The notes beneath the pieces are model-generated. The model had not been told where the DNA came from. It worked only from the letters and a program-made list of their open reading frames with translations, and did not search any database. The position numbers were made by a program, and so were the translations under genes. From a virus, in the IMG/VR virus record IMGVR_UViG_3300035670_000668, positions 1 through 37,201 of that record: a DNA stretch of 37,201 nucleotides. The stretch is one strand, 5' to 3'. Each line of letters opens with the position of its first letter. Position 1 is the stretch's first letter. Below, one piece after another: positions 1 to 37,201 of this stretch.

Positions 1-184
1 TTTTGCTAGAATTAGAAAGAATGGCGTAGTTCAAGATCAGCGTAGTGGTGCAAATCAAATTATGACTGGTAGCTTTGCAGTTATAGCTAGCAATACTGTA
101 GCTGTAGAATATTTTAAAGATGGCAGCGTTGATTCAGGATCTGATAGTGCTACTATTAATTCACTATATTTTGTACCTAGTTAA
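1..184 (+). CDS. C-terminal end of a structural (probably tail fibre) protein, truncated at the window edge
   Basis: The reading frame is open from base 2 to a TAA at 182-184 and gives about 60 residues. The peptide alternates short polar beta-strand-like segments and ends in SLYFVPS, which looks like the C-terminal strands of a small beta-sandwich receptor-binding head. Codon use matches the fibre genes that follow, and a strong terminator lies about 100 bases downstream. The start and most of the protein are outside the window, so function is inferred from position and composition only. Confidence 0.6.
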   Translation, partial: FARIRKNGVVQDQRSGANQIMTGSFAVIASNTVAVEYFKDGSVDSGSDSATINSLYFVPS

Positions 185-285
185 TTTTAGATCGATCAAA
201 CTACCCCCGACTGAGCGACCGATTTGACTAAACCAAAACGGAAACCACAGTCGACACGAAACCTAAAGCTGTAAAGTTCCTTATA
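185..285 (+). other. Non-coding gap with possible RNA structure
   Basis: This stretch has no supported ORF and is richer in C and G than its neighbours. It contains a 6-bp inverted repeat (CGACTG at 208-213, CAGTCG at 248-253) enclosing a weaker CCG/CGG pairing (219-221 with 239-241) and short AAACC/AAACG repeats. It runs straight into the terminator hairpin at 286-324. It may be an ordinary 3' untranslated tail or a small structured RNA; nothing matches a known RNA family by eye. Confidence 0.3.
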
Positions 286-324
286 ATGCCCTGCTCAAAA
301 ACGGTTTGAGCAGGGCATTTTTTA
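286..324 (+). terminator. Strong rho-independent terminator
   Basis: A perfect 14-bp stem (286-299 paired with 305-318) with a 5-base loop is followed at once by a T-run. It ends the transcription unit of the structural gene that stops at 184, and it precedes the promoter at 328-356. Confidence 0.93.
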
Positions 325-327
325 TAG

Positions 328-356
328 TTGAAAACTTTTTGCTCTTGTGTTATAAT
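328..356 (+). promoter_or_regulatory. Sigma70-type promoter with extended -10
   Basis: A -35 TTGAAA (328-333), a 17-base spacer and a -10 TATAAT (351-356) preceded by TGT form an extended -10. The predicted start is near 363. The promoter lies directly after the terminator and drives the fibre block starting at 482. The architecture matches the two promoters found on the minus strand (26756-26784 and 31377-31405). Confidence 0.8.
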
Positions 357-362
357 ATGTAA

Positions 363-481
363 GAATAATAAAAGCTTTCAATATTTTTATCAAAATATAC
401 AGCCTGCTCGCAAAACCTATTAGCAGTTAGGCTTATAATTATCTTAGATTATATATCTATTGCTAATAGGGAGAAAGTGTA
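363..481 (+). promoter_or_regulatory. Structured 5' leader that can hide the ribosome binding site
   Basis: The predicted leader is about 119 bases, long for this compact genome. A 10-bp perfect inverted repeat, CCTATTAGCA (416-425) and TGCTAATAGG (461-470), can fold so that part of the Shine-Dalgarno (AGGGAGAAAG, 468-477) is paired just before the ATG at 482. A competing short hairpin pairs CCTA (416-419) with TAGG (428-431). This suggests translational control or timing. No known riboswitch class is recognised. Confidence 0.5.
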
Positions 482-826
482 ATGGAAGCAATTGAAAATC
501 ATGGTTTAGTGCAAACCCTATCAGTAGTTGCAATGGCTATAATTGCGTTAGGTGTTGGAATTCAAAAACTTGTAAAAGAGTGGAGAACTACCGATGCCGA
601 GACTACCGTTATAGAAATGATGCACAAAGAATTAGAGCGTATGGGTACACACAACGCAAAGCTTACTGAAGAACTAACTAAACTGCAGTTAGAAATAGTA
701 GAGTTAAACAATCAATTAACTAAACTAAGCATTGAAAATAATAAACTGCAAGAAGAAGTCGGTGCACTAACACTAGAGCTTAATAGTTTTAAGAAATTGG
801 CTGCTCTTAGAAAGGTAAAGGTGTAG
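482..826 (+). CDS. Membrane-anchored coiled-coil protein of the tail block
   Basis: The 114-residue product has a hydrophobic segment near residues 10-27 followed by a charged, Leu/Glu/Lys-rich coiled coil covering about residues 35-110. Its start is supported by GGGAGAAAG upstream and it is the first gene after the promoter at 328-356. The topology (short N-terminus, one membrane span, long helix) is compatible with a membrane-anchored oligomer or a virion rod component. No enzymatic motif is visible and a specific function cannot be assigned. It could be a holin-like or virion-associated protein, but the lysis genes lie elsewhere (13202-14480). Confidence 0.8.
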   Translation: MEAIENHGLVQTLSVVAMAIIALGVGIQKLVKEWRTTDAETTVIEMMHKELERMGTHNAKLTEELTKLQLEIVELNNQLTKLSIENNKLQEEVGALTLELNSFKKLAALRKVKV

Positions 827-828
827 AT

Positions 829-1425
829 ATGACACCAGCAAAACTTAATTACAAAATTTATCAAGGTAGTACATTTCGTGAAACTTTTCGATGGGAAAGT
901 CAAACAAAAGAATATGCTACAATTAGTGCAATTTCTAAAACAGCTCCTTGCGTAATTACTACTACTAGTAACCATACACTGCCAGTAAATTGGAGATTTC
1001 GAGTAACTGGTGTAAGTGGTATGAAAGAGATTAATCAGATTAGCGAGGATGATTACTACTTAGCAACTAGTGTAACAAATAATACTGTTACAATAAATCA
1101 ATTAAATAGTTCTAATTTTACAGCTTATACTACTGGTGGTATTTTAGAGTGGAATAGTCCTGTACCATTAGCAGGTTATACTGCACAAATGCAAATCAGA
1201 GAAACTATAGATAGTACTAGTTCTATTATTGAATTAACAAGTACTAGTGGTGGTATAGGTATAGATACTACTAACTATACAATAACAATAACAATTTCCG
1301 CCAATCAAACACGATTGTTTACTTTTCCTACAGCAGTTTATAGCTTAGAACTAACTGATAGTAGTGGAGTCGTAACTACATTTTTAACAGGCAATCTAAC
1401 GTTAGTATCAGAGGTTACAAGATGA
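829..1425 (+). CDS. Beta-rich tail/baseplate-associated protein
   Basis: The 198-residue product starts with KIYQGSTFRETFRWE and ends in a segment with YTAQMQIRE, ELTSTSGGI and a final EVTR. I recognise this pattern from a widespread phage tail family found upstream of fibre genes, in which an N-terminal adaptor is followed by an Ig-like beta domain. The ATG is two bases after the preceding TAG, and the end overlaps the next gene by four bases (ATGA), so translation is probably coupled. The role as a fibre or baseplate adaptor is inferred from family and position. No catalytic residues are visible. Confidence 0.75.
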   Translation: MTPAKLNYKIYQGSTFRETFRWESQTKEYATISAISKTAPCVITTTSNHTLPVNWRFRVTGVSGMKEINQISEDDYYLATSVTNNTVTINQLNSSNFTAYTTGGILEWNSPVPLAGYTAQMQIRETIDSTSSIIELTSTSGGIGIDTTNYTITITISANQTRLFTFPTAVYSLELTDSSGVVTTFLTGNLTLVSEVTR

Positions 1426-1715
1426 CTACAACAGTAATAGCTGAAAAAGTAAATGCTGTAACAACTAATACTGGTGCTACAAAAACAATTGTTACAGAGA
1501 AGAATAATACAGTAGTAGTAGATAATAAACAGTCTGTTGTTGTGTTAACTGGTTTGATGGCACCACCAACGGGTATTACAACACTACAAGGTATGACTAA
1601 TGTCGATACAACAACATTAGTAACAGGATCAGTTTTAGTTTATAATACAACCTCACAGAAATGGGTAGCAACTACAACGTTTGATGCTCAAAATATGGAA
1701 GGTGGTTACTATTAA
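1422..1715 (+). CDS. Small fibre-block structural protein
   Basis: The 97-residue product has a Thr/Val-rich N-terminal half and a C-terminal half with LQGMTNVDTTTL, GSVLVYNTTSQKWV and a closing GGYY. This 'NVD... GSVLVYN ... KWV' motif recurs in short phage proteins and fibre modules next to tail fibres. It overlaps the previous gene by ATGA, and the next gene starts 13 bases on after a GGAG-type ribosome site. It is probably a virion component or fibre connector, which is inference. It is too short to be an enzyme. Confidence 0.7.
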   Translation: MTTTVIAEKVNAVTTNTGATKTIVTEKNNTVVVDNKQSVVVLTGLMAPPTGITTLQGMTNVDTTTLVTGSVLVYNTTSQKWVATTTFDAQNMEGGYY

Positions 1716-1728
1716 CCGGAGATATTAA

Positions 1729-3330
1729 ATGGCTTCAATTATTCGTATTAAGCGTTCCAATTCAGCTCTTGCGCCTACAACTCTGGGTAACGGTGAACTA
1801 GCCTATTCAGCAGGTAGTGGTACACAGGCAAATGGTGGGGAAAGATTATATATAGGTTTTGGAACAGAAGTAGGTGGTGGTGCGCCACAATTTGTAATTG
1901 GTGGTAAATACTTTACAGACTTATTAGATCATGTACATGGTACACTAACCGCATCAAGCGCCCTATTAGTAGACAGTAACAAAAAAGTAGACAACTTTAA
2001 AGTTGACAATTTAGATTTTGATGGTAATACTATTAGTAGTACTGATACTGATGGTAACTTACTGCTAGATCCAAACGGTAGCGGTTACGTACAGATAATG
2101 GGTACTAATGGTATAGTAATACCTAGTGGTACCAGTGCTCAACGCGGTCCAAGTTTAACTGGTACAGTTAGATATAATATTGACACAAGTCAATACGAAG
2201 GTTATAATGGCACTAATTGGACAAGTTTAGGCGGCGTACGAAGTGTAGACGGTTTAACATATATTATAGCTGAAACTAGTCCTGGTAATAGTGATGATAC
2301 TTTACATTTTTATACTGGTACTGGTTTAAGTACAAATGTAGAAGCCGCACAGTTAGATGCTAATAGTTTAAAATTATTACAAACAACAGCAAGTACAAAT
2401 ACTACTACAGGCGCATTAATTGTTGCGGGTGGAGCAGGTATTGCCGGCAATCTAAATGTTGGCGGAAATAGTAGCGTATCTGGTAATAGCAGTATTACAG
2501 GTACACTAGGAGTTACTGGAGCTACTACATTAAGTAGTACTTTAAATGTTACGGGAAATACCACATTAAATGGAACCTTAGCTATTGTAGGTGGAATATC
2601 TACAGCAAATATTATAGGCGATTTTAGTGTAAATACAAATAAATTTACTGTACAAGCATCTACAGGCAATACTACTGTTGCTGGGGACTTAACAGTAAAT
2701 GGTGTTTTAAACAGTGATGATATTACTTCAGCAAATATTAGTGTTACAGGTAATGCAACAATTACTGGAAATTTAACAGTACAAGGTACAACAACAACCG
2801 TTAATTCTACAGCTGTAGCTATTAGCGACATAAATCTTACACTAGCAAAAGATGCTGCAAATGCTACTGAGGCAAATGGCGCTGGCTTAACTGTTGCAGG
2901 AGCTGGTGCTACAATATTATATGCAAGTGCTACAGATGATTGGAGTTTTAACAAAAATGTTAATATTCCTAATCTTACTGTAACAGGACAAATTACAGGA
3001 AATGCTAGTAGCGCAACTAAATGGAATACTGCTAGAGATTTGAGTCTAACTGGTGATGCAACAGCTACTTTAGTAGGAGTTGATGGCACTGCAAATGTAA
3101 GTGCTGCTATTACTTTTGCTACAGTTAATGCAAATGTTGGAACATTTGGGGACTCTGTTACAGTTCCTACATTTACTGTAAATGCAAAAGGATTAGTAAC
3201 TAGTGCAAGTCAAACAGCAATACCTACTGCAACTACTGCTGTAAATGGTTTAGCAAGTTTTGATAGCACAAATTTTACTGTAACTAGTGGATTAGTAAGT
3301 ATTAGTGTTATTGATGGCGGAAGCTACTAG
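1729..3330 (+). CDS. Tail fibre protein with beta-repeat shaft
   Basis: The 533-residue product begins with a compact N-terminal module (IIRIKRSNSALAPTTL, NGELAYS, GGERLYIG) like the attachment domain of phage fibres and tropism determinants. A KWxS-type segment near residue 165 (YNGTNWTSLGG) follows, then a long run of short repeats such as TGTLGVTGATTLSSTLNVTG from about residue 235 to 350. This is typical of a triple-stranded beta shaft. The C-terminal part (ITGNASSATKWNTARDLSLTGDATA) matches a recurrent fibre segment seen in marine T4-like phages. A 259-residue ORF on the opposite strand (2310-3089) is a shadow of the repeats. Assigned as fibre shaft; the receptor is unknown. Confidence 0.88.
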   Translation: MASIIRIKRSNSALAPTTLGNGELAYSAGSGTQANGGERLYIGFGTEVGGGAPQFVIGGKYFTDLLDHVHGTLTASSALLVDSNKKVDNFKVDNLDFDGNTISSTDTDGNLLLDPNGSGYVQIMGTNGIVIPSGTSAQRGPSLTGTVRYNIDTSQYEGYNGTNWTSLGGVRSVDGLTYIIAETSPGNSDDTLHFYTGTGLSTNVEAAQLDANSLKLLQTTASTNTTTGALIVAGGAGIAGNLNVGGNSSVSGNSSITGTLGVTGATTLSSTLNVTGNTTLNGTLAIVGGISTANIIGDFSVNTNKFTVQASTGNTTVAGDLTVNGVLNSDDITSANISVTGNATITGNLTVQGTTTTVNSTAVAISDINLTLAKDAANATEANGAGLTVAGAGATILYASATDDWSFNKNVNIPNLTVTGQITGNASSATKWNTARDLSLTGDATATLVGVDGTANVSAAITFATVNANVGTFGDSVTVPTFTVNAKGLVTSASQTAIPTATTAVNGLASFDSTNFTVTSGLVSISVIDGGSY

Positions 3331-3340
3331 GAGAAATACT

Positions 3341-3571
3341 ATGACGGATACAGTAATTAAACTTAGACGAAGTTCCGTTCCTGGTAGTATACCTACACCC
3401 GCACAATTACAAGTTGGCGAAGTTGTGTTAAATTATGCCGATGACATATTATACTTTAAAAAGTCTGATGGAACTATAGGTAGTATATCTAGTGGAGCTG
3501 CTGGAAGCACTGCGCTAATTAAACAAATATCAGAAGAACAAGCCGTGATGATGGCTATAGCTCTAGGATAA
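3341..3571 (+). CDS. Short fibre-attachment protein with Mtd-N-like domain
   Basis: I place the start at the ATG at 3341, which has AGGAGAAATACT directly upstream. A longer frame from 3305 would overlap the previous gene. The 76-residue product has IKLRRSSVPGSIPTPAQLQ, GEVVLNYADDILYFK and DGTIGSIS. This is the pattern of the N-terminal domain found on phage tropism determinants and fibres, here as a stand-alone protein. It ends in an acidic/hydrophobic helix (EEQAVMMAIALG). It is probably a fibre adaptor or capping subunit. It resembles the N-terminus of the 1729-3330 product. Confidence 0.8.
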   Translation: MTDTVIKLRRSSVPGSIPTPAQLQVGEVVLNYADDILYFKKSDGTIGSISSGAAGSTALIKQISEEQAVMMAIALG

Positions 3572-3575
3572 CGCT

Positions 3576-3899
3576 ATGGCTACAGAATTTAAAAGTTATG
3601 TTTATAACAATGTTAGTAGTACACTAACTACAATATTTACTGCTCCAGAAAAATGTGTTATTATTGGATTAATAGCTACTAATATATATGGATCAGTAAT
3701 GCCTATTAGCTTAAAATTAACAAAGTCCGCCGGAGGATCTACGTTTATAGTTAAAAATCGTAGAATAGATTCAGGCCAATTTGTTGATTTTATGCAAGGC
3801 AATAAGTTAATATTAGAAACCAATGACTATATTTCGGCAAATGCTGGCGATACTAATGCATTTGATGTAACAATATCTGTACTTAAAGGAGCATCATAA
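3576..3899 (+). CDS. Small beta-rich virion protein
   Basis: The 107-residue product has the pattern 'T...IFTAPEKCVIIGL.ATN' then 'GQFVDFMQGNKLILETNDYISA' and a final strand. I recognise this as a common small phage protein of the fibre region, probably a single beta-sandwich. It starts four bases after the preceding stop with AGGA upstream, and its TAA overlaps the next ATG by one base. Function is unknown; a virion accessory or fibre-associated role is inferred from its neighbours. Confidence 0.72.
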   Translation: MATEFKSYVYNNVSSTLTTIFTAPEKCVIIGLIATNIYGSVMPISLKLTKSAGGSTFIVKNRRIDSGQFVDFMQGNKLILETNDYISANAGDTNAFDVTISVLKGAS

Positions 3900-4156
3900 T
3901 GGCTGGTGGCATATATAGTGGTTATAATGTTACTACAGGACATGAGTACGCCGATAAATCTTTTTATGGTTTTAGACTCGATGCTCCAAATGGTCAACTA
4001 TACTATGATTTTAATAATGGTGTAGCAGGAGTACCTGTTAGTATTCCCGATCCTTATGCTACAAGTGCAGAAGAGTACCTAATATATTTTTGGTCTAGCG
4101 ATACTATAAAATTTACAGTTAATGACGCTGGTCGCTTACTAATGGAGTACAAATAA
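3899..4156 (+). CDS. Small fibre-block protein of unknown function
   Basis: The 85-residue product is rich in Tyr, Gly and Asp (NGQLYYDFNNGV, YLIYFWSSDTIKFTVNDAGRL) and looks like a small beta domain. It overlaps both neighbours by a single base (TAATG at each end), so it is translationally coupled to the 107-residue protein before it and the giant fibre after it. I do not recognise a named family. A role as a structural adaptor for the long fibre is likely from this position but unproven. Confidence 0.65.
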   Translation: MAGGIYSGYNVTTGHEYADKSFYGFRLDAPNGQLYYDFNNGVAGVPVSIPDPYATSAEEYLIYFWSSDTIKFTVNDAGRLLMEYK

Positions 4157-7100
4157 TGTCACAGATTTTAGATCTTGGAAAAATTAGATTCCAGTTCAAA
4201 GGCGACTGGAGTGCTAGTGTTGAATATCAATTTAATGACGTTGTTACTTATAAAGGAGTAGCTTACGTCTATATTAGTACTGCAAAAACTACTGGTACAT
4301 TAACTAGTAATACCCAGTTTTGGGGTAAAATGACTAGTGGTGTTGACTTTGCCGGTGTTTGGTCTGGTGCTACAACTTATGGTCAAGGCAGTTTAGTAAG
4401 ATATGGAGCAAATTTATACGTTTATAGCAATAGTGTAGCTTCTAGTGGTAATTTACCCACTAATACTACATATTGGACATTGTATGCTCCTGGATGGAGT
4501 TATTTAGGTGTATGGAGTAGTAGTACTAATTATAAAATTGGTGAAGTAGTTAAATACGGTGGTAATACATATATTGCAGTACAAGATAACGTAGCTCAAA
4601 ATCCAGATAATAATACGGCTAATTGGACTAGTGCTATAGAAGGTATTCAATTTGAAGGCGTATATAACAATGCTACTAATTATCAAAAGAATGATTTAGT
4701 AACTTATGGTGGCAATACTTATATAGCACTATCAAATACTGTAGGTAATATACCTTCAAATACTACATATTGGAATTTATTTGCTAGTGGATTTAAATTT
4801 GAAAGTACTTGGTCTAGTGCTACTGCATATCAGCCAGGAGATGTAGTTAGTTATGGTGGTATTGTTTATATAGCAAATACAGAGAGCACTAATCAAAATC
4901 CTGATAATAATACTACTTATTGGAGTACCTTTGCTCCAGGCTTTCAAGTAGAAGGCACATATAATAATGCTACTAGTTATGAAAAGAATGATTTAGTAAA
5001 TTATGGTAGTAATACTTATATAGCTTTAACAAATACTACAGGTAATTTACCAACAAATAGTACGTATTGGTCACTGTTTGTTGGCGGCTGGAATTATCAA
5101 GGCACATGGAATACAACCACACAATATACAATTGGACAGGCGGTTAGTTATGGTGGTATTGTTTATGTAGCTGCACAAGATAGCTTAAATCAAAATCCAG
5201 ATAATAATACAGCTTATTGGACAACTGTAGCACCTGGATTTCAGTTTGAGGATTCCTATAATAACACAACAGCTTATCAGAAAAATGATGTAGTTAATTA
5301 TGGTGGTAGTACATATATTGCTAAAAGTAATACTACTGGTAATATTCCTACTAACACTACATACTGGAATCTGTTTAGTCCAGGTATTAAATATTTAGGA
5401 ACTTGGTCCCCTGCTACCACTTATAGGCCAGGAGATTTAGTTAAACTTGGCGGAAATCTTTATAGTGCCGTTATAGAACATAGTAATCAAAATCCTGATA
5501 ATAACACAACTTATTGGACTACAGTATTAGAAGGCTTTCAGTATGAAGCAAACTATTTAGCTGCTACTGATTATCAAAAAAATGACTTAGTTAAGTATGG
5601 TGGAAATTTATATATTGCCAAAACTAATACTCAGGGAAATCTACCTACAAACTCTACATACTGGGATTCCTTAGTTCCTGGATTTAACTTTGAAAATATT
5701 TATTCTGCAGGAACCTCATATCAACCAAACGATGTAGTAAAATATAATAATTCTTTATATATATCTACAAGTAATACAACGGGGAATTTACCTACTAATA
5801 CAGCATATTGGCAACAATTTATTACAAATGATAGTTTACAAAGTATAAATACCTACTATGTAGCACCTCATGGTAGTGATACTAACGATGGTTCTACTAT
5901 TGCTGCAGCATTTGCTACAATTAGAAAAGCTTGTGACACAGCTGGAATTAGTGGCAATCCTAGCACTATATTTGTAAAAACTGGTACTTATAGTGAAGTA
6001 CTACCAATAGTAGTACCTCCAAATGTAGCAATAGTTGGAGATAATCAACGCACAACTATTGTTCAACCAGCTGCTGGTCAAAATTTTCTTAATACAGGTG
6101 TCAATAATCAAACTACTATGTTTTTATTAAGTAATGGCAGCATTCTTAATAAAATGACTTTTATTGGTTTAACTGGTTGGGTTGTTGGAGCTATTCCAGG
6201 TGACGTGACTACAAGTACGCCTAAAGGAGTTATAGCTGCTTTTAATCCTGGTAGTCCCATAACTACTAAATCTCCTTATATTATTGAATGTTCTGCAATT
6301 GGTAGCGGATTAATAGGGGCTTTGGTAGATGGATCAGTTCATAATACCGGAGCTAAATCCATGATATTTCATGGATATACAATTATTAGTGATAATGGTA
6401 TTGGTTATTGGGTTAAAGACGCGGGTAAGGCAGAAATAGTTAGTTGTTTCACTTATTACTGTTATTTTGGATATGTAAGTACAGGTGGTGGGCATATTCG
6501 TGCCTTAAATGGTAACAACAGTTATGGTACCTGGGGTGCAGTAAGTAGTGGTTATGATGTAAACGAAACTGCAGTAACTGGTACACTATTAGGACAACAA
6601 TTAAATTTTACTTATACAGGCGGAACAATTAATATTGGCGATACTGTTACTTCTAGTAGCGGAGCAACAGGTATAGTAACAAATGTCCAGTATACGGCAG
6701 ATAAAGTTTATGTGCGAAATACATCAGGCACATTTAGCGTAGGAAATACTTTAACATTTACAAGTGGCGGTACCGGCACAGTTAAAACCGGAGCTTTAGA
6801 AGATCAAAAAGGTTTTATACTAATTCTTAACGGTTTAACAGCTGCACCTAAGCCGGGGCAAAGTATTCAAATTGCTGGAGATAATTTTGCTTATGTTGTT
6901 CAAAGTACTGCAGGTACTTATGTTAATACATCTAGCGAAATAATAGTTATATTAGCACAAGAAAAGCCAACAGGTAGTGCTAGCGGTAGCGCTGTAACAT
7001 TACGTAGTAAGTATAGTCAGATTAGATTAACCGGACACGATTTTCTATCAATTGGTACAGGTGGTGTAACTACCACAAATTATCCTAATACACCTACTCA

Positions 7101-7881
7101 GCCTGCTGCACAAGGTAACGAAACTAATGAAGTGTTTCCTGGACGCGTTTTCTATGTATCAACAGATCAAGACGGTAATTTTCGTGTAGGTGAATATTTT
7201 CGTATTGATCAGGCAACAGGACGTGCTACATTAAATGCAAGTGCTTTTGATTTAGCTGGTTTGACTAGTCTACGACTAGGTAGTATTGGTGCTCAACTTG
7301 GCGAAACCATTAACGAGTTTAGTAGTGATTCTACATTGAGTGGTAATAGTAATGTAGCTGTACCTACCGAGTATGCAGTAAAAGCTTATGTAGATAATCA
7401 AATTTCAGGTGTTACAGGTGGTAGTGGTGGTTTAGGTACAAAAGTAAGTAAAAGTGGTGATACCATGACCGGTGCACTAACTTTAAGTGGAGCACCTACA
7501 CAAGATTTACATGCAGCAACAAAACTTTATGTAGATACAGCAGATAATACTATTCTTGCAACGACTAATATATATAAATTTAACGATTTTGGTACAACAA
7601 TATCTAATAATTTAGTAATAGAGCAAGATGCAGTAGCTTATTTTTCATCAAGTTTAACAGTGTCACAAAATTGTCAAGTAGATGGTATATTAATGACTAT
7701 AGATATAACTGCTGGCGATACTTTACAAACACTTACAGCAAGTCCTACTATAGACACAACTTTAACTGGTAGTTTTGTCTCTACCAAACAGCAGTACAGT
7801 ATCCCAGCTTGGGTTACAATTACAGTTGGAGCAACTTCTACTGTAAACATTATTGATATTCCACGTACATATCTCTTTTAA
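4156..7881 (+). CDS. Giant tail fibre: CBM-like repeats plus beta-helix domain
   Basis: The 1241-residue product is modular. Residues about 12-556 hold eleven copies of a ~47-residue unit with the pattern W/Y..xTxYxxxDVVxYGGxxYIA...PxNxTYW, like chitin/cellulose-binding (CBM5/12-type) domains. A linker is followed by a pectate-lyase-like right-handed beta-helix starting at YYVAPHGSDTNDG (about residue 568), with FATIRKAC and IFVKTGTYSE typical of phage tailspike helices. A further beta region includes FRVGEYFRIDQATG. Near residue 1100 there is a fibre motif, GDTMTGALTLSG with AATKLYVDTAD. No obvious catalytic set was identified in the helix, so binding or depolymerase activity remains open. 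Confidence 0.9.
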   Translation: MSQILDLGKIRFQFKGDWSASVEYQFNDVVTYKGVAYVYISTAKTTGTLTSNTQFWGKMTSGVDFAGVWSGATTYGQGSLVRYGANLYVYSNSVASSGNLPTNTTYWTLYAPGWSYLGVWSSSTNYKIGEVVKYGGNTYIAVQDNVAQNPDNNTANWTSAIEGIQFEGVYNNATNYQKNDLVTYGGNTYIALSNTVGNIPSNTTYWNLFASGFKFESTWSSATAYQPGDVVSYGGIVYIANTESTNQNPDNNTTYWSTFAPGFQVEGTYNNATSYEKNDLVNYGSNTYIALTNTTGNLPTNSTYWSLFVGGWNYQGTWNTTTQYTIGQAVSYGGIVYVAAQDSLNQNPDNNTAYWTTVAPGFQFEDSYNNTTAYQKNDVVNYGGSTYIAKSNTTGNIPTNTTYWNLFSPGIKYLGTWSPATTYRPGDLVKLGGNLYSAVIEHSNQNPDNNTTYWTTVLEGFQYEANYLAATDYQKNDLVKYGGNLYIAKTNTQGNLPTNSTYWDSLVPGFNFENIYSAGTSYQPNDVVKYNNSLYISTSNTTGNLPTNTAYWQQFITNDSLQSINTYYVAPHGSDTNDGSTIAAAFATIRKACDTAGISGNPSTIFVKTGTYSEVLPIVVPPNVAIVGDNQRTTIVQPAAGQNFLNTGVNNQTTMFLLSNGSILNKMTFIGLTGWVVGAIPGDVTTSTPKGVIAAFNPGSPITTKSPYIIECSAIGSGLIGALVDGSVHNTGAKSMIFHGYTIISDNGIGYWVKDAGKAEIVSCFTYYCYFGYVSTGGGHIRALNGNNSYGTWGAVSSGYDVNETAVTGTLLGQQLNFTYTGGTINIGDTVTSSSGATGIVTNVQYTADKVYVRNTSGTFSVGNTLTFTSGGTGTVKTGALEDQKGFILILNGLTAAPKPGQSIQIAGDNFAYVVQSTAGTYVNTSSEIIVILAQEKPTGSASGSAVTLRSKYSQIRLTGHDFLSIGTGGVTTTNYPNTPTQPAAQGNETNEVFPGRVFYVSTDQDGNFRVGEYFRIDQATGRATLNASAFDLAGLTSLRLGSIGAQLGETINEFSSDSTLSGNSNVAVPTEYAVKAYVDNQISGVTGGSGGLGTKVSKSGDTMTGALTLSGAPTQDLHAATKLYVDTADNTILATTNIYKFNDFGTTISNNLVIEQDAVAYFSSSLTVSQNCQVDGILMTIDITAGDTLQTLTASPTIDTTLTGSFVSTKQQYSIPAWVTITVGATSTVNIIDIPRTYLF
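4186..5823 (+). repeat. Eleven tandem CBM-like coding repeats, alternating in two types
   Basis: Inside the giant fibre gene, eleven ~141-base units encode FxFEGxW...Y..xDVV.YGG..YIA...W. From unit 3 onward the closing motif alternates between QNPDNNTxYW (units 3, 5, 7, 9) and GN(L/I)PxNxTYW (units 4, 6, 8, 10, 11). The real period is therefore a ~282-base pair of units, which implies duplication of dimers. Confidence 0.85.
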
Positions 7882-7896
7882 ATTTAGGAGCCTAAA

Positions 7897-8832
7897 ATGG
7901 GTAAACTTATAGTAGATCAAATTCAAAAACCAGGTGGTTCAGTTTTTACACTACCTTCAACAGCTTCAGCAGGGGCTGTTTTTAGTGACAGTAGCGGTAA
8001 CCTATCGATTAGTTCAGTTAAAATTTCGCCAGTTGAAGGTAGTGTAATTGGTATGGTTGTAACAAGTAGCGCACAAGCTAATACTTATGGTGCAATATCG
8101 CAGTGGACTAGTGATGGTCCTGGAAGTCAAGTATATCAAGCACGCTATGTTGGTAATACTAGCTCGGATTCGTATAGTACATATAGTGCATGGAATATGT
8201 TAATGGGTGATGGTACTCCAACCGGTACTACTGAGCGCATGTTTGCATATAATCGTAATGGTGATATTTTACGTAAACTTTACTATGCTAATAACAAGCG
8301 TTTAGGTCATATGCGCGATGTAAACTATTATGATCAAAATACCACTGATAATTATACTGGTATTACAATATCAGTATTACCAGTTCGTAATACTACATCT
8401 TCAAGTATTACTAGAACATTTAGTTTTTATCATAGTTCTGACTATAGTAGCTATGGTGGCGGGGCACTAGCTGTTTATACACCAACTAATAATGTAGCAT
8501 ATAGCGAAGTTATAGGTGGTACATGGAGTCAAAGCTATACATATACAAGTAGTAGTAATCAAGCTGGCGGCTCTGCAAGTGTAGCTATTCCAGCTAATAC
8601 TACAGTATTGTTAGTGCTTGCTTCAAGTCACAACTATTCTACTACTCATAAATTTGTTGATGTGCACTACTATTATAATCTAGATACTCCAATTGATGGT
8701 ACTAGTATTATTTGCGATTTACGTATGTTAAATACATTAGCTACTAATCGTAATAGTGGTAATACTGGCCCCTTTTCATTAGCTATGCCAAATTATTATA
8801 CACAGTGCGCTCAGCAATTTGGAGACAGGTAA
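7897..8832 (+). CDS. Tail adhesin/fibre tip protein (first cassette)
   Basis: The 311-residue product starts with GKLIVDQIQKPGGSVFTLP, a module shared with the glycine-rich adhesin at 9264 (AKIVTDQIQRQSGSEFTLP). The two probably dock on the same fibre site. The rest is Ser/Thr/Tyr-rich and beta-like, with FSFYHSSDYSSYGGG and HKFVDVHYYYNLD, and shows no enzyme motif. AGGAG lies upstream of the ATG. The end overlaps the next gene by one base. It is probably a receptor-binding tip; the binding partner is unknown. Confidence 0.78.
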   Translation: MGKLIVDQIQKPGGSVFTLPSTASAGAVFSDSSGNLSISSVKISPVEGSVIGMVVTSSAQANTYGAISQWTSDGPGSQVYQARYVGNTSSDSYSTYSAWNMLMGDGTPTGTTERMFAYNRNGDILRKLYYANNKRLGHMRDVNYYDQNTTDNYTGITISVLPVRNTTSSSITRTFSFYHSSDYSSYGGGALAVYTPTNNVAYSEVIGGTWSQSYTYTSSSNQAGGSASVAIPANTTVLLVLASSHNYSTTHKFVDVHYYYNLDTPIDGTSIICDLRMLNTLATNRNSGNTGPFSLAMPNYYTQCAQQFGDR

Positions 8833-9221
8833 TGTTTGGAAAGTTTGATAAAACTGGTAGATTAATTCAAGTTCAAAATATTTTACCAGAAGACGAAAGC
8901 AAGCAGGAATTTCTAGAAATTCCTGCTAGTTTTATATACTACGATAAACTTAAATTAATAAATGGTAAAATTATTGAATTAACTGATACGGAACTAGCAG
9001 ATCAAAACGAAGAGTTTAAAAAAATTAATTTAGCAAGAACTGCTGAACGAAAAATTGATCAATTAAAAACAGAATTAAAGGAGCTTACTAGTCCAGAATT
9101 ATGGGACACCTATTCTGAAGATAAGAAAAAAGCTATTTCAGAATATAGATTGGCTTTAGATAGTATAACAAAACAAAAAGACTATCCTAATGATATTGTC
9201 TATCCAGTTTTGTCTATTTAA
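8832..9221 (+). CDS. Tail fibre assembly chaperone-like protein (first cassette)
   Basis: The start is the ATG at 8832, which overlaps the preceding TAA (TAATG) and has GGAGACAGG upstream. A GTG at 8805 in the same frame lies inside the previous gene and is less likely. The 129-residue product is rich in charged residues and helical in its C-terminal half. It ends in ISEYRLALDSITKQKDYPND, close to the 'W..YRQALRDIT.Q..YP' signature of phage tail fibre assembly proteins. It probably helps fold or attach the adhesin encoded just upstream. The second cassette has an analogous gene at 10356. Confidence 0.72.
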   Translation: MFGKFDKTGRLIQVQNILPEDESKQEFLEIPASFIYYDKLKLINGKIIELTDTELADQNEEFKKINLARTAERKIDQLKTELKELTSPELWDTYSEDKKKAISEYRLALDSITKQKDYPNDIVYPVLSI

Positions 9222-9263
9222 TAATACAGTGAGGTATAGTTATTTATCTTATTAGGATAATTT

Positions 9264-10346
9264 ATGGCAAAAATTGTAACAGATCAAATACAAAGACAAT
9301 CTGGAAGTGAATTTACACTACCATTAAAAGATGGCAGTAATGGTTCCCCTTTAGTTACAGATGGTAATGGTAATTTAACATTTGGGCAAGTTAATTTAAC
9401 TAATAGTTCAGTAACTTTTGATGGTAAATCATATCAAATTTCACCAAGTTTTTTTGAAGCTGGAACTAGTTATGTTAGGCCTACATTAGTTACTGGTCAG
9501 CAAAGCTATACTAGTCCTGGTACGTATACTTGGGTAGCGCCAGCAGATGTTTACTCAGTTAGTGTAGTAGCTGTTGGTGGAGGTGGACCTGGAATAGATA
9601 GTTGGGCTAATTCGGCTGGTAGTGGTGGTGGTCTTGGCTGGAAAAATAATATAAGGGTTACTCCTGGCACAAGCTACACTGTTCAGGTAGGTGCTGGTGG
9701 TAGAAGCGATACTAGTGCTACTCAAATTGGAGCTACCGGTAGTTATACAGGTGGAAATAGTTATTTTAATACCACTAATACTGTAGCAGGCTATGGTGGT
9801 GGAAATGCTAATGGTTATAGTACTGGTGGCCCTAATGCTAATGGTTATGGTGGTGGCTATGTCGGTGATGGCGGCGGTGCAGGCGGAAATGCTACTGAGT
9901 ATCAAGCCGGTGCCGGTGCAGGTGGATACATTGGCCGTGGTGGAAATAGTCGGGAAACTTGGAATGCTAGCACTATTAATGGTGGTTATGGTGGTGGTTA
10001 TTACAGTAGCACTTATGGTAGTGGTGCTGGTGGCGGTGTAGGTTTAAACGGTATTACTGGTTACTCAAGTCCTGGCAACGCATTCTACAATCCATTTTCG
10101 GGCTACAATAATACTAGTAGCAATGGTTCTGGTGGTCAAGGTGCCCATGGCGGAGGAAACGGTATGTATGGCGAAAATCCGTTTAGTGGTCAGGGCCAAA
10201 GTAGTAGTAATATTCAAGGTGGTGACTACGGTGGCGGCGGTGGTGGACCAGGTACCAGTTGGCCTTCAGCCTCTGGAAATGGCGGAGTTGGTGCTGTACG
10301 TATTATTTGGGGACCTGGTCGTAGTTATCCTTTTAATGCAGCATAA
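9264..10346 (+). CDS. Glycine-rich tail adhesin (second cassette)
   Basis: The 360-residue product shares its N-terminal docking module (KIVTDQIQRQSGSEFTLP) with the 311-residue protein at 7897. From about residue 80 it has the glycine-rich adhesin pattern: TYTWVAPADVYSVSVVAVG, then poly-Gly loops with Asn/Tyr/Ser up to a closing VGAVRIIWGPGRSYPF. The fold resembles the glycine-rich region of T4-type gp38 adhesins, where poly-Gly sandwiches carry receptor-contacting loops. AGGATAATTT precedes the ATG. Several overlapping ORFs in other frames here are repeat-driven shadows. It is likely a determinant of host range. Confidence 0.88.
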   Translation: MAKIVTDQIQRQSGSEFTLPLKDGSNGSPLVTDGNGNLTFGQVNLTNSSVTFDGKSYQISPSFFEAGTSYVRPTLVTGQQSYTSPGTYTWVAPADVYSVSVVAVGGGGPGIDSWANSAGSGGGLGWKNNIRVTPGTSYTVQVGAGGRSDTSATQIGATGSYTGGNSYFNTTNTVAGYGGGNANGYSTGGPNANGYGGGYVGDGGGAGGNATEYQAGAGAGGYIGRGGNSRETWNASTINGGYGGGYYSSTYGSGAGGGVGLNGITGYSSPGNAFYNPFSGYNNTSSNGSGGQGAHGGGNGMYGENPFSGQGQSSSNIQGGDYGGGGGGPGTSWPSASGNGGVGAVRIIWGPGRSYPFNAA

Positions 10347-10355
10347 AGGATTAAT

Positions 10356-10802
10356 ATGGAATATATTGAAGTTGGACAACTAGGCAATCCAATAGGTCAT
10401 CCTATTTTAGAAAGTAATTTGCAATATATATTTCCTGGTGTTGAAATTACTCCGGAAAATATGTTTGTGCATGGGTATAGGCCTATACTAGAAAATAAAC
10501 CTATAATAACTGCAAAACAAATTGCACAAAAAAATGGTTTTAGTAAGGAAGGAAATGATTTTGTATGGAACTGGAACATAATCACATTAGATCAAGATCA
10601 TCTTACTAATATGTTCATTAGATTTAGGCGAGATGCAGAATTACGTGATAGTGACTGGACACAAGTTTCTGATGCGCCACTAACCGCAGAAAAGAAACAG
10701 CAATGGGCGGAATATAGACAAAGTTTAAGAGACCTGACTAGTTTATATCCAGAAGTAGACGAAACTACAGAAATTAATTGGCCTCAAAAACCAGAAAAAT
10801 AA
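10356..10802 (+). CDS. Tail fibre assembly chaperone-like protein (second cassette)
   Basis: The 148-residue product has an N-terminal ~60-residue region and a C-terminal signature, RDSDWTQVSDAPLTAEKKQQ followed by WAEYRQSLRDLTS and INWPQKP. This is the classic phage tail fibre assembly/chaperone C-terminus. It starts nine bases after the glycine-rich adhesin with AAGGATTAAT upstream. It probably chaperones that adhesin. It belongs to the same functional class as the protein at 8832, but the two are only weakly alike outside the C-terminus. Confidence 0.82.
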   Translation: MEYIEVGQLGNPIGHPILESNLQYIFPGVEITPENMFVHGYRPILENKPIITAKQIAQKNGFSKEGNDFVWNWNIITLDQDHLTNMFIRFRRDAELRDSDWTQVSDAPLTAEKKQQWAEYRQSLRDLTSLYPEVDETTEINWPQKPEK

Positions 10803-10816
10803 CAACATAATTTTTA

Positions 10817-11455
10817 ATGAATGAATTTATAAAACCTATATTTAGCACACCACTATTAATAGCCGAGTGTGATAATCAAGAAATATTAACGCAAGCTAAT
10901 ACTTTGGCCTATACGTTAAGAGATAATTTAAATACTGGTAGTTTAGTTTCCGAAGAATGGGATATGGGTATAAAATCTTCTAATAAAGAAGATTTTTATA
11001 CTAGTGGTGTTACTTCTTTTAATTCTACTGAGGATTTATTTAATAAATCTGAATGGTCTGATGTATGTAATTTTATATATAATTTTACTGGTATTTTACT
11101 GAATAGTGTAAATAGCAAAAAAATACCTTATCACATAATAAATATGTGGACTACAATCTACCCACAAAATTGTTTTGTACCTGAACACATACACAGCAAT
11201 TCTTATTTAAGTGGTGTTTTCTATACAAAAGCAGAAAAAAATTGTGGTAATTTAGTTTTTCATGATCCTAGCTGGACTACTAAAACTATGTTTATGAACA
11301 GTAATATACCTGAATTTCCAAACGTAGAAACTAAACATCCAATTACACCTAAACCCGGTTTACTAGTACTATTTCCTAGCTGGTTACCTCATAGAAGTTT
11401 GCCAAATAAATCCGGTAGTGATAGAATAATTATAAGTTTTAATATAGGATTTTAA
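10817..11455 (+). CDS. 2-oxoglutarate/Fe(II)-dependent oxygenase, Oxy_5-like
   Basis: The 212-residue product fits the double-stranded beta-helix dioxygenase family that uses 2-oxoglutarate, O2 and Fe(II). The core reads PEHIHSNSYLSGVFYTKAE, with an HxH pair and the SGVFY strand, then CGNLVFHDPSW. The distal half, PGLLVLFPSWLPHRSLPN, gives the second His, and SDRIIISFN gives the Arg for the 2OG carboxylate. The substrate is unknown. No strong ribosome site is seen. It is the first gene of the cassette that ends in the bilin reductase and is one of two adjacent 2OG enzymes. Confidence 0.82.
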   Translation: MNEFIKPIFSTPLLIAECDNQEILTQANTLAYTLRDNLNTGSLVSEEWDMGIKSSNKEDFYTSGVTSFNSTEDLFNKSEWSDVCNFIYNFTGILLNSVNSKKIPYHIINMWTTIYPQNCFVPEHIHSNSYLSGVFYTKAEKNCGNLVFHDPSWTTKTMFMNSNIPEFPNVETKHPITPKPGLLVLFPSWLPHRSLPNKSGSDRIIISFNIGF

Positions 11456-11992
11456 GTGCGTCCAATTTATAAATATTACCATAATTTTATAATAAAAGAA
11501 GATTGTGAATACTTAATTCAAAGCAATATAGATAAATTAGAAAGTGCAAAAGTAGCTAATAATACATCAGCTAGTAAGTTTTTGCGTAAAGGAAAAACAA
11601 GCTGGATAAATAATAATGAAGATATTAAATCTACAGAAATAATACAAAAAATAGTAGACTTAATGTTTTGGGAATCAAAATTTACACATAATACAGAGCT
11701 TAGTACTGTAGAATCAGTACAGTTTGCAAAATATGGATTTCTAGACCATTATGATAAACATATAGATATAGGTACTGATGGAAATTATAGAGTGTTAACA
11801 GCAGTTGTAGAATTAAGTGATCCAAAAAACTATATAGGCGGTGGTTTAAATTTATATATGGGTCGCCATATTTATAAAATACCATTTAAACAAGGAACAG
11901 TAGTAATATTTCCCTCTATTATAACACATAAAGCTAAACCTGTATTTTATAGTAGTAGATATTCTATTACACTATGGGGCTTAAGGGATTAA
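11456..11992 (+). CDS. Prolyl-4-hydroxylase-like 2OG/Fe(II) oxygenase
   Basis: The 178-residue product starts at a GTG directly after the preceding TAA, with AGGATTTTAA upstream. It carries the Fe-binding HxD motif in LDHYDKHIDIG, the GGGLNLY turn, the distal His in FPSIITHKAKPV, and the 2OG-binding Arg in SSRYSITLWG. This is the P4H/PKHD-type arrangement common in marine T4-like phages, where the target is generally unknown. It is contiguous with the heme oxygenase (the next ATG follows the stop directly). Together with the upstream oxygenase it forms a pair of Fe(II)-requiring enzymes next to an enzyme that releases iron from heme. Confidence 0.83.
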   Translation: MRPIYKYYHNFIIKEDCEYLIQSNIDKLESAKVANNTSASKFLRKGKTSWINNNEDIKSTEIIQKIVDLMFWESKFTHNTELSTVESVQFAKYGFLDHYDKHIDIGTDGNYRVLTAVVELSDPKNYIGGGLNLYMGRHIYKIPFKQGTVVIFPSIITHKAKPVFYSSRYSITLWGLRD

Positions 11993-12514
11993 ATGACTAC
12001 ATTAAAAGAGTTAACTAGCAATAACCATAAACGTGCCGAAGAACATAGTTTTACTAAATTATTATTAACAGGCAATATTTCTAATAAAATTTATGCTACG
12101 TTTTTATCTAATCAGCTATTACAGTATCAGGTTTTAGAACACTATGCTGCACACCTATTAAAGGATATTTCAGGACTTGCACGTAGTGAGCTACTACTAG
12201 AGGACTTATTAGAATTAAACGAACAAGCAATACTTTTTAAAAGTACACTAGAATACTGTCAGTATGCTAAAAAATTAGAAGATCATGCACTGTGGGCACA
12301 TATATATGTAAAGCATATGGGAGACCTATACGGTGGCCAAGTTATAAAGCAAAAAGTACCTGGCAATGGTAGTATGTATAATTTTGTTAATAGGCAAGAA
12401 TTAATAAAGCAATTAAGATCTAAATTAGATATATCTATGGCTAGTGAGGCTAATGTAGCATTTAGTTATGCTATAAAACTATTTGATGAAATAGCTAATG
12501 AGTACAATCTTTAA
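11993..12514 (+). CDS. ho1: Heme oxygenase
   Basis: The 173-residue product belongs to the biliverdin-forming heme oxygenase family, which cleaves heme to biliverdin IX-alpha, CO and Fe(II) with reductant and O2. The proximal heme ligand is His12 in NNHKRAEEHSF, matching the H..AE..xF signature. The distal helix signature is MGDLYGGQVIKQ (residues 109-120), equivalent to GDLSGGQ in cyanobacterial and mammalian enzymes. It is shorter than the usual 210-240 residues. The ATG directly follows the previous stop, and the end overlaps the bilin reductase by 17 bases, so the biliverdin-producing and biliverdin-using enzymes are probably co-translated. Confidence 0.93.
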   Translation: MTTLKELTSNNHKRAEEHSFTKLLLTGNISNKIYATFLSNQLLQYQVLEHYAAHLLKDISGLARSELLLEDLLELNEQAILFKSTLEYCQYAKKLEDHALWAHIYVKHMGDLYGGQVIKQKVPGNGSMYNFVNRQELIKQLRSKLDISMASEANVAFSYAIKLFDEIANEYNL

Positions 12515-13157
12515 CAAACTAAAACAACATGAAAAAGCCTTAGAAGAAATATTATCGTCTAAGGCTTTTTTAATACCTGACAAAAACACCTATACCTGGA
12601 CTAATAAGATTTTTAGTAACCCCTATATAAGACGTGCACATTTAGATTGTATAGATGCTACTACTACAAAAAAACTATATATGATGCACCTATGTTTATT
12701 TCCACAAACAAACATAGGTGCACCTATTTATGGGTTTGATATTATTGCTGGGCCAAATAAGGTAACCGGAGCATTTTTAGATTTTAGTCCCATAGATGAT
12801 TCGCATCAATTGTGTAATTGGTATAGTGATACTGTTAAAAATTATACATGGTCTAAGCCTAGAAATCTGCCAGACTGGGCTAAAAAAATATTTAGTACAA
12901 ATATGGTTGCGGCTGGCAATATAAATACACTAGAAGAACTAGACACTATATTAAATCTTAGTATAACGTTGTTGGAATATTATATAGAAAATATTCCAAA
13001 TAGTATTATTGCTGGTGATTACACTAGTCAACAAAATTTTTATTGCCAACAACAAAAGTGTAATCCACATACTCCTAGAGTTTTATCTAGTTTAGGTTTT
13101 GAACAGGATATGATAAATGATTTTATACATAATTGTTTGTTTCCAGAGTTGGTTTGA
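12498..13157 (+). CDS. pcyX: Ferredoxin-dependent bilin reductase, PcyX/PebS-like
   Basis: The 219-residue product shows the family core: RRAHLD, YMMHLCLFPQ, IYGFDIIAG, GAFLDFSP and, near the C-terminus, FYCQQQKCNPHTPRVL with a final LF. Against PcyA (Glu76, His88, Asp105 in the cyanobacterial enzyme, from memory) the equivalents are Asp50, His64 and Asp95. His and Asp are kept and Glu is replaced by Asp. The YCQQQ...RVL tail resembles PcyA, but the Asp of its 'ND' pair is Pro here. Loss of the Glu is typical of enzymes that stop at phycoerythrobilin, so that product is predicted. The symbol is tentative; pebS or a new clade remains possible. Confidence 0.88.
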   Translation: MSTIFNKLKQHEKALEEILSSKAFLIPDKNTYTWTNKIFSNPYIRRAHLDCIDATTTKKLYMMHLCLFPQTNIGAPIYGFDIIAGPNKVTGAFLDFSPIDDSHQLCNWYSDTVKNYTWSKPRNLPDWAKKIFSTNMVAAGNINTLEELDTILNLSITLLEYYIENIPNSIIAGDYTSQQNFYCQQQKCNPHTPRVLSSLGFEQDMINDFIHNCLFPELV

Positions 13158-13181
13158 TAATTATAAAAGTATTCTTTCAAC

Positions 13182-13204
13182 TTACCATATAGGTAAATAA
13201 TGTG
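13182..13204 (+). promoter_or_regulatory. Small hairpin over the spanin ribosome site
   Basis: TTACC (13182-13186) can pair with GGTAA (13192-13196) around a 5-base loop. The only Shine-Dalgarno-like bases (AGG, 13191-13193) for the GTG at 13202 are inside this hairpin. Together with the GTG start, this suggests weak or delayed translation of the spanin genes. The stem is short, so the effect is uncertain. Confidence 0.35.
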
Positions 13205-13609
13205 TTTATTTTAAACTTTATACCTAGTTGGTTTTTTCCACTAGTAGCAATTATATCGCTTGTAATATTTTTAATTAGTAGATACATAAAATTGCCACAA
13301 GCGCAACTTGTACACTATAGTAGTATTATAGTATTTTCACTGGCATTATTTATGACAGGCGCAAACTGGAACAATGATCATTGGCTGGCTAAAGTTAAGG
13401 AAGTAGAGGCTAAATTAGCCGTAGCGGAAGCCGAAAGTGCTAAAGAAAATACTAAGATTGTAGAAAAAGTAATTACTAAACGTGAAATAGTGCGTGTGCA
13501 AGGTAATGAAATTGTAAAATATATAGATCGCGAAAAGCTGGTAATAGATGAAAATTGTAAAATACCAGAACCAGTTGTAGACGCACACAATAAGGCTGTA
13601 AAACAATGA
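13202..13609 (+). CDS. Inner-membrane spanin (i-spanin) with two predicted membrane spans
   Basis: The start is GTG at 13202; the overlapping ATG at 13200 meets a stop after four codons. The 135-residue product has two hydrophobic spans (about residues 8-28 and 38-57), then a charged coiled coil (AKVKEVEAKLAVAEAESAKE) and a periplasm-type tail ending in IPEPVVDAHNKAVKQ. This layout is common in marine phages immediately before an Rz1-like lipoprotein, as here with a 4-base overlap. It would bridge the inner membrane to the o-spanin for outer membrane disruption at lysis. Two spans rather than one are unusual for Rz and could include a holin-like part. Confidence 0.8.
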   Translation: MFILNFIPSWFFPLVAIISLVIFLISRYIKLPQAQLVHYSSIIVFSLALFMTGANWNNDHWLAKVKEVEAKLAVAEAESAKENTKIVEKVITKREIVRVQGNEIVKYIDREKLVIDENCKIPEPVVDAHNKAVKQ

Positions 13610-13866
13610 AATATGTTATTATATTCACATTAGCACTAGGTGGTTGCGCTACTACAGTGCCAGTAACACAGCGTTTTCCAGAAGCACCTAAACCGCTACT
13701 AGAGCACTGTAAGCCGCTTAAACAAGCTCCGCAAGGGGTACAATTAAGTGAGCTTACTAAAATTGTAGTAGATAACTATATGGAATATCATATTTGCAGT
13801 GGTAATAATAGTGCATGGATAGAGTGGTACACAACACAACAGCGTATATTTAACAAGGAGAAATAG
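13606..13866 (+). CDS. Outer-membrane spanin lipoprotein (o-spanin)
   Basis: The 86-residue product has a lipoprotein signal, MKYVIIFTLALGGCATT, with lipobox ALGGC (acylated Cys at residue 14). A Pro-rich stretch (VPVTQRFPEAPKPLLEHC) follows, then a helical tail with NYMEYHICSG and WIEWYTTQQRIF. Start and stop overlap both neighbours (ATGA with the i-spanin, TAGTG with the endolysin). This is the expected layout for a two-component spanin in which the lipoprotein sits in the outer membrane and meets the i-spanin coiled coil. Confidence 0.85.
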   Translation: MKYVIIFTLALGGCATTVPVTQRFPEAPKPLLEHCKPLKQAPQGVQLSELTKIVVDNYMEYHICSGNNSAWIEWYTTQQRIFNKEK

Positions 13867-14480
13867 TGGAACTAACAGAACAACAATTGCAGCAAATAAT
13901 TCCTAAAAATAAATATGTTAGCTATTGGCATACTGCGTTAGCTCAGTTATTACCACAATATGAAATAAATACGCCAGATCGAATAGCAGCCTTTCTAGCA
14001 CAGTGTGCACACGAGTCAGGTGGATTTGTTTTTATTAAAGAAAATCTTAACTATAAGTGGGCAAGCTTACGTAAAGTTTTTCCTAAGTACTTTCCTACAG
14101 ATGCATTGGCGCAGCAATATGAAAAACAACCACAAAAGATTGCTAATCGTGTTTATGCAAACCGCATGGGCAACGGTCCTGAAGAATCAGGAGATGGTTG
14201 GCGATTTTGTGGACGTGGATTAATACAGGTAACGGGTCGTGACAACTATAGCTGGTTTGCTGCCAGCTTGCACATTAGTCCAGAAGAGGCTAGTGAATAC
14301 ATGGAAACCTTTGAAGGTGCTGCACAGTCGGCATGCTGGTTTTGGGAATCAAACAATCTTAATCAATGGGCAGACAAGCGTGATATACTCACACTTACAA
14401 AACGCATTAATGGCGGAACAATAGGCTTAGAGGATAGAAAAAAGCATTACGAACATTGCTTACATATACTAAGCCACTAA
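13866..14480 (+). CDS. GH19-family endolysin
   Basis: The 204-residue product is a single-domain glycoside hydrolase family 19 enzyme expected to cut the peptidoglycan glycan chain. Catalytic Glu50 lies in AQCAHESGGF and the second Glu59 in FIKENLNY. The substrate-groove signature FCGRGLIQVTGRDNYSWF follows at about residues 119-136. No signal peptide or cell-wall binding domain is present, so release depends on a holin. The start is a GTG overlapping the o-spanin stop, with AAGGAGAAATA upstream. It completes the lysis module with the two spanins; the candidate holin is at 18597. Confidence 0.92.
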   Translation: MELTEQQLQQIIPKNKYVSYWHTALAQLLPQYEINTPDRIAAFLAQCAHESGGFVFIKENLNYKWASLRKVFPKYFPTDALAQQYEKQPQKIANRVYANRMGNGPEESGDGWRFCGRGLIQVTGRDNYSWFAASLHISPEEASEYMETFEGAAQSACWFWESNNLNQWADKRDILTLTKRINGGTIGLEDRKKHYEHCLHILSH

Positions 14481-14501
14481 TATTTAGTTTAGGAGACTAA
14501 T

Positions 14502-15857
14502 ATGCTTAAAGTAGTATTAGCCTTTACAATCTTAATTGGTTTAGTAACACCAAGCCTTGCACAAAATGTTGCACCAATAGATCAAGGAAATTACGATGGT
14601 GGTCGTACCTTGGTCGATACAAACAGTACTAGCACTAGTATAAGTACTGTAAATACTAATAATACTAGTACTAGTAATACAAATAGCACTAGTCTTAGTA
14701 CAGTAAATAGTACAAGTACCAATACTAATACTAGTACAAATGTAAATACTAATAACAATATTCAAAGTGGTACTTTAACTAATATTAACAATAATAATCT
14801 TAGTGGAAGTGTTACTTACACTAATAATAACAACAATGTTCAAAGTGGTACTGTAACCTACAATAACAATAATGTTAATAGCGGTACAGTGACTTATAAT
14901 AACAATAATAACAGTACAAGTACAAGTACGGTTAATAATGTAAATAGTGGCACTCAAACATTTAATAATAACAATGTAATGAGTGGCACACTTACAAATA
15001 TTAATCAAAACACTACTACTAGTACTAATCGCAATGAAAATATAAATAGTGGTACACAAACTTTTAATAATGTTATGAGTGGTAACGTTACCTACAATAA
15101 CAATAATAATCTTAGCGGAAACGTTACTTATAACAATAATAACAACACTACTAGTAATAATACAAATACAAATATTAATACTGGTACTATGACCTATAAT
15201 AACAATAATGTATCAACCAGTACTAATACAAATATTAATACTGGTGATATGACTAATCGTAATATTAACACGAGCACTGTAGTACAAAGTACTGATGCTA
15301 CTAATAGAAATATTAATCAAAGTACTTCTATAAATCAAAATGTACAAACTGGTGATATGACTAATCGTAATATTAATACTAGTGCTAGTGTAAGCGATAA
15401 TAAAAGTACTAATATTAATAATAATATAAATCAAAGCTATAGCGATAGTACTCAAAGTGTAAAGACTGATAACATTAATACTAATATAAATAAAAGTGAA
15501 ATAACACAACGTGTAATACAACCACCACCTACTGCAATAGCACCTGCTATGATGAGCGGAGGCAGTCCAGATCTATGTACCACAGGTGTTAGTGGAGCAG
15601 CACAAACGCAAATATTTGGTATGAGCTTAGGCGGTACACAACGTGATATGAACTGTGAACGCTTAAAGTTATCAAAAACATTATATGATATGGGCATGAA
15701 GGTTGCTGCTGTTGCTACAATGTGCCAAGATAGACGAGTATTTGATGCTATGATGATGGCTGGAACTCCTTGTCCCTACGAAGGTGTAATTGGCGAAAAA
15801 GCTAAAGAAATGTGGTTGCAAAATCCTAATAAGATACCAAAACTAGTAGAAGGTTAG
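14502..15857 (+). CDS. Exported Asn/Thr/Ser-rich repeat protein with conserved Cys-rich C-terminal domain
   Basis: The 451-residue product has a Sec-type signal peptide (LKVVLAFTILIGLVTPSLAQ, cleavage near residue 21). From about residue 40 to 330 it is built almost entirely of Asn, Thr, Ser, Gly and Val, in short repeats such as SGTVTYNNNN every 11-14 residues, which suggests a beta-solenoid or amyloid-like shaft. The last ~105 residues are ordered: a PDLCTTGVSGAAQTQIFG segment, then DMNCERLKLSKTLYDMGMKV, MCQDRRVFDAMMMAG and TPCPYEG. I recognise this C-terminal module from other marine phages, without a known function. RBS AGGAG is upstream. The next gene starts one base after the stop. Confidence 0.85.
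   Translation: MLKVVLAFTILIGLVTPSLAQNVAPIDQGNYDGGRTLVDTNSTSTSISTVNTNNTSTSNTNSTSLSTVNSTSTNTNTSTNVNTNNNIQSGTLTNINNNNLSGSVTYTNNNNNVQSGTVTYNNNNVNSGTVTYNNNNNSTSTSTVNNVNSGTQTFNNNNVMSGTLTNINQNTTTSTNRNENINSGTQTFNNVMSGNVTYNNNNNLSGNVTYNNNNNTTSNNTNTNINTGTMTYNNNNVSTSTNTNINTGDMTNRNINTSTVVQSTDATNRNINQSTSINQNVQTGDMTNRNINTSASVSDNKSTNINNNINQSYSDSTQSVKTDNINTNINKSEITQRVIQPPPTAIAPAMMSGGSPDLCTTGVSGAAQTQIFGMSLGGTQRDMNCERLKLSKTLYDMGMKVAAVATMCQDRRVFDAMMMAGTPCPYEGVIGEKAKEMWLQNPNKIPKLVEG
14620..15515 (+). repeat. Low-complexity AAT/ACT-rich coding repeat
   Basis: About 900 bases of imperfect repeats, mainly aataacaacaat and agtggtactgtaacttat variants, encode the N/T/S-rich shaft of the exported protein. The opposite strand shows several ORFs here that are artefacts of the codon bias. 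Confidence 0.8.
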
Positions 15858-15858
15858 T

Positions 15859-17727
15859 ATGAAAGATAAGCTAATAACTTGGTTAATATTAGTAGGATTA
15901 ATGATAATATCTATAATACCAGGATTTGCACAAACACCTAGCATAGACATAACAGGTAATCTTGTAAATAATACACAAACTGCTACTGCTACAACATCAA
16001 CTTGGCAAAATGTAGTTTTTGATACTGAATTAAAATGTTGGGCACCTGGAGATGCTGGATATTGCGGACCACAGCCTATAGTGCGTCCAAGTGGTGATAT
16101 AAATTTTAGCTATGGTACCGCAGACATATATCAACGTGTAAATGTTGCTAAAGCACTAGCTAGTACAGGCTTAGTAACAACAGGATTTGTTTTTACTTGG
16201 CAGAGTAAAAATGGTAATGGTTGGGATGATGGTAGACTAGATCAGCTAGATGCCTATGTAAAATTATATAACACTGGGGATAGTAAAGTAATAGAGCAGT
16301 TTAATTATAACTTAAATACTGTACATGATTGGACAACGTATACCTGGAACCAAAACTGGACAAATACTAAAATAGGCTATCGTGGTAGTGATGTAGGAAA
16401 CGTGCAGTTTGGCTTTGTTGGCAGAGATAATAATTACTGGGCTGGACCATATGGACCTGAGGTTAATAATATAAGTTTTCAATTAAAATATAAACCTGAT
16501 CCATGCAAAAACAATCCACTTTTTAGCCCAGAATGTCCTAAATTTCAAGAAGAATTAGCAAAAGCTACTGCTACACCAACTACTGAAAAATTAGATCAGC
16601 CACAACAAAATGAATCTTTCCAAGAATCTAGAGATGGTTCTAGAGATAGACATGATCCTGAAATTGGACGTGATGATCCCTACGAAGAAGGCGTAGATTA
16701 TGGTAGCCTAGGTGTAGAAATAGGACTAACAAAAATATTTACTGCTCAGATTAAGCAAGAGGAACGCTCTGTAGAAATTGCCCAAGAAGCTGTTGAGCAA
16801 ACGGAAAAAGTTAGTGAACAGACTACTAAACAAGCAGAACTTATAGCTCGTGACAGTCAGCAGCGTAGTATTCGTGACAACGAGCAGTCACAAATAGATG
16901 GTCAGGTACAGCAAAATAGAAATCAAGAATCTATACTAGCTTTATTTCAAGGACCCAGTCTTAGCAGTAATGACAGAGCTTTTAAGCCTCCTACAGCATT
17001 ACAACAAACTTTAGATGTTTTTCAACAAAAAGACATAGGTCAGCCAGAACAACAGGCTAGACAAATAGTAGTTCAGCAACAGCAAGCCGAAAATATTTTA
17101 GCAAGTATTTATAAAAATAATCAAGAACAACAATCTTTAAATTTAAATACTACTAGTATATTACAAAATAATAGTTTAACTATATATAATGTTAGTGTAA
17201 TAAAAACAGAAGACATATTTGTACAGCCAGTGCAAAATACTGAACAGCAACAATTAGCAATTAGTTTACCTAGAGCTGTATTACCAAATATGCAGCCTTT
17301 GACTGAACAAATAACAGTACAACAACCAATACTACAGCTAAATTTACCAGAAATAAAATCTGTGCAAACTGAAGCGCCAGAAACTCCACAAGTAATAACT
17401 AGTTTTTTAACTAATAGAGCGGACCCAATAAATCAAGTTTTAGAGAATAAAACTGTTATAACATCAGAACAACAAGAAACAAAAGTTGCCAATATAAAAC
17501 AAAACGTTCAAGAAAATGATGCAGCAGTAGGAGTTTCTATTAATAGTATTGCTAAAACTCCACTAGGGTTTAATAGTTATTTAGTTGCATTAGCCGATGT
17601 ACAATTTTATCCATCAAAAGAAATTTATCGTAATCAACGTGTAGTAGACAATCAAAGAGCCCTTCGTCAATTAAGTAGTGATAAACTTCATCAAGAGATG
17701 ATAGAACTACAATATAGGAGTAGGTGA
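15859..17727 (+). CDS. Exported protein with beta domain and Gln-rich helical region
   Basis: The 622-residue product has a signal peptide (LILVGLMIISIIPGFAQ, cleavage near residue 25). A beta-sandwich-like domain at about residues 28-215 includes LKCWAPGDAGYCGPQP, FVFTWQSKNGNGWDDG and FGFVGRDNNYWAGPYG and ends with a Cys pair (DPCKNNPLFSPECP). From about residue 225 it is Gln/Glu-rich and mostly helical. A small C-terminal module holds TPLGFNSYLVALADVQFYPS. It starts one base after the Asn-rich protein and overlaps the next gene by one base, so these exported proteins form one unit. No known enzyme motif; the fold and role are unassigned. Confidence 0.78.
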   Translation: MKDKLITWLILVGLMIISIIPGFAQTPSIDITGNLVNNTQTATATTSTWQNVVFDTELKCWAPGDAGYCGPQPIVRPSGDINFSYGTADIYQRVNVAKALASTGLVTTGFVFTWQSKNGNGWDDGRLDQLDAYVKLYNTGDSKVIEQFNYNLNTVHDWTTYTWNQNWTNTKIGYRGSDVGNVQFGFVGRDNNYWAGPYGPEVNNISFQLKYKPDPCKNNPLFSPECPKFQEELAKATATPTTEKLDQPQQNESFQESRDGSRDRHDPEIGRDDPYEEGVDYGSLGVEIGLTKIFTAQIKQEERSVEIAQEAVEQTEKVSEQTTKQAELIARDSQQRSIRDNEQSQIDGQVQQNRNQESILALFQGPSLSSNDRAFKPPTALQQTLDVFQQKDIGQPEQQARQIVVQQQQAENILASIYKNNQEQQSLNLNTTSILQNNSLTIYNVSVIKTEDIFVQPVQNTEQQQLAISLPRAVLPNMQPLTEQITVQQPILQLNLPEIKSVQTEAPETPQVITSFLTNRADPINQVLENKTVITSEQQETKVANIKQNVQENDAAVGVSINSIAKTPLGFNSYLVALADVQFYPSKEIYRNQRVVDNQRALRQLSSDKLHQEMIELQYRSR

Positions 17728-18380
17728 TGAGTGAAGAAAAGGTAGACTTAGATAAGAAAGTTGAAGAACTGGAGGCAGCGGCTAAAAAGTATGCTAGTAA
17801 AGATACTGTTATTAGTGTTGGTGGTTATGATTTTACTCCTGCTAAATTAATGATTGTAGCCACTATTCTAAGTAGCGTACTTGGAGCACTTTATGGGGCC
17901 TTTGAAGTTTATAAAGACTATATTGGCATGAAAAAGAAGATCGCCGAATATGTTAGCCCAGATTTTAGTGAGTTTGACAAACGCCTAGCAGTCATTGAGG
18001 AAAATAGTGCAAAAACTGCTAAGGCTGTGCAAGAAGGCTCAGATAAAACTGCTGAGTATACACGCGATATTAAAAATGATCTTAAAGGTGATATACGCAG
18101 ATTAGAAAAAGTTGTTGAGTCAGTTGAAACTAGTAATAAACAACAGCAGCGTGAAATTGATAAAACTGTTACCGAGATTAAAACTGAGGTACGTAGTATA
18201 CAACGTGCAGCTGACGCTAGTTTAAATGCTGCTACTAAAGAAATGAATAAGATGAGTGCTGATAATGCTAAGGCTATTGCAGCAAATAATCGCGAAGTAG
18301 ATGCTAAACTCAAGGCATTAGATAAAAAAATTAATGATGACTTGAAAAAAGCACTAGATAATCCGCTAGCAAACAAATAA
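17727..18380 (+). CDS. Membrane-anchored coiled-coil protein
   Basis: I place the start at the ATG at 17727 (TGATG overlap) with AGGAGTAGG upstream; the GTG at 17724 is an alternative. The 217-residue product has a short charged N-terminus with VGGYDFTPAKLM, one hydrophobic span (LMIVATILSSVLGALYGAF, about residues 35-55), then a long Lys/Glu/Ala coiled coil to the end. Its orientation cannot be set from sequence. It is followed by a lipoprotein and a two-span protein, so it probably works in the host envelope with them. No enzyme motif is seen. Confidence 0.8.
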   Translation: MSEEKVDLDKKVEELEAAAKKYASKDTVISVGGYDFTPAKLMIVATILSSVLGALYGAFEVYKDYIGMKKKIAEYVSPDFSEFDKRLAVIEENSAKTAKAVQEGSDKTAEYTRDIKNDLKGDIRRLEKVVESVETSNKQQQREIDKTVTEIKTEVRSIQRAADASLNAATKEMNKMSADNAKAIAANNREVDAKLKALDKKINDDLKKALDNPLANK

Positions 18381-18387
18381 GGATATT

Positions 18388-18600
18388 ATGAGAATATTAT
18401 TATTAACACTACTACTAGCGGGTTGCAGTGACATGTACAGGTATCCCTGTCAAAATCCTGACAACTGGGAGCACAAAGTTTGTAAACGGCCTTATTGCAG
18501 TGCAAACGGTACTTGTCCAGAAGATTTAACTCCTTATGAAAAAGAACGTGTTACTGGTCCTCAACGACCATCAACAACGTCACCAAAGGATTGCAAATGA
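18388..18600 (+). CDS. Small Cys-rich lipoprotein
   Basis: The 70-residue product has a short lipoprotein signal, MRILLLTLLLAGCSD, with lipobox LLAGC (Cys13). The mature part contains four more Cys (YPCQNP, HKVCKRPYCSANGTCPED) and a Pro/Thr tail ending in DCK. It would be anchored to a membrane after lipid modification. Its stop overlaps the next ATG (ATGA). Its small size and lipid anchor would suit an o-spanin-like role, but a spanin pair already exists at 13202-13866, so it may instead be a superinfection-exclusion type envelope protein. Both roles are speculation. Confidence 0.78.
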   Translation: MRILLLTLLLAGCSDMYRYPCQNPDNWEHKVCKRPYCSANGTCPEDLTPYEKERVTGPQRPSTTSPKDCK

Positions 18601-19046
18601 TTAAAGATCTATGGGAAGGCCCACGCTATACTGAAGATGAGCTAATGGCCAGATTGAAGTTTATTATTGGCGTAGTGTTAGCTATGACATTATTTGGCAT
18701 TGTATTTGTTGTGTTATATAGCTTAATATTTGTAACACAACCAATGAATGGTATGAGTCCAGTAGATAATAAATTTTTTGAGTTAATTATACCAATAGCT
18801 ACATTTTTAACTGGCACATTAAGTGGCATTATGTTAGCAAGTGGTGATAAAGACGCACAAAAAATGGCACTACAAGCAGCAAACAAAGGTTGGGATAAGC
18901 CGCCAAGCCCACCGCCAACTATGATACCTACAGTTACCGTTGGTAATGGAGGTATTAGTATAGGTACCCCTGGTGGTAATCAACAAGTAACCGTAGGTTT
19001 TGGAGGCAAACCACAGCCACCTCAACCAACATTTCCAGAACTATAA
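18597..19046 (+). CDS. Two-span membrane protein, candidate holin
   Basis: The start is the ATG at 18597, which overlaps the lipoprotein stop and has AAGGATTGCAA upstream; a TTG six bases earlier is less likely. The 149-residue product has an N-terminal cytosolic-type segment (DLWEGPRYTEDELMAR), two hydrophobic spans (about residues 20-45 and 60-82) and a Pro/Gly-rich tail ending in PQPPQPTFPEL. Two spans with charged ends fit a class II holin, and no better holin is visible in the window, but similar proteins in other phages are simply hypothetical. It could instead be part of the envelope-directed set. Confidence 0.72.
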   Translation: MIKDLWEGPRYTEDELMARLKFIIGVVLAMTLFGIVFVVLYSLIFVTQPMNGMSPVDNKFFELIIPIATFLTGTLSGIMLASGDKDAQKMALQAANKGWDKPPSPPPTMIPTVTVGNGGISIGTPGGNQQVTVGFGGKPQPPQPTFPEL

Positions 19047-19059
19047 AGGGTTTTTAAAT

Positions 19060-19293
19060 ATGACAAAAACTTTATTAGCACTACTAGCATCAGCTTTTTT
19101 AGCAACTACAGCACTAGCAGATGCTCCCAAGAAAGCAGAAGAAAAAGCTCCTGCTAAAAAAGAAAAAGCTTGTATTGATAAAATAAAGGACGGCAAGCCT
19201 GTAATGGGCAAGGATGGTAAGCCAGAGCAAGTTTGTAAGGAAGTTAAAGTTCACGAAAAATTAGATGGTCATAAAGTACCAGATAAGAAGTAA
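19060..19293 (+). CDS. Small exported Lys-rich protein
   Basis: The start is the ATG at 19060 with AAGGG upstream; a longer frame from 19000 lies within the preceding gene. The 77-residue product has a signal peptide (KTLLALLASAFLATTALA, AxA cleavage before DAPKK). The mature part is basic: KKAEEKAPAKKEKACIDK, then a GKPVMGKDGKPEQVC segment and two Cys that could form a disulfide. It would act in the periplasm or outside the cell. I do not recognise a family. It closes the run of envelope-directed genes before phoH. Confidence 0.75.
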   Translation: MTKTLLALLASAFLATTALADAPKKAEEKAPAKKEKACIDKIKDGKPVMGKDGKPEQVCKEVKVHEKLDGHKVPDKK

Positions 19294-19320
19294 TCTTTGA
19301 CTAACATTACAAGGATTAAT

Positions 19321-19989
19321 ATGGGCAAGAGCAGTGCTAAAAAACAACGAAATGTAATCCCACTAGAGTTTGGTTTTAGAGATGTAAAGCCGCTAAATTA
19401 TATTCAAGAAACATATTTGCGTGCAATACATGAAAATGACATAGTTTTTGGTATAGGTAGTGCAGGCACTGGCAAAACCTATATTGCAGCTACTTATGCC
19501 GCCGGTGAACTATTTCATCGGCGCATAAGAAAAATTATACTAACTAGACCAAATGTTGAAACGGGCCGCGGGCTTGGATTCCTACCAGGTACCCTAGAAG
19601 AAAAATACGCACCATATTTAGAACCATTTAACGAAATATTTACTCGTAGTCTAGGACGCGGATTCTACGAATATGCACTGAATAAGAAAGATATAGAACC
19701 TAAACCGCTAGGATTTATGCGTGGAACTACTTTTGATGATTGCATAGTCTTACTAGACGAGGCACAAAATGCCACCAGAGATGAGATGAAAATGATCTTG
19801 TCACGCGTTGGTAAAAACTGTAAAATAATAGTTAGTGGGGATCAAGATCAAAGTGATATTGATAACAGTGGGTTAGAAGATGCGGCTAAGCGATTAGAAC
19901 GTATTGATGGCATAGAGGTTGTTAGATTTATGGACAGTGATATTGTTCGCAGCAAATTATGTAAAGATATTATAATGGCATATAGATAG
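19321..19989 (+). CDS. phoH: PhoH-like ATPase
   Basis: I start it at the ATG at 19321 with AAGGATTAAT upstream; a TTG at 19297 would add eight residues. The 222-residue product is a P-loop ATPase of the PhoH family. Walker A is FGIGSAGTGKTYIA, Walker B is CIVLLDEAQNAT, and GRGLGFLPGTLEEKYAPY and IIVSGDQDQSDI are family hallmarks. PhoH-like genes are frequent in marine phages. They are linked to RNA metabolism or phosphate stress in bacteria, but the phage role is not settled. It lacks the extra PIN or KH domains of PhoH2-type proteins. Confidence 0.92.
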   Translation: MGKSSAKKQRNVIPLEFGFRDVKPLNYIQETYLRAIHENDIVFGIGSAGTGKTYIAATYAAGELFHRRIRKIILTRPNVETGRGLGFLPGTLEEKYAPYLEPFNEIFTRSLGRGFYEYALNKKDIEPKPLGFMRGTTFDDCIVLLDEAQNATRDEMKMILSRVGKNCKIIVSGDQDQSDIDNSGLEDAAKRLERIDGIEVVRFMDSDIVRSKLCKDIIMAYR

Positions 19990-20001
19990 GAGTTTATAGC
20001 T

Positions 20002-20181
20002 ATGGAAACTGTTACAGAAGCTGTTAGTAAACTATGGTTTTTAGGGGCTGGAATAGTTGCCATAGCTGCCTACGCTGTTACACTTAAAGTGCGGTTAGAT
20101 TATCTAGAAAAAAATTATGATCGACAAATTACTGCACTTTGGGATCAAATAAATAAGCTAATAAAAGATAGTAAAAGTTGA
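20002..20181 (+). CDS. Small single-span membrane protein
   Basis: The 59-residue ORF starts at an ATG with AGGAGTTTATAGCT upstream, which supports real translation. The product has one hydrophobic span (WFLGAGIVAIAAYAVTLKV, about residues 12-30) and then a short charged helix (DYLEKNYDRQITALWDQI). It ends one base before the cyclase ATG, which lacks a good ribosome site of its own, so cyclase translation may depend on it. It could be a membrane partner for a neighbour or an unrelated conserved phage peptide. Confidence 0.7.
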   Translation: METVTEAVSKLWFLGAGIVAIAAYAVTLKVRLDYLEKNYDRQITALWDQINKLIKDSKS

Positions 20182-20182
20182 T

Positions 20183-21415
20183 ATGGAAACTAAACTAGCA
20201 ACAATTATTTGTAGCGATGTTATAGGCTACAGTACATTAATGCAAAATGATGAGATAGGTACATTACAAAAATTAGATGCTTGTCGTGCAACCATAGATC
20301 CGCTAATAAATAAACATAGGGGTCGTTTATTTAATACTGGTGGAGATAGTATACTAGTAGAATTTGCTAGTGCTGTAGATGCTGTGCGATTTGGTGTAGA
20401 AATGCAGTATGCTATTCAAAAACTTAATAATGGCATGCGCTGGCGTATAGGTATGCACGTAGGGGAAGTTTGGATCTACGGTACTAATCTAATGGGCGAC
20501 GCTGTTAATCTTGCTGCTCGTACCGAAAGTCTTGCCGATTATGGTGGTGTCACAATGACTGAAGCAGTTTATGCTTTAGTACGCGGTAAATTAAAAGACT
20601 ATGATTATATTAGTCGTGGAGTACAAGAATTTAAGAATGTTAATCCCATGGAAATTTGGAGTATTAACATTAAAGGTGCTGAAGCTAATCCACATTTAAA
20701 TAAGCAATCAAAGCCTACTAAATCTATATCTAATACAAAAACTCATCAAGAACTAATAAGTGCGGTAATTAATGATCAAGCAGCAAGAAATCGTACACTA
20801 AATGATGCCATAGCATTTAAACAGGATTGTAAGTATGGACCCGCTACACGTATTTTAATGTGGCGTAGCATTAAACAAGACAGTTTGGCTTTAGACGAAT
20901 TAGTTAATATGCTTCAAAAAAGCTTAGTTCCACTAGACTTAAAACCTTATGTATTAGCAGTATTTAAAGAAGTTTGTCAAAAGACTAGTAGTGAAACTGC
21001 TATAAAAATAGCCGATTTGGTAGAAAAAGATAGCAAAAGTTTAGCAATACAAATATTACGTCAAGCTGCAAAAGTTAATGAGCAAGCAAGTTATAAATTA
21101 GCTATGCTAGTATTTAGTGATCCACATAGTAGCACTAATGAAATAGATAATGTGATAGGTGATTTACAAGAAAACGCAATGAAACGTAAAATACCTGCTA
21201 TGCTTAGTTTAGGCAAATACTATATACAAATTGGTAATAAGAAAAATGCTTTTCGCTGGTTATACGCTGCTCGTGCAGAACACAATAATGAAGCACAAAA
21301 CTTACTAGAAGAATTGAATAAAACTATCAGCAAAGCTGAATTTAATAACTTTAAAACAGATGCCGATGCATTAGTAGATCAAATTAAATTTATTGATGAT
21401 AATAGGATGAGGTAA
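20183..21415 (+). CDS. Class III nucleotidyl cyclase with helical-repeat C-terminus
   Basis: The 410-residue product has an N-terminal class III adenylyl/guanylyl cyclase domain (about residues 1-175) making a cyclic nucleotide from an NTP. The metal-binding Asp12 (SDVIGYS) and Asp55 (TGGDS), the region IGMHVGEV, and the transition-state Asn109 and Arg113 (VNLAAR) are all present, so it looks active. The two base-specifying positions, usually Lys and Asp in adenylyl cyclases, are Asn51 and Asn102. The remainder (about 190-410) is alpha-helical with Sel1/TPR-like segments (SLGKYYIQIGNKKNAFRWLY). The catalytic domain is close to soluble cyclases common in Alphaproteobacteria, suggesting capture from a host. 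Such genes are rare in phages. Confidence 0.9.
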   Translation: METKLATIICSDVIGYSTLMQNDEIGTLQKLDACRATIDPLINKHRGRLFNTGGDSILVEFASAVDAVRFGVEMQYAIQKLNNGMRWRIGMHVGEVWIYGTNLMGDAVNLAARTESLADYGGVTMTEAVYALVRGKLKDYDYISRGVQEFKNVNPMEIWSINIKGAEANPHLNKQSKPTKSISNTKTHQELISAVINDQAARNRTLNDAIAFKQDCKYGPATRILMWRSIKQDSLALDELVNMLQKSLVPLDLKPYVLAVFKEVCQKTSSETAIKIADLVEKDSKSLAIQILRQAAKVNEQASYKLAMLVFSDPHSSTNEIDNVIGDLQENAMKRKIPAMLSLGKYYIQIGNKKNAFRWLYAARAEHNNEAQNLLEELNKTISKAEFNNFKTDADALVDQIKFIDDNRMR

Positions 21416-21419
21416 TTAT

Positions 21420-22055
21420 ATGGCTAAGACTTACAAACCAACAAGCGGCATGGCTAGTGCCGCTAGACGAGCACTTAAATGGAAAAGTGAAGGTAAACCA
21501 GGCGGTACGCTTGTTGGCTTAGCCAGAGCTAACCAACTAAAAGATCGTGATCCGCTTACTGCCAGTACAGTACTACGAATGTACAGCTTTTTTAGTCGTC
21601 ATGAAGTAGATAAACGTGCTACTGGTTTCAATAGTGGAGAAGAAGGTTTTCCTAGCAAAGGTCGTGTAGCTTGGGATCTTTGGGGCGGAGATGGTGGTTA
21701 TAGCTGGAGTAGTGCTAAACGTAATCAAATTATGCGTGAGCGTGAAGGTAAGGCACTACAGCTAGTAAAACTTACTGAAAAAGGCCTTGTAGCAAAACCA
21801 GTACGTATGATGGCTGCTCAAATAATTGAAAACTATGCTAATGAAAATATTAGTGAAGAACTAGAAGCTTTTGGTCAATTTATGTATCATGCAGAATTAT
21901 TACGTAATGATCACTTAGACGTATACTTAGTAGACCTACATCAAGTAGATCAACCATACCGCGATATACTAATTAATATTTTTAGTGAACTAGATAGTAT
22001 GGATGATGATAATACAGTAGACGTAGAGGATAGTGACCAAGATACACCACTATAA
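21420..22055 (+). CDS. Conserved phage protein with SAARRALKW / GRVAWDLWGG motifs
   Basis: The 211-residue product begins with a basic region (GMASAARRALKWKSEGKPGG), then TVLRMYSFFSRHEVDKRATG and KGRVAWDLWGGDGGYSWS. I have seen this ~90-residue pattern in various phage and bacterial proteins, often near head or DNA-handling genes, without a firm function. The middle is helical and the tail is strongly acidic (SMDDDNTVDVEDSDQDTPL). It starts four bases after the cyclase and is the last gene before the bidirectional terminator. It may be virion-associated or DNA-interacting; this is inference. Confidence 0.72.
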   Translation: MAKTYKPTSGMASAARRALKWKSEGKPGGTLVGLARANQLKDRDPLTASTVLRMYSFFSRHEVDKRATGFNSGEEGFPSKGRVAWDLWGGDGGYSWSSAKRNQIMREREGKALQLVKLTEKGLVAKPVRMMAAQIIENYANENISEELEAFGQFMYHAELLRNDHLDVYLVDLHQVDQPYRDILINIFSELDSMDDDNTVDVEDSDQDTPL

Positions 22056-22056
22056 A

Positions 22057-22086
22057 GAAAAAGCCCGCTTATAGCGGGCTTTTTTA
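22057..22086. terminator. Bidirectional rho-independent terminator between convergent operons
   Basis: An 8-bp G+C-rich stem, AGCCCGCT (22062-22069) with AGCGGGCT (22073-22080), is flanked by an A-run on one side and a T-run on the other, so it can stop transcripts from both strands. The TAA of the minus-strand gene (22084-22086) lies within its T-run. Confidence 0.93.
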
Positions 22087-22263
22087 TTTTACTACTTCTA
22101 AACTTGGAGGCTCTGCTTCTGGTTTTGGTAACTGAGGCTCAGCCTGCTGTCTAATTTTAGCACTTAGTGGGTTAGCAATTTTAGCTGGTAATTCTTGTAA
22201 TCCAGCTAAAATTGAATTTGCTTCTTGTAGTGTAAATTCAAATTTTAATAATGTATTTTCCAT
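22084..22263 (-). CDS. Small conserved phage protein
   Basis: The 59-residue ORF reads ATG at 22263 to TAA at 22084. Its sequence (ENTLLKFEFTLQEANSIL, LQELPAKIANPLSAKIRQQ, AEPQLP) matches a short protein pattern I know from many marine and T4-like phages ('F.FTLEE.N.IL..L..LP......L..KI..QA.PQL'). The function is unknown. It lies one base after the RNR stop and is the last gene of the minus-strand operon group, ending in the shared terminator. Confidence 0.8.
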   Translation of the reverse strand: MENTLLKFEFTLQEANSILAGLQELPAKIANPLSAKIRQQAEPQLPKPEAEPPSLEVVK

Positions 22264-22264
22264 A

Positions 22265-24229
22265 CTATTTTACCGGACATACTCCGCTAGCACATTCATC
22301 ATCTAATAATTCATCAAAACTATTAGCACTTTCTACGTCTATTGGTTTTAAGTCTTGCACATATCTTCTAAAAGTATATTCGTCTACAACTTCTTGTGGT
22401 AGATATAAGTAACCTAAATCTTGTGCAGTCTTAGTAGGATCAGTTCTATAGATAAAACTTACACCCACATAACAGTCCCAGTTATTAAGTAGCCAGTCAA
22501 TAATCTCTGACACTTCACTAGGATCATAGCTAATAGTTACACTAGTATTTTGTTGCGTCCAACTAGTTTGTAACAACTTGTATCGCTCTAGTTGATATAC
22601 TGCGCTTTCAAGATTTACTTCTTTACCATTTTCTTTATGAAATGGTACATCTTTCCACTCTACTGGAAATGTTACTAAAACGCCGGTTGGGTCTGTAGGA
22701 TGATTAATTACTTTATAGTTGGCATCCCGTAATAGCGGAATCATAGGATCGTAAGTACTAAACTGTACATTGTTGAAAATATACTTGCCCAGCGGCTTAT
22801 GTACGCCCTCAGTACAATCCATGATCTTTGATAATGTTCCCGACGGCTTGACGCAAGTAACATTCTTAGGACGTGGTAAGCCTAATTCATCGGCCATTGA
22901 AATAGCGCTACTAGTAGCAGTACGCTTCAGATATTCATAATCGTAACTAGTCATATCTGGACGCATTGCGATTCCTGTTAAACCAACCCCGCAGAGACGT
23001 AGGAAATAGTTGTTAAGGTGCCATGCTTCTTGTAAGATCCCGTCTTTAAGGTTAACACAGGTCTGACGATAATTAGCCCTGGCAGCCAGTCTGATCGCAT
23101 CGTGTAATCCGGCAGTGTCACCTTTAAACTTGGAGATGTCCGTTTCTGTAAGATTACAGAAGGACTTGTTGCCCAAGAGGATTTCGACACAGGGATTCGC
23201 TCCTTTAAACCACGGAGCACGTCTAAGAGCTTCTTGTTCATTGATAAATCCTGGTTCACTACCACCAGCCTCTAGCATAAGATTAAATATTTCTTTAAGC
23301 TCTTGGCGAGTAGGCTTTTCTTTAAACACTAAACTGTTATTTGATTGTTGTCTGTGCTCACGTCCATACAACCAAAAATCTTTTTTAGCTATTGCAAATT
23401 CTTGCCATTCCGGTTGACCATAGTCAAAAAGAGCGATTTCAGCCGATCTACGACTGGACAGGATTGTTCCCAAATGGTTAACAATATCCAATATATCCAT
23501 GCGAGTAAGCAAACTATCGGCACGACCATTAAGTATGTTGGCAATTGCAACATAAGCTTTTGAGATAGCACTGTCACCACTGCTAATCCATCCATATCCT
23601 TTTAACCTTTCTCCAGCAGGTCTTAATTGGCTAAAATCAAGTACAAGAGTATCAGCAGGATACTTGCCCGCAAGCAGCTTTCCAATAGACTTGGCCCAGG
23701 CCTCTGCGCTGTCTCCAACTTGAATTGTCCAAGTTTTTGTACTGGCGTCCCAGGTTTCAACATTGTGTTCAAGTCCGCCCTTAGCTGTTCGTTGACTCTT
23801 AACAACTTGAATATTTTTAATTGGTTTTGAGAATCCATTTAGTGTGCCTACAATAGGTTTGAAGCCCACACCACAACCTTGCAGTAGTAGCCACAAACAA
23901 TCTACTACATCATATACTGTTTCTACTTGAGTAAAGCTACAATTAAATTGACTGGCTTCTCTAGTTTGTGCTACTGGTGTACCGCCTAACCATAGTGTAC
24001 GTCCAGCCATTAATACTTTGCGTTCTAACATGAGCTTTTCTAGTTCATCTAATTCTGCTACTTCGTGAAAGTAGAGCTGACGTCCTGCTGCTCGTTCCCA
24101 CAACCAATGCTGGTGTTCTCTGACTCGCCTAACAGTTTGTTGCCAGCTTTCAAACTGTTTACCATCATCACTAGTAGGACGATTGTACGTTCGTCTAGTA
24201 ATTACCTGTGCGCGTGTGCTTACTTGCAT
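22265..24229 (-). CDS. nrdJ: Class II (adenosylcobalamin-dependent) ribonucleotide reductase
   Basis: The 654-residue product reduces ribonucleotides to deoxyribonucleotides for phage DNA synthesis. Cysteines match the monomeric B12-dependent enzyme: Cys97 in FNCSF, the radical Cys347 in NPCVE with Glu349, Cys358 in SFCNL (11 residues on, as in the Lactobacillus enzyme), and the redox tail Cys646/Cys651 in ECASGVC. It needs host cobalamin but neither iron nor a beta subunit. It is somewhat shorter than the ~740-residue Lactobacillus enzyme, and no intein is seen. AGGAGAAATT precedes the ATG. It follows the dUTPase by eight bases. Confidence 0.93.
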   Translation of the reverse strand: MQVSTRAQVITRRTYNRPTSDDGKQFESWQQTVRRVREHQHWLWERAAGRQLYFHEVAELDELEKLMLERKVLMAGRTLWLGGTPVAQTREASQFNCSFTQVETVYDVVDCLWLLLQGCGVGFKPIVGTLNGFSKPIKNIQVVKSQRTAKGGLEHNVETWDASTKTWTIQVGDSAEAWAKSIGKLLAGKYPADTLVLDFSQLRPAGERLKGYGWISSGDSAISKAYVAIANILNGRADSLLTRMDILDIVNHLGTILSSRRSAEIALFDYGQPEWQEFAIAKKDFWLYGREHRQQSNNSLVFKEKPTRQELKEIFNLMLEAGGSEPGFINEQEALRRAPWFKGANPCVEILLGNKSFCNLTETDISKFKGDTAGLHDAIRLAARANYRQTCVNLKDGILQEAWHLNNYFLRLCGVGLTGIAMRPDMTSYDYEYLKRTATSSAISMADELGLPRPKNVTCVKPSGTLSKIMDCTEGVHKPLGKYIFNNVQFSTYDPMIPLLRDANYKVINHPTDPTGVLVTFPVEWKDVPFHKENGKEVNLESAVYQLERYKLLQTSWTQQNTSVTISYDPSEVSEIIDWLLNNWDCYVGVSFIYRTDPTKTAQDLGYLYLPQEVVDEYTFRRYVQDLKPIDVESANSFDELLDDECASGVCPVK

Positions 24230-24237
24230 AATTTCTC

Positions 24238-24726
24238 CTATTGTCCTGTGCTACCAAACCCTCCAGTACCACGTTCTGTATCGTTCCAGCTGTCTACAAA
24301 ATCACAAATGATAACAGGCATAATTACCAGTTGTGCAATTCTGTCTCCAACTTCAATTTTGTACTTGTTATCGCTGATATTTTTTAATAAAATTTTTATA
24401 TTTCCACGATAATCACTATCAATAACGCCTACTGAATTAAGCAATATAATTTGCTTTTTTCCTTGTCCCGATCTATTAAATACGAACCCGCCGAAGCCCT
24501 CTGGAATTTTTACCGCTACACCAGTATCAACAAGTTTCGCTTCGTCGGGAAATAATTCAAATGCTTCAGTGCTACGTAAATCTGCACCTGCATCTGTAGG
24601 GTTAGCGCGTTTTGGTAAGTATGCTGCGTTATCTACTCTACACTCTACTACTTGTTGCACATTACGATCAGAGTTATGATCATAGCGGCGATTGATATTC
24701 ATAAATTCTGTTGTATACTTTTTCAT
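24238..24726 (-). CDS. dut: dUTP diphosphatase
   Basis: The 162-residue product is a trimeric-type dUTPase that hydrolyses dUTP to dUMP and pyrophosphate, keeping uracil out of DNA and feeding dTMP synthesis. All five family motifs are present in order: DAGADLRS (I), RSGQGKK (II), GVIDSDYRGN (III), GDRIAQLVI (IV) and RGTGGFGSTG (V). An N-terminal extension of about 35 residues precedes motif I. It sits between the subtilase-like gene and the class II RNR, a natural nucleotide-metabolism pairing. Confidence 0.95.
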   Translation of the reverse strand: MKKYTTEFMNINRRYDHNSDRNVQQVVECRVDNAAYLPKRANPTDAGADLRSTEAFELFPDEAKLVDTGVAVKIPEGFGGFVFNRSGQGKKQIILLNSVGVIDSDYRGNIKILLKNISDNKYKIEVGDRIAQLVIMPVIICDFVDSWNDTERGTGGFGSTGQ

Positions 24727-24730
24727 TTTA

Positions 24731-25906
24731 TTACCAAGATTGTGTTGTAAGATCTATGTTATAAATACCTATAAAAGTAATAACTAGTTCTGGCCAATCA
24801 TACTCAATGGTGTTATAATAATCAATTGCTTGTATTGTTTCTTGTGCTGTAGGTTCTCTGTCTAGGCCTAAGTGAAATAGTCCTTGCACTCGCTCTATTA
24901 GCGGCACAGTACTAAGGTCATGTCCAACAAATGACTTATTAGACCAAGACCAAAACTCATCTACTGTTTTTTGTAGCGTCCAGTTATTTTTATCTATTGA
25001 TTGGATCCAAGTTTCTAGCTGTTTAGGATCACTATTTGTGCCACGAATTACTTCAAATAGTGCATCTACCTTAGTCCACTTATCTATAGTATGTTTAGGG
25101 TCAAATGTCCAAGTATAATCTTCTCTAGTAATGTTATCAGAAAATAGCGTCACGCTATAACCTAATCTACCATCTCTTACTAAATTGGTTTCTAGATTCC
25201 AAGGATCTAATACCTGAGCAACCCAAGTATTACCATCTCTAGTAAAAGTCATATGTTTACTATTACGTTCTAATACAGTTCTTATTTGATTTAATGTATA
25301 CGTGTTGTCATGGTCTTTGATATAGGTTATTAAACCAGCTACTCTTGGTGCAGCATAACTAGTGCCGGCATCACCTTGAATATAAAAATCTACAAATTTA
25401 GGTGCAACTTCGCTAAAATCAGCTAACTCAAATTTTGCTAGTTTTAGTGCTCTGTTTTGTTCATTTAAGGTCTCAGTTCCAGGTCTCCAATCAAATGTAT
25501 CTATTGCGCCTATAGTAAAATCATATGGTGTACTTTGATATTTGCCTATAGTAGTAAAACTACTTCCAACTCCGTCAAGCCCTACTATAAAACCTTCACC
25601 ATTATTTCCTGCACTTGTAGTAAATGCAGTATTTTTTAAATATCCTTGTTTAATTACAGTATCGCCGTAATCATAATTACTTACATATCTAGTTAAACTA
25701 AAACTCCAGTTAATTACATCAGCATAACCCAGTAATTTAGCCGAACTAATATCTGGTTCGGCTACTTGTGGATCCTTATTATAGCTTCTGTCTACTGTTG
25801 CAAATATTGTTTTAGAAACGGCATAGTCTCTAAATGATCTTAGTACATTATAGTCGTGACCTTGACCTATTTCGTCCACATTTACTACTAGTGAATTATA
25901 AGACAT
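24731..25906 (-). CDS. Subtilase (S8)-like protein with atypical N-terminus
   Basis: The 391-residue product shows the second half of a subtilisin fold: YADVINWSFS (61-70), the oxyanion Asn in SAGNNG (98-103), DFTIGAID (129-136) and the nucleophile motif GTSYAAPRVAG (181-191, Ser183). The Asp and His parts are not clear. VNVDEIGQGHDYN (9-20) offers Asp11 and His17, but they are closer together than in known subtilases, so it may be compact, inactive or dependent on another chain. Residues ~240-391 are an unassigned helical domain with LFHLGLDREPTAQE, faintly like DUF4214. It overlaps the exonuclease by 19 bases and lies in the DNA-metabolism operon. Confidence 0.75.
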   Translation of the reverse strand: MSYNSLVVNVDEIGQGHDYNVLRSFRDYAVSKTIFATVDRSYNKDPQVAEPDISSAKLLGYADVINWSFSLTRYVSNYDYGDTVIKQGYLKNTAFTTSAGNNGEGFIVGLDGVGSSFTTIGKYQSTPYDFTIGAIDTFDWRPGTETLNEQNRALKLAKFELADFSEVAPKFVDFYIQGDAGTSYAAPRVAGLITYIKDHDNTYTLNQIRTVLERNSKHMTFTRDGNTWVAQVLDPWNLETNLVRDGRLGYSVTLFSDNITREDYTWTFDPKHTIDKWTKVDALFEVIRGTNSDPKQLETWIQSIDKNNWTLQKTVDEFWSWSNKSFVGHDLSTVPLIERVQGLFHLGLDREPTAQETIQAIDYYNTIEYDWPELVITFIGIYNIDLTTQSW

Positions 25907-26730
25907 TTTGTTAGTATCTCGTCAATTTGTTTACAATACTCAGTACCAATTGCATCTTGACAATAGGTTACTAAGTCCATTAGTTGATAATTTAATTCTA
26001 GTTGTTGTTTCGATTGATTAATTGCTTCAATGTATTTATAACGTCCATGTAGAGGAATACTATTAATAATATCCCAGGTAGTACCATACTCTTCAACAAG
26101 TTGCTGAGCACGTTTAGGTCCAACGCCAGGCACACCAGGGACATTATCGCCACTATCGCCCATAAGACACTTAACATGAACGTATTGTTCGGGTTCAAAT
26201 GCGTAGTGATCATTCCAAGTTTCCCAAGTGACTTCTTTGCGTGTAACATAACTAAATCTTCCTACTCCAGGCTTAATAAGCAAATCCCAATCTTTGTCGC
26301 TTGACATTAACCAGATTTGGTCAACAGGTAGTTTACGCTTTTTATTTACTATATATGCAGCAATATCATCTGCTTCTACGCCTTGAAATCTTAATACAGG
26401 ATAATGTTCTCCTAGTAATTCAATAGTTTTAGTAAAATCTTCAAAGAATAGTTCGAATTCTAACTTCTCAGCTTCAGTTTGTTTATCGTACTTATCTTTA
26501 CGATTTTGTTTATAATCAGGATAAATAGCTTTACGATAGCTGCTAGATCCTTGATCTGCTGCTATAATTACGTGTTGTGCTTTATAACTTTTGCCTAAGC
26601 TCTCTACTGTTCGTAAGTAATCTTCAGCAAAATCTCTAGCGCCGCTATGCTTGTATCGAAATGCAAGATTAAGCGCATCGACTATCATCAGTGTTTTTTC
26701 TTTATATTCAAAACTTTTAAAGGTTTTCAT
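25888..26730 (-). CDS. 5'-3' exonuclease (FEN/T4 RNase H-like)
   Basis: I start it at the ATG at 26730. A TTG at 26784 in the same frame is actually the -35 box of the promoter here. The 280-residue product is a flap-endonuclease/5' nuclease of the PolI N-domain type, for removing RNA primers and flaps. Metal-binding acidic residues are seen in TLMIVDALN (Asp18), IAADQGSSSYRK, GVEADDIAAY and SSDKDWDLL. The helix-hairpin-helix DNA clamp is GDSGDNVPGVPGVGPKRAQQ. It complements the family A polymerase at 33205, which has no such domain. It overlaps the subtilase-like gene by 19 bases. Confidence 0.92.
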   Translation of the reverse strand: MKTFKSFEYKEKTLMIVDALNLAFRYKHSGARDFAEDYLRTVESLGKSYKAQHVIIAADQGSSSYRKAIYPDYKQNRKDKYDKQTEAEKLEFELFFEDFTKTIELLGEHYPVLRFQGVEADDIAAYIVNKKRKLPVDQIWLMSSDKDWDLLIKPGVGRFSYVTRKEVTWETWNDHYAFEPEQYVHVKCLMGDSGDNVPGVPGVGPKRAQQLVEEYGTTWDIINSIPLHGRYKYIEAINQSKQQLELNYQLMDLVTYCQDAIGTEYCKQIDEILTKCLIIH

Positions 26731-26755
26731 GTCATTTTTTGGAGTGTAATCTATT

Positions 26756-26784
26756 ATTATATCACTGTTGATAACAAAAGTCAA
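26756..26784 (-). promoter_or_regulatory. Sigma70-type promoter overlapping the resolvase stop codon
   Basis: Read on the minus strand, -35 TTGACT (26784-26779), a 17-base spacer and -10 TATAAT (26761-26756) preceded by TGA form a near-consensus extended promoter. The predicted start is near 26749, 19 bases before the exonuclease ATG. The TGA stop of the resolvase gene is inside the -35 hexamer. It would drive exonuclease, subtilase, dut and nrdJ. Confidence 0.8.
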
Positions 26785-27239
26785 TCTATAAATTTAGTTT
26801 TGCTATTTGTGAGCCAATCTTCTAGTAAGAACATATAGAACTCATAATCTTGTGAGTAGAACATTAGCCAACGTTTTTCCATCATATTATCACAAACAAA
26901 AGCTGTAGCACCAAATAATTTGCTACGATCATACTTAAATATTAATAGTGGCATCTTATCAACTTGAAAAGCTTGACGTTGTGTTTGTTGCCACCATTCT
27001 ACAATCTGTGGAGTTTTATGTGTTAATAACCCACTGTTAATATGATCTTCTGCATATCCTTTTACTTCAACACAGTAGTGATTGACATGGTTAGGGACGT
27101 ATAAGTCCCCTTTTAAACCATGTTTAGCATCAAGTGCTCCACTACCAGGCACACGCTCCCAGCCTAAGCCTGTGTGTTTACGCAACATATCACGAGCCAA
27201 GGTTTCTGTTCTAGCACCTTTAGCTCTGCTGTCTACCAC
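26781..27239 (-). CDS. Hjc-like Holliday junction resolvase / PD-(D/E)XK nuclease
   Basis: The 152-residue product starts at GTG with AGAGAGG upstream. The motif set matches archaeal Hjc-type resolvases: AKGARTETLARDMLRKH (N-terminal Glu), RVPGSGALDAKHGLKGDLYV (Asp of the PD motif) and HYCVEVKGYAED (ExK). Such small nucleases resolve branched DNA during replication and packaging. It follows the gp46/gp47 recombination genes. Its stop codon is part of the -35 of the next promoter. A different restriction-type specificity cannot be excluded. Confidence 0.82.
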   Translation of the reverse strand: MVDSRAKGARTETLARDMLRKHTGLGWERVPGSGALDAKHGLKGDLYVPNHVNHYCVEVKGYAEDHINSGLLTHKTPQIVEWWQQTQRQAFQVDKMPLLIFKYDRSKLFGATAFVCDNMMEKRWLMFYSQDYEFYMFLLEDWLTNSKTKFID

Positions 27240-27390
27240 CGGTAGCCTCTCTTATATGTTTAGCTAACTTATCCCAGTCTATAGTACCGTCTTGATTAGT
27301 ATATAAGTCAAGTTGCTCAATTTTCTCTTGTGCTTGTTCACGAGCCTTTTTTCTACGCTCTAGTACTTTTTCAAACTTTTTATTACGCAT
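27220..27390 (-). CDS. Small charged helical protein
   Basis: I choose the ATG at 27390 with TTGAGGCATG upstream, placing the start just after the gp46 stop at 27395; a longer frame from 27435 would overlap gp46 by 41 bases. The 56-residue product is a very basic/acidic helix (KFEKVLERRKKAREQAQEK) followed by LYTNQDGTIDWDKLAKHIRE. No family is recognised. It overlaps the resolvase start by 20 bases and is probably co-translated with it. Confidence 0.6.
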   Translation of the reverse strand: MRNKKFEKVLERRKKAREQAQEKIEQLDLYTNQDGTIDWDKLAKHIREATGGRQQS

Positions 27391-27394
27391 ATAT

Positions 27395-29197
27395 TCATGC
27401 CTCAATGCGAGATACATTGCTACGTTTAATAACATTTACTTTATCCAGTAATGGATGACTAAAACCGTGACTGACTAAAAAAGTATTAAGATGTTCTTCT
27501 CGCAATAATACCTCTACTAATTTTTCCTTGCCATCAACATCAAGTGCTTCTACAGTTTCGTCTAGTATTAAGAGATTAATACGACTACTTGATAGGGTTT
27601 GCATCAATTTTCTAATTGCTAAGAGTGTGGCAACATTTACACGAGCTTTTTCGCCACCACTGAGTGCACTAATATCAATATCACGGCCATTATCTGTAAC
27701 TACTACCAATAGTTTATCACTACTATTTACTTTAAAACTAATCTGAAACCTACCATCACTTAGGTCTACTAGATATTGATTAGTAATTGACTCTAAATCT
27801 TTTACTAAACACTCTATTTTATATGCTACTAGTCCAGTTGTGCTGAAAGTCTTGGTAAGTACACCTAGTATACTCATGCGTTCATTCATTAAGTGTAACT
27901 GAAAACTGTGTTCTTCCAGTTCCTCACGCATTTCTTCTAGCTGTTGTTTAATAGTATCTATTTTACCATTGTGAGTTTGTACTTGTGTATTTCTATCTTC
28001 TGCTGATTTAATTCGCTGTTTAGTTTCCTGTATAGTTCTAGCCAGCTCATCATATTGATTTTGTAGTTCATTTTTATCTAGTGTTTTAGTTGGTAGATTA
28101 TTATCTATTAGTTGATGTAGTCGCTCAAATTCTTGCTGAGCTTTTATAGCTTGTTTATACTGTTTGTCTTGATTTTCAAGTTCACTACTTATAATTAATG
28201 CAGCAGCAGCACTTGCTCGCGCACTTTCAACTTCATAGTCTTTACTACTAATTAATTCTTGAGTTTTTGTACTATCAATTTGACTAAAACAAGTTGGGCA
28301 AACTCCTGATAAATTCTTGAGCTTTTTAATAAACAATTCACCATCTTTGACAGTTTTCATGTTTTCTGTTTGCTCTTGCTGTAGTTTGCGAATATGTTGC
28401 TCGTCTACAGGTGCTACTGGCGGAAAAGTTAAATCAATAGCATTAAGCTGTTGCTTATAGGTATTATTCTGTACAATCTTACGATTGGTTTTGTCTACAT
28501 TGCTAATTTCTAGGTTTAGTTCTGCTGCTTGTTGCTCTAATTTAGTATCTAGTACTTCTACTACTACCAATTGTTTAGGCGTTAAGTCAGTTTTTTCATA
28601 CTTATCTAACCAACCACGTACAGTATTTACCTTAGCCTGTGTCCCACTAATTTCCTTACCAAGCTCTAGTGAGATTTCTTTAAATATTTCACTTGCCTTA
28701 GTATACTTAGTTAAGTTTAATATTTCTATTAAAAACTTTTTACGAGCCGTATCAGCACTTGTTAAGAACTCTAGGCTCATAGCATTGCTTTGATATACAA
28801 TCTGTGCAAAGCTTTTGTGGTCTATACCTACAATATCTTCTATGATTTTGTAGGTTTGCGTTGCGGTATGAGCACTTATATCTTGACCATTTTTTACCAA
28901 TTTAACTGTTTGCTGTGTGCCACGAGTAGTTTTAATTGTATATTCATTACCATCACGCTCTAAGTCTAGTTCTATAGTATAAGTCTTATCTTTAATATAT
29001 CTGTTAAGTATATCTGCTTTTTTAATACCTTTACTATTCTTGTTGAATAGTACTTCTTCTAGTATAAGTGCAATACTACTCTTACCGTGTCCATTCTTAC
29101 CAACAAGTTGCGTTAGCGGAGCTCTGACGAAATTAATTGTATTATTACTGCCATAGCTAAAACAGTTACTCCACCGTAATTCTTTTATTGTTATCAT
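27395..29197 (-). CDS. 46: gp46/SbcC-like recombination ATPase
   Basis: The 600-residue product is the ABC-ATPase subunit of an Mre11/Rad50-type nuclease complex that processes DNA ends for recombination-dependent replication. Walker A is GKNGHGKSS (33-41). Long coiled coils flank a zinc hook, CPTC (Cys300, Cys303). The C-terminal lobe carries the signature LSGGEKARVN and Walker B LLILDETVEALD, followed by LVSHGFSH. Length and layout match T4 gp46 (about 560 residues). Its nuclease partner is the gp47-like gene at 29356, separated by a small overlapping ORF. Confidence 0.95.
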   Translation of the reverse strand: MITIKELRWSNCFSYGSNNTINFVRAPLTQLVGKNGHGKSSIALILEEVLFNKNSKGIKKADILNRYIKDKTYTIELDLERDGNEYTIKTTRGTQQTVKLVKNGQDISAHTATQTYKIIEDIVGIDHKSFAQIVYQSNAMSLEFLTSADTARKKFLIEILNLTKYTKASEIFKEISLELGKEISGTQAKVNTVRGWLDKYEKTDLTPKQLVVVEVLDTKLEQQAAELNLEISNVDKTNRKIVQNNTYKQQLNAIDLTFPPVAPVDEQHIRKLQQEQTENMKTVKDGELFIKKLKNLSGVCPTCFSQIDSTKTQELISSKDYEVESARASAAAALIISSELENQDKQYKQAIKAQQEFERLHQLIDNNLPTKTLDKNELQNQYDELARTIQETKQRIKSAEDRNTQVQTHNGKIDTIKQQLEEMREELEEHSFQLHLMNERMSILGVLTKTFSTTGLVAYKIECLVKDLESITNQYLVDLSDGRFQISFKVNSSDKLLVVVTDNGRDIDISALSGGEKARVNVATLLAIRKLMQTLSSSRINLLILDETVEALDVDGKEKLVEVLLREEHLNTFLVSHGFSHPLLDKVNVIKRSNVSRIEA

Positions 29198-29363
29198 TGC
29201 TCCAAAACTTCCGTTTATTTAAAAAACCTAATTGTTCCATTAATAGCACTATCTCAACAGCCTGATCAAACTCTAGTTCCCAGTGGTCTTGCGAACCATA
29301 TCTACGCTCAGCAAGTATTCTAGCAACATAGTAAAAATTAGGGTGGTAATCTATTTTAGTCAT
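29166..29363 (-). CDS. Small protein between gp47 and gp46
   Basis: The 65-residue product (KIDYHPNFYYVARILAERRY, DHWELEFDQAVEIVLLMEQLG) overlaps the gp47-like stop by eight bases and the gp46-like start by 32 bases. This conserved-looking overlap suggests translational coupling of the nuclease and ATPase through this ORF. It is predicted helical and has no recognised family. It could be a small accessory of the gp46/47 complex, which is only a positional guess. Confidence 0.65.
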   Translation of the reverse strand: MTKIDYHPNFYYVARILAERRYGSQDHWELEFDQAVEIVLLMEQLGFLNKRKFWSNDNNKRITVE

Positions 29364-30321
29364 GCTCTATTTTGTCCAAATTATTTTGTACTTCTAGAAT
29401 AGCTTTATCAATAGTTTCTGGCGGTAATGCTAAGATATATTGTAAGTATTCTTTTACTTCTTCAACTAAGGTCATATCGTTATCAAGCATTAGCTGAACA
29501 TCAGTACTGCGTTTAATAACCTTTTTATCTATTAAGTCGTTATCTTCTAGCCCGCCCAATTCCTGCAAGTCACCCTCAACTTGATAGATTGTGTGATGAT
29601 AAGTCGTAGGCGGTTTAGGGTCGCTAGCCCCAACAGTTTTTCTTATTAACTGTGGCACGTCTAGTTTTAACCAACTATGTTCTAAGGTTTCCGTATCTAG
29701 TAATATGACACCAGTGTCAACAACATCTCTATGAAAACTAGTGGTGACAGGACTACCAGGATACAAGATATTACGTTGACAATTTTCATAACTATGTAAA
29801 TCTCCGGCTAGTACAATGTTCCAACTATTAAATATATCTAAGTTAACTTCTGGTGTAACATGTGGTGGTATTTCACCACGAACATGTGTACATAGAATTC
29901 TACCACCATCTGGCCAAGGATTGTTTTGCTCAAAATCTTTGAGTTTATTGTATGGAACGAACTCAATACCATAATCACTGTAGTAATCATCTATAACAAT
30001 AACATTGCGTTTAGTGCTCATTAAATTTGTAGCTCTAGCAAGATTAGTCATAAATGTAGTAGATTTTTTAACTGCTTCATGATTACCACTATAAACTATA
30101 GTAGGTATTTTACAAATGCTAATCATGTCAAAGTAAACTTCTAATTCATCCATGCTAGGCAATTTATCAAATACATCGCCGCCTATAATGAATACATCAG
30201 CTTGGTTTTGAAGTTTTTCAAATTGCTGCCATAAGAGATTATAGCGATTTCTTGCCCAATCAACAGGAACATTTTTTTGACCTAATTTTATATGAATATC
30301 AGCTGTAAACAATATTTTCAT
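29356..30321 (-). CDS. 47: gp47/SbcD-like nuclease
   Basis: The 321-residue product is the Mre11-type metallophosphoesterase partner of the gp46-like ATPase. Metal ligands are seen in FTADIHIKLGQ (Asp and His), IIGGDVFDKLP, YSGNHEAVKK and, later, LAGDLHSYENC with an upstream THVRGE. It has a short C-terminal capping region ending in a charged helix. AGGAAAAGTA precedes the ATG. It lies just downstream of the SSB terminator, so its expression probably depends on read-through. Confidence 0.94.
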   Translation of the reverse strand: MKILFTADIHIKLGQKNVPVDWARNRYNLLWQQFEKLQNQADVFIIGGDVFDKLPSMDELEVYFDMISICKIPTIVYSGNHEAVKKSTTFMTNLARATNLMSTKRNVIVIDDYYSDYGIEFVPYNKLKDFEQNNPWPDGGRILCTHVRGEIPPHVTPEVNLDIFNSWNIVLAGDLHSYENCQRNILYPGSPVTTSFHRDVVDTGVILLDTETLEHSWLKLDVPQLIRKTVGASDPKPPTTYHHTIYQVEGDLQELGGLEDNDLIDKKVIKRSTDVQLMLDNDMTLVEEVKEYLQYILALPPETIDKAILEVQNNLDKIEHD

Positions 30322-30335
30322 TACTTTTCCTGTGA

Positions 30336-30366
30336 TGAAAAAGCCCAGTAACTTTCATTACTGGGC
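30336..30366 (-). terminator. Intrinsic terminator between SSB and gp47
   Basis: On the minus strand, GCCCAGTAA (30366-30358) pairs with TTACTGGGC (30351-30343) around a 6-base loop, followed by a T-run (CTTTTTC). It lies seven bases past the SSB stop and 15 bases before the gp47 ATG. No promoter is visible in between, so it probably attenuates rather than ends transcription. Confidence 0.88.
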
Positions 30367-30372
30367 CTTTAA

Positions 30373-31011
30373 TTAACCTAATTCCTTAACGGCTTCTTGT
30401 TCTGCACTATTGCCTTCTTCGTCATCACTTTGAGTGTTGATTTTTTCTAGCAATGCTTTAACTTCATCTGCTGTAGGTCTAGGAAATTTTTCATCAATGT
30501 TTTGTGCTTTGTCTGCTAGTTCACGTTCTTCGGCACTTAGTGCTCGTGGTTTGCAACGTAATACTTGTAATGTATACTCAACATTAAATGGAAGTGGGCC
30601 AGTTTTTTGACGCTTAAATACTACATCCCAACCTTTATCATAGTCAGTAGGATCTCCTAAATCTTCAGCAGCATTGACAATCTGCTCAAATAACTTCTTT
30701 TTAAGATTTAGTGCTTTAACCTTACCATCTTTGGGATCAATACAGTTAATTGAGTAACTCCAGCTGCAACGCAGATCGGGATAATACTCAGGTACATGAT
30801 CCTTTTCAATGTTGTCAAACTTTTCTTTTTCACGGCTAAAAGCCAAACACTCTACAGGAATATCTTTGTTATTAGTGCCTTTTAGCCAGTAGATATATCT
30901 AGGAAGTACACCGCCAATAAGTCTAACTGTGTTTTCTCCATCTTTGTACTCATAGCTTTCTACTTTGTTTGATGCTGCTTTACCTTTTGTTTGTTTAAAA
31001 CTAAGTGCCAT
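30373..31011 (-). CDS. gp32-like single-stranded DNA-binding protein
   Basis: The 212-residue product is a phage SSB, shorter than T4 gp32 (301 residues) but with the same plan. It has a basic N-terminus (FKQTKGKAASNKVESYEY) and an OB-type core with TVRLIGGVLPRYIYWL, LRCSWSYSINCID and NVEYTLQVLRCKPRAL. The C-terminal tail is strongly acidic (SDDEEGNSAEQEAVKELG), as needed for partner protein contacts. GAGGAATAA precedes the ATG. Promoter and terminator placement (31377-31405, 30336-30366) would make it the main product of its unit. Confidence 0.88.
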   Translation of the reverse strand: MALSFKQTKGKAASNKVESYEYKDGENTVRLIGGVLPRYIYWLKGTNNKDIPVECLAFSREKEKFDNIEKDHVPEYYPDLRCSWSYSINCIDPKDGKVKALNLKKKLFEQIVNAAEDLGDPTDYDKGWDVVFKRQKTGPLPFNVEYTLQVLRCKPRALSAEERELADKAQNIDEKFPRPTADEVKALLEKINTQSDDEEGNSAEQEAVKELG

Positions 31012-31371
31012 TTATTCCTCGTATTTGAAGTATATTTTGTTGTTGTTTATTATTAATAGCGGATTGTATTTTATTGCTTGTAAGTTTAGGTCTGGATAAT
31101 AGGATAAATCTAAATGTTTGTGACCTAAGTCTTTATAGTGCTGATAACTTCTACGCGCCGCTAGTTGTATATACTGTGATTTAAATAGTATATCTGTACT
31201 AGGATCAAAGAAAAGTTGTGCCGGTTTAATCAAATAACTACTACCGCCCGATAAGTTATAGTCAAATCCTTTATAGTAATCTTCAAGAATTTCTACTAAT
31301 TTAACTGCACTACCATTAGCTAGTTTCTCTAATTTGCTAAAGTTGAATGTAAAGGTTTTTCTTTGACTCAT
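31012..31371 (-). CDS. Conserved hypothetical protein, possibly from a leaderless transcript
   Basis: The 119-residue product (TFTFNFSKLEKLANGSAVKL, AAQ-free core with SYLIKPAQLFFDPSTDILF and LAARRSYQHYKDLGHKHLDL) has no family I can name. It looks alpha/beta and is basic. It directly precedes the SSB gene with no gap and is the first gene after the promoter at 31377-31405. Only six bases separate the -10 from its ATG, so the mRNA may begin at or next to the start codon. A link to SSB or replication is inferred from position. Confidence 0.72.
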   Translation of the reverse strand: MSQRKTFTFNFSKLEKLANGSAVKLVEILEDYYKGFDYNLSGGSSYLIKPAQLFFDPSTDILFKSQYIQLAARRSYQHYKDLGHKHLDLSYYPDLNLQAIKYNPLLIINNNKIYFKYEE

Positions 31372-31376
31372 AGTAT

Positions 31377-31405
31377 ATTATACCACAGTTGATTTATCAC
31401 AGCAA
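31377..31405 (-). promoter_or_regulatory. Sigma70-type promoter, extended -10
   Basis: On the minus strand, a weak -35 TTGCTG (31405-31400), a 17-base spacer and TATAAT (31382-31377) preceded by TGG are visible in the 45-base gap between genes. The predicted start is 31370-31371, which coincides with the ATG of the 119-residue gene. Confidence 0.7.
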
Positions 31406-31416
31406 GTGAAAAATTT

Positions 31417-32721
31417 CTATACCGATAAGATTTCCCAGCCTTTACGCATATAGAGACTAAGCCTATCATTATTTTGCTTTTTATCTGCCCAGCCCTTAAA
31501 CTGAACATCTACTACTATTGGTTGCGGTTTATTAGGATATGGACGCATAATACGTCCCACAATCTGTTCCAATAAACTGTCGTTACTCATTGGTACTGCT
31601 AGGATAACGCAACTGAGTGCGTTAATTGATATGCCTTCAGCAAAGATTTGTCTGCTACCAGCAATGCACATCTTTGTTTTGTTGAGAATTTGCTCTTTGG
31701 CATATTGCCTTTCTTCATAGCTGGTGTCGCCAGTAACCAACAAACACGTTTCTCCAACATATTCCTTTACCTTTTCTAGAAATTCTACTCTGTCTGCTAC
31801 TACTAGTACGCTATGACCACTTTCAATATGAAAAGTAGCCAGAGCACTAATATACTTTCTATAATATTCATTCTGTGTTAATTCATTTATTTTCTCTACC
31901 CAAGGTACATTGGGCTTTAGTGTAATATTACTTTGTGCAATGTGTACTACTGGATCAATAGTATTAGCTTGTTTAGGTTTGAATACTGTACTGCCAAAAT
32001 AATCACTAAAAAATACATGCTTACCGTCTTTGCGTTCCATAGTACCGCTAAGCGCCAACCTGTACCTAGCATAAAAACTGTCTATAGTTTGACTAAATGT
32101 AGTAGCTGGGCAATGATGTGCTTCGTCTAGTATGATGGTGCCAAATTCTTTGTTTATTCTATCTAAATACTTAATAATACTTTGCACATTACCTACAACT
32201 ACAAAGTGATCTTCTATGTCGTATAAACCGCTCCCTATAATGCCAGGTTCCTGACCAAATAGTGCCCTAACTTCATCACACCATTGATCGCGCAAAGCTG
32301 TAGTATGTGTAACTATTAGTGTTTTTTGCCCCCATTTACGTGCAATATGTAATGCTGTAAAAGTTTTACCCCAGCCTACTAGTGCATTAATAAAACAAGT
32401 ATCGTTGGCCTCATTATATACCTCTAGCTGATCTTCGCGCAAACTATATTTAGGCGTAGGAAACGGTACTGGATTTGTTACACGTTTATCTACTACTTCA
32501 TATCCATCAGGTATTAAATCTGTTCTACCTTGCGGAACGCTAAGTATACCTTTTGGCAATAATCTATAGTTCTTAACGGTTTCTACTACGCTAAATTTTT
32601 TACTACCTGTATTCTTTTTAAACTTGTAAGTTAAACTATCCATGATAAACTTGGCGTTTAGCCTACCAGGATCGTCCATATAAATCCTGTTAGTTATAAT
32701 AGCTTTCACACTAGTCTCCAT
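31417..32721 (-). CDS. uvsW: UvsW-like SF2 DNA helicase
   Basis: The 434-residue product is a superfamily 2 helicase like T4 UvsW, which unwinds branched DNA and R-loops and helps switch to recombination-dependent replication. Motif I is NALVGWGKTFTAL, Ia TLIVTHTTALRDQW, II TIILDEAHHCPA, III RLALSGTMERKDG, and V/VI ISINALSCVILAVP and EQIVGRIMRPYP. The N-terminal ~90 residues hold the small DNA-binding part. It overlaps the preceding gene by 16 bases. An XPB/RadD-type relative is the only close alternative. Confidence 0.92.
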   Translation of the reverse strand: METSVKAIITNRIYMDDPGRLNAKFIMDSLTYKFKKNTGSKKFSVVETVKNYRLLPKGILSVPQGRTDLIPDGYEVVDKRVTNPVPFPTPKYSLREDQLEVYNEANDTCFINALVGWGKTFTALHIARKWGQKTLIVTHTTALRDQWCDEVRALFGQEPGIIGSGLYDIEDHFVVVGNVQSIIKYLDRINKEFGTIILDEAHHCPATTFSQTIDSFYARYRLALSGTMERKDGKHVFFSDYFGSTVFKPKQANTIDPVVHIAQSNITLKPNVPWVEKINELTQNEYYRKYISALATFHIESGHSVLVVADRVEFLEKVKEYVGETCLLVTGDTSYEERQYAKEQILNKTKMCIAGSRQIFAEGISINALSCVILAVPMSNDSLLEQIVGRIMRPYPNKPQPIVVDVQFKGWADKKQNNDRLSLYMRKGWEILSV

Positions 32722-33212
32722 GTAGTTTCAATTGGTTCGCTATAGTAACCGTAGAGTAAGTTGCACCGGTTATAGCGTAGTATACCTGCATACAATTCAT
32801 ACGGCTTAGGAACTTGTAGGCTTTTAAATCGCTCAACTAGACCCTCAACCTCTAAAACACACCCTATCCCTGCCGCAGGCAAAACTTGGGTGATCCTGTG
32901 CGTAGCCAGTTTGGCGCGTACAAGTTTTTTGTGCTGAAATACTTGCCCTACACTATCAATAAACCAAGTTGTTGATTTTGCCAGCTTGATTACGTCTTGT
33001 AGGAAGTAGATTGCACTACCAATTGGATGTAGTTTTACCTCTTGCTCCTTGAGAACCAATCTACGCAAACCTAGTGTAGGCTTATCTACACCGCGATCGT
33101 CTACAACCCTGTACCGCATTAGCGGTTTAGGGTCGTCCTGGTCAATATATTCACTACTATAGTAGGTTAAACCACTCTTAGTGTAAGGTTCTCGCTCACC
33201 GAGCCTAAACAC
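32706..33212 (-). CDS. Hypothetical protein between polA and uvsW
   Basis: I favour the GTG at 33212, which overlaps the polA stop by eight bases. An ATG at 33272 is in frame but would overlap polA by 68 bases. The ~168-residue product has FRLGEREPYTKSGLTYYSSE, a region LGLRRLVLKEQEVKLHPIG and PYELYAGILRYNRCNLLYGY near its end. It is basic and mixed alpha/beta with no motif I can name. Placement between polymerase and helicase with overlaps on both sides suggests a replication accessory role, which is inference. Confidence 0.68.
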   Translation of the reverse strand: MFRLGEREPYTKSGLTYYSSEYIDQDDPKPLMRYRVVDDRGVDKPTLGLRRLVLKEQEVKLHPIGSAIYFLQDVIKLAKSTTWFIDSVGQVFQHKKLVRAKLATHRITQVLPAAGIGCVLEVEGLVERFKSLQVPKPYELYAGILRYNRCNLLYGYYSEPIETTWRLV

Positions 33213-35484
33213 GGGCCAAACTAAGCTCGCCAGCCCTATAGGTTTCCTCAAAACTGCCGAAGCTATAGTCATCGCCTATGTCCTGATCAACGCCAATAGG
33301 AAATCCACTAATATTACAACCCCAGTCATATTGTGTACATTGACGTAATATGTTACAGTATTCATCTACGTCGCTGTCCTTAACAAGTGCCACGATTGAG
33401 TCATGGACAAGCATGAAGATTCTTGCGTCAAGTTTACGCTCTCTAATTGTTCTAGCAGTTTCAATAGCTCCGAGTAAGTTAACATCACTTGCAAGGGATT
33501 GGATTTCCGAATTAATTCCACTACGTACTTCGTGGGCTGCGATTCCTTTGTCACTGCTGAATACGTTAGGTAGGCGTCTTTTTCTGCCAAAAAAGCTGTA
33601 AGTATATCCATTTTGTTGAATAAATTCTTTCCTAGTGTCTAGCCACTGCTTTAGTTTTTTAAATGTTGTAAAGTATTGTTTAATATCATCACGGGCACGT
33701 TCTACTGGATAGTACTGGCCCGTTGCTTTAGTAACTGTTACGCTAACCTTGTCTGCTCCTGAACCGTATAAGATACCAAAGCTAATAGCCTTAGCACTTT
33801 GACGCATATCTGGATATAGCTTTTTGACCTGCTCAACTTCACAGGGTAGGTCAAATACCATTTTAGCTATTGAACTGTGAAAATCACCACCGTCAGTAAA
33901 CACTTTTTGTAGATTTTTATCACCACTCAACACAGCGGCATAGTACATCTCAGCGGTTCTTAAGTCTTGCGAAACGATTTTATACCCTTGAGGAGCTTTG
34001 ATACAGCCTTTGATAATGGGGTCGTCTCGTGGTATTTGCTGTGCATTAAACTTCCCACTACTAGATAAACGACCACTAGTGGTAAAGATAAGATTAAAAT
34101 TAGTACGTATCCTATCATCACGATCCAGCTCAGGAAGTATTTTATGTATATACGTGTTCTGGATTTTTGATAGCTTTCTGACCTGTAATATCGCTTTAGG
34201 AAGCTCATGTTCCTCACTCAATTGTTCTAGGACTTCTGCGTCCGTTGAAATAGCACCTGTAGCCGTTTTCTTGCCAGTCGGTGTTAGGCCTAGGTAATCA
34301 AATAGTATTGAACGTAACTGCATAACACTATTTGGGTTAAAGATTTTACCTTCATTCTTTTCAAAAAGTTTTACTTCGTCAAAGGTATAGATGTGTTCTT
34401 TAGCTTGCTGAATCTTATCACTAAGATACACATCAGCTAATTGCATACGCTCACGGCTAATAGGAATCCCTACTTCTTCCATATCCATTAAGAACAGTGT
34501 ACCAGGAATTAAAATTTTAGTATAAACACTATGCAATTTATCATTCTTTTGCACAATAGGCCAGAACTTATTGAATAGTTCTAGTGTGACCGCTGTGTCT
34601 ATCGACGCATATTCACTAATAATATCAAACGGTATTAAGTCGTAGGTAAAGTTCTCATTGAGCACACCATGTTGACGACAGTATTCCTTCTTAAATTCAT
34701 CCAGTTTAGCGTCATAATCACCATAATCTGTATACTTTAGTGCCAACTCTTTTAGACCATGACCGTCTGTTTCGTCTAAGACATAGTGCATAACCATTGT
34801 GTCGTGTACTCGGCTACGATCAAATTCTAAGTCTAGGTGGTATTTGAGCATTTTGTAGTCAAATTTCATATTATGAAAGACTACAGTAAACTCACTACAA
34901 ATACGTTGTAATAATTCAGTACTCTCTGCGGTTAAACAATCACAGCTAATATAACGTCCATGATTAGGTTTATAGCTAATACTAACACCAAGCACATAAC
35001 CATCTCTGGGATAAAGACCCGTAGTTTCCGTATCAATTGCAACTACTCCTTGAGCGTTTTCTAGTACTTCTTGCAAGAAATCATATGCTTCTTGTTCCTT
35101 ATCAATACCCTTGAAATCACCAGTTTTAATGCCTTTAGCCTCACCGGCAATATGTTTATGTATTTTGTCTACTGCACGTTCAAAATCTGGTTTACCCTCT
35201 GGCTTGAAAGCAAGCATAGCAGGATTACTAATAGGTATAAACTTGTCTGCAATAAGCTGACCAGCATAATTTGTAACGCTAGTAATCTTGCCGTACTCTT
35301 TAGCTGCTTCAGCGCCTACCAAGATCACTAAGTCATAGAGATCGGTATCTATATCTAGGTCCACATCCTTTTTTAGCAACTTAGTGATTGGCTGTGAACT
35401 CATGTGAAATAGCTCAAAGTCAAACTTAAAGTAGTGCTCGTATTTAGTGCGGCTAGGTGCTTTATCAATTACAGCTATTTTCAT
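33205..35484 (-). CDS. polA: Family A DNA polymerase with 3'-5' exonuclease domain
   Basis: The 759-residue product is the replicative polymerase. The proofreading domain has Asp151/Glu153 (AIDTETTGL), Asp209 (NMKFDYK) and YASID (292-296). Polymerase motif A is SQDLRTAE with Asp507 and Glu512. Motif B is RQSAKAISFGILYG (561-574), with Phe569 at the position equal to E. coli Phe762. Motif C is VHDSI with Asp695; the usual Glu after Asp is Ser. There is no 5' nuclease domain; that role is covered by the gene at 25888. It sits just after the primase with a 4-base overlap. Confidence 0.96.
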   Translation of the reverse strand: MKIAVIDKAPSRTKYEHYFKFDFELFHMSSQPITKLLKKDVDLDIDTDLYDLVILVGAEAAKEYGKITSVTNYAGQLIADKFIPISNPAMLAFKPEGKPDFERAVDKIHKHIAGEAKGIKTGDFKGIDKEQEAYDFLQEVLENAQGVVAIDTETTGLYPRDGYVLGVSISYKPNHGRYISCDCLTAESTELLQRICSEFTVVFHNMKFDYKMLKYHLDLEFDRSRVHDTMVMHYVLDETDGHGLKELALKYTDYGDYDAKLDEFKKEYCRQHGVLNENFTYDLIPFDIISEYASIDTAVTLELFNKFWPIVQKNDKLHSVYTKILIPGTLFLMDMEEVGIPISRERMQLADVYLSDKIQQAKEHIYTFDEVKLFEKNEGKIFNPNSVMQLRSILFDYLGLTPTGKKTATGAISTDAEVLEQLSEEHELPKAILQVRKLSKIQNTYIHKILPELDRDDRIRTNFNLIFTTSGRLSSSGKFNAQQIPRDDPIIKGCIKAPQGYKIVSQDLRTAEMYYAAVLSGDKNLQKVFTDGGDFHSSIAKMVFDLPCEVEQVKKLYPDMRQSAKAISFGILYGSGADKVSVTVTKATGQYYPVERARDDIKQYFTTFKKLKQWLDTRKEFIQQNGYTYSFFGRKRRLPNVFSSDKGIAAHEVRSGINSEIQSLASDVNLLGAIETARTIRERKLDARIFMLVHDSIVALVKDSDVDEYCNILRQCTQYDWGCNISGFPIGVDQDIGDDYSFGSFEETYRAGELSLARV

Positions 35485-36332
35485 TTTGTGATATATTCCT
35501 TAATGCTATGTACTTCTATTTGATCTAACTCACCAGGATCAACACCATCTGGTAATTTAATTATTTCTACAACAAATTCGTCTTGTTCTAATGTTGGCTT
35601 TAATTGTTTTGCTGCTTTTTCTCCTGCTTCATCGCCATCAAATAAGATGTATACGTGCGTAACACCTTGAGCTTTAAATGGTAACAGTTTTTGTTTTGCA
35701 GAATTTTGTAGCGTATTTGTTCCAAAACAGCATACTGCATTTTTTAGTCCTTTATCATAGAGATTTAACATATCAAAAATGCCTTCCACAAGAACTATAG
35801 ATTTTTGTGGTTCTTCTAGATAACTGGGATATACTGGTAGCTCTACACCACTAGGATAGTTTAAGTATCTGGGATTACCATTTGATAAGGTATGTCTGCC
35901 TACAAATACTTGCGTCCTATTAGTAACATCACCAATAGGAAATACAATTCTATCAACTAATTTTTCTACTTGATTTGTATAAAATGCCTTAAAATGCTTT
36001 AGTGTTTGTGCACTGATGCCGCGGAATGGTTTTGTCCAGGGCGTGTGCCCAACCGGTAGCTCTTGTTCTGTGGTTGCTTTAAGCTGTTGTAGTTTCTTCT
36101 TGAGATTAAGAATCCTAAGTGGCACAGGATTAGTAAAGATGCCAAAATATTTAAATATATTAGTTTTAAACCCACAACTAAAACAATGGGCAACGCCACT
36201 AATACGATCAATTCTAAAGCTAGGATTAGTATCTTCATGATCTGGATTTAAGCATTTGGTTAAATAATCTCGGCCACTTACAGTGTAACCAAGCCCGTTT
36301 TTATTTAGTAGTTCTAGTACTGGATCACTCAT
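35481..36332 (-). CDS. DnaG-type primase
   Basis: The 283-residue product makes RNA primers for replication. An N-terminal zinc finger of CHC2 type is formed by Cys27, His32, Cys50 and Cys53 (KCLNPDHED, HCFSCGF). The central part has RIVFPIGDVTNRTQVFVGRH. The Toprim domain carries IVLVEGIFDMLNLYD and YILFDGDEAGEKAAK. It is shorter than cellular DnaG and has no helicase-interaction domain visible. It lies between the DnaB-type helicase (three-base gap) and polA (four-base overlap), the classical replisome order. Confidence 0.93.
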   Translation of the reverse strand: MSDPVLELLNKNGLGYTVSGRDYLTKCLNPDHEDTNPSFRIDRISGVAHCFSCGFKTNIFKYFGIFTNPVPLRILNLKKKLQQLKATTEQELPVGHTPWTKPFRGISAQTLKHFKAFYTNQVEKLVDRIVFPIGDVTNRTQVFVGRHTLSNGNPRYLNYPSGVELPVYPSYLEEPQKSIVLVEGIFDMLNLYDKGLKNAVCCFGTNTLQNSAKQKLLPFKAQGVTHVYILFDGDEAGEKAAKQLKPTLEQDEFVVEIIKLPDGVDPGELDQIEVHSIKEYITK

Positions 36333-36335
36333 AGT

Positions 36336-37201
36336 TTATGTATGCCAGGGTAGGTCTGCACTTGTGTCGTCTTGTTTTAAGTCTTGCTGCTTCTTAGTTG
36401 CTCGTTTAACTGTTTCTTTTTGCTCTGGTCTGTCTATGCTTTGAGGACTGATTCGTAAGGTTTCCCAATCTATAGGACAAGTAAACTTCATCTCTTTACC
36501 GCCACGAATCTTAGTAGTTTCAAAACTAATTGCATTTGTACTCTTATCATGTGCTTCCATTACTAGTGCAATATCAGCGGCATCAAGAATACCTTTGGCA
36601 AACCTAGCTTCACCACTAGCATCAATTTGATATGGACTTACCACAACAACTTCATACTTTCTGGCCAAGTTCTTTAACTTCTTTGATACTTCAATCTGAG
36701 GCTTCCAGTCGTACATATCACTGCCTTCAATAACAATCTGATTTAAGTAATCTACAACTACTACTTGTAGCTTTTCACCAAATTTTGCTTTAGCCTTACC
36801 TATGTGCAAATCAATACTGCTAATTGTAAGGTCTCTGTCATCTACAATAATCATTTGATTAGTATCTTTGAGTTTGTGATTACGAACAAGTGTTTCTTCA
36901 AATCTAAACCTATCACGGTGTCGTAAAAACTCACTTACAGTTTCTTGCGAGTCCTCAAACATACCTGCTCTTGCTTTTACCACACTTAGTACTTCATTAT
37001 CCGTTAGTTTATTTTGCTTTAATCGCTGCAGGTCTACATTTGCAAGTATACTGAGATTACGCTCCATAACCTCATATGCTGTCATCTCTATTGAAAAGTA
37101 TATACTTGAATAACCAGTTTCATACTGATTAACAAAAATATTGCTACTAGTAATACTTTTACCGCTGCCTCGCTTACCGCCGATGAGTATAAATTCTTGC
37201 C
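36336..37201 (-). CDS. DnaB-type replicative helicase, N-terminus cut by the window edge
   Basis: The frame remains open to the window edge, so the apparent ATG at 37085 is internal. Reading from 37199 gives at least 287 residues. Walker A is LIGGKRGSGKS near the edge, then SSIYFSIEMTAYEV, Walker B QVVVVDYLNQI, and VVVVSPYQIDASG with a following DAADIALVMEAH. These match the RecA-type core of DnaB/gp41-like ring helicases. The tail is charged and ends in DLPWHT. It is the first visible gene of the replication operon; its promoter is outside the window. Confidence 0.92.
   Translation of the reverse strand, partial: QEFILIGGKRGSGKSITSSNIFVNQYETGYSSIYFSIEMTAYEVMERNLSILANVDLQRLKQNKLTDNEVLSVVKARAGMFEDSQETVSEFLRHRDRFRFEETLVRNHKLKDTNQMIIVDDRDLTISSIDLHIGKAKAKFGEKLQVVVVDYLNQIVIEGSDMYDWKPQIEVSKKLKNLARKYEVVVVSPYQIDASGEARFAKGILDAADIALVMEAHDKSTNAISFETTKIRGGKEMKFTCPIDWETLRISPQSIDRPEQKETVKRATKKQQDLKQDDTSADLPWHT

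Follow-up and report, generated by a model that had tools for sequence, protein, structure and literature searches.

A class III nucleotidyl cyclase gene within a 37,201-nt stretch of viral DNA (positions 1 to 37,201 of IMG/VR record IMGVR_UViG_3300035670_000668; hereafter the window) belongs to a phage family found in the company of lysis-associated genes, and this gene context, absent from an earlier note on the sequence, is our main finding and points to a lysis or membrane module. A small membrane protein accompanies the cyclase wherever enough flanking DNA is available, one subgroup of related phages carries the cyclase gene inside a lysis cassette, and a separate subfamily of phage cyclases is independently placed in the same kind of surroundings. 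Judging from gene order and sequence conservation, we tentatively favor the view that the protein is an active cyclase belonging to a late lysis/membrane module of an uncultured phage lineage.

Phages with a class III cyclase have been described before. What our literature search did not find was a phage clade with Asn at both base-specifying positions and a Sel1-like tail, its pairing with small membrane proteins, or the placement of two cyclase families in lysis cassettes. Phage lysis timing is understood in terms of holins, antiholins, and SAR endolysins; we know of no cyclic-nucleotide input to it, and a literature search on cyclase, holin, and lysis timing turned up none. If phage cyclases are parts of lysis modules, they would provide a second-messenger route into lysis timing for marine and freshwater phages, and the patterns described here suggest that cyclic nucleotide signalling may come into play in some uncultured aquatic phages at about the time of host burst.

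Table 1. Features of the window discussed in the text.
Feature	Position	Strand	Remarks
Heme oxygenase (PF01126) overlapping ferredoxin-dependent bilin reductase (PF05996)	11993-13157	+	Bilin-synthesis pair
Spanin-like pair	13202-13609 / 13606-13866	+	PHROG/Pfam
Endolysin	13866-14480	+	PHROG/Pfam
F7, N/T/S-rich repeat protein	14502-15857	+	Signal peptide
F8, 622 aa	15859-17727	+	Signal peptide
F5	17724-18380	+	TM plus coiled coil
F4	18388-18600	+	Lipoprotein-like
F3	18591-19046	+	Membrane protein
Small secreted protein	19000-19293	+	
PhoH	19297-19989	+	
F2, 59-aa single-TM protein	20002-20181	+	1-nt gap upstream of cyclase
Class III nucleotidyl cyclase gene	20183-21415	+	410 aa; ATG at 20183, stop ends at 21415
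Catalytic domain, residues 1-165	20183-20677	+	Pfam PF00211; best Foldseek matches 3mr7, Rv1900c, Ma1120
Asp12 codon, first metal Asp	20216-20218	+	Invariant, 49/49
Asn51 codon, first base-specifying position	20333-20335	+	Asn in 49/49 phage loci
Asp55 codon, second metal Asp	20345-20347	+	Invariant, 49/49
Asn102 codon, second base-specifying position	20486-20488	+	Asn 44/49, Asp 5/49
Asn109 to Arg113 codons, transition-state pair	20507-20521	+	Invariant, 49/49
Sel1/TPR-like helical tail, residues 186-410	20738-21412	+	Last 20 residues strongly conserved
F9, 211 aa	21420-22055	+	Directly downstream of cyclase; ~100-residue part of phrog_2859 matched
Strong bidirectional intrinsic terminator-like hairpin	22057-22085	+	Closes the + strand gene run

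Catalytic domain and C-terminal tail

By profile, catalytic residues, and predicted fold, the open reading frame is confirmed as a class III nucleotidyl cyclase. Pfam Guanylate_cyc (PF00211) matches residues 6-161 with 40.8 bits (E 2.4e-10), exceeding the curated cut-off of 21.9 bits, and the same profile is matched by all 22 aligned orthologues. The nearest NCBIfam model is LipJ/Rv1900c, and sequence comparison with solved structures ranks 3mr7 first (E 1e-21). An AlphaFold2 model built from the 22 phage orthologues (pLDDT 84) has a predicted catalytic domain resembling those of Rv1900c (1ybu/1ybt), 3mr7, and Ma1120, with target-normalised TM of 0.82-0.90 in Foldseek, and of 0.82-0.88 for Rv1900c and 3mr7; a structure comparison of residues 1-165 of this predicted model against the same three proteins gave Z of about 24. 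The earlier note had called the gene a phage class III cyclase with Asp12, Asp55, Asn109, and Arg113 intact, and both the call and the residue numbering proved right: all four residues are invariant across 49 phage loci, as are Asn51, the phosphate residue K151, and C10, which lies two residues ahead of the first metal Asp.

The C-terminal tail had been described as Sel1/TPR-like and helical, a description that the models confirm at the level of fold. Modelled by itself, the tail reached pLDDT 93, and its top PDB matches are Sel1/TPR repeat proteins with weak E-values (1e-3 to 1e-2), among them LpnE, AlgK, and Oxalobacter Sel1 as the best. It differs from those proteins in having no Sel1 Pfam match: among 22 members no Sel1 or TPR profile matched at E 0.1, and only a weak RPN7 match was seen. 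The tail is Sel1/TPR-like in fold and an orphan in sequence.

Orthologues, selection, and origin

The earlier note had proposed a search of related phages and a cyclase tree, and had allowed that the gene might be a decaying insert confined to one genome. That idea clearly fails. A first alignment-based scan of IMG/VR gave 28 contigs with catalytic-domain identity of 75-84%, and a second gave 48 contigs for analysis, or 49 loci including the window. Cyclase orthologues are thus present in no fewer than 48 further IMG/VR contigs, with full-length identity to the window protein of 63-77%, and the gene is under strong purifying selection, with dN/dS of about 0.07 in the catalytic part and 0.06 in the tail (17 unsaturated pairs). 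In the tree the phage cyclases form one fully supported clade on a stem of 1.2-1.9 substitutions/site, which sets them apart from the alphaproteobacterial cyclases that are their nearest cellular sequences.

Because these nearest cellular relatives are only 40-47% identical in the catalytic domain, the acquisition is old and the architecture apparently phage-specific. The closest cellular kin are NTAGDS-type cyclases of Microvirga and Bradyrhizobium together with 3mr7 (Ruegeria/Silicibacter pomeroyi); alphaproteobacterial cyclases mostly carry other C-terminal modules (often TM, TolB-like, or TPR) that are unrelated in sequence to the phage tail. No cellular orthologue beyond E 1e-50 was present among the matches listed for 754 alpha- and gammaproteobacterial genomes, in a search whose positive control worked. 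As far as sequence comparison goes, then, the phage clade has no close cellular donor, though prophage copies may conceivably sit in cellular genomes.

Two sets of matches were left uncounted as phage orthologues. The INPHARED match MT838110 (L002) is GC-rich, bacterial-looking DNA with a multidomain cyclase, and the distant IMG/VR matches L039-L051 (except L043) are ordinary rhizobial-type cyclases. MT838110.1 was deposited as a human fecal bacteriophage scaffold and is probably no phage. Another locus, L122, from the uncultured marine alphaproteobacterium AG-337-E14, has two adjoining cellular cyclases with an Asn/Asn pair on a long branch. As for the window phage itself, its DNA polymerase is 48% identical to those of T5-like phages, its RNR is similar to those of roseophages and of uncultured aquatic phages, and F5 resembles a pelagiphage protein.

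Base-specifying residues and substrate

Canonical adenylyl cyclases have Lys at the first base-specifying position and Asp at the second, a pair absent both from the window cyclase (Asn/Asn) and from five relatives (Asn/Asp). The canonical guanylyl cyclase pair, Glu with Cys or Gly (PMC4215837, and general knowledge), is absent from Asn51/Asn102 of the window cyclase as well. Asn at both positions, as first noted, holds for the window, and at position 51 for every phage locus; it does not extend to position 102 throughout, where the minority of loci have Asp. Since this Asp102 group of five loci is nested within the phage clade, Asp102 is a reversal.

The suggestion that these residues are exceptional was not sustained. 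Among 104 cellular relatives the base pairs are K/D in 53, N/D in 29, and N/N in 6, with others making up the remainder, and 36 of the 104 have Asn at the first position. Rv1900c, a known adenylyl cyclase, also shows the Lys-to-Asn change when aligned with the window cyclase, and its second base residue is Asp. Asn51 being common in cellular relatives and present in Rv1900c, a new base specificity is not implied. Sinha et al. in 2005 reportedly found that Rv1900c uses ATP, shows slight side activity on GTP, and can do without Asn342; Rv0386 functions with a Gln/Asn base pair. An Asn/Asp swap at a base-contact position would suit a purine, most simply ATP, over a new pyrimidine specificity, and by analogy with Rv1900c the main substrate is most likely ATP and the main product cAMP, with some use of GTP.

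Rv1900c (LipJ of M. tuberculosis, PDB 1ybt/1ybu) is also the nearest solved fold by Foldseek, with TM of 0.83-0.88 on the target, and shares the NTxGD motif along with its Asn. The two proteins are nonetheless only 28% identical, and Rv1900c differs in having Asp at the second base position, His at the position of Asn109, and a fused alpha/beta-hydrolase where the phage cyclase has its Sel1-like tail.

A small membrane protein and lysis cassettes

The cyclase belongs to a same-strand run of genes that opens with the spanin-like pair and endolysin and ends at the hairpin (Table 1). In the window the spanins and endolysin lie ~5.7 kb upstream of the cyclase, with only F2 adjoining. On the other side, F9 is conserved in the window-type gene arrangement, and the secreted/membrane block F7-F8-F5 (14502-18380) is found near the cyclase in two genome arrangements. 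F7 and F8 possibly form an extracellular fibre; neither matched the curlin profile.

Each of the 44 loci with sufficient flanking sequence encodes a small membrane protein beside the cyclase, F2 in 36 cases and F27 (phrog_18771 by PHROG match) in 8. Treating F2 and F27 as one family was rejected, as homology between them is not detectable. The adjacency of the cyclase to F2 or F27 holds across three gene arrangements, in which F2 lies immediately upstream, often overlapping; immediately downstream on the opposite strand; or farther upstream, separated by two membrane genes. Within the cyclase loci, the cyclase is the sole constant neighbor of F2.

A scan for F2 also recovered about 49 contigs with no cyclase nearby. 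With few exceptions, F2 there sits directly against one of three genes: the holin-like F25, a phage lysozyme gene, or a gene of the same cassettes that encodes a 66-aa TM protein. The cyclase was absent from the 24 whole F2 records tested, which may be fragments. F25 matches a holin PHROG at 6.7e-5, and in the isolate AcaML1 an F25 homologue abuts an annotated lysozyme gene. These surroundings mark F2 as a lysis-cassette gene by position, and it is at most a putative holin or antiholin. The two contexts come together in nine contigs (L145, L148, L152-L157, and L173; some cut at one end) with the order F2, 66-aa TM, F25, cyclase, Phage_lysozyme; the lysozyme gene of L148 shares 4 nt with the cyclase gene. 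By location the cyclase is a lysis-module gene, amid holin-like and lysozyme genes in these nine contigs and beside F2 or F27 elsewhere, and it is only from this gene order that we infer its coupling to lysis.

CHASE2-type cyclases in other phages

The earlier note had considered such cyclases rare in phages, which they are not: at least two families occur widely in IMG/VR. CHASE2-type class III cyclases, a separate subfamily, occur in at least 600 IMG/VR contigs, and PHROGs lists their family as phrog_35576 with function unassigned. Like the window cyclase they are phage-encoded class III enzymes, but they differ in having a membrane CHASE2 sensor and Lys (or Arg) at the first base position. 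Among the IMG/VR loci examined (L271-L350), holin, endolysin, or spanin genes lie directly downstream, within 1.5 kb on the same strand, in 71 of the 76 with room for them, the genes concerned being GTA_holin_3TM (phrog_3427), Peptidase_M15_3 or Phage_lysozyme, and an Rz-like spanin. Identity to the query is 67-75% across these cyclases, so this is one conserved association and not 71 events. That unrelated cyclases of two phage families both occur near lysis genes is suggestive.

Two cultured phages, HTVC008M (Pelagibacter) and Melnitz (Methylophilales), have annotated homologues of the CHASE2-type cyclases (32-34% identity), which follow curli genes and not lysis genes; a 2022 paper had already reported phage adenylate cyclases in the neighborhood of curli genes (PMC9599517). 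This curli/T8SS context was rejected for window-type phages, which lack it: CsgG (PF03783) and curlin repeats (PF07012) were found in none of 35 cyclase records, which are incomplete contigs, with positive results for the controls. Bilin synthesis was similarly set aside as a partner system of the cyclase. The phage bilin-synthesis pair has already been described for aquatic phages (PMC11480375), and a link to the cyclase is not indicated because bilin reductase occurs in just 4 of 35 cyclase records.

Proposed function and competing readings

Under the lysis-module reading, two cyclase subunits would pair, with Asp12 and Asp55 holding the metal and Asn109 and Arg113 stabilizing the transition state as a triphosphate is converted to a cyclic nucleotide. 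ATP remains the most likely substrate of the Asn51/Asn102 pocket, whose specificity would be relaxed, and cAMP the likely main product. For the Sel1/TPR-like tail, the most likely role is docking on a small inner-membrane protein, F2 in the window and F27 in eight relatives. As F2 is otherwise a lysis-cassette protein, cyclic-nucleotide synthesis would be tied in place and time to the close of infection, where it might set, or be gated by, the holin-controlled lysis step. A CRP-like effector encoded by the cyclase phages themselves was sought as PF00027 and rejected, this cNMP-binding profile being found in none of 29 cyclase phage records (incomplete contigs; Pycsar effectors, moreover, need not all match PF00027). 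A host receptor or direct protein contact is favored by this result: the product could time the holin or act late through a host receptor, and the membrane protein could instead gate the cyclase. A broader version, in which at least two unrelated phage cyclase lineages use a cyclic nucleotide as a lysis timer or sensor, with F2/F27 or CHASE2 coupling the state of the envelope to synthesis and holin triggering, strikes us as rather doubtful.

Phage lysis regions also hold accessory genes, and an alternative reading of the placement is a late-region hotspot for such genes. Such a hotspot, or late expression, could account for the placement if the gene served in host reprogramming, in which phage-made cAMP drives CRP-type regulation of carbon use, stress, or surface structures. 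The absence of PF00027 from the 29 phage records, which would make a host receptor necessary, is consistent with such a role, as are the alphaproteobacterial affinity of the nearest cellular cyclases, the host-metabolism genes of the window (heme oxygenase, bilin reductase, PhoH, and RNR), and the similar interpretation given to the curli-cluster phage adenylate cyclases (PMC9599517). It is a possible explanation but on balance an unlikely one, for it does not account for a small membrane protein that stays with the cyclase at 44 of 44 loci through three rearrangements, nor for the lysis genes that follow an unrelated phage cyclase family at 71 of 76 loci.

The constant adjacency of a cyclase and a small TM protein also recalls Pycsar, which couples class III-like cyclases with membrane effectors (PMC11224242), and a two-gene unit of this kind, whose cyclic nucleotide opens or activates the small membrane protein against superinfection or as an abortive switch, can be imagined. 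With 59 residues, however, F2 is too small for a nucleotide-binding domain, no PF00027 protein was found in the 29 records, and F2 is common inside the lysis cassettes of cyclase-less phages, all of which makes such a weapon improbable.

A slimmer chance attaches to counter-defence, whereby a flood of cyclic nucleotide, possibly of pyrimidine type, would occupy or silence defence receptors. Host defence by cyclic UMP and CMP, and phage counter-measures to it, do exist (PMC9117128), and both the altered base residues and a PADLOC PycC profile match might be read in this light. PycC shares a class III-related fold with the phage cyclase, but the match is weak (E 7e-4) and of a kind that any class III domain would give, and the known phage counter-measures degrade such signals and do not make them. 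The clade E PycC base residues F100/R142/Q144 (PMC11224242) are missing from the phage cyclase, which has C10/N51/G53 at these positions as offset from the metal Asp; other clades can be mapped by sequence only in part. The earlier note's proposal of interference with cyclic-nucleotide defence is accordingly not supported, the 29 records having shown no PF00027 protein either. Least probable is a catalytically dead scaffold that binds nucleotide and senses ATP level or the membrane with no product, since loss of the canonical Lys/Asp contacts and a tail suited to protein binding are set against the invariance of D12, D55, N109, R113, and K151 in 49 loci and the activity expected of those relatives, cellular and mycobacterial, whose first base residue is Asn.

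Two further genes of the window deserve mention. The tail fibre of 1241 aa (4156-7881, + strand) contains nine CBM5/12 (chitin-binding type) repeats, and a subtilase-like (Peptidase_S8) open reading frame (24731-25906, - strand) lies between dUTPase-like and exonuclease genes and is found in two related loci only.
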